Shown here in pieces: positions 1 through 64,000 of a DNA stretch of 64,000 bases (positions are counted from its first letter, which is position 1; every line of letters starts with the position of its first letter). The position numbers were made by a program, and so were the translations under genes. Origin of the DNA: Propionibacteriaceae bacterium (GTDB taxonomy: Bacteria > Actinomycetota > Actinomycetes > Propionibacteriales > Propionibacteriaceae); NCBI GenBank assembly GCA_031261485.1, contig JAISJO010000057.1, positions 1 through 64,000 of the forward strand. The letters run 5' to 3'. Under the pieces are notes generated by a model. It worked only from the letters and a program-made list of their open reading frames with translations. It was not told the origin of the DNA and made no database searches.

Positions 1-1416
1 GCCAACCTGCTGTGGGCCACTGCCTTTGCGTACGACCCGCTGATCAACATGGACAAAGAAGGCACCATCACCTCTGGCTTGGCCAGCGACTGGACGGAAG
101 ACGGCGACACCATCACCTTCACCATCAAGGAGGGCGTCACCTGCTCGGATGGCCAGCCCTTCACAGCCTCGACCGCAGCGGCGAATATCGCGTTTGTGGC
201 CGACCCCAATAACGCCTCACCCTTGCTGGGGGTCTACGTACCTGTCGGTGTTGAGGCCTCGGCGGACGACGCCAGTCGCACTCTCACCTTGAACTTGACC
301 GAGCCCGCACCCTTCGCGCTGTCGAGCCTGTCAGGCCTGTTCATGATCTGCGACGCAGGTTTGGCTGACCGTGCCACCCTCGCGGCCACGACCAATGGCA
401 CTGGCCCCTACATCTTGAAAGAAGCCGTTGCGGGCGACCACTATTCCTTCACTCTCCGTGATGGCTATGCCTGGGGCCCGGACGGAATAACGAACACCGA
501 ACCAGGAATGCCGACCGCCATTGAACTCAAGGTCATCACCAATGAGACCACAGCGGCGAACATGCTTCTCAACGGGGAAATCAATGCCGCGATGGTGCTC
601 GGTCCCGATACCGCTCGACTCGAATCGGCCAAGTTGTTCAGCGTCGAAGCCTTCATGGTGTTGGGTGAGCAGTGGAACAACGAAGCGCCCGACCATGTGA
701 CATCCGATCTGAGCGTTCGTCAGGCCCTGATTCAAGGTGTTGATCTGGCCCAACTACGGTCGGTCATCACGTCGGGTTCGGGCGTGCCTGTGACCAGTCT
801 TGAGACCTCTGACCCGGTGGCCTGCGTCGGTGACTCAGTGACAGGTAACCTGCCGAGTTATGACGCGACCGCTGCTGGTGCAGCACTTGACAAGGCCGGA
901 TGGATAGCCGGTGCGAATGGCGCTCGCGCCAAAGACGGCCAGCCACTGACCATCACCTTCCTCTATGACACCGCCTTGGGTAGCGGTGGCGACGCAGCCG
1001 CCGAGTTGGCTACCTCGTCCTGGAAGGATCTCGGCATCGACGTCCAAACCCAAGGTCTGCCGACTGACCAATTGCAGGGCATTCTCTTCGGCTCTGGTGC
1101 CTGGGATGTCGCGTGGGAACCAGTCAACTTGTCGAGCCCCGACGAGTTGATAGGTCTGGTCTCGGGTCCCGGCGTGGCTGAGGGCGGTATGAACTTCGGC
1201 AATTTCGCCAACTCGGCCTATGAAGCCAAGGTCGCTCAAGCCTCAGCGCTCCACGGTTCGCAGGGTTGCCCCACGTGGTTGGAGGCCGATGCGGAGTTGA
1301 TCAAGAGCCTCGACCTCGTTCCGTTCGCTGCTAACCCGATCAAGATGTACGCAACCGGCGCGCAGTTCGATCGCGTCGGCTACATTATCCCCGCGACAAT
1401 TCGCCTTACCGACTGA
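1..1416 (+). CDS. Peptide ABC transporter substrate-binding protein (5' partial)
   Basis: The reading frame is open from base 1 and ends in TGA at 1414-1416, so the start codon, signal peptide and lipobox lie outside the window. About 471 codons are visible. The visible start (ANLLWATAFAYDPLINMDKE) matches the N-terminal lobe of family 5 solute-binding proteins (DppA/OppA/NikA type), and the long alternating alpha/beta body through a C-terminal IPATIRLTD fits that family. It would capture an oligopeptide outside the membrane and hand it to the permeases that follow 28 bp downstream. The epimerase at the end of the cluster suggests a dipeptide ligand, but the sequence does not show specificity. 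Confidence 0.9.
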   Translation, partial: ANLLWATAFAYDPLINMDKEGTITSGLASDWTEDGDTITFTIKEGVTCSDGQPFTASTAAANIAFVADPNNASPLLGVYVPVGVEASADDASRTLTLNLTEPAPFALSSLSGLFMICDAGLADRATLAATTNGTGPYILKEAVAGDHYSFTLRDGYAWGPDGITNTEPGMPTAIELKVITNETTAANMLLNGEINAAMVLGPDTARLESAKLFSVEAFMVLGEQWNNEAPDHVTSDLSVRQALIQGVDLAQLRSVITSGSGVPVTSLETSDPVACVGDSVTGNLPSYDATAAGAALDKAGWIAGANGARAKDGQPLTITFLYDTALGSGGDAAAELATSSWKDLGIDVQTQGLPTDQLQGILFGSGAWDVAWEPVNLSSPDELIGLVSGPGVAEGGMNFGNFANSAYEAKVAQASALHGSQGCPTWLEADAELIKSLDLVPFAANPIKMYATGAQFDRVGYIIPATIRLTD

Positions 1417-1444
1417 GCATTGCCTCCCCCGAATCGTCGACTCC

Positions 1445-2440
1445 ATGACCACACTGCCAGAAACGAGCCTCGGCCAGGAATTCCTTTCCGCCGGGGCACG
1501 TGGCTGGCTCCGCTTTGCACTGCGGCGCTCCGGGCAATTGCTCGTGTCGTTGTGGGTATTGGTCACGGCGTCATTCGCCATGATTCATCTGATCCCGGGC
1601 GACCCAGTGCGGGCTGCGCTGGGTATCACTGCCTCCCAGGAGTTGGTGGAGACCACCCGAGCACAGTGGGGACTGAATGACCCGTTGCCGCTGCAATACT
1701 GGCACTTCTTGCAAGGTGTCCTGACTGGCCATTTGGGGACATCGATTACGTCGCGCCTGCCGGTGGCGGACGTGATCTCAACCCGGCTAGCGGCCACTGC
1801 CGAATTGGCCCTGGCGGCCTTCGTGTTGGCCGTGGTCATCGCCGTGCCTATTGGGGTTGCCGTCGCCGTGCGCACGCGGAGAGGTCGTGGTCGCGCGCTC
1901 GACTTAGGGTTTGCAGGCACCAGCATCGTGTTGGGCACTATTCCCGACTTCCTTGTCGGTGTGACCCTGGTGTCGGTATTCTCGGTTGGGTTGCACTGGT
2001 TGCCCGTCGGTGGGCGGACCGGGATGTCGTCAGCGATATTGCCCGTCGTCAGTTTGGCTCTGGGGCCAGCCGCCGTGCTGGCCCGCATCGTCCGGGTTGA
2101 GATGCTCAGCGTTCTCGAAACCGACTATGTACGCACAGCCCGCGCCAAACGTCTGTCCGCTGCGCGCATCTACCTCGGTCACGCCCTGCCCAACGCTGTC
2201 ACGGCCTCCCTGACGCTGGGCGGACTGATGTTGAGTGGCATGGTGGCAGGAACAGTTCTGGTCGAGTCTGTCTTCGCCTGGCCGGGTCTGGGTTCCACTA
2301 TCGTCAGTTCGATTCTTGTCAAGGACTATCCGATGGTCCAGGGCGTCGTGTTGGTTTATGGTTGCGGCGTCCTGCTGATCAACACGATCTGCGACGTGGC
2401 CTTGGCTATCCTCGATCCGCGATCAACGGTGGTGCGCTGA
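1445..2440 (+). CDS. Peptide ABC transporter permease (DppB/OppB type)
   Basis: This 331-aa inner-membrane permease has the DppB layout: a first membrane helix near residues 28-48, then a large extracytoplasmic loop containing IPGDPVRAALG and GLNDPLPLQYWHF, then five more helices. The EAA loop that docks on the ATPase starts near residue 227 (DYVRTARAKRLSAARI). The start is ATG at 1445, 28 bp after the binding protein. Its stop overlaps the next start (ATG at 2440), typical of translational coupling. Substrate is inferred from neighbours only. Confidence 0.92.
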   Translation: MTTLPETSLGQEFLSAGARGWLRFALRRSGQLLVSLWVLVTASFAMIHLIPGDPVRAALGITASQELVETTRAQWGLNDPLPLQYWHFLQGVLTGHLGTSITSRLPVADVISTRLAATAELALAAFVLAVVIAVPIGVAVAVRTRRGRGRALDLGFAGTSIVLGTIPDFLVGVTLVSVFSVGLHWLPVGGRTGMSSAILPVVSLALGPAAVLARIVRVEMLSVLETDYVRTARAKRLSAARIYLGHALPNAVTASLTLGGLMLSGMVAGTVLVESVFAWPGLGSTIVSSILVKDYPMVQGVVLVYGCGVLLINTICDVALAILDPRSTVVR

Positions 2441-4485
2441 TGGATGGGCTGAAACGTGTGATCCGCACTCCTCTGGGTGTGGCGGCGTTGACCATGCTGG
2501 TGGTTGTGCTGGGATTGGCGATCCTCGCGCCATGGCTCTTGGGTGCCAAGGCTGCGACAATCGACACGAACAATTTGCTGGCACTGCCTTCATCTGCACA
2601 CTGGGTTGGCACCGACTCACTCGGCCGGGATCTGTTGGCGCGTACGCTCGTCGCAACACGTTTGTCTGTCGTCCTGGCGCTGTCAGCCACACTAGTCTCC
2701 GTCACACTCGGCCTGATTCTAGGTTCGGCTCCGGCCCTTCTGGGACACAGATTGGGGCGGCTGGTCACGGCCATCGTCAACATTTTGGTCGCCTTTCCCG
2801 GCTTGTTGCTCTGCCTGTTTTTCGCTGTAATCTTCGGTGTTGGCCAAGTCGGGGCTGTTTTCGCCATCGGCCTGGCAGGGGCACCGACGTTCGCGCGGCT
2901 ATGCCACACTCTCGTGGCCGGTGTTGAGGAACGAGACTATGTAGCGGCGGCGCGCATAGCCGGGGGTTCTCGGGCCTCGGTGTTGGTTCGTCACATCTTG
3001 CCCAATATCGCCGAACCAATGGTGGTGCAGGCCACCATCGGCGCTGGCAGTTGCCTCCTGACCTTCTCCGGTCTGTCTTTCCTCGGACTTGGTGTGCAAC
3101 AACCCGCCTTCGACTGGGGCAGATTGATGAACGAGGGTCTGAACCGCATCTACCTGAACCCGCTCGCCGCGCTCGCCCCTGGCCTATTTGTCATCATGGC
3201 TGGCTTGGCTTTCAACTTGACGGGGGAGGCCATCGCCCGGATCTTCAATGTCGAAACGAGCGGGAGCTGGTTGGCATCTGGTGTTGTCCCCAGTCAGCCT
3301 GGAGTCACTGCGTCCGCCCATGGGATTGCTCGCTCGGACAAGACGGTCCTTTCTGTGAACAACCTCACCGTGGATTTTCCCGGAGTAACCCCTGTCCGCG
3401 GCTTGTCATTTGATCTTCACCAAGGCGAAGCGTTGGGCATCGTCGGCGAATCAGGCGCCGGCAAGACGCTGACCGGTCTCGCCATCGCACAATTGATTGA
3501 GCCGCCCGGCGTGGTCGGTGGGGATGTCGTCTTCCTGGGCGAGACGCTTCGCAGCGATGGTGGCGAAGAGCAGCGTAAGTTGCTTGGAACATCCATGGCG
3601 CTGGTCTTTCAAGATCCGCTGAGTTCGTTCAATCCCGTCCGTCGTGTCGGCGAACAATTGGCCGAAGTATCCCGCGTCCATCAGGGTATGACGCGCAAAG
3701 TGGCGTGGAAGCGGGCGGTAGATCGCCTTCGCGCTGTCCGCATTTCTGACCCGGAACGAAGAGCTGAACAGCATCCCCACGAGTTTTCCGGCGGCATGCG
3801 ACAGCGGGCCATGATCGGCATGGGACTGATGGCAAGTCCCACATTGTTGATTGCCGACGAACCAACCACTGCTCTCGATGTCACCGTGCAGAAGCAGGTC
3901 CTGGACCTGCTTGACTCCATCCGCACGTCGGAACAGGTGGCCCTCATCCTGATCTCGCACGACCTGACGCTTGTCGGGGAAAGATGTGAGCGCATTATTG
4001 TCATGTACGCGGGTCGCGTCGTAGAAGACCTGTCCGCCGATGCCCTGCCAGTGGCCCAACACCCCTACACTCGGCTGTTGATGGAGGCCGTACCGACGCT
4101 GGCCACCGACCTTGATCAGCCACTAGCGGTCATTCCGGGAGCTCAACCTGAACCGTCCATCGAGATCACGGGCTGCGCCTTCGCCCCGCGCTGTCCTCTG
4201 GCTGATGACATCTGTCGCACCAGTTCGCCCACCCTGGCGCCGGTCGCATCCGCATCTGGTCGTACACGCAACAAACGGGGACTGGACATCACAGTACAGA
4301 CCACGCGGATGCTTCTGCGTCTCAACCTCGGTGGCAAGTCAACACCAGTACACACGGGCCGCGTCGCCTGCTGGCACGCCAATGAACCGCTCCCTGAAAC
4401 CAGCCAACTCGACGACACAAGTCCTAGTCTGCCCGCCTCGACCGAGTCGACACACGATGTCGATGAAACAGTGGTGACGCCATGA
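2440..4485 (+). CDS. Fused peptide ABC permease (DppC) and ATPase (DppD)
   Basis: A single 681-aa chain joins two subunits that are separate in most bacteria. Residues about 1-285 form a DppC/OppC permease, with the EAA segment near DYVAAARIAGGSRASVL. After a short linker, residues about 305-600 form an ABC ATPase with Walker A GESGAGKT at 336-343, signature FSGGMRQR at about 449-456 and Walker B LLIADEP near 469-475. The tail carries the oligopeptide-transporter C-terminal region with the Cys-containing GCAFAPRCPLADDIC. The start ATG at 2440 overlaps the upstream stop; a longer in-frame extension to 2362 lies inside the previous gene and is rejected. Such permease/ATPase fusions are known in actinobacterial peptide transporters. 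Confidence 0.9.
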   Translation: MDGLKRVIRTPLGVAALTMLVVVLGLAILAPWLLGAKAATIDTNNLLALPSSAHWVGTDSLGRDLLARTLVATRLSVVLALSATLVSVTLGLILGSAPALLGHRLGRLVTAIVNILVAFPGLLLCLFFAVIFGVGQVGAVFAIGLAGAPTFARLCHTLVAGVEERDYVAAARIAGGSRASVLVRHILPNIAEPMVVQATIGAGSCLLTFSGLSFLGLGVQQPAFDWGRLMNEGLNRIYLNPLAALAPGLFVIMAGLAFNLTGEAIARIFNVETSGSWLASGVVPSQPGVTASAHGIARSDKTVLSVNNLTVDFPGVTPVRGLSFDLHQGEALGIVGESGAGKTLTGLAIAQLIEPPGVVGGDVVFLGETLRSDGGEEQRKLLGTSMALVFQDPLSSFNPVRRVGEQLAEVSRVHQGMTRKVAWKRAVDRLRAVRISDPERRAEQHPHEFSGGMRQRAMIGMGLMASPTLLIADEPTTALDVTVQKQVLDLLDSIRTSEQVALILISHDLTLVGERCERIIVMYAGRVVEDLSADALPVAQHPYTRLLMEAVPTLATDLDQPLAVIPGAQPEPSIEITGCAFAPRCPLADDICRTSSPTLAPVASASGRTRNKRGLDITVQTTRMLLRLNLGGKSTPVHTGRVACWHANEPLPETSQLDDTSPSLPASTESTHDVDETVVTP

Positions 4486-5225
4486 GTCGCCTCACCTTCG
4501 AAAACGTGACTGTGCGCTTTGGCGCCTTGACGGCTGTCAATGATGTCAGTCTCGATGTACCTGATGGCATGGTGGTTGGCCTCGTGGGGGAGTCGGGGTC
4601 AGGCAAGACGACACTGGCCCGAGCAGGGGTCGGCCTGACACCAATGCAGGTAGGACGGGTGTTGCTGGACGGAGTGCCGATCCCAAAGCGTGGGTCGGCT
4701 GGGCGAGTGCAGATGGTCTTTCAGGATCCCTACTCCTCACTCGATCCGCGCATGCGAGTGGGCGACGCCATCGCCGAGGCGCTACCCACCCCCATCGCCC
4801 GCGCTGACCGCGACGACCACATCGCTCACCTGCTTGACCTGGTCAACCTGAACCCCGCCATCGGGCTTGACTACCCGGCTCGACTATCGGGTGGACAACG
4901 CCAGCGGGTGGCAATCGCTCGCGCCCTGGCCGCCCAACCGGCCGTCCTGATCGCTGACGAGATCACCTCGGCGCTGGACGTCTCAATCCAGGGATCCATC
5001 CTCAACCTGATCCGCCGATTGCAAACCGAATTGGGCTTGACCATGCTGTTTGTCTCACATAATCTGGCTGTTGTGCGCTATGTCGCCCAGCGAATGGCCG
5101 TCATGCGCGATGGAATAATCGTCGAAGAGGGGCCAACAGCCGAAATCCTGGAACATCCACACGACCCCTACACCAAAGAACTACTGGCTGCCATTCCGGG
5201 GAGCCACTTACCACCCAAGACGTGA
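4482..5225 (+). CDS. Peptide ABC transporter ATPase (DppF/OppF type)
   Basis: This second ATPase has 247 aa, with Walker A GESGSGKT, signature LSGGQRQR, Walker B LIADEIT (T where P is commoner) and the following switch LFVSHNLAVV. It starts at ATG 4482, overlapping the stop of the fusion gene by 4 nt. It ends soon after PHDPYTKELL, so the Cys-containing C-terminal extension seen in the partner ATPase is absent here. Together the two ATPases would form the heterodimeric motor of the importer. Confidence 0.92.
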   Translation: MSRLTFENVTVRFGALTAVNDVSLDVPDGMVVGLVGESGSGKTTLARAGVGLTPMQVGRVLLDGVPIPKRGSAGRVQMVFQDPYSSLDPRMRVGDAIAEALPTPIARADRDDHIAHLLDLVNLNPAIGLDYPARLSGGQRQRVAIARALAAQPAVLIADEITSALDVSIQGSILNLIRRLQTELGLTMLFVSHNLAVVRYVAQRMAVMRDGIIVEEGPTAEILEHPHDPYTKELLAAIPGSHLPPKT

Positions 5226-5235
5226 TTGGAGAATC

Positions 5236-6633
5236 ATGACCGAATTGCCACAGATCGACGTTGCTCACTGGCAGGAACGCCTCGACACTATCGCTAAAGA
5301 AACCGGCGTGCCCGGTGCCGAGTTGGGCATCCTGCGTCTGCACGACGACGGACCCGACGAAGTCTTTGCTTGGGCAACGGGGGTTCTCAACGCCAATACG
5401 GGACGCAACGTCACGGTCGACTCGCTCTTCCAGATTGGATCCATATCAAAGACCTGGACCGGCACAGTCATTATGCAACTCGTGGAGGAAGGCAAGATCG
5501 GCCTCGATCAGTTAGTCAAAGACATCATCCCCGGCTTCACGCTGAGTAACCCCGAACTGGCCGACCTCGTGACGATTCGTCACCTACTGACGCACACGAG
5601 CGGCATCGATGGTGATGTCTTCGTCGATACGGGACGTGGCGACGATTGCCTGCAGAAGTATGTTGACGAGGTCATCCCAACAGCTATCCAGATTCACCCA
5701 CTGGGTGCCACATGGTCGTACTGCAACTCTGGCTTTATCATCTTGGGCCGCATTATTGAGATCGTTACGGGCCAAGTCTGGGACGCCGCTATGAAGGAGC
5801 GTCTCTTCGCTCCTCTGGGACTGACGCACACAGTGACCCTGCCCGAAGAGGCATTGTTGTTTGATGCCGCCGTTGGTCACGTTGCCACTGTGCCTGAACC
5901 GGTGGTTGCGCCCATCTGGACGCTACAGCGCAATGCCGGACCGGCCGGTCTGATCTGTGCCAGAGTGGCCGACTTGTTGACCTTCGCCCGTCTGCACCTG
6001 AAAGATGGCGTTGCGTCCGACGGTACCGTGGTCATCTCGGCTGAAAGTGCCCAAGCCATGCGGGCCTTCGAAGTCGACGTCCCCGAGAAATACCTCTTGG
6101 GCGACTCATGGGGCCTGAGCTTCGAGCGCTTCAACTGGCATGGTGCGCAGGTCTTCGGCCATGATGGCAACACGCTGGGCCAGGCCGGTTTCATGCGTTT
6201 CTATCCCGCTGGCAACTTGGCCGTAGGACTACTCGTCAACGAAGGCAGCGGCCACGAGCTCTACCAGTCCATCTATGGGGAGATCTTCGAGGAACTGGCA
6301 GGCGTCCAGATTCAAGACATGCTGGTCTTGCCGGACAACCCACCCGAACTGGATATCACCGACTGGCTGGGAAACTACGAGCGTGCTGGTGTGCTCATCG
6401 AAATCACGGTGAACGAGGACGGCAAGCCGATGTTCCGCGCAACACAGAAGGGCGAACTGGCCGAGATAGAGAACACGCCAGTGATGGAATACGAGATGCT
6501 GCCCGTGCGAGAGGGCCTTTACACCGCCTGGGTGGACGACATGCATCTCTATGCGCCAATCTGGCTCTACCAGTTGGAGACCGGGGACCGCTTCATTCAC
6601 TTCGGTGGACGCGCCACCCGTAAGGTGTCGTAA
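5236..6633 (+). CDS. Serine beta-lactamase-fold hydrolase/peptidase
   Basis: This 465-aa protein of the class C beta-lactamase / D-aminopeptidase / esterase superfamily shows all three active-site motifs: SISK at 69-72 (nucleophile Ser69, Lys72), YCN at 162-164 and HDG at 309-311. No signal peptide is visible (MTELPQIDVAHW), so it probably acts in the cytoplasm. Residues after about 350 form the C-terminal domain common in long family members. It starts 10 bp after the ATPase gene and its stop overlaps the start of the epimerase gene. In this setting a peptidase or amidase acting on imported peptides, including D-amino-acid peptides, is likelier than antibiotic resistance; the substrate is inferred. 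Confidence 0.85.
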   Translation: MTELPQIDVAHWQERLDTIAKETGVPGAELGILRLHDDGPDEVFAWATGVLNANTGRNVTVDSLFQIGSISKTWTGTVIMQLVEEGKIGLDQLVKDIIPGFTLSNPELADLVTIRHLLTHTSGIDGDVFVDTGRGDDCLQKYVDEVIPTAIQIHPLGATWSYCNSGFIILGRIIEIVTGQVWDAAMKERLFAPLGLTHTVTLPEEALLFDAAVGHVATVPEPVVAPIWTLQRNAGPAGLICARVADLLTFARLHLKDGVASDGTVVISAESAQAMRAFEVDVPEKYLLGDSWGLSFERFNWHGAQVFGHDGNTLGQAGFMRFYPAGNLAVGLLVNEGSGHELYQSIYGEIFEELAGVQIQDMLVLPDNPPELDITDWLGNYERAGVLIEITVNEDGKPMFRATQKGELAEIENTPVMEYEMLPVREGLYTAWVDDMHLYAPIWLYQLETGDRFIHFGGRATRKVS

Positions 6634-7697
6634 TGAAAATCACAGCGATCACCCCCGAGCGTGTGGCCGTACCCTTGGCCGAGCCGTTCGTCATCTCGCT
6701 CGGTGTCATTGACAGCGCCGAGATTGTTTTCACCAAGATCGAAACGGACGTCGGCCTCGTTGGCTACGGCGAGGGCTCGGCTCCGGCTTTCGTCACCGGC
6801 GAAACCTCCGACACCATTCTGGGTGCGATTGAGCTAGCCAAGCCGCTCTTGGTGGGGGCTAACCCATTCGCTATCGCCGAGATTCATCGCGGTCTGGACT
6901 CCCTGATGGTGCGCAATGGTGCCGCCAAGGCTGCCATCGATTTGGGGCTCTATGACCTGATGGCGAAAGCGGCTGGTCTGCCTCTCTACCAGTTCTTGGG
7001 TGGGGTGCGCGACCGTGTCGAAACCGACATGACCATCGGTCTGGGCGAGCCTGAGGCGATGGCCGCGACGGCGTCTGACCTAGTGGCCGAGGGATTCCGG
7101 GAAATCAAGATCAAGGCGGGCGCTGATGACGACCAAGACAGGTCGGCTATCCGACTGATTCGGGCAGCGGCTCCGACTGCCCATGTCAAGGTCGACGCCA
7201 ACCAAGGTTGGACGGTATCGAGGGCGCTGCGCATGCTGGCCTACTACGCCGACTATGGAGTAGGGGCCGTCGAGCAACCCGTGCCTTTCTGGGATATCGA
7301 CGGGTTGGCACAGGTGAGAGCCAAATCACCCATCCCCATCATGGCGGACGAATCCTGCTTCACACCGCAGGACGCATCGCGTATCGTACGGGCTCAGGCG
7401 GCCGACACCATCAACATCAAACTGATGAAGTGCGGCGGCATCTTCCGGGCTTTGCAGATCAACGCCATCGCTGAAGCAGCCAACGTCACGACGATGCTGG
7501 GCTGCATGCTGGAAAGTCGTCTGGCGATCGCGGCTGGGGCGCACTTGGTCGCGTCGCGGACGAACTTCCTCTACGCCGACCTCGACTCCTACCGCGACTT
7601 CGATGATTCTGCCCTAGTGAAGTCAGACGTCACCTTCCCGGTGCCCGAGATCGTCCTGCCGCAAACCCCAGGCATCGGCGTCGAACTCACCTTCTAG
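6633..7697 (+). CDS. Dipeptide epimerase (enolase superfamily)
   Basis: The protein has 354 aa and belongs to the muconate lactonizing subgroup of enolases. Lysines 159 and 161 (IKIKAG) are the acid/base pair on one face, and Asp188, Glu214 and Asp239 are the metal ligands (VDANQGW, VEQPVPF, ADESCF). A Lys on the opposite face sits in NIKLMKCGG. The DLD at 316-318 (YADLDSY) corresponds to the Asp-x-Asp motif that binds the peptide amino group in dipeptide epimerases such as L-Ala-D/L-Glu epimerase. ATG overlaps the TAA of the hydrolase gene. It would interconvert the C-terminal stereocentre of dipeptides brought in by the transporter, as in murein-peptide recycling; the exact dipeptide is unknown. 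Confidence 0.85.
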   Translation: MKITAITPERVAVPLAEPFVISLGVIDSAEIVFTKIETDVGLVGYGEGSAPAFVTGETSDTILGAIELAKPLLVGANPFAIAEIHRGLDSLMVRNGAAKAAIDLGLYDLMAKAAGLPLYQFLGGVRDRVETDMTIGLGEPEAMAATASDLVAEGFREIKIKAGADDDQDRSAIRLIRAAAPTAHVKVDANQGWTVSRALRMLAYYADYGVGAVEQPVPFWDIDGLAQVRAKSPIPIMADESCFTPQDASRIVRAQAADTINIKLMKCGGIFRALQINAIAEAANVTTMLGCMLESRLAIAAGAHLVASRTNFLYADLDSYRDFDDSALVKSDVTFPVPEIVLPQTPGIGVELTF

Positions 7698-7790
7698 CCC
7701 GGACATGAGTGCCTCCCAGCGGCACATCGGACGGACACGAGGCACAGGGCAGAGACGCTCCAAGCGCACGGATGGATTCCACCTAGTCGG

Positions 7791-7813
7791 CTACACTAAT
7801 TTTGTAGATTAGT
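7791..7813. promoter_or_regulatory. Two interleaved inverted repeats upstream of the AIM24 gene
   Basis: CTACA (7791-7795) is mirrored by TGTAG (7803-7807), and ACTAAT (7795-7800) by ATTAGT (7808-7813), each pair with a 7-nt spacer. The AT-rich patch stands out in the 149-bp gap and lies 34 bp before the AIM24 start. It could be an operator and core promoter; no regulator is identified. Confidence 0.35.
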
Positions 7814-7846
7814 CACCTGGCAACGAAGCCAACCGAGGAGGGCGAG

Positions 7847-8545
7847 ATGGACATCTATATCGAAAGCAATCTTCAGTTCCCCATGGCAACATTTGTGTTG
7901 CAGCAAGGAGAAACGTGCCGCATCGAACGCGGAAGCATGATTTATCGGACCGCTGGTGTGGATCTGAACGCCAAGCTGAATGCGAAGGGGTCCGGTCTGG
8001 GCGCCTTGGTTGGGGCTGTGGCGCGAAGCGTCGTGTCCAACGAATCCATGTTCATCACTGAGGTGGTCTCCCAGGTCCCCAACGGGCAGATCGCTATTGC
8101 GCCCAGTTTGCCGGGTGCGATTGTGCAGCTTGATGTGGGCCAATACCAATACCGAATCAACGACTCGGCCTTCCTCGCCATGGAAAGCACCGTCAACTAC
8201 ACGATGGAGCGCCAGAACACGGGCAAAGCGGTCTTTGGCGGACAAGGTGGGTTTTTCGTCATGACGACCGAAGGGTACGGGCGCCTTCTGGTGAATGCCT
8301 ACGGCTCCATCAAGGAGATCCAACTCAACAATGCACAGGGGTTCGCCATCGACAACGGACACGTCGTAGCGTGGGACCGCAATCTCAACTACAACATTCA
8401 ACTGCAAAGCGGACTCATGGGCTCGATTGGCACAGGTGAGGGCCTGATCAACGTCTTCAGCGGGACGGGCAAAGTCTATGTGCAGACCCTCAACCTGGAA
8501 TCCTTCGCTGGGCATCTCATCCCGTTCCTTCCCTCTGGAAAGTAG
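7847..8545 (+). CDS. AIM24-family protein
   Basis: This 232-aa protein of the AIM24 (formerly DUF124/TIGR00266) family is an all-beta, membrane-segment-free protein with the family opening FVLQQGETCRIERGSMIY and glycine-rich strands (GFFVMTTEGYGRLLVNAYG). The cellular role of bacterial members is not established; the family name comes from a mitochondrial inner-membrane organisation protein. A good RBS (GAGGAGGG) precedes ATG 7847. The gene is alone between the peptide cluster and the MFS operon. Confidence 0.85.
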   Translation: MDIYIESNLQFPMATFVLQQGETCRIERGSMIYRTAGVDLNAKLNAKGSGLGALVGAVARSVVSNESMFITEVVSQVPNGQIAIAPSLPGAIVQLDVGQYQYRINDSAFLAMESTVNYTMERQNTGKAVFGGQGGFFVMTTEGYGRLLVNAYGSIKEIQLNNAQGFAIDNGHVVAWDRNLNYNIQLQSGLMGSIGTGEGLINVFSGTGKVYVQTLNLESFAGHLIPFLPSGK

Positions 8546-8734
8546 CGGAAGCCCTGAGTGTCGGGAAGCGAGAACCACGCTAGTCACGCGGCCTTGCCGT
8601 CATGCGCGCGTTGGTGCGTGAAGAACGGTCCACTTGCCGAGTCGTGCGCTGCGTGAACTGGGTCGCGTCTGGAGTGGTTTCCCAGGAATCTGTCAATACT
8701 TTGTGCGCAATCGGGGGAAGGTGTCCACGATGCG

Positions 8735-8773
8735 CCCACCACAATCTGGTCGCCCGCTGTGGTGGGTTACCCT
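8735..8773 (+). promoter_or_regulatory. Inverted repeat and -10 box of the MFS operon
   Basis: CCCACCACA (8735-8743) and TGTGGTGGG (8758-8766) form a perfect 9-bp inverted repeat with a 14-bp spacer. TACCCT at 8768-8773 follows directly and ends 6 nt before ATG 8780, the spacing expected for a leaderless transcript. The repeat covers the -35 region, as a repressor site would. Confidence 0.5.
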
Positions 8774-8779
8774 CATTCC

Positions 8780-10294
8780 ATGTCCATCGATATGAAGTCA
8801 ACGGCATCACGGATTCTCTTCGCGGTCATCGCCATAGAGTTCGTGGACGGCATCCTGGGTGCCTACTACACGCCTCTTGTCGTTCCACTCGCACGCTCGG
8901 TCGGTCTCCATGACAGTGACTGGAACTGGGTCGAAGCTGCTCAGACTCTGCTCGGGGCGATTGTCATCCCTTTGCTGACGAGGTTCGGAGATAGGTTCGG
9001 TCACAAGAAGGCGATGCTTGTCACCGTCATTGTGACGGCAGGCGCAGCATGGTGGGTTGTCGCCGGAGGCGGGTTCGTGTCCGTTCTGCTCGCTTTTTCG
9101 CTTCTTTCCTTTTCTTCAGTATGGATGGCGCTCGAACTCGCGTTGGTGCGTTCCAGCGTGGGGGAGGGCGCCGACGCCGATGAACGGGTTTCGGCAACGT
9201 CGGCGGCTCTCATCGTCGCCTTCATGATCGGGTCAGTCGGGGCGGCGATCTTCGGGGGACAGTTCTTCACCGCATCTGGGGGATGGGACGCACTTCAAGG
9301 GGCAATCGGTGCGGGAGTGCCGCCATCCACAGTGGCTCAGTTCACACACGCTCTGCGTCTGACCCTGCTTGTGCCCGCCATTGGGATCACAGTACTCGTG
9401 CCGCTGGTGGTCTTCCTTGTGCCCGAGACCAAGCCCAGACAGTTGCCTCGACAAGACCTAGCCGGACTGGTTTTCCTCATTGGGATTCTCGTCCTGATCG
9501 TCGGTGGGCTCTCCGTTGTGAAACTGCTCGGGCTATCAAGCCCAGTGGGGTGGATCGTCATCGGTATTGCTCTCGTCCTGGTGTATCCCTTTGGCCGCCA
9601 CCAGTTGCGCACTGATGAGCCGACCCTTGACTTGCGACTTCTGCGTCAGCGTGAAGTGTGGCCATTCCAGGCGATGTCACTTCTTCTGGGCGTCGGCTAC
9701 ACCGCCACCCAGATTCCCCTCATCACTTTCGCCTCCACCGACCCTGCCAGCGCAGGCTTTGGTCTCGCAGCCGACACAGGGGACATTTCCATTGTCATGG
9801 CCGTCATGATTCTTGCCATCTCCATCACAGCGGGACTGTTGACAGCATTCGGGAAGAGAGTCAACAAACTCACCCTCCTGCGTCTTGCCCCTTTCATCCA
9901 TGCGTGCGAGTTCATAATCTTCCTCTTCCTCCACACACAGATGTGGCACGCTTACCTTGCTGTGGGAGTGGGCGGTGTTGGTGCAGGCATTCTCGTGGCC
10001 TGGTTGCCCGCCGCTGCCGCGAATGCTGCGCCGCCAGGAAAGACAGCGACCCTGGTCGGTCTCACCAGCCTCACCCGTGTCATCGGCACCGCTCTTGGTT
10101 CAGCCGCATTTGCCGTTATTCTGTCAACTGTGGGGCATCAGAAAGGCACGGCGGCTTCCCTTGCCGGATATCTCACAGTCTTCTCGGTCGCTATCGCCGC
10201 ATCGGTCACCGGGGGTATCCTGCTGCGAGCCGCCCGACCTCCTCTATCCGCACCCATCACCGAGTCCGCGTTGGCCGAAGCAAAGGAGAACTGA
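8780..10294 (+). CDS. MFS transporter, multidrug-efflux type
   Basis: This 504-aa membrane protein has about 14 predicted helices, the layout of DHA2 drug:H+ antiporters. The cytoplasmic loop after helix 2 carries motif A as GDRFGHKKAM. I place the start at ATG 8780 (MSIDMKS), 6 nt after a -10-like TACCCT; an upstream in-frame GTG-rich extension to 8759 would cross the promoter and has no RBS. The stop is followed by the flavoprotein start 2 nt later. Substrate is unknown; the operon partners suggest export of something modified by the oxidoreductase or the hydrolase. Confidence 0.85.
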   Translation: MSIDMKSTASRILFAVIAIEFVDGILGAYYTPLVVPLARSVGLHDSDWNWVEAAQTLLGAIVIPLLTRFGDRFGHKKAMLVTVIVTAGAAWWVVAGGGFVSVLLAFSLLSFSSVWMALELALVRSSVGEGADADERVSATSAALIVAFMIGSVGAAIFGGQFFTASGGWDALQGAIGAGVPPSTVAQFTHALRLTLLVPAIGITVLVPLVVFLVPETKPRQLPRQDLAGLVFLIGILVLIVGGLSVVKLLGLSSPVGWIVIGIALVLVYPFGRHQLRTDEPTLDLRLLRQREVWPFQAMSLLLGVGYTATQIPLITFASTDPASAGFGLAADTGDISIVMAVMILAISITAGLLTAFGKRVNKLTLLRLAPFIHACEFIIFLFLHTQMWHAYLAVGVGGVGAGILVAWLPAAAANAAPPGKTATLVGLTSLTRVIGTALGSAAFAVILSTVGHQKGTAASLAGYLTVFSVAIAASVTGGILLRAARPPLSAPITESALAEAKEN

Positions 10295-10295
10295 C

Positions 10296-11666
10296 ATGTC
10301 ATTCACTATTGGAGTTGTTGGAACAGGTTCGGCGGGAACACTCGCGGCTTGGCGTCTGCGAGCCCTGCTGGGTCCAGAAGCGGCTATCGACGTCTTCGAG
10401 TCGGAACCGCGAGTGGGAGGCCGTGCCCGGCACATCGAGTTTGCCGGAGAGCGGGTCGAACTCGGCGGAACCCTCATCCACTCGGACAATCGTCGACTCA
10501 TCGACTTGGCCGAAACTCTTGGAGTCCCCCTCAGACCGGCAGACGATGATTCACCCAGCAAGGAACTGGACCCGGTTGAGGACGTGCTAGCGATATGGGA
10601 CGGCAATCGTTTTCGGCTGAAGGCCCCGACGTCGGGACTCGGGCTCCCGTTGGCGCTCATTCGCCGGTACGGCCCGTTCAACCTGCTCAAACTGCGGGCG
10701 CTGGCCAAGAAGGCCAAGGCAGCATGGAACTCCGTCTATGCCCTTCAAGATGCTGGGCGAGTGTTCGAGACCCCCGACGACCTCCTCACCGCGACCGGTT
10801 TGGACGAATTCGTCGGCGTGTCCTTGGCGCAGTCTTTGAAATCCCACGGCATCGGGCCGAAACTGGCTGATGAGTTTTCGACGGCCGTTCTCCGCAACAT
10901 GTACAACCAGAGTGCCGACATCGTCGCACTGGCGGGGTTGGTCGGGCTTGCGGGCGCCGGTTTGGCCGGGGGACACTTGGTGGCAGTTGCCGCCGGGAAC
11001 TCGACCTTGCTCGAAGCCGCGCTTGAACAGGCCAAGGTCAACCTCCATGTCAATACTCGTGTCGCCGCTGTCGAGGCGACTGAGGGGCAGGGGGCGATTC
11101 TGACCACAGGCGACGGCGTGGAGCATCATGTCGATGCTGTCATCATCGCTGCCCCCATTGAGTTGTCAGGCATTGTATTGACAACTGCCAACGGTCCTAT
11201 ACCAGTGCCGTCCCAGCCTTACCAGGATGTGTACACGACAGTCGTCGCGGGAACCGTGGACCACTCCTTCTTCCACCTCACAAGGCCACCGTCCACTGTC
11301 CTCACTGTGGACGAGCCCGGGATCGGATTCCGTTCCCTCGGACTGACGGCACCAGGGTACTCCCGTTCCCTCGGCGCGGGTTTGTGGAAATTCTTCTCCG
11401 GCTCGGAACTGTCCGATGACTTCCTCGCCCGGGTGTTCAGCGAAGTCAAGGCGACATACCGACACCTGTGGAAGGCCTACCCGGTCCTTACCCCTGCTCC
11501 CGAACTTCTGCCGTTCCGCTTGGCTGAAGGGCTGTACCAAGTCAATGGGTTCGAGTCAGTGGTGTCGACTCTGGAAACTGAAGCGACAATTGGCTGGTCT
11601 GTGGCTGATCTTGTGGTCCGCGACCTGTCAGGGGCTGCGGGCGATTCGGGGAAGAAAGAACCGTGA
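10296..11666 (+). CDS. Prenylcysteine-oxidase-like FAD oxidoreductase
   Basis: This 456-aa flavoprotein has an N-terminal dinucleotide fold (GVVGTGSAGTLAAWRLR), an acidic residue ending strand 2 (DVFES) and the second FAD contact GGRARHIEF. The segments ELGGTLIHSDNRRLIDL and AVLRNMYNQSADIVALAG match the prenylcysteine oxidase/lyase family, and no signal peptide is visible. It starts at ATG 10296, preceded by AAGGAG at 10283-10288. In animals this family removes farnesyl or geranylgeranyl from cysteine with release of H2O2; the bacterial substrate is unknown. It overlaps the hydrolase gene by 4 nt. Confidence 0.75.
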   Translation: MSFTIGVVGTGSAGTLAAWRLRALLGPEAAIDVFESEPRVGGRARHIEFAGERVELGGTLIHSDNRRLIDLAETLGVPLRPADDDSPSKELDPVEDVLAIWDGNRFRLKAPTSGLGLPLALIRRYGPFNLLKLRALAKKAKAAWNSVYALQDAGRVFETPDDLLTATGLDEFVGVSLAQSLKSHGIGPKLADEFSTAVLRNMYNQSADIVALAGLVGLAGAGLAGGHLVAVAAGNSTLLEAALEQAKVNLHVNTRVAAVEATEGQGAILTTGDGVEHHVDAVIIAAPIELSGIVLTTANGPIPVPSQPYQDVYTTVVAGTVDHSFFHLTRPPSTVLTVDEPGIGFRSLGLTAPGYSRSLGAGLWKFFSGSELSDDFLARVFSEVKATYRHLWKAYPVLTPAPELLPFRLAEGLYQVNGFESVVSTLETEATIGWSVADLVVRDLSGAAGDSGKKEP

Positions 11667-12475
11667 CGAACATCCCTGCCCATTCCACATCGGGAGAGGG
11701 AGGCGATGCGAACGGAAAACCGGTGTGGATTATTCTGCCTGGCTTGACGATGCCGCCCGAGGATTTCGTGGCTCTCAGGAACGAATTGCCTGGTGAAGTA
11801 CGTATTCTCGATGCCTATGCCCAAGCACTCACATCCCCGACAGCCGACGTGCGGGCCCACTTGGCCTCCCAATCGTCGTCGTCTGCTATTCGACTCGTGG
11901 GGCACTCGACGGGCGGTATGGCGGCCCTTGAGTGGTTGGGTTCCTACCCAGAGGAAGTGGATGCCGTCGTGCTCTTGGACCCGTCTGATCCTGACGGAAA
12001 GAAGTCGAGTCTGGTGCCGGGAACCATCCGGCACCGCGCAGTCAGCGCCGTGTTGGGATGGGCAGGCCGGTGGCCTTGGCTCGCGCGCGCACTTGCCCGT
12101 ATTGGTCGGAAAGCGTTCTGGAGCATGTACACCCGCGAGCCTGACCACCTCGGCGTTTCCGACATCGAGCGAGTCTGGGCCAGTTCTCGTGCGTTGCGCG
12201 CTGTGTGGTTCCAAGTCTTCGACCGTTTCGCTCAGGAAAATCGCGTGAGCGAATTCTTCGCCGCAGGTAAACTCGGCCCGGAATCCGCATCGGGCCAGGT
12301 GCCCATTCGGATACTGGTGTCCGAGCATGCGGAGCCCTATCAAGACTCGCTCGCTGCCCGCCTGGGGGCGGACATCATCCAGGCCGGTGGGGACCATGTG
12401 TTCCCCGTCCTGCGTCCGCGCGAAACAGCCGCCCTGATTGTGGAAGATTGGCCGTCGAGCACTCGTGACTGGTAG
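11663..12475 (+). CDS. Alpha/beta hydrolase
   Basis: This is a 270-aa alpha/beta hydrolase. The nucleophile elbow is GHSTGG, the family acid probably lies in the strand near RILVSEHAE, and the catalytic His in GGDHVFP. A helical cap sits between about residues 110 and 205. GTG 11663 overlaps the flavoprotein stop as GTGA, so it is the third gene of the MFS operon. It could be an esterase, thioesterase or lipase; nothing visible fixes the substrate. Confidence 0.8.
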   Translation: MTNIPAHSTSGEGGDANGKPVWIILPGLTMPPEDFVALRNELPGEVRILDAYAQALTSPTADVRAHLASQSSSSAIRLVGHSTGGMAALEWLGSYPEEVDAVVLLDPSDPDGKKSSLVPGTIRHRAVSAVLGWAGRWPWLARALARIGRKAFWSMYTREPDHLGVSDIERVWASSRALRAVWFQVFDRFAQENRVSEFFAAGKLGPESASGQVPIRILVSEHAEPYQDSLAARLGADIIQAGGDHVFPVLRPRETAALIVEDWPSSTRDW

Positions 12476-12478
12476 ACT
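12448..12478 (+). promoter_or_regulatory. Candidate rpsO promoter
   Basis: TTGGCC (12448-12453) and TAGACT (12473-12478) are 19 bp apart and overlap the end of the hydrolase gene. A transcript from here would have an 80-nt leader with a small hairpin (TTGCCC / GGGCAA around 12518-12535), a possible site for S15 autoregulation, which is known for rpsO in other bacteria. Confidence 0.4.
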
Positions 12479-12562
12479 CCATCGTTGCCGTGTGTTCGGC
12501 CGCGAATTGAGAGCGTTTGCCCATCAGGGGCAAGCATCGCGCAGCTAGTGAAAGGGCATCGC

Positions 12563-12826
12563 ATGGATGCTATACAGAAGAAGAAAATCATCGAAGAGTA
12601 CGCCATCAATGAGGGCGACACAGGATCGTCCGATGTGCAGATTGCCCTTTTGACGAAGCGCATTTCCCACCTCACCGAACACCTCAAGGTCCACAAGGGA
12701 GATCATCACTCTCGCCGCGGTCTTTTGCTCATGGTCGGCCAGCGTCGTCGTCTCCTGAACTACGTGGCCCGCCAAGACGTTCAGCATTACCGCGAACTTA
12801 TTGCCAGGCTCGGCTTGCGCCGGTGA
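12563..12826 (+). CDS. rpsO: 30S ribosomal protein S15
   Basis: This 87-aa protein is nearly full family length (89). It binds 16S rRNA helices 20-22 and starts assembly of the platform. The signature region [17 protein letters not shown] and [18 protein letters not shown] is intact. I chose ATG 12563 (MDAIQKKK) because the upstream in-frame ATG at 12485 would add 26 residues that no S15 has. A weak RBS (GTGAAAGG) precedes it. The gene is followed by a hairpin and pnp, the classic order. Confidence 0.97.
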
Positions 12827-12833
12827 CTGCGTG

Positions 12834-12859
12834 GGGCGGAAGGGTTTTCCCTTCCGCCC
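12834..12859 (+). terminator. Strong hairpin between rpsO and pnp
   Basis: A perfect 11-bp stem (GGGCGGAAGGG, 12834-12844, with CCCTTCCGCCC, 12849-12859) closes a TTTT loop. No run of T follows, so it may be a weak or partial terminator or an RNase processing site in an rpsO-pnp transcript. Confidence 0.65.
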
Positions 12860-13028
12860 TGTACTCTTATCAATAACAACTCAATACAAAACAAACCACG
12901 CGCGTGGCCTCCATCGGTCCTCGGTAGTGGCTTTCGGGTCAAAGTCCCCGCGAGCCTCGATCGAAGACCGGCCCTCAGAGACGGCGTCCTTCGGGATGCA
13001 CGGTGCGCGCATACCCGAAAGGAAAACT
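12860..13028 (+). promoter_or_regulatory. pnp 5' leader
   Basis: These 169 bp hold no gene. The first part is AT-rich (TAACAACTCAATACAAAAC), possibly a promoter; the rest is GC-rich with several short self-complementary stretches. In other bacteria the pnp leader is cut by an RNase and bound by PNPase for autocontrol; whether that holds here cannot be read from the sequence. Confidence 0.3.
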
Positions 13029-15242
13029 ATGCCTTTTCAAGGCGAAACCCTCAAGTACACTGAAGCCGTCATAGACAACGGCACATACGGCAAACATGTT
13101 GTCCGTTTCGAGACGGGCCTCCTGGCCCAGCAGGCTGCGGGCTCCGCTGCCGTGTACCTCGATGGCGACACGATGCTGCTCTCGGCCACGACAGCCGCCA
13201 ACAACCCGCGCGACGCCGTGGATTTCTTCCCCCTGACCGTCGACGTTGAGGAGAGGATGTACGCCGCTGGCAAGATTCCTGGCTCCTTCTTCCGTCGTGA
13301 AGGCCGTCCGCCGGAGTCCGCCATTCTGGCTGCCCGCCTGTGCGACCGGCCGCTGCGCCCCTGCTTCGCCAAGGGCCTGCGCAACGAAGTCCAGGTCGTC
13401 GTGACGGTCATGGCTCTCAACCCCAACGTGATCTATGACGTCCTCGCCATCAATGCGGCCTCGATGTCCACCACTTTGGCTGGCCTGCCCTTCATCGGCC
13501 CTGTCGGCGGCTTGCGTGTCGCCCTCGTCAAGGACCAATGGATCGGCTTCCCGACCATCGAGCAGGGCAAAGAAGCTGTCTTCAACATGGCTGTCGCCGG
13601 GCGCGTTCTGCCCAACGGCGACGTGGCCATCATGATGGTCGAAGCCGAGTCCACTCCTGAGACCTGGGAGCTCGTCCGTTCCGGCCGCACCTCTCCGACT
13701 GAAGAAGTCGTGGCTCAGGGCCTCGAAGCAGCCAAGCCCTTCATCAAGGCACTCTGCGACGCACAGTCCGAGTTGGCCGCCCAATTCCCGAAAGCCGTCA
13801 AGGCGATGCCGGTCTTCCTGGACTACCAAGAGGACGTATTTGCCGTTGTCAAGGAAGCTGGCACCGACCGCGTGCGCAAGGTCCAGTCCATCGTCGCCAA
13901 GCAGGAACGCGAAGTCGCCACTGAGGATCTCCTCGCTGACTTGCACACCGAACTCGATGGGCAATTCCCTGATCGTGAAAAGGAAATCACCGGTGCCTAC
14001 AGGGCACTGACCAAGAAGGTCGTGCGCCACAAGACGCTGACTGAGAAGGTCCGTATCGACGGGCGCGGTCCCAAGGACATTCGCCCGCTGTCCGCTCAGG
14101 TCGGCGTGTTGCCGAGGGTCCACGGCTCGGCGCTCTTCCAGCGCGGAGAGACCCAGATTCTGGGTGTGACAACGCTCAACATGCTCGACATGGAGCAGAA
14201 GCTCGACACGCTCGCTCCGGAGAGCACCAAGCGCTACATGCACAATTACAACTTCCCGCCCTACTCCACAGGTGAGACGGGCCGCGTGGGTTCCCCGAAG
14301 CGCCGCGAAATCGGCCACGGCGCCCTCGCTGAGAGGGCTCTGCTGCCGGTCATCCCGACCCGCGACGAGTTCCCCTACGCCCTGCGTCAGGTCTCCGAGG
14401 CCCTCGGCTCCAACGGTTCGACTTCCATGGGCTCTGTGTGCGCCTCCACGTTGGCTCTGCTCAACGCTGGCGTGCCGCTGAAGGCGCCGGTCGCCGGTAT
14501 CGCCATGGGTCTCATGAGCGAAGAGGTCGATGGTGAGATGAAGTATCTCGCACTGACCGACATCCTTGGCGCGGAAGACGCGCTGGGCGATATGGACTTC
14601 AAGGTCGCCGGGACGAAGGACTTCGTGACCGCCCTCCAGTTGGACACCAAGCTCGACGGCATCCCCGCCGAAGTTCTGGCTGCCGCTCTGCTGCAGGCGC
14701 GCGAAGCTCGTTACACCCTGCTCGACGTGATGAACGCCTGCATCTCCGCTCCTGCTGAGATGAGCCTGTACGCACCTCGCATCCTGACTGTCCGCATTCC
14801 TGTGGACAAGATTGGTGAAGTCATCGGGCCGAAGGGCAAGGTCATCAACCAGATTCAGGACGACACGGGCGCGAACATCGCCATTGAGGATGACGGAACG
14901 GTCTACATCGGCGCTGACAACGGCGACGCTGCAGAGGCTGCCCGCTCCATGGTCAACGCTATCGCCAACCCGCACATGCCGGAGAGGGGCGAGCGCTACC
15001 TGGGTACGGTCGTCAAGACGACCACCTTCGGCGCCTTCGTGTCTCTCATCCCCGGCAAGGACGGCCTGCTGCACATCTCCAAGATGCGCGCGCTGGCCGG
15101 TGGCGCCCGCGTCGAGAACGTGGACGATGTCGTCAAGGTCGGCCAGAAGCTCCAAGTGGAGATTTCCGACATCGACGACCGCGGCAAGCTCTCGCTTGTG
15201 CCCGTTCTCGATGAGAAGGCTGACGAGGCGAAATCCGCGTGA
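13029..15242 (+). CDS. pnp: Polyribonucleotide nucleotidyltransferase (PNPase)
   Basis: This 737-aa 3'-5' phosphorolytic exoribonuclease has two RNase PH-like domains ([25 protein letters not shown] in the first; the catalytic second core with [17 protein letters not shown] and [15 protein letters not shown]), then a KH domain ([17 protein letters not shown]) and an S1 domain ([21 protein letters not shown]). I chose ATG 13029 ([10 protein letters not shown]) with GAAAGGA in front; a longer frame open from 12801 covers the rpsO terminator. Its stop overlaps the dapB GTG. Confidence 0.97.
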
Positions 15243-15976
15243 TCAAGGTTGGAGTCTTTGGGGCCAAGGGCCGCATGGGGGCGGAAGTCTGCCATGCGGT
15301 CCAGGAGGCCCCAGGGCTCGACCTGGCTGCTGCCATTGACCTGGGGGATTCCCGCGACGCGCTCATAGGCGCAGACGTGGCGGTGGATTTCACCCATCCC
15401 GACGCGGTCATGGCCAACATCGCCTGGTGCGTCGAACACGGTGTCAACGCTGTTGTCGGAACGACCGGGTTCACTCCCGAGCGCCTGGACAGTGTGCGCG
15501 GGTTCCTTGGCGACGAGCCGAGCGTCGGTGTTCTGATCGCGTCCAACTTCGCCATTGGCGCTGTGCTCATGATGCACTTCTCGAAGCTCGCTGCGCCGTA
15601 CTTCGAGTCAGTGGAAATCATCGAAACACACCATCCCATGAAAGCCGACGCTCCTTCAGGAACAGCGGCCACAACAGCGCGTATCATCGCACAGGCGCGG
15701 GCTGAGGCTGGCTGCGCCCCCATGCCCGACGCAACGACCCAAGAGGTTCCGGGCGCACGAGGCGCTGACTTCGACGGGGTGCGTGTGCATTCCCTGCGCT
15801 TGGCTGGGCTCATCGCGCACCAGGAAGTCCACCTGACTTCAGCAGGGGAGACCCTCACCATCATTGACGACGCCCGTTCGCGCGCGACGTACATGCCAGG
15901 CGTGCTGGCCGGTATCGCCTGGGTGAGCGACCACAAAGGACTGACAATGGGACTGGACCGTGTCCTCGGTCTATGA
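15239..15976 (+). CDS. dapB: 4-hydroxy-tetrahydrodipicolinate reductase
   Basis: This 245-aa enzyme makes tetrahydrodipicolinate with NAD(P)H on the lysine and diaminopimelate path. It shows the cofactor fold [10 protein letters not shown] at the N-terminus and the active-site motif [18 protein letters not shown] 15239 overlaps the pnp stop as GTGA, so it is co-translated with pnp. The pnp-dapB pairing is common in actinobacteria. Confidence 0.95.
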
Positions 15977-16046
15977 TGATTGTCGGCTCCGTGGTCACAC
16001 GAAACCTACTTCTTACTTATTGAATTACTGATTGACTAGGACATAC

Positions 16047-17735
16047 ATGTTCGATTTGCCTCTGAGCGACCCGCCGAAACTTGGCAAAGACACCCTGAGG
16101 ATCATCCCCTTGGGTGGTCTGGGCGATGTTGGCCGAAACATGACCGCATTCGAGATCAACGGCGAGATACTCCTCATCGACGCTGGCGTGCTCTTTCCCG
16201 AGGAAGAACATCCCGGCATCGATCTCATCCTGCCTGGCTTTGACGCCCTCGCCGACCGCCTGGATGACGTCGTGGGACTCGTCCTCACCCACGGGCATGA
16301 GGACCACATCGGAGCTGTGCCTTACCTTCTGAAGAACCGGCCGGACATTGAGGTGTACGGGTCGAGGCTCACGCTGGCATTTCTGGAGGGCAAGCTCAAG
16401 GAGCACCGACTCCACTCCACGCGCACCCACCAGGTCGCTGAAGGGGACCGCCTCACGATTGGCACCCAGTTCGACACGGAGTTCGTGGCGGTCAACCACT
16501 CCATCCCCGACGCCCTCGCTGTCTTCCTGCGCACTGCTGGGGGGACTGTCTTGGAGACCGGTGACTTCAAGATGGACCAACTCCCGCTCGACCATCGACT
16601 CACCGATTTGAGAGCTTTTGCCCGCTTTGGCGAAGAGGGCGTGGACCTGTTCATGGCCGACTCCACTAACGCTGAAGTCCCCGGATTCACCACCGGCGAG
16701 TTGGAAGTGGAACCTGCCATCCGGCGCATTTTCGACACCGCACCGGGCAAAATCATTGTGGCCTGTTTTTCTTCTCACGTTCACCGCGTCCAGCAGATCG
16801 TCAACCAGGCACACGCCCACGGGCGAGTTGTCGCTTACGTGGGACGGTCTATGGTGCGTAATATGGGTGTGGCGAGGGACTTGGGTTTCCTGAGCATTCC
16901 TGCATCCACCGTGGCGGACCTGTCCGATGTGGACAAGATTCCTGACAATCGAGTCGTCATCGTGTGTACAGGGTCGCAGGGTGAGCCTCTGGCCGCCTTG
17001 AGCCGCATGGCCAACAGGGAGCACCCCTCAATCAAGATCGGCCCCACAGACACCGTTCTGCTCGCGTCTTCGCTCATTCCTGGTAATGAGAACGCCGTGT
17101 ACAGGGTCATCAACGGCCTGATGAAACTCGGCGCGAAGGTGGTGCACAAAGCCAACGCGCTCGTCCACGTCTCCGGCCATGCGAGCGCTGGGGAGTTGCT
17201 GTACTGCTACAACATCGTCAAACCTCAAGCCGCCATGCCCATCCACGGCGAGGCCCGTCACCTCATCGCCAATGCCAACCTGGCCACCGCTACTGGAGTT
17301 GCCAACACGCTGGCCGTGGACGATGGGACGGTGGTGGACCTCAAGAACCACCAAGCCCGCGTCGTCGGCAAAGTGGACGCCTCGTACATCTTGGTGGACG
17401 CTGGCTCGACTGGCCTGGTGTCGGAGGAGTTGCTGGCTGATCGCCGCATCCTTGGGTCTGAAGGATTCATCGCTGTTGTCGCTGTGGTCAGCGCCGAGAA
17501 GAAGGCCGTTGTCAGTCTGGACATCCATGCCCGCGGATTCGTCGATGAAGAGTCTATTTTCGCCCCCGTCGAAGACCTCATCATCACCAATCTCACCCAG
17601 GCGCTCAAGGATGGCATGGACGACACGTACCTGCTTCAGCAGACCATTCGACGCACTGTCGGCAAGTGGGTTGGCTCCGCTCTGCGCTCGCGCCCGATGA
17701 TTCTGCCAGTCGTCGTGGGCGGCGCGGACAGTTGA
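16047..17735 (+). CDS. rnj: Ribonuclease J
   Basis: This 562-aa metallo-beta-lactamase / beta-CASP ribonuclease shows the metal motif HGHEDHIGAVPYLL, the aspartate of DFKMDQ, the beta-CASP region (CFSSHVHRVQQIV), VHVSGHASAGEL and PIHGEARHL, and a C-terminal RNase J domain. It acts as 5'-3' exo- and endonuclease in mRNA decay and rRNA maturation, working beside PNPase. ATG 16047 has CTAGGA 5 nt upstream; an in-frame TTG at 16032 is less likely. Confidence 0.94.
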   Translation: MFDLPLSDPPKLGKDTLRIIPLGGLGDVGRNMTAFEINGEILLIDAGVLFPEEEHPGIDLILPGFDALADRLDDVVGLVLTHGHEDHIGAVPYLLKNRPDIEVYGSRLTLAFLEGKLKEHRLHSTRTHQVAEGDRLTIGTQFDTEFVAVNHSIPDALAVFLRTAGGTVLETGDFKMDQLPLDHRLTDLRAFARFGEEGVDLFMADSTNAEVPGFTTGELEVEPAIRRIFDTAPGKIIVACFSSHVHRVQQIVNQAHAHGRVVAYVGRSMVRNMGVARDLGFLSIPASTVADLSDVDKIPDNRVVIVCTGSQGEPLAALSRMANREHPSIKIGPTDTVLLASSLIPGNENAVYRVINGLMKLGAKVVHKANALVHVSGHASAGELLYCYNIVKPQAAMPIHGEARHLIANANLATATGVANTLAVDDGTVVDLKNHQARVVGKVDASYILVDAGSTGLVSEELLADRRILGSEGFIAVVAVVSAEKKAVVSLDIHARGFVDEESIFAPVEDLIITNLTQALKDGMDDTYLLQQTIRRTVGKWVGSALRSRPMILPVVVGGADS

Positions 17736-17760
17736 GCCGAGCCTCACGCTCGTGTAGTAT
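17732..17760 (+). promoter_or_regulatory. rpmB promoter
   Basis: TTGAGC (17732-17737), a 17-bp spacer and TAGTAT (17755-17760) match sigma-A spacing. The -35 box overlaps the stop codon of the RNase J gene, so rpmB has its own promoter and a leader of about 45 nt. Confidence 0.6.
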
Positions 17761-17809
17761 GTACAAGTTGGCTTAGTGAGGTTTCGGCCTCGTTCGATCA
17801 AGGAGAAAC

Positions 17810-17995
17810 ATGGCAGCCGTCTGCGATATTTGCGCCAAAGTTCCTAGCTTTGGGCACAACGTGCCTTGGTCTAAGAAGAAGACCCTGCGCCGCTGGGACC
17901 CGAATATTCAGCGTGTTCGCGCTGTGGTGAATGGAACGCCGAAGCGTCTCAACGTGTGCACTGCTTGCCTCAAGGCTGGCAAGGTCTCTCGCTGA
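17810..17995 (+). CDS. rpmB: 50S ribosomal protein L28 (zinc-ribbon form)
   Basis: This 61-aa protein contains CDIC near the N-terminus and CTAC near the C-terminus, the four zinc ligands of the C+ type of L28. The zinc-independent paralogue made under zinc shortage in many actinobacteria would lack them. RBS AAGGAG lies 5 nt before the ATG. A terminator follows. Confidence 0.96.
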   Translation: MAAVCDICAKVPSFGHNVPWSKKKTLRRWDPNIQRVRAVVNGTPKRLNVCTACLKAGKVSR

Positions 17996-18017
17996 CCAGG
18001 CATACCACAACACACAC

Positions 18018-18040
18018 GACCCGCCCATCTGCGGCGGGTC
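18018..18040 (+). terminator. rpmB terminator
   Basis: GACCCGCC (18018-18025) pairs with GGCGGGTC (18033-18040) around a 7-nt loop, followed by TTGT. It ends the L28 transcript directly before the recG promoter. Confidence 0.7.
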
Positions 18041-18068
18041 TTGTCATGTCCGGGGTCGATAGTAGGCT
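18041..18068 (+). promoter_or_regulatory. recG leaderless promoter
   Basis: TTGTCA (18041-18046), 16 bp, then TAGGCT (18063-18068). The -10 box ends 6 nt before the recG ATG, so transcription should start at or next to the start codon. Confidence 0.6.
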
Positions 18069-18074
18069 CCACTC

Positions 18075-20264
18075 ATGAGCCAGTGGGAAACGGAAGCATT
18101 CCGGCGACTCGGTGTTCCTTTGGACCGGGTGCTGGGAGCCGCCACGGCCAAGGCATTTCAACGCCTGGACTGTGTCAGCGTCGGCGACCTCGTGCATCTC
18201 CTGCCGCGCCACCTCATGTCTGGGACAGACCTGACAGATATCTCCTCGCTTGTCAGGGAAAACAGGGGATCGGAGGAGTATGTCGCGCTCAAGGCTCGTG
18301 TGGCCTCCATGGAGATCAAGGGGCAAGCGCCACGTCAACGCATCGAACTGATTCTGTCTGACGGCCACGGGCGCTTGACGGCGACCTTCTTCGGGCGGCC
18401 CAACCTCATCATGTACTGGTCGCGGGTCTTGTCTGCCTCCGATGTGGGAATCTTCGCTGGCAAGCTCGGATGGTTCAACATGGCTCCCCAGTTGGCCCAC
18501 CCAGCCTTCGTCATGATCACTCCCGACGGTTTCGTGGGTTCGGCTCAGAACACGAAGATGGCCACTCGGGTCGCTGGCAGTTCGTTCATCGGGTTGTATC
18601 CTCAAACGGCGAAACTTCCGACATGGACAGTGGCTGAATCCATTGATTTGTGTTTAGCGACCCTTGATGGCGCGGAAGACCCTTTGCCCCAGTGGGTGCG
18701 CGAGGCAGCCGAGCAAGTCGACATGCGGACCGCCCTGGAGGGGGTGCATCATCCCCTGACGCGCGAGGCCTACGACGAGGGGGTGGAGCGCCTGCTTTTT
18801 GATGAGGCATTCGCTGCACAAGTGGCAATGGCGTATCGTAGAGCGGACACGCTGACCCACACCGCCGTCCCGCGCTCTCCGGTCGTGGGCGGTCTCGTGG
18901 ACGCATTCGACGCCAGGCTTCCTTTCACCCGCACGCCCGAGCAGGTCGAAGTGGGGCACGTTCTTGACGAGGAATTGGAGCGTTCCCGGCCGATGCAACG
19001 CCTTCTCCAGGGCGAGGTTGGCTCTGGTAAGACAGTGGTCGCCGTGCGGGCGATGCTGAGAGTGGTGGACGTCGGTGGCCAGGCCGTCCTACTGGCCCCC
19101 ACCGAAGTGCTCGCCCAGCAACACGTGTACACCATCAGCGCCCTGCTGGGGGACTTGGGCCAACCAGGACTCCTGGGCGCTGAGAAATCGACCGAAATCG
19201 TCTTGTTGACGGGCTCAATGCCGGCGGCAGCCAAGACCGAAGCACTGGCCAAGATCGCCAGCGGACAGGCGGGAATCATCGTGGGGACACATGCTCTCTT
19301 GTCGGGGTCAGTCCAGTTCGCCGACCTGGGACTCGTCGTCGTCGACGAGCAACACCGCTTTGGCGTGGAACAGCGTAATTCCTTGTCAAGTCGAGGTCAG
19401 AACCGTCCGCACATCCTCGTCATGACGGCCACACCCATTCCTAGGTCAGTGGCGATGACTGTCTTCGGCGACCTCGATATCTCCACCTTCACCCGCGTCC
19501 CTGAAGGACGAGCAGAAGTGACAACAACAGTCGTGGATGCCCTCGCCAAGCCAGCATGGGTGGACAGAGCGTGGGCACGAGTGCGCGAGGAAGTGGCCAA
19601 AGGTCGTCAGGTGTACATCGTGGCTCCCCGCATCGACCCGACCGACACAGACCAGGAGGGGACCTCGGTCGTCGAGTTGTACGAGCAACTGAACGCGGGC
19701 CCACTCGCTAGACTCCATGTCGGGCTGCTCCATGGGCGACTTTCCGCAGCCGAGAAGACCAAGACCATGGCCGACTTCGCTGCCGGAAGCCTCGACGTCC
19801 TCATCGCCACATCCATGATCGAGGTCGGCCTCGACCAACCGAATGCCACCATGATGGTCATCTGTGACGCTGAGCGATTCGGTATCTCCCAACTTCATCA
19901 GTTGCGTGGACGCATCGGGCGAGGGCAGTGGCCGGGGGTGTGCTTGTTGCTGACGAAAGCGGAAGAGACCACGCCTGCTCGGGAGCGTCTGGAGACGGTG
20001 GCTTCCACGCGAGACGGATTCGCTCTGGCCCAAACCGACCTCGCCCAACGCAGAGAAGGCGATGTCTTAGGACTGCGTCAGCACGGTAGACGCTCGTCTC
20101 TACGATTGCTCAGAGTCATCGATCATGCGGACATCATCGATGTGGCAAGGGGAATCGCCGAAGAAGTTGTGCGCCGGGACCCAGCGATGACCGACCCTGG
20201 GGTTGCCGATTTCGTCCGGGAAATCGAGTCGCGCGCCGAGGCAGACTTCGATGAGTCCACATGA
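18075..20264 (+). CDS. recG: ATP-dependent DNA helicase RecG
   Basis: This 729-aa helicase reverses stalled replication forks and moves Holliday junctions. The N-terminal wedge/OB region (about 60-170) is followed by two helicase lobes: Walker A GEVGSGKT at 313-320, motif II DEQH in VVVDEQHRFG, motif III MTATPIPRS, and motif VI QLRGRIGRG. The C-terminal RecG region (RREGDVLGLRQHG) is intact. No RBS precedes the ATG; a TAGGCT box does. Confidence 0.96.
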   Translation: MSQWETEAFRRLGVPLDRVLGAATAKAFQRLDCVSVGDLVHLLPRHLMSGTDLTDISSLVRENRGSEEYVALKARVASMEIKGQAPRQRIELILSDGHGRLTATFFGRPNLIMYWSRVLSASDVGIFAGKLGWFNMAPQLAHPAFVMITPDGFVGSAQNTKMATRVAGSSFIGLYPQTAKLPTWTVAESIDLCLATLDGAEDPLPQWVREAAEQVDMRTALEGVHHPLTREAYDEGVERLLFDEAFAAQVAMAYRRADTLTHTAVPRSPVVGGLVDAFDARLPFTRTPEQVEVGHVLDEELERSRPMQRLLQGEVGSGKTVVAVRAMLRVVDVGGQAVLLAPTEVLAQQHVYTISALLGDLGQPGLLGAEKSTEIVLLTGSMPAAAKTEALAKIASGQAGIIVGTHALLSGSVQFADLGLVVVDEQHRFGVEQRNSLSSRGQNRPHILVMTATPIPRSVAMTVFGDLDISTFTRVPEGRAEVTTTVVDALAKPAWVDRAWARVREEVAKGRQVYIVAPRIDPTDTDQEGTSVVELYEQLNAGPLARLHVGLLHGRLSAAEKTKTMADFAAGSLDVLIATSMIEVGLDQPNATMMVICDAERFGISQLHQLRGRIGRGQWPGVCLLLTKAEETTPARERLETVASTRDGFALAQTDLAQRREGDVLGLRQHGRRSSLRLLRVIDHADIIDVARGIAEEVVRRDPAMTDPGVADFVREIESRAEADFDEST

Positions 20265-20292
20265 GGAAATACCGATTATCGGCCTTCCCAAC

Positions 20293-20361
20293 TGTCATCC
20301 TGCGCGAAGTCGTAGGATCTACCCTCGTCAAATGGATTCTGCGACTTCGCGCAGAATGACA
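20293..20361. repeat. Dispersed palindromic repeat, copy 1 (full inverted pair)
   Basis: Two 28-bp arms in opposite orientation (20293-20320 and 20334-20361) around a 13-bp spacer. The shared core is CTGCGCGAAGTCG and its complement CGACTTCGCGCAG. Related copies lie at 27549-27616, 29799-29826 and 35706-35732, all between genes. The pair can fold into a long hairpin after recG. Confidence 0.8.
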
Positions 20362-20436
20362 ACATGAATCAGTCGGCCCATCCCCTGGGCATGGCCGTGG
20401 AACAGTGGATCCGTGTTACGTCGGCGCTGGGACGGA

Positions 20437-20442
20437 TAGGCT
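20437..20442 (+). promoter_or_regulatory. -10 box of rsmD (leaderless)
   Basis: TAGGCT lies 6 nt before GTG 20449, with a weak -35 (TGTTAC, 20414-20419) 17 bp upstream. No Shine-Dalgarno precedes the GTG. Confidence 0.5.
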
Positions 20443-20448
20443 TAGCCC

Positions 20449-21024
20449 GTGGGTAGAATCATCGCTGGAAGTTTGGCGTCTAGGCAGTTTGCTATGCCCA
20501 AGACCGCCCATACCCGTCCCACGACCGACCGAGTGCGCGAGTCGGTGTTCTCCTGGTTGGCTTCCGCCCTAGGCCGAGGCGATCAGTCCGGCCAGAATCA
20601 GCTTGCGGGCATGACGTTCCTTGACTTGTACGCGGGCTCGGGTGGGGTCGGCCTTGAGGCGATAAGCAGGGGAGCGCAGTCCACGTGGGTGGAAAGGGAC
20701 CGCCCCACGGCCCGCCTCATCGAACGCAACTGTCGAGACCTGGGCGTGACAGGACGAGTGGTCGCTTCGGACGTGACAACCTACCTTGGTGGTGCAGCCC
20801 ACGCTTACTCTGTTGTGTGGATGGACCCGCCCTACGAGACTTCTTCAGATGACATCGACATGGTTGTACGACTGATCGACGCACGAGGATGGTTGACCGA
20901 CGACGGTATTGTTTTAGTGGAACGCTCTGTGCATTCATCTCAGGTAGAGTTTCCTGAGAGTTTCCTGAATAATAGCTCTCGCCGCTATGGCGACACAGTG
21001 GTGTACACAGGCATGAGAGGGTGA
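20449..21024 (+). CDS. rsmD: 16S rRNA (guanine966-N2)-methyltransferase
   Basis: This 191-aa SAM-dependent enzyme starts RIIAGSLASRQF, has the cofactor motif LDLYAGSGGVGLEAISRGA and the catalytic DPPY in VVWMDPPYETS. It modifies G966 of 16S rRNA in the small subunit. The start GTG 20449 is set by the -10 box 6 nt upstream. coaD follows 1 nt after the stop, a pairing found in most bacteria. Confidence 0.95.
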   Translation: MGRIIAGSLASRQFAMPKTAHTRPTTDRVRESVFSWLASALGRGDQSGQNQLAGMTFLDLYAGSGGVGLEAISRGAQSTWVERDRPTARLIERNCRDLGVTGRVVASDVTTYLGGAAHAYSVVWMDPPYETSSDDIDMVVRLIDARGWLTDDGIVLVERSVHSSQVEFPESFLNNSSRRYGDTVVYTGMRG

Positions 21025-21025
21025 A

Positions 21026-21490
21026 GTGAACGTTGTGGTCTCCGGGTCCTTCGACCCCATCACGCTCGGGCACATGGATGTCATCTCGCGCGCTGTGACG
21101 CTATTTGGGCATGTCACTGTCGGCGTCGGGTTCAACTTGGGCAAGGGGTACATGTTCGACATGGACACCCGTGTGGCGATGGTTCGAGCCGCCTGCGAGG
21201 GCCTTGATGTCGAAGTGTGGCCCATGGAGGGATTGCTCGTGGACTTCTGCGCAGCCCATGACGCGACTGTGGTGGTGCGAGGGGCACGCTCCGGCTCGGA
21301 CTTCGAATACGAATGGGCTCTGGCAAGGATGAACGCTTCTCTGAGCCCCATTGAGACAGTGGTCCTGCCGGCGAACGAGGTCCACGCCTATCTGTCCTCC
21401 ACGTTTGTCCGTTCAGTTGCCGACACCGGCGGCGACATTTCCGCGTACGTTCCACACGGCGCGCTTGCGCTCATGAAGAAGGAGTCCTAA
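21026..21490 (+). CDS. coaD: Phosphopantetheine adenylyltransferase
   Basis: This 154-aa enzyme catalyses the penultimate step of CoA synthesis. The nucleotidyltransferase motif is GSFDPITLGHMDVI, followed by VRGARSGSDFEYE and the ATP-binding LSSTFVRSVA. The family usually reads PGTFDP at the first motif, so SGSFDP is a mild variant. GTG 21026 follows the rsmD TGA by one base. Confidence 0.95.
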   Translation: MNVVVSGSFDPITLGHMDVISRAVTLFGHVTVGVGFNLGKGYMFDMDTRVAMVRAACEGLDVEVWPMEGLLVDFCAAHDATVVVRGARSGSDFEYEWALARMNASLSPIETVVLPANEVHAYLSSTFVRSVADTGGDISAYVPHGALALMKKES

Positions 21491-21949
21491 ATGGTCACGA
21501 TGAGTCCGACTGAACGTCGGTTGAGAGAGCTGCGCCGAACCCTCATCGAAGCACGGGCTGTCCCCATGTCCGCCTCGTGCATGGTCAACCGCGCCGAGAC
21601 GATAGCTGCCATCGACACGATCATGGCCGGGTATCAAGAAGACGTGGAGGAGTCCATCCGCACCATCGAAGAGGACGCCCAACGCCGCAACTGGAACATT
21701 CTCGACCAGACAGATATGGTCCAGGTGGCACGGGAGCGCGCCGCCCAAATCGAGGCGAAAGCCCGCGCCGAGCAGGAGGAACTGCTCGCTGAGGCCGACA
21801 GATACGTCGAGACTCGCCTGGCTGCTTTCGAGGCCGAACTCCAGGTCACCCTGTCCCGTGTTGCCGTCATGAGAGACCGCCTCATCTCCCGGGCCGCCAA
21901 AGAAACCTCTGACGAGGAGACCACCATCATGCCGAAGTGGACGATCTAG
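21491..21949 (+). CDS. Coiled-coil hypothetical protein
   Basis: This 152-aa protein has no membrane segment. Residues about 45-125 are a charged heptad-type coiled coil (ARERAAQIEAKARAEQEELL), as in DivIVA-like or ATP-synthase-stalk-like proteins. It starts at the base after the coaD stop and ends 1 nt before the DUF177 gene, so it belongs to the rsmD-coaD-rpmF-rnc run. Actinobacteria often carry such a protein here; its job is unknown. Confidence 0.8.
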   Translation: MVTMSPTERRLRELRRTLIEARAVPMSASCMVNRAETIAAIDTIMAGYQEDVEESIRTIEEDAQRRNWNILDQTDMVQVARERAAQIEAKARAEQEELLAEADRYVETRLAAFEAELQVTLSRVAVMRDRLISRAAKETSDEETTIMPKWTI

Positions 21950-21950
21950 C

Positions 21951-22469
21951 ATGGACGGGGTTATCTCCCTGCGAGACCTGCGAAGAACTGAGGGCGCGAC
22001 CAAGGAGTTCGCGCTGTCCGAGCCTGTGGGCGACGCCTTGGAAGTCGGACTTGTCCATATTCCTTCGGACCGCGTAGTCGAAGCCCAGGGCGTCCTGGAG
22101 GCCGTGGGAGACGGGGTCTGGGTGGATGGGGAAGCCAGCGCCGAAGTTGACGCACAATGCTCTCGCTGTTTGACCGATTTTTCCTACACGACCCAGGCTG
22201 AGATCAAGGAATTGTTTGTGTATGAAGACTTCGCCGAGCAGTACGCCGACGAAGACGTGTCGTTCGTCAAGGACGACGCCATCGACCTCGAACCCGCCAT
22301 CCGCGATTGCCTCATTCTCGACCAGCCGCTGGTGACCTTGTGCCGGCCTGACTGCCAAGGGCTGTGCCCGGAGTGCGGGGCGAATTTGAACGACGAACCC
22401 GAGCACAGTCACCCCGACACGACCGATTCACGTTGGAGCGGGCTGGCCTCTTGGGGTAGTATGTCCTAG
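21951..22469 (+). CDS. YceD/DUF177 family protein
   Basis: This 172-aa protein has two cysteine pairs, CSRC in the middle and [13 protein letters not shown] near the end, which fit the YceD family usually encoded directly before rpmF. In E. coli the family member is linked to 23S rRNA accumulation. Its last codons contain the promoter of rpmF. Confidence 0.88.
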
Positions 22470-22486
22470 TTGCCCACTCATGGGCA
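22433..22486 (+). promoter_or_regulatory. rpmF promoter and leader hairpin
   Basis: TTGGAG (22433-22438), 18 bp, TAGTAT (22457-22462) inside the end of the DUF177 gene. A small hairpin TGCCCA/TGGGCA (22471-22486, loop CTCA) follows in the leader, ahead of the RBS AAGGAG. Confidence 0.5.
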
Positions 22487-22507
22487 CATCACGTAAGGAG
22501 AATGGAA

Positions 22508-22699
22508 GTGGCTGTTCCGAAGAGAAGGCAGTCGCGTGCGAATACGCATGCCCGCCGTTCGCAGTGGAAGGCCGCCGCGCCTCAGTTAGTCACCTGCGCG
22601 AATCCTGCTTGCGGGGAGAAGCACTTGCCCCACACGGCTTGCCCGTCATGTGGCCAGTACGGCCCGCGTAGCGCGAGGCGTCAGGTTCTTCAGGCCTGA
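22508..22699 (+). CDS. rpmF: 50S ribosomal protein L32 (zinc-ribbon form)
   Basis: This 63-aa protein begins [10 protein letters not shown] like most L32 proteins. Four zinc ligands are visible (CANPAC and CPSC). I chose GTG 22508, 7 nt after AAGGAG; ATG 22502 is in frame but only 2 nt from that RBS. Confidence 0.95.
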
Positions 22700-22706
22700 C
22701 TCGGGT

Positions 22707-23390
22707 GTGAGCCGCCTGGCCGACCAGTTTCGAGAGTTGGGGATTTCAGTAGAACCCCACCTCTTGGAACTCGCTTTCACCCATCGCTCGTGGGCTTATG
22801 AGAATGGGCGCGTCCCCACCAATGAGCGTTTGGAGTTTCTGGGCGATTCCGTTCTGGGGGTCGTCGTCACGGAGTACATCTTCCGTACCTACCCTGACCG
22901 TCCCGAGGGGCAACTGTCCCGTCTGAGAGCTGCTGTGGTGTCGAGCCACGCGCTCGCAGGTGTCGCCCGCGACTTGGAGTTGGGCCAGTCCATCAAGTTG
23001 GGCCATGGAGAAATCGCCACCAACGGACAAGACAAGGACTCCATCCTTGCCGACGCCACAGAGGCCATCATCGGTGCTGTTCACCTGAGCGGAGGATTCG
23101 AGGTTTCGAGCCGTTTCGTCCACGCGGTCATGGACCCGGTGATTGCCGAAGCAGCAGACTTGGGGGCGGGACTGGACTGGAAGTCCTCCCTGCAAGACCT
23201 CGCCGCTTCCCTGGGGCTGTCTGTGCCTGAATACACGTCAGAGTTCACGGGTCCTGACCATGACCGGTGGTTCCGGGCTGAGGTCGTTGTGGACGGGCGT
23301 ACGTTCGGGCCGGGGGAATCCACATCCAGGCGCGGTGCAGAACAGGAAGCCGCCAAGGCTGCCTTCACGGCTCTCGACGCGCAGGCCTGA
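22707..23390 (+). CDS. rnc: Ribonuclease III
   Basis: This double-strand-specific endonuclease of about 227 aa has the catalytic signature NERLEFLGDSVLGVVV, the second acidic site DATEAIIGAVHL, and a C-terminal dsRNA-binding domain (about 160-225, ending RRGAEQEAAKAAFTALDAQ). I propose GTG 22707, 7 nt after the rpmF stop; an upstream in-frame ATG at 22650 would overlap rpmF by 50 nt. Confidence 0.93.
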   Translation: MSRLADQFRELGISVEPHLLELAFTHRSWAYENGRVPTNERLEFLGDSVLGVVVTEYIFRTYPDRPEGQLSRLRAAVVSSHALAGVARDLELGQSIKLGHGEIATNGQDKDSILADATEAIIGAVHLSGGFEVSSRFVHAVMDPVIAEAADLGAGLDWKSSLQDLAASLGLSVPEYTSEFTGPDHDRWFRAEVVVDGRTFGPGESTSRRGAEQEAAKAAFTALDAQA

Positions 23391-23406
23391 GGGATTGGTC
23401 TAGGAG

Positions 23407-24024
23407 ATGCGAAGTTTCTTGTCCCGACATCGGGAGTCTTTCGGGCAGTTGGTGAAGTTTTCCCTGGTGGGTGGCTCGGGGGTTCTCGTCAATCTGCTGG
23501 TTGCATTCGCCTGTAAGAAGATCGCGCCTTTGATTTGGGCAGGCGCGCATGAAGGCAATGTGTGGTGGGACATCCCTTTCACTGACTACAACGTGCGGTG
23601 GTACCACATCTTCTCCATGCTCGCTTTTGTTGTGGCCAACCTGTCCAATTACCAGCTGAACCGCGTGTGGTCCTTCAAATCGGACAAGCACGCGGGCTGG
23701 TTCGCGGAACTGGCGCCGTTCTTCACAGTGGGGCTTGTCGCTCAACTCATCGGCATGCTCGTGGAGACCCAACTCATGCACCCTGAGTCCATTATTGGCT
23801 TGTCGGACGCTGTTTTCGATGGGTCCACCGGGTTTCGGACCAAGTGGTACTGGGCCCACCTGGCTATGATTTGCGTGACCATCCCTGTGTCTTTCCTGCT
23901 CAACAAGTTCTGGACCTTCCGAGCCATCCGCCGGGGGGCCCGGGGTGACGAGTCCGATGTGGCCTCTGACTCGGGGTCGAAAGCGCCTGTGGAGTCGGCC
24001 ACGTCGTCGCAGGGGGAGGACTGA
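23407..24024 (+). CDS. GtrA-family membrane protein
   Basis: This 205-aa protein has four predicted helices and the GtrA opening GQLVKFSLVGGSGVLVNLLV, plus ANLSNYQLNRVWSF and LLNKFWTF. GtrA proteins are linked to moving lipid-linked sugars across the membrane. Two long loops (about 40-70 and 120-150) make it bigger than the 120-140 aa type member. It lies between rnc and smc and overlaps the smc start by 1 nt. Confidence 0.82.
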   Translation: MRSFLSRHRESFGQLVKFSLVGGSGVLVNLLVAFACKKIAPLIWAGAHEGNVWWDIPFTDYNVRWYHIFSMLAFVVANLSNYQLNRVWSFKSDKHAGWFAELAPFFTVGLVAQLIGMLVETQLMHPESIIGLSDAVFDGSTGFRTKWYWAHLAMICVTIPVSFLLNKFWTFRAIRRGARGDESDVASDSGSKAPVESATSSQGED

Positions 24025-27000
24025 TGTACCTCAAGAAACTCACGCTGCGCGGATTCAAGTCTTTCGCTTCGGCAACCTCCATGGTTTTCGAGCCGGGTAT
24101 CACCTGTATCGTCGGGCCCAACGGTTCTGGCAAGTCCAATGTTGTGGATGCGCTCGCGTGGGTCATGGGGGAGCAGGGCGCCAAGTCGCTGCGCGGGGCG
24201 AGCATGGAAGACGTCATCTTCGCTGGGACCACCAATCGTGCGCCTCTTGGGCGGGCAGAAGTCCAGCTCACCATTGATAACACTGATGGTGCATTGCCCA
24301 TTGATTACACTGAAGTCACCATCGCGCGCACCAAGTTCCGCAACGGTAATTCGGAGTATTCCATCAACGGGACGCCGTGTCGGCTCTTGGATGTGCGCGA
24401 ACTGCTGTCTGATTCCGGCATCGGTCGGGAAATGCACGTCATCGTCGGCCAAGGGCACTTGGACGAGATTCTGTCCGCGACTCCTGAGATCCGTCGAGGT
24501 TTCATTGAGGAGGCCGCTGGAGTCCTCAAGCACCGTGAGCGCAAAGAGAAGGCGCTACGCAAACTGGACTCGACTGAGGCGAACCTGCACCGCCTCACGG
24601 ACCTCATCTCGGAGATTCGTCGCCAACTCAAGCCGCTGGGGCGTCAGGCGGAGGTAGCCAAGAGGGCGTCGACAGTGCAGGCCGAATTGCGCGATGCCAA
24701 GGCTCGTCTGCTGGCCGACGATCTTGTACAAGCGCAGGCCACGCTGGCCGGGGTGGCCGATGAGGTCGATGTGCGTGAACGCCGCAAGCTGGCCGAGGAG
24801 GCCCTCGTGACTGCCCGTGCCGAAGAGGAGGAAGCACGTACCGCCGTCGGCTCTGGAGAGGCCGCCTATCGCGCCATCCAAGAGACGTGGTTCGCTCTGT
24901 CGGGCATCGGTGAGCGTGTACGGTCCACTGTGAGTTTGGCCCAGGAGCGGATACGCAACGCTGAGGCTGTTCCGCCCCTCGACCTCAACCCTTCCCGTGA
25001 CCCTGAGACCCTCATGGCGCAGGCCGAGGAAGCCAGTCGGGCCGAGGAGAAGCTGGCGCAGGCCGTCACGGAACGGCGATGTGCTCTGGAGGCGGCGACG
25101 CAGGCTCGAACTGTGGCGGAGAAAACTCTTGCACAGACCGAGGAGGCCTTGGCGGTTCGCGTCCGTGAAGCAGCGTCCTACCGCGAGACAGCAGCCCGCT
25201 TATCCGGCCAGCAGGCCTCGCTGGGTTCTCGCCTGGAATCGTTGACATCTCAGATCGGTCAGATGGAATCGGCGCTGCTCGTTGCTGAAGAGAATGTCCG
25301 CACGACTCAGGATACATTGTCCTCTTCTGTCGTCCCCGAGGAGACGGACGGGGAAGACGATGTGGCAGGACTGGCTGATGTCGCCACAGGGGCCCGCGAG
25401 AGGCTCGACAAGGCGGTGGAGCGCCGCCGCGAGGTGGAGCATGGGCGAGCCAGTGTAGCCGCTCGCATCGAGGCATGGTCGGTGGCCGTCGCCTCCCAGC
25501 AGGACGCGGGTGCCAGTCTCGTTGAAGCGAAAGTGGCGGGAATACTTGGGCCGACCGCCTCCCTGATGAGCGTCGAGCCGGGATATGAGACTGCCATTGC
25601 GGCTAGTTTGGGCGCTGTCGCCGAAGGCGTGGCGATGGACTCCGTGAAGACGTCTGCCGAGGCTCTATCCTGGCTGAAATCTGCTGACAAGGGCTCAGCT
25701 TGCATGCTCGTTGCTGGATCTCAGGCCAGTGAGGCCGACCTGCCTTCACTGCCCAAGGGCGCGCGCTATGCGCATTCCTTGGTCAAAGCCAAGCCTGCTG
25801 TGAGCGGGGCGGTGTCGAAGGCCCTGGCCGGTGTGGTCGTCGTGGAAGACGTCGCTGATGGTGCGGCCCTCGTGGCAGCACATCCAGAGCTCACAGCGGT
25901 GACCCGGCAGGGAGATATCCTCAGTTCGTGGCGAGCCGCCGGAGGCTCAGCGCCCAAACAATCCCTCCTTCATCTGACCTCAGCCATCTCGGCGGCCCAG
26001 GATGAGTTGGCCGAACTGGAGCAGGCGTGGGAGGTCGCACAGGCCGAGGTCGCGGATGCGGAGGCCGCCAGGGCAGACGCGGACAGTGCGCTGGAGGAAG
26101 CACGAACTCAGGCTCGTGAGGCAAACTCGGCCCGACAAGCAGCTTTGGCTGAGCACAATGTCCATGAGCGCGCGGCCTCACTCGCCCGCAATGACTTGGC
26201 CCGATTGACTGAACAGGTCGAAGGGGCTCGGGCGGCCCGTGTGCGCGATGAAGCCGCCTTGGCGCAGGTGCAGGAGTCACTAGCGTCTGCCGTGGAAGTC
26301 GAGCAGCCCGACCCAAGTGCTCGTGACCAAGCCGGGGCACAGGCGGCGAGTGCTCGCAGCGCCGAGATGGAAGCGCGACTCGGGTTGCGCACGGTTGAGG
26401 AGCGTGTCAGGTCTCTGGCCGGACAAGCGGATTCTTTGCGCAAAGCCGCTGAAACGGAACGCGCGACGAGAGCAGAGGCGCAAACCCGTCAAGCGCGCCT
26501 GATCGCCGCCGCTGAGCGCGCCCGTGTCGTCGCGGAAGCAGGTCAGTGGCTGGCAGAGCGTGTCGAGGCGTCAGTGAGGCTCGCAGAGACTCATCGCGGT
26601 GAGATTCGTGCCGCAAGCGAGCAGGCGAATGAGCGGGCCAACGTGACACATCGTCGCGCGCGTGAACTCGCCGAGCAACTAGATTCACTCGTTGATTCGG
26701 CGCACCGCGACGAACTCGCCCGCGCCCAACAGAAAATGCGTATCGACGCTCTGGCGGAGCGGGCGATGGCTGAAGTCGGAATCGATGTCGAGTCTCTTGT
26801 GGCCAATTACGGCCCAGACCAGTTGGTGGCGACATCCGACCCTGAGGCGGAGCTTGTGCCTTACGTCCGGGAAGAACAACTCAAGCGTCTGCGCACGACC
26901 GAGAGAGACCTGCAATTGCTGGGCAAGATCAACCCGCTGGCGTTGGAGGAATACGACGCTATGCAGGAGCGGCATAACTTCCTGTCAGGACAGTTGGAAG

Positions 27001-27518
27001 ACCTGAAGAAGACCCGCGACGACCTCAACTCCATTGTGGACGAGGTGGACGCCCGCGTGCAGGAGGTCTTCGCTGCCGCGTACACCGATGTCGAGCGCGA
27101 GTTCGCGGCCACTTTCGCCCGGCTCTTCCCAGGCGGAGAAGGACGGCTCGTGCTCACTGAGCCAGGGGAGTGGCTGACGACAGGTGTCGATGTGGAGGCC
27201 CGACCCGCAGGCAAGAAGGTCAAGAGACTGTCCCTGCTCTCCGGTGGCGAGAGGTCCCTCGTGGCAGTGTGTTTCCTTGTGTCCCTCTTCAAGGCTAGGC
27301 CCAGCCCCTTCTATATCCTCGACGAGGTGGAAGCGGCTTTGGACGACACGAACCTGGGGCGTCTCTTGGACATCTACGAGGAGTTGCGCCGCGATTCACA
27401 GTTGCTTGTCATCACACATCAGAAACGCACAATGGAAGTCGCCGATGTGCTGTACGGGGTTACCATGGGCATTGATGGCACAAGTGCGGTAGTCTCTCAG
27501 CGTTTGCGGGACGACTGA
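24024..27518 (+). CDS. smc: Chromosome partition protein Smc
   Basis: This is a 1164-aa SMC ATPase. The N-terminal head has Walker A GPNGSGKS at 31-38 and the Q-loop region; then come a coiled coil (about 170-490), the hinge (about 500-650, with ILGPTASLMSVEPGYETAIAA at its start), the return coiled coil, and a C-terminal head with signature LSGGERSL and Walker B FYILDEVEAALDD. It compacts and segregates the chromosome with ScpAB, not in this window. Length and domain order are normal. Confidence 0.96.
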   Translation: MYLKKLTLRGFKSFASATSMVFEPGITCIVGPNGSGKSNVVDALAWVMGEQGAKSLRGASMEDVIFAGTTNRAPLGRAEVQLTIDNTDGALPIDYTEVTIARTKFRNGNSEYSINGTPCRLLDVRELLSDSGIGREMHVIVGQGHLDEILSATPEIRRGFIEEAAGVLKHRERKEKALRKLDSTEANLHRLTDLISEIRRQLKPLGRQAEVAKRASTVQAELRDAKARLLADDLVQAQATLAGVADEVDVRERRKLAEEALVTARAEEEEARTAVGSGEAAYRAIQETWFALSGIGERVRSTVSLAQERIRNAEAVPPLDLNPSRDPETLMAQAEEASRAEEKLAQAVTERRCALEAATQARTVAEKTLAQTEEALAVRVREAASYRETAARLSGQQASLGSRLESLTSQIGQMESALLVAEENVRTTQDTLSSSVVPEETDGEDDVAGLADVATGARERLDKAVERRREVEHGRASVAARIEAWSVAVASQQDAGASLVEAKVAGILGPTASLMSVEPGYETAIAASLGAVAEGVAMDSVKTSAEALSWLKSADKGSACMLVAGSQASEADLPSLPKGARYAHSLVKAKPAVSGAVSKALAGVVVVEDVADGAALVAAHPELTAVTRQGDILSSWRAAGGSAPKQSLLHLTSAISAAQDELAELEQAWEVAQAEVADAEAARADADSALEEARTQAREANSARQAALAEHNVHERAASLARNDLARLTEQVEGARAARVRDEAALAQVQESLASAVEVEQPDPSARDQAGAQAASARSAEMEARLGLRTVEERVRSLAGQADSLRKAAETERATRAEAQTRQARLIAAAERARVVAEAGQWLAERVEASVRLAETHRGEIRAASEQANERANVTHRRARELAEQLDSLVDSAHRDELARAQQKMRIDALAERAMAEVGIDVESLVANYGPDQLVATSDPEAELVPYVREEQLKRLRTTERDLQLLGKINPLALEEYDAMQERHNFLSGQLEDLKKTRDDLNSIVDEVDARVQEVFAAAYTDVEREFAATFARLFPGGEGRLVLTEPGEWLTTGVDVEARPAGKKVKRLSLLSGGERSLVAVCFLVSLFKARPSPFYILDEVEAALDDTNLGRLLDIYEELRRDSQLLVITHQKRTMEVADVLYGVTMGIDGTSAVVSQRLRDD

Positions 27519-27548
27519 GAAGCCACTGGATTCTTGGCCGCCTTCTCC

Positions 27549-27616
27549 GTTATCTCTGCGCGAAGTCGCGGGATTTGTGCTTGTCAGATGGATGTTGCAA
27601 CTTCGCGTAGCATGAC
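27549..27616. repeat. Dispersed palindromic repeat, copy 2 (diverged inverted pair)
   Basis: The arm at 27549-27576 with core CTGCGCGAAGTCG faces a diverged arm at about 27590-27616 (CAACTTCGCGTAG). It sits just after smc and is the same family as 20293-20361. Confidence 0.7.
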
Positions 27617-27690
27617 GAAATGCGCTCATTATTGCTTCCCAGAGGACCCGCGAAAGATTCGTACATTCTTGCCGACTTTCCACCCTGATT

Positions 27691-27719
27691 TGGGGTCCCC
27701 TTGCGTTGTGTGGCATAAT
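27691..27719 (+). promoter_or_regulatory. Candidate promoter for the small membrane protein
   Basis: TTGGGG and CATAAT lie 18 bp apart in the smc-27773 gap, about 55 nt before the proposed GTG. The rest of this 254-bp gap holds the palindromic repeat and no further gene. Confidence 0.35.
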
Positions 27720-27772
27720 TGTGTTGTTCAGCGTTCTGCACAATCCCCACCAAAGGAAATAGAGGTTCTGTC

Positions 27773-27970
27773 GTGCTCGCAGCAATTCTTACATTGCTCG
27801 TCGTTATGCTTGTCGCCGCCGCCATCGTTGTTGTGGCCTGGTTCGGGACGGGGGTGACCCAGACCTCACAGTCCAATCGCTTCGCCAAATTCTGCGAAAC
27901 CGTTTCCGACCATCTCAACGGAGATGCCGAGCCTGCCGCCCTCACCAACTTGCTTGAGGCGCGCCGCTGA
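27773..27970 (+). CDS. Small membrane protein, hypothetical
   Basis: This 65-aa protein has one strong N-terminal helix (AAILTLLVVMLVAAAIVVVA) and a soluble tail that ends NLLEARR. I chose GTG 27773 over ATG 27719, since the longer form puts a Cys-rich unlikely stretch before the helix and the GTG has a purine-rich AGAGG upstream. It lies between smc and ftsY. No family recognised. Confidence 0.55.
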   Translation: MLAAILTLLVVMLVAAAIVVVAWFGTGVTQTSQSNRFAKFCETVSDHLNGDAEPAALTNLLEARR

Positions 27971-28005
27971 GGCGGACTTGGCTCAGCGCCTGGCTGACGC
28001 TCGCG

Positions 28006-28011
28006 TAGGAT
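28006..28011 (+). promoter_or_regulatory. -10 box of ftsY (leaderless)
   Basis: TAGGAT lies 6 nt before the ftsY GTG; no RBS is present. Confidence 0.5.
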
Positions 28012-28017
28012 AGTCGC

Positions 28018-29187
28018 GTGGACATCATCTTCTGGTATATCTTCGCAGGCATTGTTGCATGCCTTGTGGCTGCGACTATTGTCATTCTCGTGTCGGGGCA
28101 CAAGCAACGTGGCCTCGAAGCTGGCGAAACTCGTGCCCTGGAATCCCCCGAGGGTGAGACCCCAGAAGAAGCCCAGGCCCAAGAAGAAGCAACCAGTGGG
28201 GAACCGATCCCCGAAGGTGCTTCTGCGCCGAGCCCCGCGATTACACCGAGTGTCGAGACCCCTGAAGCCCCACAATCGCGTCTGGCCCGTCTGCGTCGAC
28301 GCCTCGCTTCCTCCAATAACGCGCTCGCGCGCGGCCTGGCAACACTGCTTGCCTCAGACAAGGTGTCCGCGCAGACCTGGGATGACTTCGAAGCAGCTCT
28401 CATCTCCTCAGACTTGGGCGCGGGCCCGACGACCGAGTTGATCGCCAACCTGAAGAACCGCCTCTCCATTGATGGCGTGTCCGACCCCGTCCAAGCCCGT
28501 GACATCCTCAAAGAGGAACTGATCGCCTTAGTCGGCCCGGACATGGACCGTAGCGTCAATGTCACCGGAGCAGACGGCGAGCCTGCAGTCGTCCTCGTCG
28601 TCGGGGTCAACGGAACTGGGAAGACGACGACAGTGGGCAAGATCGCTCGTACCCTCGTGGCCGAAGGCAAGACTGTCCTCTTGGGGGCGGCTGACACATT
28701 CCGCGCTGCGGCCGCTGACCAGTTGACGACGTGGGGGGATCGCATCGGCGTACGCACAGTGCGTGGCCCCGAAGCCGCAGACCCTGCCTCGGTGGCTTTC
28801 GACGCCGTCAACACGGGCAAGACGGAGGGGATCGACGTGGTCCTCGTGGACACCGCAGGACGACTCCACAACAAAACCAACCTCATGGACGAACTCGGCA
28901 AGGTCAAGAGAGTCATCGAGAAGGTCGCACCCGTCACCGAGACTCTCCTCATTCTCGACGCCACCACAGGGCAGAACGGCCTTGTACAGGCGCGCGTCTT
29001 CTCCGACGTGGTTCAGATAACCGGCATCGTGCTGACCAAGTTGGACGGCTCAGCCAAAGGCGGCATCGTGGTCGCAGTTCAGCGGGAACTCGGAGTGCCC
29101 GTGAAATACATCGGGCTCGGCGAAGGTGCTGACGACCTCGCGCCCTTCGACGCGGAACAGTTCGTTGAAGGACTGTTGGGCCAGTGA
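28018..29187 (+). CDS. ftsY: Signal recognition particle receptor FtsY
   Basis: This 389-aa SRP receptor has an N-terminal membrane helix (IFWYIFAGIVACLVAATIVIL), an acidic A-domain (about 30-90), then the NG GTPase: G1 GVNGTGKTT at 196-204, DTAGRLHNK (G3), TKLDGSAKGG (G4 with the closing loop) and GLGEGADDLAPF. It docks ribosome-nascent-chain complexes at the membrane. The start is GTG 28018. It overlaps the acetyltransferase start as GTGA. Confidence 0.96.
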   Translation: MDIIFWYIFAGIVACLVAATIVILVSGHKQRGLEAGETRALESPEGETPEEAQAQEEATSGEPIPEGASAPSPAITPSVETPEAPQSRLARLRRRLASSNNALARGLATLLASDKVSAQTWDDFEAALISSDLGAGPTTELIANLKNRLSIDGVSDPVQARDILKEELIALVGPDMDRSVNVTGADGEPAVVLVVGVNGTGKTTTVGKIARTLVAEGKTVLLGAADTFRAAAADQLTTWGDRIGVRTVRGPEAADPASVAFDAVNTGKTEGIDVVLVDTAGRLHNKTNLMDELGKVKRVIEKVAPVTETLLILDATTGQNGLVQARVFSDVVQITGIVLTKLDGSAKGGIVVAVQRELGVPVKYIGLGEGADDLAPFDAEQFVEGLLGQ

Positions 29188-29723
29188 CCGGGAGCCGTGA
29201 CAAGTTGGCGAAAGCCGTCATCATACGGCCCGCCGAGGACCGGGACATCAAGCCCATGCAGGCCATCTTCAATCACGAAGTGGAACACACGTTGTCATCA
29301 TGGCGTTGGGCACCTCTGAACGATGAGGAATGGCAGGGTTGGTTCGAGGAGCACACGACCGATCCCTACGCCCTCCTCACCGCCGAAGTGGATGGTCAAG
29401 TCGCTGGATTCGCCGGGTACAGTTCGTTTCGCTCGCCTGCGGGGTACGACACAACAGTCGAGAACTCTGTGTACTTGAGTGAAGATTTCAGAGGAATGGG
29501 TCTGGGGCGTCGCTTGCTCAAAGAACTCATGAGTGTGGCTCGTGACAAGGATATTCACGCCATGATCGCCGCCATCACAGTGACAAACGAAAGGTCCATC
29601 CGTCTGCATCAGGGACTGGGCTTCGTGGAAGTTGGTCGCTTGCCCCAAGTCGGCGCCAAGTTCGACCGCTGGCTGGACCTGACCCTGCTCGAAGTGCTTC
29701 TCAACCACAATCCGCAGCCGTAG
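29184..29723 (+). CDS. GNAT acetyltransferase, phosphinothricin-acetyltransferase-like
   Basis: This 179-aa enzyme has the GNAT cofactor loop GMGLGRRLL, preceded by ENSVYLSEDFRG, and ends with RWLDLTLLE. These features match the Pat/MnaT group, whose members acetylate phosphinothricin, methionine sulfoximine or related amino acids. GTG 29184 overlaps the ftsY stop. A housekeeping amino-acid detoxifier is more likely than herbicide resistance. Confidence 0.8.
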   Translation: MTGSRDKLAKAVIIRPAEDRDIKPMQAIFNHEVEHTLSSWRWAPLNDEEWQGWFEEHTTDPYALLTAEVDGQVAGFAGYSSFRSPAGYDTTVENSVYLSEDFRGMGLGRRLLKELMSVARDKDIHAMIAAITVTNERSIRLHQGLGFVEVGRLPQVGAKFDRWLDLTLLEVLLNHNPQP

Positions 29724-29798
29724 AGTTCGCCTCAGTCCGCAACTTCGGACCAGGTGGGGCCCATCTTTGGCCTGTCGTGCCGTCATGCGGCCGCTGCC

Positions 29799-29826
29799 TG
29801 TCATTCTGCGCGAAGTCGCAGGATCC
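29799..29826. repeat. Dispersed palindromic repeat, copy 3 (single arm)
   Basis: One 28-bp arm with core CTGCGCGAAGTCGCAGGATC, nearly identical to the complement of the right arm at 20334-20361. No partner arm is seen nearby. Confidence 0.75.
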
Positions 29827-29850
29827 GCTTGGTCTTGTCGATTTTCCACA

Positions 29851-30009
29851 TCCCCGTCCTGCCTCGGCTAACCCCCACACATCCTCGGGCGGCCCGGTTT
29901 TAGGCGCACTAGATATTGCGCGGCCGTCCTCCGGTATGTGGGGTCCCCCGCGCCGGGCGCGGCGGGGTTGGGGAGTGACCTGTTTTGTCCGGCATCCTGT
30001 GTCTATGTC
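29851..30009. repeat. GC-rich ~155-bp repeat, copy 1
   Basis: This copy matches 32423-32582 over about 155 bp with few changes. Inside, CCCCACACATCCTCGGGCGG (from about 29873) is mirrored imperfectly by a segment ending GTATGTGGGG, and CCGCGCC/GGCGCGG forms a tight second hairpin near 29948-29963. Confidence 0.75.
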
Positions 30010-30044
30010 TTGTCGGGCTCGGACTGATGTCGTTCGGAGTGGTT

Positions 30045-30350
30045 CTAGGCGGCAATCAGATGTGGTGCCAGGGTCTCGCGTAATGCCTGGGCGAGGATGC
30101 CTTTCACATCAGTCTTCAGACTGGTCACGATGAGGTGTCTTCCTTCGGTGGAGACTGGGATGCCGTCGTCTGCTGCCCGGCGGCACAGCATCTCGTATTC
30201 CTCGTCGGTAAGCCGGACTGACAGGACCGTGCCCTTGTTTGGGCGGGTCACTTTCACATCAGCGGGCAGCGGGTCGTCTTCGTGGGCGATAGTGTGGGCT
30301 ACCTCGTCACGAATCAAGTCGTCAAGCGTTTGAGTCATAGTATCAATCAT
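30045..30350 (-). CDS. BrnA-like antitoxin (ribbon-helix-helix type)
   Basis: This 101-aa acidic-to-basic small protein has a segment VLSVRLTDEEYEMLCRRAAD typical of ribbon-helix-helix DNA-binding antitoxins. Its start (reading ATG at 30350) overlaps the stop of the toxin-like gene by 4 nt. It should bind and neutralise the upstream product and repress the shared promoter at 30647-30663. Toxin-first order is that of BrnTA systems. Confidence 0.65.
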   Translation of the reverse strand: MIDTMTQTLDDLIRDEVAHTIAHEDDPLPADVKVTRPNKGTVLSVRLTDEEYEMLCRRAADDGIPVSTEGRHLIVTSLKTDVKGILAQALRETLAPHLIAA

Positions 30351-30646
30351 CCTTCTTCATAGAGTCGCTGGTCCTTCTTGTTGGACTTCCAGGCGCTGGC
30401 CGCGAACAGAGAATCCTCGGCATGGACTGCGATCACAGTAATGAGAAAGCCAGCACTGTCCGACCATCCGATTAGCCGAAGACTCTTCCCGGACTTTGAG
30501 TTGTAGTCTGGGTCGATTAGGGCGGCGTTCTCATCTTCCCAGGCTTCAACAGCCCAGGGCACCGGAATGTCCGTGTCGCCAGGGTACCGCTGTGAGCGGT
30601 TGTCCGCGTGACCTGTCAATCTCGACCAGTCCGGCGCCTCCATCAT
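30347..30646 (-). CDS. BrnT-like toxin candidate
   Basis: This 99-aa protein ends with a strand-helix pattern like BrnT ribonuclease toxins: SLRLIGWSDSAGFLITVIAV, then FAASAWKSNKKDQRLYEEG, where BrnT has a similar Arg/Lys-rich helix ending in Tyr-Glu-Glu. The N-terminal third is unlike BrnT. ATG 30646 directly abuts a 17-bp palindrome that contains a -10 box, so the gene looks leaderless and self-regulated. Toxicity is inferred from context. Confidence 0.6.
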   Translation of the reverse strand: MMEAPDWSRLTGHADNRSQRYPGDTDIPVPWAVEAWEDENAALIDPDYNSKSGKSLRLIGWSDSAGFLITVIAVHAEDSLFAASAWKSNKKDQRLYEEG

Positions 30647-30663
30647 GTAGTAGATTCTACTAC
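30647..30663 (-). promoter_or_regulatory. Palindromic operator over the toxin-antitoxin promoter
   Basis: GTAGTAGATTCTACTAC is a perfect 8-bp palindrome around a central T. On the minus strand TAGAAT (30654-30659) is a -10 box 7 nt before the toxin ATG, so a bound antitoxin would block the promoter itself. Confidence 0.65.
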
Positions 30664-30813
30664 GACAATCTCCGAAAGGACAACCTCTCTAGACCGGAAT
30701 GAGCGCACTGTGCAAGCGAGGTCATGAGACTTTGTGCGCGAATGCATATGAGATGTGCCCTTGCCCATTGACTGATGTTGGCTGTGTCAATGCTGACCCA
30801 CAACGCGCGAGAC

Positions 30814-31767
30814 TCAGGTCAGGTCTCCGGTTGGGGTGAATCGTGCGATGACCGCATCACTGGCGCGGTGGGTGGTGGGGAAGTCTCCGTCGGTCGAGTC
30901 GGTGTATCCGGCTGTGATGATGTCGCCGTTGTCTGCGAGTGTCACAGAATTGAAGGAGTCGTCATCGAAGGAGTCGTCGCTGTTCCCGCCGTAGGTGTGG
31001 GCCCAGATGAGGTTGCCGGTTAGGGTGAATCGTGCGATGACCGCATCCCCATTGTCGTCTCCGTGGGTGGTGGGGAAGTCTCCGTCTGTTGAGAAGGTGT
31101 CTCCGACTGTGATGATGTCGCCGTTGCCTGCGACTGCCACAGACGAGAAGGAGTCCCAGGAGTTGCCGCCGTGGGTGTGGGCCCAGAGGAGGTCGCCGGT
31201 TGGCGTGAATCGTGCGATGACCGCATCCCCGGGGCCGTGGGTGGTGGGGAGGTCTCCGTCGGTTGAGCGGGTGTATCCGACTGTGATGATGTCGCCGTTG
31301 TCTGCGACTGTCACAGAGAAGAACAAGTCGTCGTGGTTGCCGCCGTAGGTGTGGGCCCAGATGAGGTCGCCGGTTGGCGTGAATCTTGCGATGACCGCAT
31401 CGTTGTCGCTGTGGGTGGTGGGGAAGTCTCCGTCTGTTGACCAGGTATCTCCGACTGTAATGATGTCGCCGTTGTCTGCGACTGTCACAGACCTGAAGTA
31501 GTCCAAGTCGTTGCCGCCTAGGGTGTGGACGAAGAGAGCAGGCAGTGGCGTTTGGCTTGCCGTGGTCGAGACTTCGCTGCTGTTGGTGGGGGTCGAAAGG
31601 TCGGACAAACCGCTCTCGGGGGGAGTGGCTAGTTCATCATCAGAGCATGCCACAAGCCCGAGCAAGGCAGCGACACAACTGATGATGACGATTGAGTGTT
31701 TGTAGTTTGGTCTCTTCTCCGATATTGCGGCGGCTTGCGCTGCACTGAGGTTGGTCAGGGTAGGCAT
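30814..31767 (-). CDS. Lipoprotein with SBBP-type beta-propeller repeats
   Basis: This 317-aa protein has an N-terminal hydrophobic stretch (HSIVIISCVAALLGLVACSD) ending in a lipobox LVAC, so it is probably a membrane-anchored outside protein. After a Ser/Thr-rich linker there are four full repeats of about 50 residues and the start of a fifth, with the recurring elements TVADNGDIITVG, STDGDFPTTH and AVIARFTPTGDL. Such repeats form beta-propeller blades. The last copy stops right after GDL, in mid-blade, which suggests a trimmed 3' end. RBS GAGGGA precedes the ATG. Confidence 0.75.
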   Translation of the reverse strand: MPTLTNLSAAQAAAISEKRPNYKHSIVIISCVAALLGLVACSDDELATPPESGLSDLSTPTNSSEVSTTASQTPLPALFVHTLGGNDLDYFRSVTVADNGDIITVGDTWSTDGDFPTTHSDNDAVIARFTPTGDLIWAHTYGGNHDDLFFSVTVADNGDIITVGYTRSTDGDLPTTHGPGDAVIARFTPTGDLLWAHTHGGNSWDSFSSVAVAGNGDIITVGDTFSTDGDFPTTHGDDNGDAVIARFTLTGNLIWAHTYGGNSDDSFDDDSFNSVTLADNGDIITAGYTDSTDGDFPTTHRASDAVIARFTPTGDLT

Positions 31768-31892
31768 TGGTGTCCCTCTCGGTTGGGGCGCATCTAGGAG
31801 GTAGATGCCTGGGTCGCCACAGACTCAGTCTCCCCTAGAAACAAAGGTAGTGGGGGGATTGCGTTACTGCAAATCACACCGCTTTGCCGCAG

Positions 31893-32167
31893 ATGACCGA
31901 CGAGTGTCTGACGATGTCGACACTCCAGTCCCTTTCTTCACATGTCACGCTGACCAGGCCAATTTCGCTCATCCAGTTCCGACTTTGGCCTATTCCGAAG
32001 GCATTGGGGGCGTACAAACGGAGTGGGATCAAAGATGGCCCATTCTCCACGCTGAAATGGGCGTACTTTGGGCCAACTCCGTTCACTAGCCCGAGAATCG
32101 CACAGGCTAGGCCAGAGTTGGCCTCAGGGAAGCAGTGAGTCACTGATATCAGCAATCCAGTCCCGCG
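31893..32167 (+). repeat. Structured ~230-275-bp repeat, copy A (diverged)
   Basis: This is the oldest-looking of three copies. The arms ACGGAGT (32018-32024), TGGCCCA (32036-32042) and TGGGCCAACTCCGT (32069-32082) form a 14-bp stem with an 11-nt bulge. They are unchanged although the 26-nt loop differs almost completely from copies B and C. An outer pair GACTTTGGCC/GGCCAGAGTT (31981-31990, 32110-32119) flanks it. Confidence 0.7.
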
Positions 32168-32254
32168 CGCCAGATGTCGACTGGTCGTGTCTGCTTGATC
32201 AACGATCTCCTCCGCATTACCCATCCATAAACGTGCCTAATCGGTGCCTTTCTA

Positions 32255-32354
32255 CCGTTTGAGGATGGGTAGTGTCGCCAAAATCGCCTGTGGGACGACA
32301 TTTCCCATTCGCAACCGTCGCGGAGCGGTCCGGAGAGTCCGTTTGAGGATGGGT
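32255..32354. repeat. Two 16-bp direct repeats
   Basis: CCGTTTGAGGATGGGT occurs at 32255-32270 and 32339-32354, 84 bp apart. An imperfect reversed copy (ACCCATCC...AAACG) lies just upstream near 32218. Nothing coding is supported here. Confidence 0.6.
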
Positions 32355-32422
32355 TATGTGTGGAGTCGAAGTGGCGGATCACTTTCGCACAATCGCGGGA
32401 TGCGGTACCTATTCGTGGTGTC

Positions 32423-32582
32423 TCCCCGCCCTCCCTCGGCTAACCCCCACACATCCTCGGGCGGCCCGGCTTTGGGCGTGTTGCACATTGCGCGGCCGTC
32501 CTCCGGTATGTGGGGACCCCCCGCGCCGGGCGCGGCGGGGTTGGGGAGTGACCCGTTTTGTCCGACATCCTGTCTTCATGTC
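32423..32582. repeat. GC-rich ~155-bp repeat, copy 2
   Basis: Second copy of the element at 29851-30009, same orientation, here directly followed by structured repeat copy B. It has the same two internal hairpins. Confidence 0.75.
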
Positions 32583-32595
32583 GCGTTGCGCGCAC

Positions 32596-32868
32596 ATGAT
32601 GGACGAGTGTCTGGTGGTGCCGACAACCCAGTCTCGTGCGTCAAGTACCACGGCCCGCAAGCCAATGTCGCTCCGCAGGTTCCAACTTTGGCCTAGTCCG
32701 AGGGTATTGGGGTGTGTGAACGGAGTGGGATCGAAGATGGCCCATTGTCGGCCTCGGATCGGACGTGCATTGGGCCAACTCCGTGAGGGGTCCCTGGAAT
32801 CGTGCGGGTTGGGCCAAAGTTCGCCGAGGTGGCGTCGATTACTGATGTCGTGAATCCAGTCCCCTGCG
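32596..32868 (+). repeat. Structured repeat, copy B
   Basis: Its arms are ACGGAGT (32720-32726), TGGCCCA (32738-32744) and TGGGCCAACTCCGT (32771-32784), with the outer pair AACTTTGGCC (32684-32693) and GGCCAAAGTT (32812-32821). It is nearly identical to copy C over about 230 bp and arranged head to tail with it. Confidence 0.8.
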
Positions 32869-33102
32869 TCAAGTACCACCATGAGCAGGCCAATGTCGCT
32901 CACCTGGTTCCAACTTTGGCCTATGTCGACGGTGTTTTGGGGTGTGTGAACGGAGTGGGATCGAAGATGGCCCATTGTCGGCCTCGGATCGGACGTACAT
33001 TGGGCCAACTCCGTCAGGGGTCCCTGGAATCGTGCGGGTTGGGCCAAAGTTCGCCGAGGTGGCGTCGATTACTGATGTCGTCAATCCAGTCCCCCTGCGT
33101 CA
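32869..33102 (+). repeat. Structured repeat, copy C
   Basis: Its inner stem arms are at 32950-32956, 32968-32974 and 33001-33014; the outer pair is at 32912-32921 and 33042-33051. It follows copy B with a period of 228 bp. No open frame is preserved across all three copies, which argues against coding. Confidence 0.8.
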
Positions 33103-33156
33103 CGTGTTCCGCTCCGCAGGCCGCGCCCGGTGTCGGGGGACCCCCAAACACCGGAC

Positions 33157-33318
33157 GACCGATTGAGTCGAGGAACGAAGCTCGCTTCGATTCCGAGGCG
33201 ATTGAAGGTCGTTGAAGGCGGTATGGCCGCTGAGCACGACCGATTGAGTCGAGGAATGAAGTTTGCTTCGGTTCTGAGGCGATTGAAGGTCGTTGAAGGC
33301 GGCAAAGCCGCCGAACAT
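33157..33318 (+). ncRNA. 81-bp tandem repeat with two conserved hairpins
   Basis: Two copies (33157-33237, 33238-33318) differ at 11 positions. Hairpin 1 (33172-33194 and 33253-33275) has 9 pairs with one bulged base; hairpin 2 (33217-33231 and 33298-33312) has 6 pairs. Four differences lie in stems and all four exchange G-C for G-U; five lie in loops or the bulge; two lie outside. The G-U pairs only form in plus-strand RNA, so a transcript from the plus strand is implied. Confidence 0.5.
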
Positions 33319-33508
33319 GACGCCCCTCGACGCAAGTTGCACGATGGTACAAAAGTCAGCGTCAGAGGATTTTGGGGGTGACACCGAGGCAGGCCGGTTC
33401 CACGACACGGCATTGTGGTCAAGCGATGTGGCGGGCAGTGATAGCTCCGAGGCAGGCCGATTTCCCCGTTGCCGAGATTCTCAAGGACGTGGGACGAACA
33501 GACTCCGA
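33319..33508. other. Spacer before rpe
   Basis: No gene is supported. A 13-bp direct repeat CCGAGGCAGGCCG occurs at 33384-33396 and 33447-33459. Confidence 0.5.
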
Positions 33509-33514
33509 TAGGCT
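33509..33514 (+). promoter_or_regulatory. -10 box of rpe (leaderless)
   Basis: TAGGCT lies 6 nt before GTG 33521. It marks the right end of the islet. Confidence 0.5.
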
Positions 33515-33520
33515 TGAGGG

Positions 33521-34189
33521 GTGAGAATTACACCTAGTATCCTCAACGCTGATTTTGCCCGTTTGGGGGAGGAGATCGCGCGCATCCCGTCTGCCGACGC
33601 CATCCATATTGACGTCATGGACGATCATTTTGTTCCTAACCTGACTCTCGGGTTGCCTGTGGTGGAGTCTTTGCGTCGGGCGACGACGACGATGTTGGAC
33701 ATTCATCTTATGATTGAGGACCCTGACCGTTGGGCGCCAGGGTATGCCGAGGTGGGTGCGGAGTCGGTGACTTTCCATGTGGAGGCGGCTCATGCGCCTG
33801 TGCGGTTGGCGCGGGAATTGCGTCGGCTCGGGGCGCGGGCGGGCGTGGCTCTGAATCCGGCGACTCCAGTATCGGCTGTGGAGAACCTTGTCAGGAATGT
33901 GGACATGGTGCTCATCATGAGTGTGGAGCCGGGGTTTGGTGGGCAGAAGTTTCTCGACCTTGTGCTGCCCAAGGTCGCCGCGGTGCGGAAGATGATTGGT
34001 GACGCGGACATCTGGTTGCAGATGGATGGCGGGGTGTCCTTGGAGACCATTGAGCGGTGCGCCGAGGCTGGGGCAGACACTTTCGTTGCTGGGTCGGCCG
34101 TGTTCCGCGCTGAGGACCCTGACCGGATGGTACAGGCGCTCAAACATTCAGCAATGAACGCAGCCAATGCGAAGGGAACTGTGGCATGA
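33521..34189 (+). CDS. rpe: Ribulose-phosphate 3-epimerase
   Basis: This 222-aa TIM-barrel enzyme interconverts ribulose-5-P and xylulose-5-P in the pentose phosphate path. Motifs are [14 protein letters not shown], the metal-binding [23 protein letters not shown], and [12 protein letters not shown]; the phosphate loop is QMDGGVS followed by AGSAVF. GTG 33521 is set by the -10 box. It overlaps thrC by 4 nt. Confidence 0.96.
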
Positions 34190-35643
34190 GGTACATGTCA
34201 ACGCGCGGCTATGGTGCGCGCGACCCCCTAGGGTTCACGGACATCCTCTTGGAAGGGCTCGCTCCCGATGGCGGCCTGTACGTTCCGGAGGATTATCCCT
34301 CCTTGTCTCACGATAATCTGCGGGAACTGCGCGCGACCCTGACCACCCACGGATATGCGGCCTTCGCAGCAGAAGTCCTTGGTTTGTTCATCGACGACGT
34401 CTCGACGGGAGACTTGCTGGCTATGTGTGAGCGGGCGTACACAGCGGCCAAGTTCGGCACAGATGACATTGCTCCTGTGAGCCAGTTGGAGCCCGGCTTG
34501 TGGCTCGCTCATCTGTCCGAAGGTCCGACAGCCGCCTTCAAAGACATGGCGATGCAGCTTCTTGCGCAGTTCTTCGACCATGAACTGACCAAAAGAGACC
34601 AGCGACTCACCATCGTGGGCGCGACCTCGGGGGACACCGGTTCGGCGGCCGAATACGCCATGCTCGACACTGACAGGGTGAAGGTCTTCATGCTCTCGCC
34701 GTTGGACCGCATGAGCCCCTTCCAGCGCGGACAGATGTACGGCATTGACGACCCGCGTGTGGTGAATATCGTTGTCCCGGGCACTTTCGACGACTGTCAG
34801 GACTTGGTCAAGCAGGTCAATGCCGACGCCGAGTTCAAGGACGAATACTCCATTGGTGCGGTCAACTCCATCAATTGGGCGCGCATCGTCGCTCAAGTTG
34901 TGTATTACCTGGCGAGTTGGATTCGGGTGTCGGAGGCGACTGGGTCTGACCAGGTCTCGTTCACTGTCCCCTCGGGCAATTTCGGCAATATTCTGGCTGG
35001 ACACGTTTCACGCATGATGGGCGCGCCTATCCTCGATCTGGTGTGTGCGACGAATGAGAACAATGTCTTGGCTGAGTTCTTCGACACGGGTGTTTATCGT
35101 GTGCGCTCGTCTGAGCAGACTTACGCCACATCGAGCCCCAGCATGGACATCTCCAAGGCGTCCAACTTCGAGCGCTTCTTCTTCGATTTGACCGGGCGAA
35201 ACGCTGGCGAGGTACGCCGACTGTTTGGAGAGCAGCTACCTCGCACAGGAGTCATCGACATCCGCCAGGAACCCTATGCTGACGGCTGCGCGCAGGTGTA
35301 TGGGTTCCGCGCCGGTACTTCGACGCACGCCGACCGTGTGGCCACCATCGCGCGAGTCTGGGGCGCGGATGGGTACCTCATCGACCCGCACACTGCCGAC
35401 GCCGTGAAAGTGGCAACAGACCGGATGCGCCAGACGGCACAGGAGCAGCAGAAGTCCGCAGTGCCCATGATTGTCACCGAGACGGCTTTGCCCATCAAGT
35501 TCGCAGCCACGATACGTGAAGCGATTGGGCACGAACCCGACATGCCCGAGCGTTTCGTTCATGTCATGGACGCACCGCAGCACACCGTCACACTCGGTGG
35601 GGGAGTCGACCAACTCAAGGACATCATCTCTGCTCGGGCATGA
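34186..35643 (+). CDS. thrC: Threonine synthase
   Basis: This 485-aa PLP enzyme makes threonine from O-phosphohomoserine. The longer, E. coli-like class is shown by the N-terminus [34 protein letters not shown]; the PLP lysine lies in [12 protein letters not shown] and the phosphate loop in [17 protein letters not shown] 34186 overlaps the rpe stop. No hom or thrB lies nearby. Confidence 0.95.
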
Positions 35644-35705
35644 GGTCTGCCGTGCAGGTCAGACGGATGCCTGTGGGACAACACTGATACTTGGCCAAGC
35701 CGTAT

Positions 35706-35732
35706 GGATTCTGCGACTTCGCGCAGAATGAC
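35706..35732. repeat. Dispersed palindromic repeat, copy 4 (single arm)
   Basis: GGATTCTGCGACTTCGCGCA and the next bases match the right arm at 20334-20361 almost exactly. It lies between the convergent thrC and rhaB genes. Confidence 0.75.
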
Positions 35733-35738
35733 CGTGTG

Positions 35739-35768
35739 GCCTGGGGCGCGATTCGCTGGGCCCCAGGC
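35739..35768. terminator. Hairpin between convergent thrC and rhaB
   Basis: GCCTGGGGC (35739-35747) pairs perfectly with GCCCCAGGC (35760-35768) around a 12-nt loop. No T-run follows on either strand; it could end transcription from both sides. Confidence 0.5.
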
Positions 35769-35816
35769 GCAAGAAGGGTATCGGATTCAGTAAGTAAACC
35801 GTTGCCTGTTTGTTCT

Positions 35817-37346
35817 TTACCCTCCGAAGGCACGTCTCTGCGCGTCATCCCAAGCGGCTTGGGGAAGGTCGAGGACGCCGGGGGCATATGTCTGGGTCTC
35901 GCAAGAGTTGGCGGAGACAGCCCGAAGGTCGAGCAAAGAGCCCTGCAACGCGCCGAGCGCCCTGGCTTGGACCAGGAGGTTGCCCAGTGCTGTCCCCTCA
36001 GCGGGACCTGCAATCACAGGCAGTCCCACGGCCTCGGCGGTGAGTTGGTTGAGCAAGGCATTGCGACATCCACCGCCCACGACGTGTACCACCGAAATAT
36101 CACGATCAGCCAGGTGACAGGCCATACGAATTGCCCGACGATACCCGACGGCCAAGGAGTCGAGGATACAGCGAGTGAACTCGGCGGGAGTTGTGGGCAC
36201 TGGCTGCCCAGTCTCACGGGCCATGTCGGCGAGCCGGGATGGCATGTCGCCGGGAGGCAGGAGGCGCGGGTCTTCCATGTCGACTACCGTTGTCAGCGCG
36301 GGCAAACGCGAAGCAGCATCGAGGAGGGGAAGCAGTTCGCAGTCGTGGCCCTCTTTGGCCCACTGGCGCTGGGATTCGGTGAGTACCCACAGCCCCATGA
36401 CGTTCTTGAGATAACGCACGGTCCCATCGACGCCCAATTCGTTGGAGAAATTGGCTGTCCGAGATTCTTCCGTCAGAACGGGGGAGTCCAGTTCCAAACC
36501 GACGAGCGACCAGGTTCCAGAAGACACGTAGGCGAAATCCCTTGTCCTCGCGGGGATAGACACGATGGCGGAGGCTGTGTCATGGGCGCCGACCGCAATG
36601 ACGGACACCTCTCCAGCCACAACCTCAGGACGCACACGTCCCACGACGGTTCCCGGTTCCACGATGGGTGGGAAGAGCGTTTCCACGTCGAGACCGTAAT
36701 GACCCCGTAAGTGGTCAGTGACCGACGGACTCCACGCCCTAGTTTGAGCGTTGAGAAGGCCTGATGTGGAAGCAATGGTCAACTCCGTGGCGAATTCTCC
36801 GCTGAGGAAGTGTGAAAACAGGTCGGGCAGGAACAGGGCATGGTCCACCGACCGCCACGACGGGTCGCCCGCCGAGCAGGCCAGCTGGAAAACCGTGTTG
36901 AACTCCATGACCTGCAGACCGCACTGTGCGTACAACTCAGCAGCCGGAAAAGCCGCGAAGAAGGAAGCCGGAGTGTCGTGGGCACGGGTGTCGCGGTAAT
37001 TGTAGGGAGGCTCAACCAACTCCTGCGCGGCCAAAGCCTCCACAATCCTCGTCTCCTGGGCAGAAAGCGGGGGCGTGTTCCTGAGGAGTCCGTAATCGAC
37101 TCCCCACGTGTCCACCGCGACTCCCAGCAGACGGCCCTGTGCCTGGGCCTGTGCCTCACGCACCCCTTGAACGATGTCAGCGAAGAGCCCAGCCGCATCG
37201 AGGTGCAAGTGCTCGGCCTGCGTGAAGGTGGTTGTGGGGAATCTGTGCACCTCCGACAGCGAGAACTGCCCGTCGCACAAGCGCCCGAGGATGACTCGCC
37301 CGGATGTCGCTCCCAAGTCTGCAGCGGCGAAGAAATGGTCGGTCAT
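35817..37346 (-). CDS. rhaB: Rhamnulokinase
   Basis: This 509-aa FGGY-family kinase converts L-rhamnulose to its 1-phosphate. The N-terminal ATP fold starts FFAAADLGATSGRVILGRL; RhaB-like features are VDTWGVDYGLL, PYNYRDTRAHDT and the second-domain phosphate loop VGAHDTASA, then SSGTWSLVGLEL. RBS GAAAGG lies before ATG 37346. It is transcribed away from the rhaI operon, so both share the 88-bp control region. Confidence 0.92.
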   Translation of the reverse strand: MTDHFFAAADLGATSGRVILGRLCDGQFSLSEVHRFPTTTFTQAEHLHLDAAGLFADIVQGVREAQAQAQGRLLGVAVDTWGVDYGLLRNTPPLSAQETRIVEALAAQELVEPPYNYRDTRAHDTPASFFAAFPAAELYAQCGLQVMEFNTVFQLACSAGDPSWRSVDHALFLPDLFSHFLSGEFATELTIASTSGLLNAQTRAWSPSVTDHLRGHYGLDVETLFPPIVEPGTVVGRVRPEVVAGEVSVIAVGAHDTASAIVSIPARTRDFAYVSSGTWSLVGLELDSPVLTEESRTANFSNELGVDGTVRYLKNVMGLWVLTESQRQWAKEGHDCELLPLLDAASRLPALTTVVDMEDPRLLPPGDMPSRLADMARETGQPVPTTPAEFTRCILDSLAVGYRRAIRMACHLADRDISVVHVVGGGCRNALLNQLTAEAVGLPVIAGPAEGTALGNLLVQARALGALQGSLLDLRAVSANSCETQTYAPGVLDLPQAAWDDAQRRAFGG

Positions 37347-37372
37347 CGGCGGCCTTTCTACGATGGTAACCC

Positions 37373-37413
37373 TTGACCTTTTGTGCTCTTCATTCTAGGA
37401 TTGAAACGATTCA
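37373..37413 (+). promoter_or_regulatory. rhaI promoter with LacI-type operator
   Basis: TTGACC (37373-37378), 17 bp, TAGGAT (37396-37401) is a strong promoter. TGAAACGATTCA (37402-37413) follows at once, a near-palindrome centred on CG as in LacI-family operators, covering the expected start of transcription. A repressor here would control the whole rhamnose operon and perhaps rhaB. No LacI gene is in the window. Confidence 0.7.
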
Positions 37414-37434
37414 CTTTCAAGCCTAGGAGCACCG

Positions 37435-38595
37435 ATGCTCAATCTCAACAACATACTTCCACAACTGGACCAACTCGAAATTGAAGTCCCTTCTTGGGCC
37501 TATGGCAACTCCGGGACCCGGTTCAAGGTCTTTCCTCAGAAGGGCACCCCACGAGATGCTTTCGAGAAAATCTCCGACGCGGCGCAAGTCAACGCCGTCA
37601 CAGGACTCGTCCCCACGGTCGCCCTCCACATCCCCTGGGACACGGTGGATGACTACGCCGCCTTGGCCGCCCATGCCCAGAGTCTGGGCGTGAAACTGGG
37701 GACCATCAACTCCAACACTTTTCAGGATGAGGACTACAAGTTCGGCTCGCTGGCCCATCCTGATGAGAGGGTGCGCCGCAAGGCCATCGAACACAATGTC
37801 GCCTGCATCGACATCATGGATGTCACCGGCTCGCGCGACCTGAAGATATGGCTCGCTGACGGCACCAATTACCCTGGTCAAGACGACATCAGGGGCCGCC
37901 AAGAGCGGTTGGCTGACTCGCTTGCCCAGATTTATGCCCACCTGTCTGACGCTCAGCGCATTGTCTTGGAGTACAAGTTCTTCGAGCCGGCCTTCTACCA
38001 CACCGATGTCCCCGACTGGGGGACCTCGCTCCTGCATTGCATTGCGATGGGACCGAAGGCCATGGTCTGCCTCGACACTGGCCATCACGCGCCGGGAACC
38101 AACATTGAATTCATCGTGGCTCAGTTGTTGCGTGTCGGCCGTTTGGGTTCTTTCGATTTCAACTCTCGTTTCTACGCTGACGACGATCTCATGGTCGGCG
38201 CGGCGGACCCGTTCCAGTTGTTCCGCATTCTGTACGAGGTCGTGCGGGGCGGGGGCTATCCGAACGCGAGTGTCGCCCTTATGCTGGACCAGTGCCACAA
38301 CATCGAGAATCACATCGCGGGGCAGATTCGTTCCGTGTTGAATGTTCAAGAGATGCTGGCTCGTGCGCTTCTGGTGGATCCGGAAGCGCTCGCAGCGGCG
38401 CAGAAGGCGTGCGACCCCCTGGCAGCGAACGAGGTGTTCATGGACGCTTTCTACACCGATGTGCGTCCAGGTCTGGCGCAGTGGAGAGTCTCGAAGGGGC
38501 TCCCCGCCGATCCCATGGCCGCTTTCTGGGCTTCCGGTTACCAAGAAAGAATCGAGGCCGAGCGTATCGGCGGCGTACAGGCCTCGTGGACCTGA
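37435..38595 (+). CDS. rhaI: L-rhamnose isomerase (RhaI type)
   Basis: This 386-aa TIM-barrel isomerase converts L-rhamnose to L-rhamnulose. It resembles the RhaI group first described in Pseudomonas stutzeri rather than E. coli RhaA. Metal-site segments are visible: LEYKFFEPAFYHT (Glu), CLDTGHHAPGTN (Asp/His), FNSRFYADDDLMVG (Asp cluster). RBS AGGAG is 5 nt before ATG 37435. First gene of a seven-gene run to 48997. Confidence 0.92.
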   Translation: MLNLNNILPQLDQLEIEVPSWAYGNSGTRFKVFPQKGTPRDAFEKISDAAQVNAVTGLVPTVALHIPWDTVDDYAALAAHAQSLGVKLGTINSNTFQDEDYKFGSLAHPDERVRRKAIEHNVACIDIMDVTGSRDLKIWLADGTNYPGQDDIRGRQERLADSLAQIYAHLSDAQRIVLEYKFFEPAFYHTDVPDWGTSLLHCIAMGPKAMVCLDTGHHAPGTNIEFIVAQLLRVGRLGSFDFNSRFYADDDLMVGAADPFQLFRILYEVVRGGGYPNASVALMLDQCHNIENHIAGQIRSVLNVQEMLARALLVDPEALAAAQKACDPLAANEVFMDAFYTDVRPGLAQWRVSKGLPADPMAAFWASGYQERIEAERIGGVQASWT

Positions 38596-38599
38596 GCTC

Positions 38600-39766
38600 A
38601 TGTTTCCATTAGTCAACACGCACATCCACATCCCACCGAACTTCTCGGCGTTCCGAACCCCCGATGCGGTGGTGGATGCGGCCGTTGCAGAAGGCATCCG
38701 TGCCATCGGCGTGTCCAACTTCTACGACCAGTCTGTCTACGGCCTGATACGTTCTGCCGCGCGGGAGGCGGACATCACGGCCATGTTCGGGTTGGAGTTC
38801 ATCACTCTCATTCCTGAGTTGGAAGAGGCAGGGATACGTATCAACGACCCGTCTAACCCGGGGCGGATGTACCTGACGGGCAAAGGCATCAACCCGTTCA
38901 AGCCGCGCTCGCCGAGGGCCGAGAAGATCGCCACGGCTGTCCGCAAGGACAACGACCAGCGCTCTCACCGGATGATCGCCCTAGTCGCCGAGCACTTCGG
39001 GGCGTTGGGCTTCGACACGATGGTGACTCCGCGAGGGTTGGTTGAGGATGTCGCCGCACGCGGCGGTGTGCCGGTTGAGTGGGTCTCGCTCCAAGAGCGC
39101 CACATCGCCATGGCTTTCCAGGAGGCGGTTTTCCGACTGCCGTTGGGGGAGAGGGTTGAGATGCTCGACAAGGCGTATGGGCGCCCGTGCGATGTGGACG
39201 TGGAGGACCCCGTGGCCCTCCAGACGGAGATACGTTCGCGTCTGCTCAAGAAGGGCACTCCCGGTTTCGTCGCAGAGGTGGCTCTGAGTTTCCAGGACGC
39301 TTACAACTACATCCTCGACATGGGGGGCATTCCGTGTTACCCGGTTCTTGCCGATGGTGCCGACCCAGTGTGCCCCTTCGAGGAGTCGCCGACCGCGTTG
39401 GCTGAAGCGCTTCTGGAGCGGGGCATCCACGCCGCGGAATTCATCCCCAATCGTAATTACTCCTTCTCGCTGAACAGGTATGTCCAGACTCTGCATGACC
39501 ACGGCATCCTCGTCATGGCGGGAACGGAGCACAACACATGGGAGCAGATTCCTCTCGCGCCACGGTGCATGGATGGCCCTCTGTCGGACTATACACAAGA
39601 ATTGTTCTATGAGGGTGCGTGCGTGGTCGCGGCGCATTCCGCGAGGGCAGAGTGGGCGAAGCCTGGGTACGTCGACGGCAAGGGAAAGCTCGTCAAAGAC
39701 CTGAGCCATCGCGTCTCGCTCATCAACGAAGGCGATCACATCATCGGGGGCGGAGAATGGGAATGA
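38600..39766 (+). CDS. PHP-domain-like protein of the rhamnose operon
   Basis: This 388-aa soluble protein has an N-terminus LVNTHIHIPPNFSAF with a metal-type His-x-His, then GVSNFYDQSVYGL and GLEFITL, and a C-terminal half with VMAGTEHNTWEQ; together these recall PHP/amidohydrolase barrels. I chose ATG 38600, 4 nt after rhaI; upstream in-frame sequence is inside rhaI. Its stop overlaps the aldolase start by 4 nt. The function is not known to me; the place in the operon points to a hydrolase or isomerase step on a rhamnose intermediate. Confidence 0.6.
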   Translation: MFPLVNTHIHIPPNFSAFRTPDAVVDAAVAEGIRAIGVSNFYDQSVYGLIRSAAREADITAMFGLEFITLIPELEEAGIRINDPSNPGRMYLTGKGINPFKPRSPRAEKIATAVRKDNDQRSHRMIALVAEHFGALGFDTMVTPRGLVEDVAARGGVPVEWVSLQERHIAMAFQEAVFRLPLGERVEMLDKAYGRPCDVDVEDPVALQTEIRSRLLKKGTPGFVAEVALSFQDAYNYILDMGGIPCYPVLADGADPVCPFEESPTALAEALLERGIHAAEFIPNRNYSFSLNRYVQTLHDHGILVMAGTEHNTWEQIPLAPRCMDGPLSDYTQELFYEGACVVAAHSARAEWAKPGYVDGKGKLVKDLSHRVSLINEGDHIIGGGEWE

Positions 39767-41781
39767 CGACAGAAAATAGTGGTGTTCGCTGCGTTGCAGG
39801 TGGCGCCGACATCATTGAAATCGCACATCGCTTCGGCGACGATGAGTACGCTCGCGCGGGCGGGGGCAACTGTTCGGTCAAGGCTGATGGTGTGTTGTGG
39901 ATCAAGCCCAGTGGGACAAGGATGAAGACCCTTGTTGCTGGCGACTTGGTGCCTCTGCGGATTGATTCATTGCTGGAAGCTCTACATTCGGACGACCCGG
40001 TGGAGGGGGACCCTGTGGTGGCCGCTGCGCGCGCCGCTCGTGTGGGGGACGACGATGGGCGCAGACCCAGCGTCGAAATTCTGTTCCACGCGCTCTTGCC
40101 TGAGCGCCTGGTTCTGCACCTGCATCCTCTTGTCGCCAATGCCCTGACCTGCAACGAAGACGCAATCGACTTGGCCGAGCGCCTATTCGGCGATGACGTG
40201 GTCGTGGTGGACTACATCGACCCCGGCATCCCTTTGGCGCGGGGTATCGAGGCGGCCCGGACTGTGTACACGCAAAGGACAGGTGCCACACCTCCAGGAC
40301 TCATCTTCTTGCGCAACCACGGAATCATCGCTGCTGCCGACACGATTGAGGAACTGGCTGTCCTTGTCACAGGGATGACGGCCAAGATCCAGGCGGCCAT
40401 CGACCAGGCTTGTGTAGCCAAGGAGGGTTCTGCCCCAGCAACCAAGGGCATTGCTGCCGACGAAGAGGAAGCATTGCCAGGTTCCAGCCTGGTGGTTCAG
40501 GTTGGCCCCTTGTTGCGCGGACTTCTGGGCACCGGGCAGTCTCTCGCCATCATCGCATCCGACGTGTCCGACCTTGTGGCCTCTCAGACAGGGGTGGGCA
40601 AGCCCATCGTGTCGGGCGGGCCACTCATCCCGGACCAGATTGTGTACGCAGGTTCTTTGCCGTGCGTGATTCCCAGCCCTGCCGAGGCGGATGTACGTGC
40701 GGCAGTCGCGGACTACGTGAAGCAGCACGGGCACAACCCGGTGGTGTGCGTCATCCCTGGTCAGGCGGCTTTTGCTGCTGGCGCTGACCAGGCTTCGGCA
40801 GCCAACGCCCTCGCTGTCTTCACTGACGCGCTGCGGGTGGCTCGCGACGCGAACCTGTTGGGTGTGTGTCGGGTGATGGACGAGCGCGAGCGCGGGTTCA
40901 TCGAGAACTGGGAGGCGGAGGCCTACCGCAAGAAGGTGGCCGCTTCGACAACCAAGGGCCGCCTATGGGGCAAAGTTGCTGTCGTGACTGGTGCCGCCCA
41001 GGGCTTCGGATTAGGCATCTCGCAAGCCCTCGCCGCCCAAGGGGCGCATGTCGTCCTGGCCGATCTCAATATCGACTTGGCACGCGCTGAGGCAGAGAAG
41101 CTGTGTGGCACATTTGGGGCCGGACGGGCTCTTGCGGTGGCGGTCAACGTCTCGGACGAGGCGTCCCAGAGGCAAGCCGTATCCCAGATCGTCGCTGCCT
41201 ATGGCGGACTCGACTTGTTCGTGTCCAATGCCGGAATCGCCCGTGCCGCGTCGGTGACGGAGCAGCGGATCGAGGATTTCGACCTCGTCACTGCCGTCAA
41301 TTACAAGGGATATTTCCTCGGGGTGCGGGCGGTTGCGCCTATCATGGCGGCCCAGCACCGCGTTCGCCCCGACACCCTCTTCGACATCGTGGAGGTCAAC
41401 TCCAAGTCTGGTCTGGAAGGCTCGAAGCGCAACTTCGCCTACGCTGGGTCGAAGTTCGGTGGAATTGGCTTGACACAGTCCTTCGCTTTGGAACTGATCG
41501 AATCTGGCATCAAGGTCAATGCTGTGTGCCCTGGGAACTTCCTCGACGGACCGCTGTGGTCCGACCCCGAGCGCGGGTTGTTCGTCCAGTATCTTGAGGC
41601 GGGCAAGGTTCCTGGTGCGAAACACGTGGCCGACGTGCGGGCGTACTACGAATCCAAGGTCCCCATGGGGCGCGGGTGCCTGCCTGACGACGTGGCCCGT
41701 GCCGTGATGTACCTTGTGGAACAGCAATATGAAACTGGACAAGCCCTTCCGGTGACCGGCGGGCAGGTCATGCTGAGCTGA
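39763..41781 (+). CDS. Bifunctional rhamnulose-1-phosphate aldolase / short-chain dehydrogenase
   Basis: This 672-aa fusion has two halves. The N-terminal half (about 1-400) is a class II aldolase with GGGNCSVK, SGTRMK, the zinc-ligand motif HLHPLVANAL and FLRNHGII. The C-terminal half (about 405-672) is an SDR with VTGAAQGFGLGIS, NAGIARA and active-site Tyr560-x-x-x-Lys564. The family (RhaEW/YuxG) splits rhamnulose-1-P to DHAP and L-lactaldehyde and oxidises the lactaldehyde. I chose ATG 39763, which overlaps the upstream stop and sits 7 nt after GGAG. Confidence 0.88.
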   Translation: MTTENSGVRCVAGGADIIEIAHRFGDDEYARAGGGNCSVKADGVLWIKPSGTRMKTLVAGDLVPLRIDSLLEALHSDDPVEGDPVVAAARAARVGDDDGRRPSVEILFHALLPERLVLHLHPLVANALTCNEDAIDLAERLFGDDVVVVDYIDPGIPLARGIEAARTVYTQRTGATPPGLIFLRNHGIIAAADTIEELAVLVTGMTAKIQAAIDQACVAKEGSAPATKGIAADEEEALPGSSLVVQVGPLLRGLLGTGQSLAIIASDVSDLVASQTGVGKPIVSGGPLIPDQIVYAGSLPCVIPSPAEADVRAAVADYVKQHGHNPVVCVIPGQAAFAAGADQASAANALAVFTDALRVARDANLLGVCRVMDERERGFIENWEAEAYRKKVAASTTKGRLWGKVAVVTGAAQGFGLGISQALAAQGAHVVLADLNIDLARAEAEKLCGTFGAGRALAVAVNVSDEASQRQAVSQIVAAYGGLDLFVSNAGIARAASVTEQRIEDFDLVTAVNYKGYFLGVRAVAPIMAAQHRVRPDTLFDIVEVNSKSGLEGSKRNFAYAGSKFGGIGLTQSFALELIESGIKVNAVCPGNFLDGPLWSDPERGLFVQYLEAGKVPGAKHVADVRAYYESKVPMGRGCLPDDVARAVMYLVEQQYETGQALPVTGGQVMLS

Positions 41782-41832
41782 GAAATGACTCACCATGAGC
41801 GACTCTGAATCGACTGGGAAAGAGAAAGAAAG

Positions 41833-43476
41833 ATGACAACGCAATACGCGATCCAAATCACTGCCAAGGACACCGTGGGAGTCAATCCCGCCATGCCTGT
41901 CCCCGAAATCGGGCCATCCCAGATTCTCCTCAAGGTCCAGGCCTGCGGCATCTGCTTCTCCGACACCAAACTCATGCACGCCTTCGAGTCGCATCCACGC
42001 AAGTCCCCGATCCTGTCGGGCATCGATCTGGAGAAGTTGGCGGCTATTCCGACCTACAGGCCTGGTTCTGACCCGGTCGTCCCTGGGCATGAGCCTGTCG
42101 CCGTCGTCGCGGCGGTGGGGGAGTCCGTCACCAGGTTCCATGTCGGCCAGCGAGTTCTGGTGCAAACCGATTACCGGCACTTGCCCACGGCATCGGCCAA
42201 TGGTGCTTTCGGCTACGATTTTGATGGCGCGCTAGAGGAATATGCCCTTGTCGATGAGGCCATGGTCATCGACCCGATCAGCGGCGAGTCCTATCTCATC
42301 GACGTCGGCGACGAACCTGCCGCCTCGGCTGTGGCTTTGGTGGAACCGTGGGCCTGTGTGGAGACTGCGTACGCCTGGAGCGAGCGCCAACATGTCAAGA
42401 AGGGCGGGTCTCTCCTGGTCGTCGTGGACGAGGGTGTGGAGCCCCTGGGTCTGGAAGACCTTGTCGTGGCGGGCGAGCCGAGTCGCTTCATCCGCGTGGG
42501 GCAGGCAGCCGGGCTGGAGAAGGCCCAAGAGCGTTCCCTGGGCGAGTTGGATGGCACGTTCGATGACATCGTGTACATCGGCGCGGACCCTGAGACGGTG
42601 GAAACACTGTCACCATTCTTGGGCAATCGCGGACTCATGGCCATTGTGACATGTGGACGCACATTCTCCCGCGAGGTCTCTTTGGACCCCGGGCGCGTCC
42701 ATTACGACCTCATCCGATACGCTGGGACGACCAGCAGCAATGTTCTAGAGGCGTACTCATGGATTCCTGCGACATGCGACTTGCGCGTCGGCGACAAGGT
42801 CGGGGTCATTGGGGCGGCTGGTCCCATGGGTCTGATGCACGCTGTGCGCACGGCCACTGCCGGGGTCGAGAATGTGACTTTGGACGCCATCGACGTGGAC
42901 GACGACCGTTTGTCCCGCCTGCACGCTGTCCTGGAGCCTATTGCCGCCAAGGCGGGCACACCCACGCGCATCGTGAACTCGCGTGTCACCCCTCTGGAGC
43001 CTGGCGTGTACACGTACGTTGCGCTCATGGTTCCCGCACCTGCCCTTCTCAAGCAATCCGTCGAGGTGGCGGGCCGCGACTCCATCGTCAACGCTTTCGC
43101 CGGGTTCGCCATTGGCACGATGTCCCCCCTCGACCTGAACAAGATTGTGGGCGAGCATGTGTACCTCGTGGGCACCTCCGGGTCTCGTATCGTCGACATG
43201 GTGACGGTCCTGCGGCGTTTGGAGGCCGGGACCGTTGACACTAACATCTCTTTGGATGCGGTCACGGGGATGGCAGGGGTCGTCGACGCGATTGAGTCGG
43301 TCAACAATCGGACCAGCCAGGGCAAGATCATGGTGTATCCCTATCTGCACAACCTTGGGCTGACAAGGCTCGTCGAGATGCCCGAGAAGATGCCTAAGGT
43401 CGCGGCTGCTCTCAAGGACGGCCTGTGGACAAAGGCTGCCGAAGAGGCGCTCATCGCTGAAGAAACGAAGGAGTGA
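41833..43476 (+). CDS. Extended zinc-type medium-chain dehydrogenase
   Basis: At 547 aa this protein is about 200 residues longer than usual MDR enzymes. The catalytic domain has ACGICFSDTK and PGHEPVAVV (zinc Cys and His-Glu). Two nucleotide-binding-like blocks follow: a weak one at about 190-285 without the glycine motif, and a good one with GVIGAAGPMGLMHAV near 317. A purine-rich stretch (GAAAGAAAG) precedes ATG 41833, 51 bp after the aldolase gene. It could reduce lactaldehyde or oxidise another rhamnose intermediate; this is inference. Confidence 0.7.
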   Translation: MTTQYAIQITAKDTVGVNPAMPVPEIGPSQILLKVQACGICFSDTKLMHAFESHPRKSPILSGIDLEKLAAIPTYRPGSDPVVPGHEPVAVVAAVGESVTRFHVGQRVLVQTDYRHLPTASANGAFGYDFDGALEEYALVDEAMVIDPISGESYLIDVGDEPAASAVALVEPWACVETAYAWSERQHVKKGGSLLVVVDEGVEPLGLEDLVVAGEPSRFIRVGQAAGLEKAQERSLGELDGTFDDIVYIGADPETVETLSPFLGNRGLMAIVTCGRTFSREVSLDPGRVHYDLIRYAGTTSSNVLEAYSWIPATCDLRVGDKVGVIGAAGPMGLMHAVRTATAGVENVTLDAIDVDDDRLSRLHAVLEPIAAKAGTPTRIVNSRVTPLEPGVYTYVALMVPAPALLKQSVEVAGRDSIVNAFAGFAIGTMSPLDLNKIVGEHVYLVGTSGSRIVDMVTVLRRLEAGTVDTNISLDAVTGMAGVVDAIESVNNRTSQGKIMVYPYLHNLGLTRLVEMPEKMPKVAAALKDGLWTKAAEEALIAEETKE

Positions 43477-43478
43477 CG

Positions 43479-45164
43479 ATGGCGGACGTCGTGGTCATGC
43501 CCCAGTTGGGGAACACGGTCGAATCGTGTCTGGTGACCGCCTGGCATGTCGGTGTGGGAGACTCCATCGACGCCAACACGGTGGTCGCCAGTATCGAGAC
43601 AGACAAGTCGTCTATGGAGATACCGGCGGGCGTGGCGGGGACTGTGCTCGCGCTTCTGGCCGGTGAAGGCGATGAGGTGGCGGTCAAAGAGCCTTTCATC
43701 ATCGTCGGCGCACCGGGCGAGGATGTGGCCGGATTGGCGGGGGTCGCACCTTCAGCAGTCGCTGCGGCTCCGGTTGGTGATGTAGCCGCGACACACGACC
43801 CGGTGGTCCCTGAAGTCCCCCATGGTGGCCAGCTTCCGGAGAGTTCCCTTGGTGAGCAGGCACCTTTAGACATTGGCAGTTCCACGATTGCTCCAGTGTA
43901 TGGTGCGGGCGCGATCTCCGCCGTCAGTCCACGCGCTCGCCGCATGGCACACGAGGCTGGCATCGACGCGGCACGACTCGCGGGCAGCGGCCCTCATGGT
44001 CGCGTCACGACGACGGATGTGCAAGCGGCAATCGCGGGCAAGGGCATGTACATACCTTCTCCTGCCGCACTGGCCCAGACCACAGGGGTATCCGAGCAGG
44101 CTGCACAGCCCCCCGTACCCCCTGCTTTACCTGAACAGTCCGTACAAACCCCCGTGCCTTCCGCCCTGGTGCCCTCACTGCCTACCCAGGGGTACACCCA
44201 AGCCGCCGGAGTTCTCGCGCATCTGACAGGCACGGGTCTGGGAGGCCGACTGACAAGGGATGACATCGCCCGCCTATCCGGAATTGGGACATCTGTTCCC
44301 CTTGCTCCCCAAGGGTCTGCCGCCAATGCCGCAACCCCGACTGCCCCGAGCGCAGTACCACCAAGTGCGACACCTGCCCCGACTCTGGCTACACCCGTTC
44401 CCGCACCACTGCCACAGCTCGCAGCGCAACAACAGCCTGCACCCGCGCAGCCCGCACCGGCCATCATGTCCGTACAAGGTCCGTACAAGCAGACCCCGCT
44501 GAAAGGCATCCGCAAACTGGTCGCCGAGCGGATGCTCGCCTCCTTGGCGAACCACGCCCAACTGACCTTCAATTCCTCAGCCCCGGCCGCTGGACTCCAG
44601 GCTGCGCGTGCCCGCTTCAAAGACTCTTCCGACATGGCGGGAGTCACCATCGGAGACATGGTGGCTTATGCCGCAGCCCAGGTCGCCATCAAACATGCCG
44701 CCCTCAACGCGACCTTGTCAGACAAGGTGTTGACAACGTATGAACAGGTCCATCTCGGCTTCGCAGTGGACACTCCCCGAGGCTTGCTCGTCCCCACTGT
44801 CGTGGGTGCGTCTCAGATGAGACTGCGCGAGTTTTCCGAGAAGTCGAAGGAACTCGCCGCTCAGGCGAAGGTGGGCAATATCAACCCCGACCTGCTTTCC
44901 GGGGCGACTTTCACCGTCACCAACTTGGGGGCCTACGGCATTGAGTCGTTCACTCCCATTCTCAACTCGCCGCAGGTGGCGATATTGGGTGTGGACGCCA
45001 TCACGCCGCGTCCCGTCATCAACGCGGACGGTTCTCTGGGCGTCGAGCAGAGGATTTCATTGTCGCTGACGGTGGACCATGCGGTCGTGGACGGTGCGGA
45101 CGCTGCTCGTTATCTGAAAGACCTCGTGGCGTACATCGCCAACATTGACAAGGAGGTGGCCTGA
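43479..45164 (+). CDS. 2-oxoacid dehydrogenase complex, E2 acyltransferase
   Basis: This 561-aa protein carries one N-terminal lipoyl domain (Lys43 in ETDKSSMEIP), a subunit-binding domain (SPRARRMAHEAGID...GSGPHGRV), a second, diverged subunit-binding-like domain (GVLAHLTGTGLGGRLTRDDIA), a long Pro/Ala-rich linker, and the catalytic core with His534-x-x-x-Asp538-Gly539. I chose ATG 43479 with AAGGAG 5 nt before; GTG 43473 overlaps the RBS. It is co-translated with E3 (1-nt overlap). Confidence 0.9.
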   Translation: MADVVVMPQLGNTVESCLVTAWHVGVGDSIDANTVVASIETDKSSMEIPAGVAGTVLALLAGEGDEVAVKEPFIIVGAPGEDVAGLAGVAPSAVAAAPVGDVAATHDPVVPEVPHGGQLPESSLGEQAPLDIGSSTIAPVYGAGAISAVSPRARRMAHEAGIDAARLAGSGPHGRVTTTDVQAAIAGKGMYIPSPAALAQTTGVSEQAAQPPVPPALPEQSVQTPVPSALVPSLPTQGYTQAAGVLAHLTGTGLGGRLTRDDIARLSGIGTSVPLAPQGSAANAATPTAPSAVPPSATPAPTLATPVPAPLPQLAAQQQPAPAQPAPAIMSVQGPYKQTPLKGIRKLVAERMLASLANHAQLTFNSSAPAAGLQAARARFKDSSDMAGVTIGDMVAYAAAQVAIKHAALNATLSDKVLTTYEQVHLGFAVDTPRGLLVPTVVGASQMRLREFSEKSKELAAQAKVGNINPDLLSGATFTVTNLGAYGIESFTPILNSPQVAILGVDAITPRPVINADGSLGVEQRISLSLTVDHAVVDGADAARYLKDLVAYIANIDKEVA

Positions 45165-46531
45165 TGGCTGACTACGATGTCATCATCCTCGGTGGTGGCC
45201 CCGGTGGGTACATCGCTGCGGAGCGTCTCGCCCACGGCGGCAAGAAAGTCCTCCTCGTGGAGAAGAATGCTCTGGGTGGAACCTGCCTCAACGTCGGCTG
45301 CATCCCGACCAAGGCCCTCCTCAATTCCGTCAAGACCTACGATCATGCGAAGCATTCGTCACAGTTCGGAGTGACTGCCGAGAACGTCAGCTACGACTGG
45401 AGCGCCATTCAGGACTGGAAGGGGAAGACCGTGTCCACTCTTGTGGGTGGGGTCTCCCAGATGATGCGTCACCTGAAAGTCGAGGTCGTCAACGCCACTG
45501 GTCGCCTGACGTCGCCGACCACCGTTGAGGTGGATGGGCAAACGCACAATGCTACGGATATCATCATTGCCACGGGTTCGATTCCGGCGATGCCGCCCAT
45601 TCCTGGTGCAGCGGACAACCCGAGTGTTCTGGACTCGACCGGCTTGCTCGGCATCGACCATGTCCCGGCGTCGCTGACCATCGTCGGCGGCGGAGTCATC
45701 GGCGTGGAGTTCGCATCGGTCTTTTCCCGGTTGGGGACCAAGGTCACCATCGTGGAGATGTTGGACGAAATCCTGCCCTTCATGGACGCCGACTTGGCCA
45801 AGAAGATGCGCACCTGCATGACAGACATCGACTTCCGGCTGGGATGCGCTGTTCAGAGTGTCGAAGGCTCGACGGTGGTCTACGCGAAGGACGGGGCCGA
45901 AGACCGGGTGGAGGCCGAAGTCATCCTCATGGCTGTGGGGCGGCGCCCCTTGGTGGACGGCTGGGGCGCAGATGCCATTGGTCTGGATCATGGCCCCAAA
46001 GGCGTGAGCGTGGATGACTGCATGCATACCAGTCTTCCCCACGTCTGGGCGGTCGGAGACGTCACTGGGCGCAGCCTCCTGGCCCATGCCGCCTATCGCA
46101 TGGGCGAGATCGCTGCTGCTCTCATCTTGGATCCGACAAGCCAAGACAGAGGTCAGCGGATGCGCTGGGACACTGTTCCCTGGGCTGTCTACTCCTCTCC
46201 CGAAGCAGCCGGCGTGGGCTTGACCGAAAAGGAAGCAACACGTCGTGGGCTCGACGTCATCTCGGCGTCTGCACCGCTGGTTCTGTCCGGGCGATTCGTC
46301 GCGGAGAATGGGCTCAGTCGAGCGGGCTTAGTCAAAGTCATCGCCGAGCGTGAGTCACATGTCATTCGTGGCATCCACATGTTCGGCCCCTATGCCCCCG
46401 AAACCATCTGGGGCGCGGCGGCAGTGCTCGAAATGGAACTCAGCGTCGAAGACCTGCGCCAAGTAGTTTTCCCCCCCCCCACCGTGAGTGAGGGTATTCG
46501 TGAGGCCGTATGGGCCTTGGACATCAAGTAA
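45164..46531 (+). CDS. lpdA: Dihydrolipoyl dehydrogenase (E3) with altered catalytic site
   Basis: This 455-aa flavoprotein has an FAD fold GGGPGGYIAAERLA, the redox disulfide Cys41/Cys46 in GGTCLNVGC, an NAD fold GGGVIGVEFASVF, and WAVGDVTG. Near the C-terminus, where the family reads HAHPTLSE or HPHPTVSE, this protein reads FPPPTVSE: Pro438 stands where the catalytic His should be. The codons are a run of ten C (46471-46480). The frame is intact. Either the enzyme is impaired, a second E3 does the work, or the run is a sequencing error. Confidence 0.9.
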   Translation: MADYDVIILGGGPGGYIAAERLAHGGKKVLLVEKNALGGTCLNVGCIPTKALLNSVKTYDHAKHSSQFGVTAENVSYDWSAIQDWKGKTVSTLVGGVSQMMRHLKVEVVNATGRLTSPTTVEVDGQTHNATDIIIATGSIPAMPPIPGAADNPSVLDSTGLLGIDHVPASLTIVGGGVIGVEFASVFSRLGTKVTIVEMLDEILPFMDADLAKKMRTCMTDIDFRLGCAVQSVEGSTVVYAKDGAEDRVEAEVILMAVGRRPLVDGWGADAIGLDHGPKGVSVDDCMHTSLPHVWAVGDVTGRSLLAHAAYRMGEIAAALILDPTSQDRGQRMRWDTVPWAVYSSPEAAGVGLTEKEATRRGLDVISASAPLVLSGRFVAENGLSRAGLVKVIAERESHVIRGIHMFGPYAPETIWGAAAVLEMELSVEDLRQVVFPPPTVSEGIREAVWALDIK

Positions 46532-46543
46532 AGGAATATAGTC

Positions 46544-48997
46544 ATGACTAAGTCGCTCGTTGTGGACCCCAGTCAGGTCCGTCGCCCAGGTTTCCTCACG
46601 TTCCCCCAGATCCCCATCAACGCCTACGTTCTCGACCTGCCCTCAGAAGTCGGGCGCTATGGTGACACCGGACTGGTGAACGTTCTGCACGACATGATGG
46701 TGGTGCGCGAGTTCGAGTCGATGCTCAACTCCATCAAGACAACGGGCTCGTGGCAAGGCGTTTCGTACAATCATGCTGGACCCGCGCACCTGTCCATGGG
46801 CCAGGAAGCGTCCAGTGTGGGGCAGGCTTTGGAACTCGACCCTGAGGACTTCATCTTCGGCTCTCACCGCTCCCATGGCGAGATTCTGGCCAAGTGCTTC
46901 TCTGCGTCTCGCAAGATGGATCCGTCAAGTGTACGGACAATCATGGAGACATTCTTGGATGGCGACACCCTGCGCATGGCCGAGTCTTTGCCTTACACAG
47001 ATGAATCCGACTTGGTCGCCAACTTCATTCTCTTCGGCACACTCGCGGAGATATTCGCCCGTCGCGCCGGTTTCAATCGAGGCATGGGCGGCTCCATGCA
47101 CGCCTTCTTCACCCCCTTCGGCTCCATGCCGAACAACGCCATCGTCGGCGGATCGGCCCCCATCGCCCAAGGCGCGGCTCTGTTCAAGCGCATCAACAAA
47201 CAGCCCGGCATCGTCGTGTCCAATATCGGGGACGCTTCCATGGGATGTGGCCCGGTGTGGGAAGCGATGATGTTCGCGGCCATGGACCAGTTCACGACAT
47301 TGTGGCCCGAATCCGCCGGAGGCAACCCGCCCATCCTGTTCAACTTCTTCAACAACTTCTATGGCATGGGTGGGCAAACCCGTGGGGAGACCATGGGGTA
47401 CGACATCCTCGCGCGTGTCGGTGCCGGGGTCAATCCGGAAACCATGCACGCCGAGCGAGTCGATGGGTACAACCCCTTGGCGGTCGCCAATGCCATTCGT
47501 CGCAAGAAGGAATTACTGCTTGCGGGTAAAGGTCCTGTCCTGATGGACACCATCACCTATCGTTTGTCCGGCCACTCGCCCTCGGACGCCAGTTCTTACC
47601 GGACCCGCGAAGAAGTGGAACTGTGGGAGAGGGCCGACTCCATCATCGACTTCTCAACGTTGCTTGTGGCCAACAGTATCGCCACCCAAGACCAGGTGGA
47701 TTCTCTGCGCGCATCTGTGGTGGAGAAGCTGGCCAAGGTCTTGGAACTGGCCGCTGACGATGAGAAATGCCCGCGCGTGGACGCCGAGTTCATCGAGTCA
47801 GTCATCTTGTCGAACACGCACGTCGAGTCTTTCGGTGTTGGGACGCCGCAATTGAGCGAGCCCCTCGAAGACAATGCCCGTGTCAAGTCGATTGCCACCA
47901 AGGTGCGTACCAGCGTGGACGCCGAGGGCAAGCCCGTGTCGAAGGTGCGCATGTACCAATTCCGCGACGGCTTGTTCGAAGCCATGGCGCACCGCTTCTC
48001 TATCGACGAGACCATGGCGGCGTGGGGCGAGGAGAACCGCGACTGGGGCGGGGCTTTCGCCGTGTATCGCGGACTGACCGAGCTGTTGCCCTACAACCGC
48101 CTCTTCAATTCACCCATCTCCGAGGCCGCCATAGTCGGCGCTGGCGTGGGGTACGCGATGTGTGGTGGTCGCGCGGTGGTCGAGTTGATGTATTGTGACT
48201 TCCTCGGTCGAGCGGGCGACGAGATCTTCAACCAAGTCGCCAAATGGCAGGCAATGTCCGCTGGTTTGCTGAAGATGCCACTGGTCGTGAGAGTGTCCGT
48301 CGGCAATAAGTATGGCGCCCAGCATTCCCAGGATTGGGCCGGACTGGTCGCCCACATTCCTGGTCTCAAGGTGTACTACCCAGCGACTCCCACAGATGCC
48401 AAAGGCATGCTCAACCTCGCCCTGGCTGGATCTGACCCTGTCATCTTCCTTGAGTCCCAGAAGCTCTATGACAAGGGGGAAGACTTCGAGAAGGAGGGCG
48501 TGCCGCAGGGTTACTATGAGACACCCGAAGGCCAATCTGCGGTTCGTCGGGAGGGCACAGACATCACCATTGCCACTGTGGGGCCGACTCTTTACACCGC
48601 CCTCGACGCGGCCAAGGCCCTAGAAGACTACGGTGTGAGTGCCGAGGTCGTGGACCTGCGCTTCGTCGCGCCTTTGGACTACACGGTTCTTGTCGATTCA
48701 GTGAAGAAGACTGGGCGGTTGGTTCTGGTTTCCGACGCCGTGGAGCGTGGTTCCTTTATGCAAACGGTGGGGGCGACGGTCTCACAGGTGGCGTTCGACT
48801 ACTTGGACGCCCCCGTGGTCGTTCTCGGTGCGCGCAATCACATCACGCCTGCACCTGAGTTGGAGAAACTCTTCTTCCCACAGCCGTCCACAATACTTGA
48901 TGCTATCCACGAGCGCGTCCATCCCTTGCCTGGATATCAGCCCGCGAGTGATGAGTCCGACAAGGAGATGCTGAGAAGGGCAAAGTCCGGGGTGTAG
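46544..48997 (+). CDS. 2-oxoacid dehydrogenase E1, fused alpha and beta
   Basis: This 817-aa thiamine-diphosphate enzyme joins an alpha part (about 1-450; GDASMGCG at 229-236 through NNFYG binds Mg-ThDP) and a beta part (about 480-800; [11 protein letters not shown]-like [17 protein letters not shown], then [16 protein letters not shown]). The fused form is typical of some actinobacterial and other 2-oxoacid dehydrogenases (pyruvate, branched-chain or acetoin types); the sequence alone does not settle which. It ends the run that begins with rhaI, 12 nt after E3. Confidence 0.88.
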
Positions 48998-49039
48998 AGG
49001 CGTGGAGCCCAAGGCAGCGCGTGATTAGTCAGTGGTTGC

Positions 49040-49924
49040 CTACGTCAGTGTTTCGACGCTGGCCAGCCAAGGACTGTACGCGGTGGCACAAGCCACGGCC
49101 ACGGAGAAGTCGAGTGCCGATTCCAGGTCTTGGGTTGTACACCACTGAGCGAGAAAAGCGGCCACCATGGAGTCTCCTGCGCCGACCGCGTTGACGAGGG
49201 TGCCAGGTGTGACTTCGCAGGCATACGCTTCGCCGGACTCCATGAGCAGGATGGCCCCGTCCGGCCCACGTGAGACAAGCACATTGCGCGCCCCCTCATC
49301 TTGGGCCCTCTGAGCACACTTGACAATGTCGGTCTCGGTCATCAGCATCTGGGAATACAACTGACCCAACTCCGCGACGTTGGGTTTGATCAGGAAGGGA
49401 TGTTTGTCGAGAGCTTGACGCAAGGCGGGTCCCTCGCAGTCAACAACAGTCTCCACCCCTTTGCTGGCCATGAACTCCGCAATCTCCGCATAGGTGTCGG
49501 CGGGCAAGGAGGGCGGAATCGCCCCGGACAGAACGAGCATGTCTGGTTTCTTCAGACGGTCGAGTTGTTCGACCAGTTTCTCGTAGGAGTGGGTATCGAT
49601 GGCGGGACCAGGACCATTGATTTCCGTGCCCTGGAGAGAGGGTATCTTCACGTTGACGCGGGTTTGACCCTTGCCGAGGGTGATGAAGTCCTCCCGTACC
49701 CCTTCGGCCTGAACCATCCCGCGCAGCGCATGTCCCATGGGTCCCGCGATGAAACCCAGAGCAAGGGTGTCCATTCCAAGTCGATGGGCCATGATGGACA
49801 CGTTGACGCCCTTGCCCCCGGGATACATCGTCTCCGCACTCGCCCGATTGACCGCGCCGACGTTCAACCGGGGTGCAGTCAGAACCACGTCCACGGAAGG
49901 GTTGAGCGTCACGGTGGCAATCAT
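49040..49924 (-). CDS. 1-phosphofructokinase / tagatose-6-phosphate kinase family
   Basis: This 294-aa PfkB-family kinase has MIATVTLNPSVDVV, the sugar-site GGKGVNVSIMAHRLG, and the C-terminal ATP/anion-hole motif VNAVGAGDSMVAAF. These mark the FruK/LacC subgroup that phosphorylates fructose-1-P or tagatose-6-P. I chose ATG 49924, 7 nt after a TAGACT box; a longer frame to 50182 crosses the neighbouring gene start. No fructose PTS is adjacent. Confidence 0.87.
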   Translation of the reverse strand: MIATVTLNPSVDVVLTAPRLNVGAVNRASAETMYPGGKGVNVSIMAHRLGMDTLALGFIAGPMGHALRGMVQAEGVREDFITLGKGQTRVNVKIPSLQGTEINGPGPAIDTHSYEKLVEQLDRLKKPDMLVLSGAIPPSLPADTYAEIAEFMASKGVETVVDCEGPALRQALDKHPFLIKPNVAELGQLYSQMLMTETDIVKCAQRAQDEGARNVLVSRGPDGAILLMESGEAYACEVTPGTLVNAVGAGDSMVAAFLAQWCTTQDLESALDFSVAVACATAYSPWLASVETLT

Positions 49925-49931
49925 CGCATTG

Positions 49932-49937
49932 AGTCTA
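49932..49937 (-). promoter_or_regulatory. -10 box of the PfkB gene (leaderless)
   Basis: On the minus strand TAGACT lies 7 nt before ATG 49924; no RBS. Confidence 0.45.
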
Positions 49938-50062
49938 GTGGCGTGTGCAGCGTTTGGTAACGGGCCTGACCACGCCTTTCGCCATGCCGACGTGAGTGGT
50001 GGAGGGCGGAGTTGGATCGTTGCAGCAGGGAGAAGACAGGCTGAGTCTGGCAGAATAGGGGG

Positions 50063-50815
50063 GTGGCACAAGGTTCGCTCCCCCCAAGAGGATGGTATCC
50101 AGACCCCTCTGCGCCTGGGCGCGAGCGGTACTGGGATGGTGTGCGGTGGACCCAAGTCGTCAGGCGCGAAGAAGTACTCCATGACAAGGGCATCCAGAAG
50201 GAGTACGGGCCTCTTCCTGCGCCTGACAAGGACCCTGCGGACGCGCTTCCGGCTGCGGGATGGTGGCGAAGGTTCATCTCTGGCGTGGTCGACTACATCA
50301 TCACGGGTGTGCTGTCTGTCCTTGTCATCGGGCTTGTCGCTTCCTCGACTGTGAATCGGCTGTCTGCTTCCTTGTCCTCATGGTGGGACATGGTGGTGAC
50401 GGCCGCCCGCACAGGTTCGTACACGACCGCTGTGCCGTCTCAGGCGACGATTGCGGGTGTGCAGACGCTCTTGTTGCTCGTTGGTGCCGTGATTGTGGTG
50501 TACACGTCTGTCTTCCTGGGGACATGGGGTGCGACTATCGGGCATCGCGTCGCGGGCATCAGAGTCATCAAGGCGCCTCTGCCGATGTCCATACTGCAAC
50601 GCACGGAGACGGCTGCGTTCAAGGTGGAGAAGCCAGGTTGGATGCGCGCGATCTCCAAAGGACTGTCATGGGCGTTGTTCACCACGGGCGGGTGGCTGTT
50701 CTGGATCGTGCAAGTCGTCAACGTTTTCTTGCCTCTGGCACATCGTCGTCACCAGTCGCTGACCGACATGTTCGCCAACACTCTCGTCATCCGGACAGAA
50801 GATCCGAACAAGTAG
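50063..50815 (+). CDS. RDD-family membrane protein with DUF2510 N-terminus
   Basis: This 250-aa protein starts with a short tryptophan-rich DUF2510 motif (GWYPDPSAPGRERYWDG, near residues 10-26). Three to four helices follow from about 68 on, and the RDD signature includes WWRRFISGVVDYII and GATIGHRVAGIRV. Actinobacteria often have this pair. Role unknown. GTG 50063 has no clear RBS. Confidence 0.82.
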   Translation: MAQGSLPPRGWYPDPSAPGRERYWDGVRWTQVVRREEVLHDKGIQKEYGPLPAPDKDPADALPAAGWWRRFISGVVDYIITGVLSVLVIGLVASSTVNRLSASLSSWWDMVVTAARTGSYTTAVPSQATIAGVQTLLLLVGAVIVVYTSVFLGTWGATIGHRVAGIRVIKAPLPMSILQRTETAAFKVEKPGWMRAISKGLSWALFTTGGWLFWIVQVVNVFLPLAHRRHQSLTDMFANTLVIRTEDPNK

Positions 50816-50956
50816 CCGCGAGGACAGCCACACCTTCGTGCTCAGGGGACGGGGAGCCAAGTGCTCCTTATCTGGCTAGTATTGATGAGGCTAATCGCTG
50901 AGCCGACACTCGCACATTCGACGGAGCATGCGGGAGTACTTTCCTAAGGAGGATGG

Positions 50957-51751
50957 ATGTTCGACACTTTCTGGCAGCCCCCGCCGATTGACCTGCCCGG
51001 CGATCCCGGATTCGGCCTGTTCACTCCCACTCACCTGGTGATTCTGGCGGTTCTGGCTGTGGTCATCGCGGCCATCGTGGTGATGTATTGCCGCCTGGGG
51101 GAAGTGGGGCGACATCGCACTCGGCTCATCATGGGATGCACCGCCATGGCGTCGAGTTGGATCAGGGCTGGAGGGTTCCTCTGGTGGGGAGTCCTGGGGC
51201 CCGAGTCCTTGCCGCTGTGGATGTGCTCCATGGGCATTGGCGCCATGTTCCTTGATTGCCTCAAGCCGAACTCCTGGACGCGCGAATGGACCTACGCCAT
51301 GACACTGTGGGGGGCAGTGTGTGCGCTCACTTTCTCAGATTGGGCCGACCGTCCCTGGTTCAACATCTTCTCCTTCCAGTCCTTCTACGTTCACGTCGCC
51401 CTCATCGCCTACGCCTTGATGTTGCTTGTCAGCCGAGAGTTGGTGCCCAACTGGAAGAACCTGTGGAAGGTGGCGGTCGTCACAGCCGTCGTGGTCCCGG
51501 TGGCGATGCTGGCCAATCACCTGTTCGGGACGAACTTCTGGTTCCTCAACTCGGGTTCGCCCGGTTCACCCCTAGACCCGATCCTGGCTGTGGCAGGTTC
51601 GTTCTACATCCCGGTCCTGATAGTGGCAGTGGCTATTGTGTGGGCTCTGCTGTATCTTCCTTGGGTGCTGTGGGCACGTCGGGCACGTCGTCGAGTCAGT
51701 CGACCAGTTCCGCAGGATGGTCGAACGCATTCTTCCAGCGACGGTTCGTGA
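50957..51751 (+). CDS. YwaF/TIGR02206-like membrane protein
   Basis: This 264-aa protein has six or seven helices and motifs SLPLWMCSMGI, FFSFQSFYVHVALIAY-like FSFQSFYVHVALI, and NHLFGTNFWFLNSGSPGSP of the YwaF family. RBS AAGGAGG sits 5 nt before ATG 50957. The last 56 bp overlap the tail of the K+ channel gene on the other strand. Function unknown. Confidence 0.8.
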   Translation: MFDTFWQPPPIDLPGDPGFGLFTPTHLVILAVLAVVIAAIVVMYCRLGEVGRHRTRLIMGCTAMASSWIRAGGFLWWGVLGPESLPLWMCSMGIGAMFLDCLKPNSWTREWTYAMTLWGAVCALTFSDWADRPWFNIFSFQSFYVHVALIAYALMLLVSRELVPNWKNLWKVAVVTAVVVPVAMLANHLFGTNFWFLNSGSPGSPLDPILAVAGSFYIPVLIVAVAIVWALLYLPWVLWARRARRRVSRPVPQDGRTHSSSDGS

Positions 51752-53456
51752 GCCGTCTCCACGCCTGAGAGGTGGGGATGTCCCGCCCAGTCACGGCGTA
51801 GAACAGGGTCGAATCGTCGTACAGGACTTCCTTCTGGTCATCGAAGGCGCTGAGCCGACCCACCATGACGATTTCGTCGCCCACCTGCAACTCCTGATCA
51901 TCGGCAGGCAAGATGATTGTTTCTTTGCCGCGAACGAGCAGAAGGGGGTATGCTCCGATCTTGTGCTTCCAGTCTTGGGTGGAACGGAAGAGAGGCCCCA
52001 AGGCGACTTCGCGGTGTTGGAGCCACCTGTAGACGCTCGGAGTGTCCTTGGCGCTGATGGTGATGCGTTGCACGACGGGGGAGAGGGTGCCCACGCGCGC
52101 GACGAGTTTGTCGGTCATGGTCTGGCAGAAAGCGTCGTCGGACTTCATGAGAAACTCGATGAACCCCCAGAAGTTGGGCGCGATGAGACCGGTGATCACG
52201 CGCTGGGTGACGAGATGCGGCGGGAAGAAGATGGAGTCGGGTGTGAAGGCGTTGAGCAGAGGCAGATGAGCGTGGGACTGCTGGCGCACAGCCAGGAATA
52301 TCTCAGGATGCGTGTGGCGGATGTGCGCAGCCAAAGCCAGGTTGGTGGTGTCGGACTCAGCACCCGCGATGACGGCAGCCACGTTTGTCAGGTCGATGTC
52401 GTCCGTGGGCAACGCAGTGGACACTTCATAGTCCCCAGCAATCAGATCTTGGGAGATCTCGTCACCAAATTGCCCATCGGCGACGACGAGCCACGTTTTC
52501 GAAGGCAGGTGCGTGCGCAGCGGCGCTAAGTCAGTGCCGTCGACGGCGAGGAGCCATGTCACCAAGCGGTAAGCGTGTGGGTGCTGTATGGCGAGGGTGA
52601 GGAACTCTCCGTAGTCGTCATAGGGGTTGACGATGGCCATCGGAGAGAAGTCAGTCATCGACTCAGTGATGCCGCGAGTGAAAGCGCGCGCGATGACGGG
52701 GACGTCGGGGCGCAGCAGAGAGCATGTCATGACGATTTGAAGGTTGACCTCCTCGTCGCCTGTGAGAGCCAAGACTGCGGAACAGTCGGGTTGGTCGAGG
52801 CCTGCCAGTCCCAGGGTCGCCGGATTGCGCGCGTCGCCCAAGACTCCCGGCACTTCCTGGCGCAGCATATCCGTGGTCAGGCGTTCGATGGGCACCGCGT
52901 TGGATTCGAGCACGACGATGCGGCGTCCGAGCAGGTCGAGGGCTTTGGCGACGGAACGGCCGATATACCCGTAACCCACAATGATGGTGAACGGCTCGTT
53001 CAGATGGGAGATAGAGCGTCGCACTGCTTGGGCGTTTCGGGCGGCGATGAAGGCGGAGTCTTGGAGCAGAGCCATGAGGCGGGCGATGGTGTACGCCCAC
53101 GCGATGACCGACATGTAGATGCTGAACGTCACCCACCAGCGCTGTTCGGTGGAGAACTCATGGGGGATTTCGCCGAACCCAATGGTGGTGGCCGTGAAAG
53201 AGATGACGTAGAAAGAGTCGAAGGCGTTGAGTTGGCCGTTGGAGCCATCGGGCTGGGGAATGCCCGGCATGAGGCACAACCCAAGGACGGCCACTGTCAT
53301 GACGGTGATGATGACAAGCAAGGGGCGACGCATCTTGCGCACCACTATGAATCCCGCAGTCACATTGGGGATCTCAGAGGGGATGGCGACCCTGGTCTGT
53401 TGCAGTTCAGAGGACCGCCGAGTCTGGCGGCGCCGCCTAGAGCGCGTATGGGCCAT
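51696..53456 (-). CDS. Potassium channel with tandem RCK (TrkA-N) domains
   Basis: This 586-aa protein has a basic N-terminus, a helix at about 45-65, the pore helix with selectivity filter TTIGFGEI, a second helix at about 115-135, then an RCK domain (IIVGYGYIGRSVAKAL, acidic VLES) and a second, weaker RCK unit (about 325-440) plus a C-terminal TrkA-C-like region (about 495-560). It would be a ligand-gated K+ channel. ATG 53456 follows the DUF6394-like gene by 3 nt. Confidence 0.85.
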   Translation of the reverse strand: MAHTRSRRRRQTRRSSELQQTRVAIPSEIPNVTAGFIVVRKMRRPLLVIITVMTVAVLGLCLMPGIPQPDGSNGQLNAFDSFYVISFTATTIGFGEIPHEFSTEQRWWVTFSIYMSVIAWAYTIARLMALLQDSAFIAARNAQAVRRSISHLNEPFTIIVGYGYIGRSVAKALDLLGRRIVVLESNAVPIERLTTDMLRQEVPGVLGDARNPATLGLAGLDQPDCSAVLALTGDEEVNLQIVMTCSLLRPDVPVIARAFTRGITESMTDFSPMAIVNPYDDYGEFLTLAIQHPHAYRLVTWLLAVDGTDLAPLRTHLPSKTWLVVADGQFGDEISQDLIAGDYEVSTALPTDDIDLTNVAAVIAGAESDTTNLALAAHIRHTHPEIFLAVRQQSHAHLPLLNAFTPDSIFFPPHLVTQRVITGLIAPNFWGFIEFLMKSDDAFCQTMTDKLVARVGTLSPVVQRITISAKDTPSVYRWLQHREVALGPLFRSTQDWKHKIGAYPLLLVRGKETIILPADDQELQVGDEIVMVGRLSAFDDQKEVLYDDSTLFYAVTGRDIPTSQAWRRLTNRRWKNAFDHPAELVD

Positions 53457-53459
53457 GGG

Positions 53460-53843
53460 TCAGCGGCGACGGAAGGAGGAGGTCTCGATGACCAGAAGAA
53501 CCACGGAGACCACATTGGCCAGCAAGGCACCGCCCGAGAAGGACACCACAGTGGACATGACGCCAGCAGAGATGGGGTTCATGGTGGCCTGCCCGACGGT
53601 GAACACAACAGCGGCGACGATGAGTTGGATGTCTGCCACCAAAGATGTGGCCAAATGGATGGCGCCAATTTGGGTGCGATCACCCAGTTTGAGGACGGTG
53701 GCCACCAGTCCGATGACGATGGCGGAATACAACTCGATTCCTGAGTGCAGGTTGGGGTCGGCGATGTCGCCGATGAAGAAACCGAAGTTCAACGTCGCCG
53801 CGAAGACGACGAAAAACCCGAAGAGAACCTTCTCCATATTCAT
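53460..53843 (-). CDS. DUF6394-like small membrane protein
   Basis: This 127-aa protein has three or four helices and the conserved run ATVLKLGDRTQIGAIHLATS. I recognise it as DUF6394-like, a family I recall beside RCK-type K+ channels, so it may be an accessory subunit. Its ATG 53843 lies 6 nt after a TAACTT box. It is the first gene of a two-gene operon with the channel. Confidence 0.65.
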   Translation of the reverse strand: MNMEKVLFGFFVVFAATLNFGFFIGDIADPNLHSGIELYSAIVIGLVATVLKLGDRTQIGAIHLATSLVADIQLIVAAVVFTVGQATMNPISAGVMSTVVSFSGGALLANVVSVVLLVIETSSFRRR

Positions 53844-53849
53844 ACTGCC

Positions 53850-53855
53850 AAGTTA
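53850..53855 (-). promoter_or_regulatory. -10 box of the K+ channel operon (leaderless)
   Basis: On the minus strand TAACTT lies 6 nt before ATG 53843; no RBS. Confidence 0.45.
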
Positions 53856-53901
53856 GCACAGGGGCCTTGCGCTCGCACAGGAGGCAAGAGAGCAATGACG
53901 C

Positions 53902-54624
53902 CTACTCCGCGCCTGTCCGACGCAGAACCGACGATAGTTTCTCGGCGGCGGCGACCACAGCCGGGGCGTGCAAACGTCCGGGAGTGCGGGTGAGGCGCTC
54001 AATCGGACCAGACACAGACACGGCGGCGATGATCTTCCCGCCGGGGGAGCGTACCGGTGCGGACACAGAGGCCACGCCAAGCTCTCGCTCTGCGACGGAC
54101 TGTGCCCATCCTCGATGGCGCACTTGGGCCAGGGTCTCAGCAGTGAATTGTGCCTGGATGAGGCCACGATGAATACGCTCGGGCTCGTCCCACGCCAGCA
54201 GGATTTGGGCCGCTGACCCGGCTTTCATGGTGAATTGTGCGCCCACAGGGACGGTGTCGCGCAGGCCGGACGGTCTCTCGACCGCTGCCACGCAGATACG
54301 GACCTCGCCTTGGCGGCGGAATAGTTGGGAGGATTCTCCCGTTATGTCCCTCAGACGAGTCAGTATCGGTCCTGCTGTTGCCAGGAGTCGGTCTTCTCCG
54401 GCAGACTGGGCGAGCTCTGTCAGCCTGGGTCCAAGGACGAATCGACCGTTGAGGTCGCGTCCGACGAGACGGTGGTATTCGAGGGCGACTGCGAGGCGGT
54501 GCGCCGTGGGTCGAGCCAAACCAGTGGCGGTAACCAAACCAGCCAGGGTCATGGGTCCCGATTCTAGGGCGGTCAAGACGGATGCTGCCTTGTCAAGTAC
54601 GCCAACGCCAGAAGTGATGTCCAT
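53902..54624 (-). CDS. IclR-family regulator of leuCD (NdgR/LtbR-like)
   Basis: This 240-aa regulator has an N-terminal winged helix (LDKAASVLTALESGPMTLAG...TGLARPTAHRLA) and a C-terminal IclR ligand domain (about 75-240). It is divergent from leuC across a 113-bp gap. In other actinobacteria the gene at this place (NdgR, LtbR) represses or tunes leuCD and related amino-acid genes. ATG 54624 follows a TAGTAT box by 6 nt. Confidence 0.88.
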   Translation of the reverse strand: MDITSGVGVLDKAASVLTALESGPMTLAGLVTATGLARPTAHRLAVALEYHRLVGRDLNGRFVLGPRLTELAQSAGEDRLLATAGPILTRLRDITGESSQLFRRQGEVRICVAAVERPSGLRDTVPVGAQFTMKAGSAAQILLAWDEPERIHRGLIQAQFTAETLAQVRHRGWAQSVAERELGVASVSAPVRSPGGKIIAAVSVSGPIERLTRTPGRLHAPAVVAAAEKLSSVLRRTGAE

Positions 54625-54630
54625 ATGCTG

Positions 54631-54636
54631 ATACTA
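54631..54636 (-). promoter_or_regulatory. -10 box of the IclR gene (leaderless)
   Basis: On the minus strand TAGTAT lies 6 nt before ATG 54624. Confidence 0.5.
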
Positions 54637-54641
54637 GCGTC

Positions 54642-54670
54642 TTGGTATGTGAGATGTCTAGTGGCATAGT
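54642..54670 (+). promoter_or_regulatory. leuC promoter
   Basis: TTGGTA (54642-54647), 17 bp, CATAGT (54665-54670). The leader is about 60 nt with RBS AAAGGAAAGG. It lies only 6 bp from the regulator's own -10 box, so one bound regulator could affect both. Confidence 0.45.
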
Positions 54671-54737
54671 TGTAGGAGGAAGTGCTGACTGATGCTGTGC
54701 ACGATGAATCAGTGGTTCCCCAAAGGAAAGGATCTGT

Positions 54738-56138
54738 ATGGGACGCACGTTGAGTGAGAAGGTGTGGGACGACCACGTTGTGGTGGAAGGACGCGATGGC
54801 GAGCCAGACTTGCTGTACATCGACCTCCAGCTTTGCCACGAGGTGACCAGCCCTCAAGCCTTCGACGGACTGCGACTGGCCGGACGCAAAGTCCGCCGCC
54901 CGGATCTGACCTTGGCCACGGAGGACCACAACACTCCCACGCTGAACATCCTGTCTCCCATTGAGGACCCTGTTTCGCGTCTTCAGGTGGACACTCTGCG
55001 CAAGAACGCAGCAGAGTTCGGCATCCGCATCCATTCTCTTGGTGACAAGGACCAAGGCGTGGTCCACGTCGTCGGGCCGCAGTTGGGAATCACCCAGCCA
55101 GGCATGACCATCGTCTGCGGGGACTCTCACACGTCTACCCACGGTGCTTTCGGCGCGCTGGCGTTCGGCATCGGGACGTCCGAGGTCGAGCACGTCCTGG
55201 CGACTCAGACCCTGCCTCAGGGCAAGCCGAAGAAGATGGCTGTCACGGTAACAGGGGCCCTGCCCGAAGGAGTCACTGCGAAGGACCTGATTCTGACTCA
55301 CATTTCGCGGATTGGCACAGGCGGAGGTGCGGGGTACATCGCGGAATATCGCGGCGACACCATCGAGAACCTGTCCATCGAAGGCCGCATGACTATCTGC
55401 AATATGAGCATCGAATGGGGTGCTCGTGCGGGGATGGTGGCTCCCGATGCCAAGACTTTCGAGTATCTCAAGGGCCGTCCCCATGCGCCTGTCGGCGAGG
55501 AATGGGACAAAGCTGTGGCCTACTGGTCCACGCTGAAGTCTGACCCGGATGCCGTCTTCGACAAGGAAGTAGTCATCGACGCGACCACGCTGACGCCTTT
55601 CGTGACCTGGGGGACCAACCCCGGCCAAGGTGTCGGTCTGGGAGGGACCGTCCCGTCTCCGAGTGACTTCACCGACCCTGTCGAGAGGGCAGCCGCCGAG
55701 AGGGCCTTGACTTACATGGATTTGGAACCGGGAACCAAGATGCGCGACATTAAGGTCAACACCGTCTTCCTCGGTTCCTGCACCAATGGTCGCCTGGAAG
55801 ACTTGAGGCTCGCGGCCGAGGTGCTCCAGGGCAAGAGGATAGCCGATGGCGTGCGTATGTTGGTCGTCCCTGGCTCTGCGCGTGTGCGTCTTCAGGCGAT
55901 GGCCGAGGGGCTGGACAAAGTGTTCACCGAGTTCGGGGCTGAGTGGCGCGAGGCTGGCTGTTCGATGTGCCTGGGGATGAATCCGGACACGCTATCGCCG
56001 GGCGAGCGTTCTGCCTCCACGTCCAACCGCAACTTCGAGGGTCGTCAGGGCAAGGGTGGGCGCACCCATCTCGTGTCGCCTGCTGTGGCCGCTGCCACTG
56101 CCGTGACCGGCACACTATCCGATCCGTCGGACTTGTGA
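54738..56138 (+). CDS. leuC: 3-isopropylmalate dehydratase large subunit
   Basis: This 466-aa aconitase-family protein isomerises 2- to 3-isopropylmalate with LeuD on the leucine path. It has [19 protein letters not shown] and the three cysteines of the 4Fe-4S site in [10 protein letters not shown] and [11 protein letters not shown]. The start ATG 54738 follows AAAGGA. leuD is 46 bp downstream. Confidence 0.97.
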
Positions 56139-56184
56139 CCTGTCCCGGCGTCCATCTCTGTCTCACCCACTGCTAAGGAGAACC

Positions 56185-56790
56185 ATGGAAAAGTTCACCA
56201 CCCACACCGGCATCGGCACACCGCTTCGCCGCTCCAATGTGGACACCGACCAGATCATTCCCGCTGTTTACCTCAAGAGGGTCACCCGCACCGGGTTTGA
56301 GGACGGACTCTTCTCCGCGTGGAGGAACGACCCGTCTTTCGTCTTGAACACGCCACCCTACGACAAGGGGACCATCCTGGTCGCTGGCTCGGACTTCGGC
56401 ACAGGGTCCAGCCGCGAACATGCCGTGTGGGCTCTCATGGATTACGGATTCCGTGTGGTCATCTCTTCGCGCTTCGGCGACATTTTCAAGGGTAATTCCG
56501 GCAAAGCCGGGCTTGTGACGGCCATCGTCCCAGAAGAGACTGTGGAAGCATTGTGGGTTGCGCTGGAAGAACAGCCCGGTCTGGAATTGACTGTCGATCT
56601 GGAAGGCCGCACCATCACGGCGGGGGACAAGGTGTACGACTTCGCCATTGACGACTACACCCGGTATCGTCTGCTCAATGGGTTGGATGACATCTCTCTG
56701 ACTCTTCGCCATGCCGATGAGATTTCCGCTTTTGAAGCGGCGCGCCCCTCCTTCAAGCCGGCCGCTCTGCCCGCCCATACAGCGGGGTAG
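56185..56790 (+). CDS. leuD: 3-isopropylmalate dehydratase small subunit
   Basis: This 201-aa swivel-domain partner of LeuC has [15 protein letters not shown] and [26 protein letters not shown] precedes ATG 56185. Full length. Confidence 0.97.
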
Positions 56791-56873
56791 TACCTCACTG
56801 TCTCTGCGCCGACGCGACGAGTTCTTCTGGGCTCGCACAAGCGTGGGAGCGATGACCGGCGCACACCGCCCAC

Positions 56874-56879
56874 TAGGCT
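56874..56879 (+). promoter_or_regulatory. -10 box of thiL (leaderless)
   Basis: TAGGCT lies 6 nt before ATG 56886; this supports that ATG over the GTG at 56880, which touches the box. Confidence 0.5.
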
Positions 56880-56885
56880 GTGGTC

Positions 56886-57833
56886 ATGAACGAGACCTTG
56901 GCTGATGCGGGCGAATTCGCACTGATTGAGCGCGTCACAGCAGATGTGGTGCGTGGTCCTCAAGTCTTGGTCGGGCCTGGAGATGACGCGGCGGTTCTCA
57001 GCGTGGATGGGGCTCTGGTTGCTTCGACGGACGTCTTCGTGGAGCATGTACATTTTCGCACGGACTGGTCTTCGGCCGAAGACGTGGGGCACAAGGCCAT
57101 CGCCGCAGCGGTCGCGGATATCGAAGCCATGGGGGCCATCCCCACTGGTGTCCTCATCGCTTTTTCCGCGCCGAAAACCACACAGGCGTCGTGGGTGGAG
57201 CAATGTGTGGCCGGTGCGCTGGCCGAGTGTGCGGACGCCCACGTCAGTCTGGTGGGCGGTGACCTGTCGGGAGGGCAATGCGTGTCCCTGGCAGTGACCG
57301 CCCTCGGGCAAACAGGAGGCAATACCCCCATCCTGCGCAGTGGCGCCCGTGCGGGCGACGCCGTGGCGTACAAGGGCCGTCTCGGCTGGGCGGCGGCAGG
57401 TCTGGCTGTCTTGAGCAGGGGCTTCAGGTCTCCACGCATGGCTGTACAGGCGTACCAGCGTCCCCAAGTGCCCTACGGCGCCGGTCTGGAGGCATTCAAG
57501 AACGGCGCGACGGCCCTCATCGACACTTCCGATGGCCTTATGGCTGACCTGGGACACATCGCCCAAGCGTCTGGCGTGGTCATCGACATCGACTTCGGGT
57601 GCCTCGACATTCCCGATGTCATTGCGGCCGTCGCCCAGGCTTCGGGGCATGATGTCAGAGATTTCATCTTGGGTGGGGGAGAAGACCATGCCCTCGTCGG
57701 CACCTTCGGGTGGGGTGAGGTCCCCTCAACCTGGACAGTCATCGGCCAAGTGGTGCCCGCCGACAACCAAGACCCCGCCGTGCTACTCGACGGGCAGACG
57801 TGGTTGGGCGAGCGGGGATGGTCGCACTTCTAG
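56886..57833 (+). CDS. thiL: Thiamine-monophosphate kinase
   Basis: This 315-aa PurM-like kinase makes thiamine diphosphate, the cofactor that the E1 enzyme here needs. It shows GPGDDAAVL, STDVFVEHVHF, GGDLSGGQCVSL and IDTSDGLMADLGHIA. The start ATG 56886 is set by the -10 box 6 nt upstream. Confidence 0.94.
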   Translation: MNETLADAGEFALIERVTADVVRGPQVLVGPGDDAAVLSVDGALVASTDVFVEHVHFRTDWSSAEDVGHKAIAAAVADIEAMGAIPTGVLIAFSAPKTTQASWVEQCVAGALAECADAHVSLVGGDLSGGQCVSLAVTALGQTGGNTPILRSGARAGDAVAYKGRLGWAAAGLAVLSRGFRSPRMAVQAYQRPQVPYGAGLEAFKNGATALIDTSDGLMADLGHIAQASGVVIDIDFGCLDIPDVIAAVAQASGHDVRDFILGGGEDHALVGTFGWGEVPSTWTVIGQVVPADNQDPAVLLDGQTWLGERGWSHF

Positions 57834-57839
57834 GAAAGC

Positions 57840-57874
57840 GTTGACTGAAGATGCGGATGCGATCAATAGTCAAC
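57840..57874. repeat. Inverted repeat after thiL
   Basis: GTTGACT (57840-57846) and AGTCAAC (57868-57874) pair across 21 nt just after the thiL stop. A weak terminator or a protein site; no clear T-run. Confidence 0.35.
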
Positions 57875-57954
57875 ACTCCCCGTAGGTATGCACACACTCC
57901 TTGCTTCGTGAGCACTCGCGGCGTGGGAAAGACCCGTCGATAACCCCTGTGGCG

Positions 57955-57960
57955 TATCCT
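57955..57960 (+). promoter_or_regulatory. -10 box of ftsK (leaderless)
   Basis: TATCCT lies 7 nt before ATG 57968; no RBS. Confidence 0.5.
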
Positions 57961-57967
57961 CACGCAT

Positions 57968-60334
57968 ATGGCGAGCCCCACAACCACTCGACGCGCTTCT
58001 GCGTCCACTTCTCGAAGCAGAAAGAATGCGTCGTCCGCAAAGACGAAGAAACCCTCGACCTCGTCTAGGGGAGTCTTGCCTGCCATCGGTCACGGGATTT
58101 CTGTGGCATGGAACGGCCTTGCACGCGGACTCGGGACTGTCGTGCGCGGGATCGGGTCGGGAGCGCGTGACATATCACCGGCCGTGAAGCGTGACGGTGC
58201 AGGTCTGGGCATGCTCGCCCTGGCTGTCATCCTCGGCGCAGTCTTCTGGTTCAGGCTTCCCGGCCGTGTTGGTGGGGCTATTCGTGTGGGCATCACCACC
58301 GTGTTCGGTGTGCTCGCGTACGCGATTCCGCTTGTGGCGGTCGTGTTGTGCGTCATCATTCTGCGCAACAAACGCCCTGGAGGTGTGGCCCGCAATGTCT
58401 TGGGGTGGATCGCCACCCTCATCGGCGTGTTCGGTTTGGTCCACATCGGGTGCGGGCTGCCTCGTCCGGCCAATATGGAAGCGGTCAGAGCGTCCGGGGG
58501 CATCATTGGGTACGTCATCTCGTCGATTCTGGCCGACCCCCTGAGCGTGTGGGTCGCTGTGCCCTTGCTCGCCCTCATCACCATTTTCGGAATCCTTGTG
58601 CTTGTGGGGCGGTCTTTGTCTGAGATCGTGGGAGCCACCACACACTTTGTACAAGGGCTGCTCTATCGACATGGCCTTGCGGAGGAACCGGAAGAGTCTG
58701 ATGAACTCGCCGAGGTCGAGCCGCCCTCGCCAGATGAGCCAGTTGCGACTGAAGACGAGCCGTCGGTGCATCCTGTTCCCGTCAAGAGACAGAAGAAACA
58801 ACCCGCGCCTGTTGTCGCTGACCCAATCGAACACACCGGGCCCCTGCGCACAGACCAGGTCCTAGATGGCGACATCGTGTACCACCTTCCTTCGCCAACT
58901 CTCCTTCACGCGGGCAGCGTACCGAAGGCCCGCAGTCAGGCTTCAGACGCCACGGTCGGCGCAGTCCAGCAGGTCTTGGACGAGTTCGAGATCGACGCGC
59001 GGGTCACGGGGTACACGCGCGGGCCGACTGTGACCCGATACGAAGTCGAATTGGGCACAGGCGTCAAGGTCGAGAAGGTGACCGGAATCTCGCGCAATAT
59101 CTCGTACGCTGTGGCGAGCAATGAGGTCACCATCCTCTCGCCCATTCCCGGCAAGTCCGCCATCGGCGTCGAGATTCCCAACTCTGACAAGGAAATAGTC
59201 TCCCTCGGGGATGTCCTACGCTCTCCTGTCGCCCGTGCCGACCACCACCCCTTGACGGTGGGTTTGGGCAAGGACGTGGAAGGCAGGTTCGTCATCACCG
59301 ACCTGACCAAGATGCCGCACCTTCTCGTGGCAGGCGCCACCGGTTCTGGCAAGTCCAGCTTCATCAATTCGATGATCATGTCCATCCTCATGCGGGCCAC
59401 TCCCGACGAGGTACGTATGATGCTGGTCGACCCCAAGCGCGTCGAGTTGAATCACTACGAAGGTATTCCACACCTTGTCACGCCCATCATCACGTCGGCG
59501 AAGAAGGCCGCCGACGCCCTCCAGTGGGTCGTCAAAGAGATGGACATGCGCTACGACGACCTTGCCGCGTTCGGCTTCCGGCACCTGGATGACTTCAACA
59601 AAGCCGTGCGTTCCGGGGCTCTGAAACCGCTGCCGGGCTCGCAGCGGGTCCTGACCCCCTATCCGTATTTGCTCATCATCGTGGACGAATTGTCCGATCT
59701 GATGATGGTCGCCCCCCGAGACGTGGAAGACTCCATCGTCCGCATCACCCAGTTGGCTCGTGCGGCGGGCATCCACTTGGTCCTCGCCACCCAACGCCCC
59801 TCGACCGATGTCGTGACCGGGCTCATCAAGGCCAATGTGCCTTCCCGCCTGGCTTTCGCCACTTCGTCCATGACGGATTCTCGGGTCATCCTGGACCATC
59901 CCGGTGCGGAGAAACTGGTCGGTCAGGGAGACGCCTTGTTCCTGCCGTCGGGTGCGGGCAAAGCCCTGCGTGTACAAGGTGCGTGGGTCGGAGCCGACGA
60001 AATCAAGTCGGTCGTCGCCGCAGTATCCGAGCAAGTCAGCCCGCAATACCGAGACGACATCGCCGAAGCGACAACAGGAGCAAAGGCCGCCCCAGAAGAC
60101 ATCGGGAACGACTTGGAGCAGGTCCTGGAAGCCGCACGACTGGTCATCAACCTTCAACTCGGTTCCACCTCCATGCTGCAACGCAAGTTGCGCGTCGGAT
60201 TCGCGCGGGCGGGGAGGCTCATGGACATCTTGGAATCCAGGGGAGTGGTCGGCCCGTCCGAAGGATCCAAGCCCAGGGAGGTCCTCGTCGCCCCTGACGA
60301 CCTGGATGAGGTGCTGGCCTCGCTTCAAGAGTGA
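57968..60334 (+). CDS. ftsK: DNA translocase FtsK/SpoIIIE
   Basis: This 788-aa protein has a Ser/Lys-rich N-terminus, four helices (about 75-220), an acidic linker (about 235-300), then the motor: alpha domain, Walker A GATGSGKS at 456-463, Walker [26 protein letters not shown], and the C-terminal gamma winged helix ([19 protein letters not shown]) that reads KOPS-type sites. It pumps chromosome DNA through the division septum. Confidence 0.96.
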
Positions 60335-60374
60335 CGTTCACTCGGTCGGCCCAGTGGTCTCAGGAACGGGCTGG

Positions 60375-60380
60375 TAACGT
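60375..60380 (+). promoter_or_regulatory. -10 box of rimO (leaderless)
   Basis: TAACGT lies 6 nt before GTG 60387. The GGGGGA stretch between is purine-rich but too close to serve as an RBS. Confidence 0.4.
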
Positions 60381-60386
60381 GGGGGA

Positions 60387-61847
60387 GTGGCTTTGACTCC
60401 TTTGCATATCGTGCCGCTGGGGTGTGCCCGCAATGACGTGGACTCCGAGGAACTCGCCGCGCGCTTCGCTGATTCCGGGTTCACCCTCGTCTCGCAACCC
60501 GAGGATGCCGAAGTTGTCGTGGTCAACACCTGCGGTTTCATCGACGCAGCCAAACAGGAGTCCATTGATGAGATCATGGCGGCTTCTGAGCTCAAGGAAC
60601 AGGGCAAGGTCAAGACGGTCATCGCCACAGGTTGCCTGGCCGAGAGGTACGGCTCACAGTTGGCAGACTCTCTGCCAGAGGCCGACGCCGTGGTTGGGTT
60701 CGAGGGGTATTCCGATATCGCCAACACGGTACGCGCTCTCCTGGCGGGCGGACATGTCGATGCCCACGTGCCTCAGGACAGGAGACTCATTCCCCTGACC
60801 CCCATCGAGTCCCACACTCGGACTTCCCCTCACGTTCTCACCCCACACATCACCGAACAGACATTGCGTGTGTCTCCAGTCGGCACAGACCACATCCCAC
60901 TCCCGACTCCGCCGTGGCTGCCCACGCGCACGCGCCTGTCTGACTCGCCGACCGCCCCTCTGAAGATCGCCACCGGTTGCGATAGGCGTTGTGCGTTCTG
61001 CGCCATCCCAGCCTTCCGAGGAGGACTCGTGTCCCGGCCACCTGAGGAGATCATCGTCGAAGCGAAATGGTTGGCTGACCAGGGAGTACGCGAGCTCTTC
61101 CTCGTCTCCGAGAACACCACGTCCTACGGCAAAGATAGGGGCGACCTCGATGCCCTACCGCGACTTCTTGCCTGCCTGAGCGAGGTGGACGTCGACTGGG
61201 TGCGCCTGTCTTACCTCCAACCTGCTGAGGTCAAGCCCTCGCTCATCGACGCCATCGCTTCCACACCCAAGGTTGTGCCGTACTTCGACTTGCCCTTCCA
61301 ACACGCCTCCAAGACAGTCTTGAAGCGGATGCGACGTTTCGGTGATTACGATTCTTTCCTCACCCTGCTCGACCGCATTCGTATGGCTATTCCGAACGTG
61401 GGTGTGCGTACCAATGTCATCGTGGGATTCCCAGGCGAGAAGGAATCCGACGTGGCGACCCTCTTGGACTTCTTGGGTGAGGCCCGTCTCGACGCTGTGG
61501 GGGTCTTCGCCTATTCCGACGAGGAAGGAACAGAAGGCGCGACCCTTGACGGCCATCTGGATGAGGAAGAGATTGCCGCTCGAACCTCCGAGGTGTCCCA
61601 ATGGGCTGACACCGTGACGGCACTGCAAGCCGAGAGTCGAATCGGTCAGGACGTGGAGATTCTTATTGACGGGGTGGACGAAGATGACACCCTAGGTAGA
61701 CAGGGCGCCTCAATTTCCCTGGTCGGGCACGCGGCGCAGCAGGGCCCCGAAGACGGCCGTACCTTCCTGCGCGGCACACCCGACCAGCGCGGACACATCG
61801 TCAAGGCACCCATTGTCTCCACAGAAGGTGTGGACTGGTTTCTCTGA
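60387..61847 (+). CDS. rimO: Ribosomal protein S12 methylthiotransferase RimO
   Basis: This 486-aa radical SAM enzyme adds a methylthio group to an aspartate of S12. The N-terminal UPF0004 domain has three cluster cysteines (PLGCARND, NTCGFI, GCLAERYG); the radical SAM motif is Cys198, Cys202, Cys205 in CDRRCAFC; a TRAM domain is at the end. A Pro-rich insert (about 140-190) before the radical SAM core is usual in actinobacterial RimO. ftsK-rimO order is common in the phylum. Confidence 0.95.
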   Translation: MALTPLHIVPLGCARNDVDSEELAARFADSGFTLVSQPEDAEVVVVNTCGFIDAAKQESIDEIMAASELKEQGKVKTVIATGCLAERYGSQLADSLPEADAVVGFEGYSDIANTVRALLAGGHVDAHVPQDRRLIPLTPIESHTRTSPHVLTPHITEQTLRVSPVGTDHIPLPTPPWLPTRTRLSDSPTAPLKIATGCDRRCAFCAIPAFRGGLVSRPPEEIIVEAKWLADQGVRELFLVSENTTSYGKDRGDLDALPRLLACLSEVDVDWVRLSYLQPAEVKPSLIDAIASTPKVVPYFDLPFQHASKTVLKRMRRFGDYDSFLTLLDRIRMAIPNVGVRTNVIVGFPGEKESDVATLLDFLGEARLDAVGVFAYSDEEGTEGATLDGHLDEEEIAARTSEVSQWADTVTALQAESRIGQDVEILIDGVDEDDTLGRQGASISLVGHAAQQGPEDGRTFLRGTPDQRGHIVKAPIVSTEGVDWFL

Positions 61848-61905
61848 GGAAGTGTTCACAGAATGGACATGTTCCGAAAAACTTCGACCATTTATCTCAA
61901 AACCC

Positions 61906-61934
61906 TTGTTGAACGCTAGTTCATCTGTTAGCCT
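61906..61934 (+). promoter_or_regulatory. phaE promoter with palindromic site
   Basis: TTGTTG (61906-61911), 17 bp, TAGCCT (61929-61934). The 14-bp palindrome TGAACGCTAGTTCA (61910-61923) lies between the boxes and could bind a repressor. Confidence 0.6.
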
Positions 61935-62022
61935 GACGACACGGGGTTTTGCCGAAGAAGCCGAACCTTGCCTGCTCAATACGTACAACAATGTGCGTCC
62001 GGTGGCAGGACGTTATCCAATT

Positions 62023-62050
62023 CCGTGACGGGCAGTCAGCTTCGTCACGG
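62023..62050 (+). promoter_or_regulatory. Hairpin in the phaE leader
   Basis: CCGTGACG (62023-62030) pairs with CGTCACGG (62043-62050) around a 12-nt loop, 8 nt before the RBS AAGGAG of phaE in a leader of about 130 nt. It may affect translation or mRNA stability. Confidence 0.45.
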
Positions 62051-62068
62051 CACCTATAAGGAGCACAT

Positions 62069-63262
62069 ATGAGTCCAGACAGTGCAACCCCATGGTCTGC
62101 GTGGTTAGACCTGAGCAAGAACGCATGGGACACCTGGTCCCAGACCGTTGCGCAGACGGCGGAGGCCTTTACACCCACGGGAAAGTCTGCTGACACCCCA
62201 CTTACGTCACTCTACGGCCAGACCAACCCCTTCCTCGCGTGGAACCCATTCGTGGCTTCCAACCCTGGAGCGCCTAACCCTGCGGCCTACGCGCAAGGAC
62301 TGTACAAGCAATGGGAAGACGGCATGCGCAACTTCGTCTCTCTGATTCCCAATTCCTCTCTCAAGGACTCCTATGAGCGTTTCTTTGGGTCGTACCAGTT
62401 CTTCAACAATCTCCAGAAGTTCTGGGAAGACAACCTTCAGAAGGTGCCGACCAGCCCCAAAGATTGGCAGGAATACTTCAAGCCTCTCACCGAGCAGTAT
62501 CAGAACGTCGTCCAACCGCTGCTGCAGCCTTGGTCTCCCGCTTTCCTCACTGATTCCGTGAAGTCGGTCTTCGATGGCACCCTGGAAGGCGTCACCAACA
62601 TTCAGCACCTCATCTCTGACTTGTGGAAGCCCGTCGTGGACGCATCTCCCGAGTTGCAGGGCCTCTTGGTCAAGGCTGCGCAGGGGGACCGCGAAGCATA
62701 CCTCGAGTATCTGAACAAGGCTGGCGGCGCATACCGCGAAGTCACCTCGAAGATGCTGAACATGCCAGCCATGGGCGGTAACCGCAAGGTCCTTGAGAAG
62801 ACACAGAAGCTCGTCGATCAGTACATCGAGTACGTCACGCGCGCGTCGGAGTATTCCTCCTTGCAGCAGAACCAATTGAGCTCCACCATGGAGAAACTGG
62901 TGGCTCATTTGACCGAGTTGGCGACCAAGGGCGAGGCGCCCAAGACGTTCAAGGAGTTCTACCAGTTGTGGTCTGACTTCAACGAGAAGGCGTTCCTTGA
63001 GTTGTTCGCGTCCGATATCTTCGAGAAGACCATGAACGACACTGTCGCTGCTGGGTCTCGCTTCAAGATTTTGTACGACGACTTCCTGCAAGATGTCTTT
63101 GAGCCACTGCCCTTCCCGAACCGTCGTGAGATGGATTCAGTGGAAGAAGAGGTGTACAAGCTTCGCAACAAGCTGAAGGTATTGGAGAAGGAAATCAAGG
63201 CTCTGAAGACCGACCAACCAGCCAAACCGGCGGCTGCGCCGAAGACCACGAAGAAGGCCTGA
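62069..63262 (+). CDS. phaE: Class III PHA synthase subunit PhaE
   Basis: This 397-aa mostly helical protein has conserved PhaE segments: an N-terminal Trp-rich region (SAWLDLSKNAWDTWSQ), FKEFYQLWSDFNEKAFLELF, and a C-terminal coiled coil (VEEEVYKLRNKLKVLEKEI) followed by a Lys/Ala/Pro tail. PhaE pairs with PhaC to form the active class III enzyme on PHA granules. RBS AAGGAG precedes ATG 62069. phaC starts 1 nt after the stop. Confidence 0.88.
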   Translation: MSPDSATPWSAWLDLSKNAWDTWSQTVAQTAEAFTPTGKSADTPLTSLYGQTNPFLAWNPFVASNPGAPNPAAYAQGLYKQWEDGMRNFVSLIPNSSLKDSYERFFGSYQFFNNLQKFWEDNLQKVPTSPKDWQEYFKPLTEQYQNVVQPLLQPWSPAFLTDSVKSVFDGTLEGVTNIQHLISDLWKPVVDASPELQGLLVKAAQGDREAYLEYLNKAGGAYREVTSKMLNMPAMGGNRKVLEKTQKLVDQYIEYVTRASEYSSLQQNQLSSTMEKLVAHLTELATKGEAPKTFKEFYQLWSDFNEKAFLELFASDIFEKTMNDTVAAGSRFKILYDDFLQDVFEPLPFPNRREMDSVEEEVYKLRNKLKVLEKEIKALKTDQPAKPAAAPKTTKKA

Positions 63263-63263
63263 T

Positions 63264-64000
63264 ATGACAGAAACATTTGATCCGCAATCTGGGTTGCGCG
63301 AAGTCTTTGGTATGACGAACAAGTTGACCGCTGGCCTCAACACGATGCTGAGCATCGATGAGATGGACATCGGCCCGACGCCGAAGGAGCTCGTTTACGA
63401 AGAAGACCTCGTCAAGCTGTATCGATACACTCCGGTGGTCGCCAAGCCCCACAAGGTCCCGGTGCTCATCACTTACGCTCTCGTCAACAAGCAATACATG
63501 ATGGACCTCGACGCCAAGAAGTCGATGATCCGCCGAATGCTCGACGGTGGCCTCGATGTGTACATCATCGACTGGGGCTATCCGAAGTATGTGGACAAGT
63601 TCCTCACCTTGGAAGACTATGTCGATGGGTATCTCGACAACTGTGTGGACTTCGTGCGTGAAGCTGCGAAAGTGGACAAGATCAACATGCTTGGCGTGTG
63701 CCAAGGTGGGACGATGGCTGCTTGCTACACGGCGATGCATCAAGACAAGGTCAATACGTTCATCTCCTTCGTCATGCCGTTCGACTTCTCGACCGATGAC
63801 GGGCTGCTGTTCAAGTGGAGCCGCCACATGGCTGTCGATCTCATCGTGGAAGCCAACCACAACAGGCTCAGCGGCGATTCGATGAATGACTCGTTCAACA
63901 TGCTCAAGCCTTTGGAGTTGACTCTTGACAAGTACATCAACTTCATTGACAAGCTGGATGACCGCGACGCAGTCGTCGACTTCCTGCGCATGGAGTACTG
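63264..64000 (+). CDS. phaC: Class III PHA synthase subunit PhaC (3' partial)
   Basis: The frame is open to the right edge: 245 codons, of about 355 expected. It polymerises 3-hydroxyacyl-CoA to polyhydroxyalkanoate. The lipase-like box GVCQGG contains the catalytic Cys146, matching Cys149 of the Allochromatium enzyme; VYIIDWGYP upstream is also typical. The catalytic Asp and His would lie beyond the window. ATG 63264 comes 1 nt after the phaE stop. Confidence 0.92.
   Translation, partial: MTETFDPQSGLREVFGMTNKLTAGLNTMLSIDEMDIGPTPKELVYEEDLVKLYRYTPVVAKPHKVPVLITYALVNKQYMMDLDAKKSMIRRMLDGGLDVYIIDWGYPKYVDKFLTLEDYVDGYLDNCVDFVREAAKVDKINMLGVCQGGTMAACYTAMHQDKVNTFISFVMPFDFSTDDGLLFKWSRHMAVDLIVEANHNRLSGDSMNDSFNMLKPLELTLDKYINFIDKLDDRDAVVDFLRMEY

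Follow-up and report, generated by a model that had tools for sequence, protein, structure and literature searches.

The tandem repeat upstream of rpe

The window, a stretch of 64,000 nucleotides from a Propionibacteriaceae genome, holds a short tandem repeat in a repeat-rich gap about 200 bp upstream of rpe (33521-34189); the frame on the other side of the gap (30814-31767) lies on the opposite strand. Tandem Repeats Finder reports a period of 81 at 33155-33311. When 33157-33237 is set against 33238-33318, the copies differ at 11 sites, as the original prediction had counted; 10 of the changes are transitions. The repeat is real, and the extent first proposed for it (33157-33318) missed a few bases: empty sites place the insert between about 33158 and 33316, with 33155-33160 forming part of its outer stem.

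Reading from left to right, the left part of a host repeat (33113-33157) ends in the target ACG (33155-33157); in element-free copies of this repeat (L278-L281), AAACACCGGACG is followed directly by ACGCCCCTC or GCGCCCCTC. The plus-strand sequence ACGACC (33155-33160), here called X, forms the 5' strand of the outer stem of unit 1; its first three bases are the target, and it is complementary to X' (GGTCGT, 33207-33212), the 3' strand predicted by the fold, with which it covaries over the 130 matches listed. Between them lies the core of hairpin 1 (33161-33205), recognized by pattern and model matches and by covariation and made up of GATTGA, a 3-bp helix, GA, a stem-loop, GA, a 3-bp helix, and GATTGA. 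A second folded hairpin (GGCGGT ATG GCCGCT) occupies 33217-33231. Unit 2 follows on the same strand with an identical X (33236-33241), a hairpin 1 core found by the same pattern and model matches (33242-33286), and, from the fold, X' (GGTCGT, 33288-33293) and hairpin 2 (GGCGGC AAA GCCGCC, 33298-33312). The ATG at 33317-33319 is an apparent right 3-nt target duplication, ACG with one change, judged from empty sites and from L002, which has ACG on both sides. Beyond it, 33320-33405 (ACGCCCCTCGACG...TGACACCGAGGCAGGCC) completes the host repeat on the right and is common to L002-L007 and to the element-free L278-L281.

Several other features were observed in the window. Directly upstream of the element is an imperfect tandem repeat (32624-33102; period of about 230, 2.1 copies), pieces of which recur elsewhere in the genome (L003 and L010). 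The minus-strand frame at 30814-31767 encodes 317 amino acids with a 174-bp (58-residue) internal repeat in 3.7 copies, of the DLIWAHTYGGN...GDIITVG type, and two overlapping short minus-strand frames at 30045-30646 (101 and 99 amino acids) are toxin-antitoxin-like by layout only; none of these has a Pfam match. The only window match to Rfam 15 at gathering score is an Actino-pnp RNA at 12913-12972, away from the element. A permissive Rfam search of 11 loci (E up to 5) gave no match over the element, in keeping with the first impression that it belongs to no known RNA family.

Under the minimum-energy fold, the differences between the units are distributed as first described. Four lie in stems (33176, 33194, 33222, and 33231), and each exchanges G-C or C-G with G-U or U-G; four lie in loops (33181, 33183, 33224, and 33225) and one in a bulge (33190); 33234 and 33237 fall outside both hairpins, although 33234 is able to enter a 3-bp helix. 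No predicted pair is broken by the 11 differences. When 11 substitutions of equal transition bias were scattered at random, the fold stayed equally intact in 2.3% of trials, and in 4.5% when the number of stem changes was fixed. The two-copy G-U pattern alone (simulated P of about 0.02 to 0.05) is therefore suggestive, not compelling: transitions make up 10 of the 11 changes, and two of the four in stems have G-U as the starting pair, which no transition can disrupt. Plus-strand folds of the units reach -31.5 and -32.6 kcal/mol, versus -22.5 and -22.4 kcal/mol on the minus strand, with z scores of -2.1 and -3.7 versus -1.2 and -2.3.

Copies and conservation of the fold

A search for further copies, as the original prediction had proposed, found the element at 23 places in the window's own genome (2.8 Mb, 112 contigs) with BLAST and in 30 covariance-model matches, 27 of them strong. 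Among 56 sampled relatives, copies occur in 16 of the 18 genomes of the same genus, usually one to five per genome, with 34 in G017 and 13 in G014, and two genomes from other genera of the family have one weak match each. Farther afield, a pattern scan recovered the expected anatomy, among the matches listed, in Microbacterium, Humibacter, Nesterenkonia, Actinomyces, Leucobacter, Frigoribacterium, Nocardioides, Demequina, and other genera; the listed matches include Propionibacteriaceae metagenome bins that coincide with same-genus genomes (L099, for example, is contig 53 of G016). Distribution is patchy: of 395 genomes sampled from the class, 24 have the element, representing 16 of 138 genera, and 371 lack it. 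Nonactinobacterial pattern matches were rejected as chance, their X/X' pairing being no better than shuffled. The window copy has no match in plasmid or phage collections, and a scan of viral contigs returned three matches only, which are chance-like.

Across copies, the 5' half of hairpin 1 consists of X, GATTGA, a 3-bp helix (GCC/GGC, GGC/GCC, or GGT/ACC), GA, G, and usually one bulged base; then come an apical stem capped by a short loop (frequently CTTG or CTCG), C, GA, the other side of the 3-bp helix, GATTGA, an optional base, and X'. Hairpin 2 is GTTG...GAAC enclosing a short GC-rich stem. Core lengths vary by single bases (45, 47, 48, 49, and 50 nt). Facing GATTGA segments could pair as GA, AG, UU, UU, GA, AG, and the GA/GA step could form sheared pairs. 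None of the 70 diverse copies departs from either GATTGA segment or from the GA/GA step, partly by construction because the collecting pattern required those bases for many of them; in an alignment collected by BLAST similarity (A1), the same columns are invariant or nearly so.

Pairing in A1 (26 copies) extends to 90.8% of cells, with 11 of 18 pairs changed on both sides, versus 28 to 46% of cells in slid controls. The larger alignment, A2 (70 copies), has 93.9% of inner-stem cells paired and 12 of 14 pairs changed on both sides, versus 30 to 47% paired when slid, and a covariation score of 0.568 versus at most 0.117. Because rows of A2 had been selected for X/X' complementarity, the outer stem was assessed on the 130 actinobacterial pattern matches listed, in which 5.08 of 6 positions are Watson-Crick versus 3.48 (standard deviation, 0.07) when X' is dealt randomly; with one row per distinct X, the values are 4.87 and 3.12. 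Among 117 distinct inner stems, G-T combinations number 45 and A-C combinations 8 (both scored alike), and in the outer stem they number 24 and 21, respectively, with no G-T excess, all of these counts, like those of pairing, ignoring the relatedness of the copies. From the inner-stem imbalance, the plus-strand fold is therefore the one that matters, as G-U pairing between the two window units had first hinted. One pair illustrates the pattern: most copies have G-C, unit 2 has G-U, L007 has A-U, and L003 has A-C. Further copies with stem-breaking changes had been named as evidence against selection on the fold; single pairs are indeed broken in a few (L003 and L004), but about 94% of cells pair over the 70 copies. 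At the level of the family, these comparisons argue strongly that the fold is kept by selection. Thus, a two-copy hint of G-U exchanges led to a real covarying family, in which the two hairpins per unit that were originally proposed are supported and to which a third, outer stem shared with the insertion-site flank, missing from that proposal, must be added.

Gene 3' ends and insertion sites

The wider copies have a strong association with tRNA 3' ends that the original prediction did not contain. Outside the window's genome, 26 of 114 distinct elements among the matches listed begin 1 to 5 nt downstream of a tRNA or tmRNA 3' end, with a spacing of exactly 5 nt in 19. All 26 share the strand of the gene, with none opposite, and two further listed elements have a tRNA T-loop motif. 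The chance expectation for such adjacency is about 0.01, as estimated for some 50 tRNA genes in 3 Mb. The genes used are tRNAs for Leu, His, Ala, Val, Ile, Lys, Glu, Met, Thr, and Arg, as well as tmRNA, and the carrier tRNA differs between species within one genus. In Microbacterium and Frigoribacterium, the element begins at the stop codon of a long frame, which in L189 is rpoC; at rpoC and in L012, a separate terminator lies downstream of the element. The element itself was rejected as an intrinsic terminator, no terminator-like site being present at it by the criterion of a GC-rich hairpin plus a T run. Since copies sit between tRNA, tmRNA, or rpoC genes and terminators, transcription of the element is plausible. 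Most copies in the window's genome, including that of the window, are away from tRNA genes.

Filled and empty sites could be compared in three contexts. At rpoC, empty sites (L248-L250) read ACAACTGA, a short spacer, and a terminator, and the filled site (L189) reads ACAACTGA, TTGAGGCGAG...GTCGCGAC, ACAACTGA, spacer, and terminator. The window's host repeat, when empty, reads AAACACCGG-ACG-ACGCCCCTC or AAACACCGG-ACG-GCGCCCCTC (L278, L280, and L281; L279 has two changes), and in filled copies the element stands between ACG and ACG (ATG in the window). In a second repeat of the same genome, the empty arms are TCATTCTGCGCGAAGTCGCAGAATC and the filled form is AGTCGCA-CAAGCGATTGAG...GCCGAA-CAGAATC. 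The insert is precise in all three contexts, with apparent duplications of 8, 3, and 2 nt at rpoC, the host repeat, and the second repeat, respectively. Flanks at tRNA-Leu(TAA) were too diverged to align filled with empty sites. Two interspersed repeats thus serve as landing sites in the window's genome, TCATTCTGCGCGAAGTCGCAGAATC and the host repeat GGCCGCGCCCGGTGTCGGGGGACCCCCAAACACCGG...TGACACCGAGGCAGGCC (L013-L020, L046, L047, and L278-L281).

Judged from element-free host repeats in the same genome, element-free rpoC ends in relatives, and the patchy distribution, the element is mobile. Rather than a feature of this one locus, it is an interspersed repeat that has precise empty sites elsewhere. 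The difference between filled and empty rpoC ends could also reflect loss of an old element via recombination between direct repeats. L049 and L050 share nearly the same core and X', and X is mismatched in L050, as would be the case if the donor provides X' and the target contributes part of X.

A candidate mobile repeat and its alternatives

We consider it probable that the window holds two tandem units, each of about 81 nt, of a nonautonomous mobile structured repeat that is present in many actinobacteria and is inserted at gene 3' ends by an enzyme acting in trans. Each unit would fold on the plus strand into two hairpins, with X where the element meets its insertion site, the target contributing part of it, and X' internal to the element. 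Duplication of X after hairpin 2 would allow X' to pair with either copy; in L189, which has X at both ends, RNAfold predicts pairing of X' with one X in the optimum structure and with the other in the centroid. The substrate would be the folded plus strand, as either readthrough RNA of the upstream gene or single-stranded DNA, which we infer the enzyme inserts in sense at gene 3' ends, preferentially directly after tRNA and tmRNA genes. The window's genome would then represent a secondary expansion of the family inside other intergenic repeats. Several points weigh against this reading: the length of the duplication differs between kinds of site (8, 3, and 2 nt), the outer stem lacks a G-T excess, no mobilizing enzyme was found, the diverged flanks at tRNA-Leu(TAA) gave no empty-site comparison, most copies in the window's genome are not next to tRNA genes, and the rpoC difference could reflect loss. 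A more specific version, which we hold to be speculative and unlikely, makes X' a guide that pairs with the target at the insertion point, such that complementarity decides the sites (tRNA 3' ends, the rpoC stop, and similar AC-rich sequences), and the element would move as RNA or single-stranded DNA. If so, copies with mismatched X and X' (L050 and L065) would be recent or off-target moves.

The main rival, compatible with mobility, is that the element is first of all an RNA domain serving the host in tRNA trailers and 3' untranslated regions, acting in 3'-end processing, as a barrier to exonucleases, or as a source of trailer-derived small RNA, bound by protein at its GAUUGA loops and spreading only secondarily. 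Sense orientation with a fixed 5-nt spacing after tRNA and tmRNA genes, location between gene end and terminator at rpoC and L012, invariant internal loops, and the plus-strand G-T excess would all suit such a role, but the carrier tRNA varies between species of one genus, 371 of the 395 genomes sampled from the class lack the element, and there are precise insertions in repeats that are not next to tRNA genes; as the primary explanation, we regard it as unlikely. Considerably less probable is that there is no selection on the fold and that the matching changes arise from template-switch repair (quasipalindrome correction) together with gene conversion among copies. Copies do exchange or share sequence, because unit 2 of the window and L007 have two changes in common, and an outer stem that is almost exclusively Watson-Crick and without G-T excess would suit this view. 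Such repair would, however, remove the mismatches of the GATTGA/GATTGA and GA/GA loops, yet 70 copies keep these unchanged, and a strand-symmetric process would not be expected to yield the inner-stem G-T excess.

That the repeat encodes a small RNA specific to the window region seems very improbable; both units fold stably, but about 27 copies lie elsewhere in the genome, the surrounding repeat exists without the element, and no promoter- or terminator-like site above chance was found near it. We give almost no credence to a coding repeat of 27 residues: an 83-codon plus-strand frame spans both units, but core length varies by single bases, the frame is not preserved in other copies, copies are located behind tRNA genes, and there is no Pfam match.

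Among known systems, the element resembles REP-type and MITE-type repeats. REP/BIME elements, which are associated with RAYT (Y1) transposases, are short palindromic repeats, dispersed and tandem, extragenic, and sometimes provide the stop codon of the upstream gene, in an account that does not mention actinobacteria (Di Nocera et al. 2013, PMC3733652). The element is likewise short, palindromic, dispersed and tandem, extragenic, and sometimes placed at a stop codon; unlike REP/BIME elements, it has two hairpins, conserved internal loops, precise sites at tRNA 3' ends, and an outer stem that varies by site and matches the insertion flank. It fails the REP criteria that were tested. The GTAG/CGTC foot of REP elements is not conserved, GTAG preceding hairpin 2 in some copies, with GAAG in the window's copies and GACGAG or GCAG in most others, and no Y1 transposase (PF01797) was matched in the window's genome, although control genomes were matched; no mobilizing enzyme was found. 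Nonautonomy, precise insertion, and direct repeats at the ends in the three filled and empty contexts are MITE-like. No element-wide terminal inverted repeat was seen and none belonging to a known transposase was recognized, and the element appears to be selected for a folded single strand.

Mycobacterial MIRUs, also actinobacterial, form intergenic tandem arrays whose units are of similar length and can overlap a TGA stop codon; compared by description, the element differs in being noncoding, with strong covariation and a frame that varies. Trailer RNAs of tRNAs, among them the 3'ETS of enterobacterial leuZ, are encoded directly behind a tRNA at a single locus, and the element, although also directly behind tRNAs, is a mobile repeat. 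Integron attC sites act as a folded single strand with conserved unpaired features at gene 3' ends, with the arrangement RYYYAAC...GTTRRRY; in the element, the order is reversed, GTT lying 5' of AAC. Open-access papers, to which our literature search was limited, yielded no description of the family, which is apparently undescribed. Small structured repeats are widespread among bacteria, but the combination of presence in many actinobacterial genera, exact tRNA and tmRNA 3' ends, noncanonical loops, and a site-matched outer stem matches nothing in Rfam or in those papers. It raises the questions of which enzyme mobilizes the element, how tRNA ends are recognized, and whether insertion alters tRNA 3' processing or rpoC mRNA.

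Some copies depart from the typical anatomy. A lengthened apical loop gives element cores of up to about 94 nt in G107, G137, and L061 (from G013). A Nesterenkonia subtype (L087, L093, L101, L113, L121, L127, and others) has longer cores of 52 to 53 nt and weaker X/X' pairing (4.1 of 6 versus 3.4 shuffled). Behind the tRNA-Leu (TAA) of G008, L202 has a similar hairpin architecture with different internal loops (GTAGGAACGAAGG...TTTGACGTAGTGACGA) and a tail of GTTGACGAACGAG...GAGGAACAC; to judge from this hairpin, the GATTGA type may be only part of the family.
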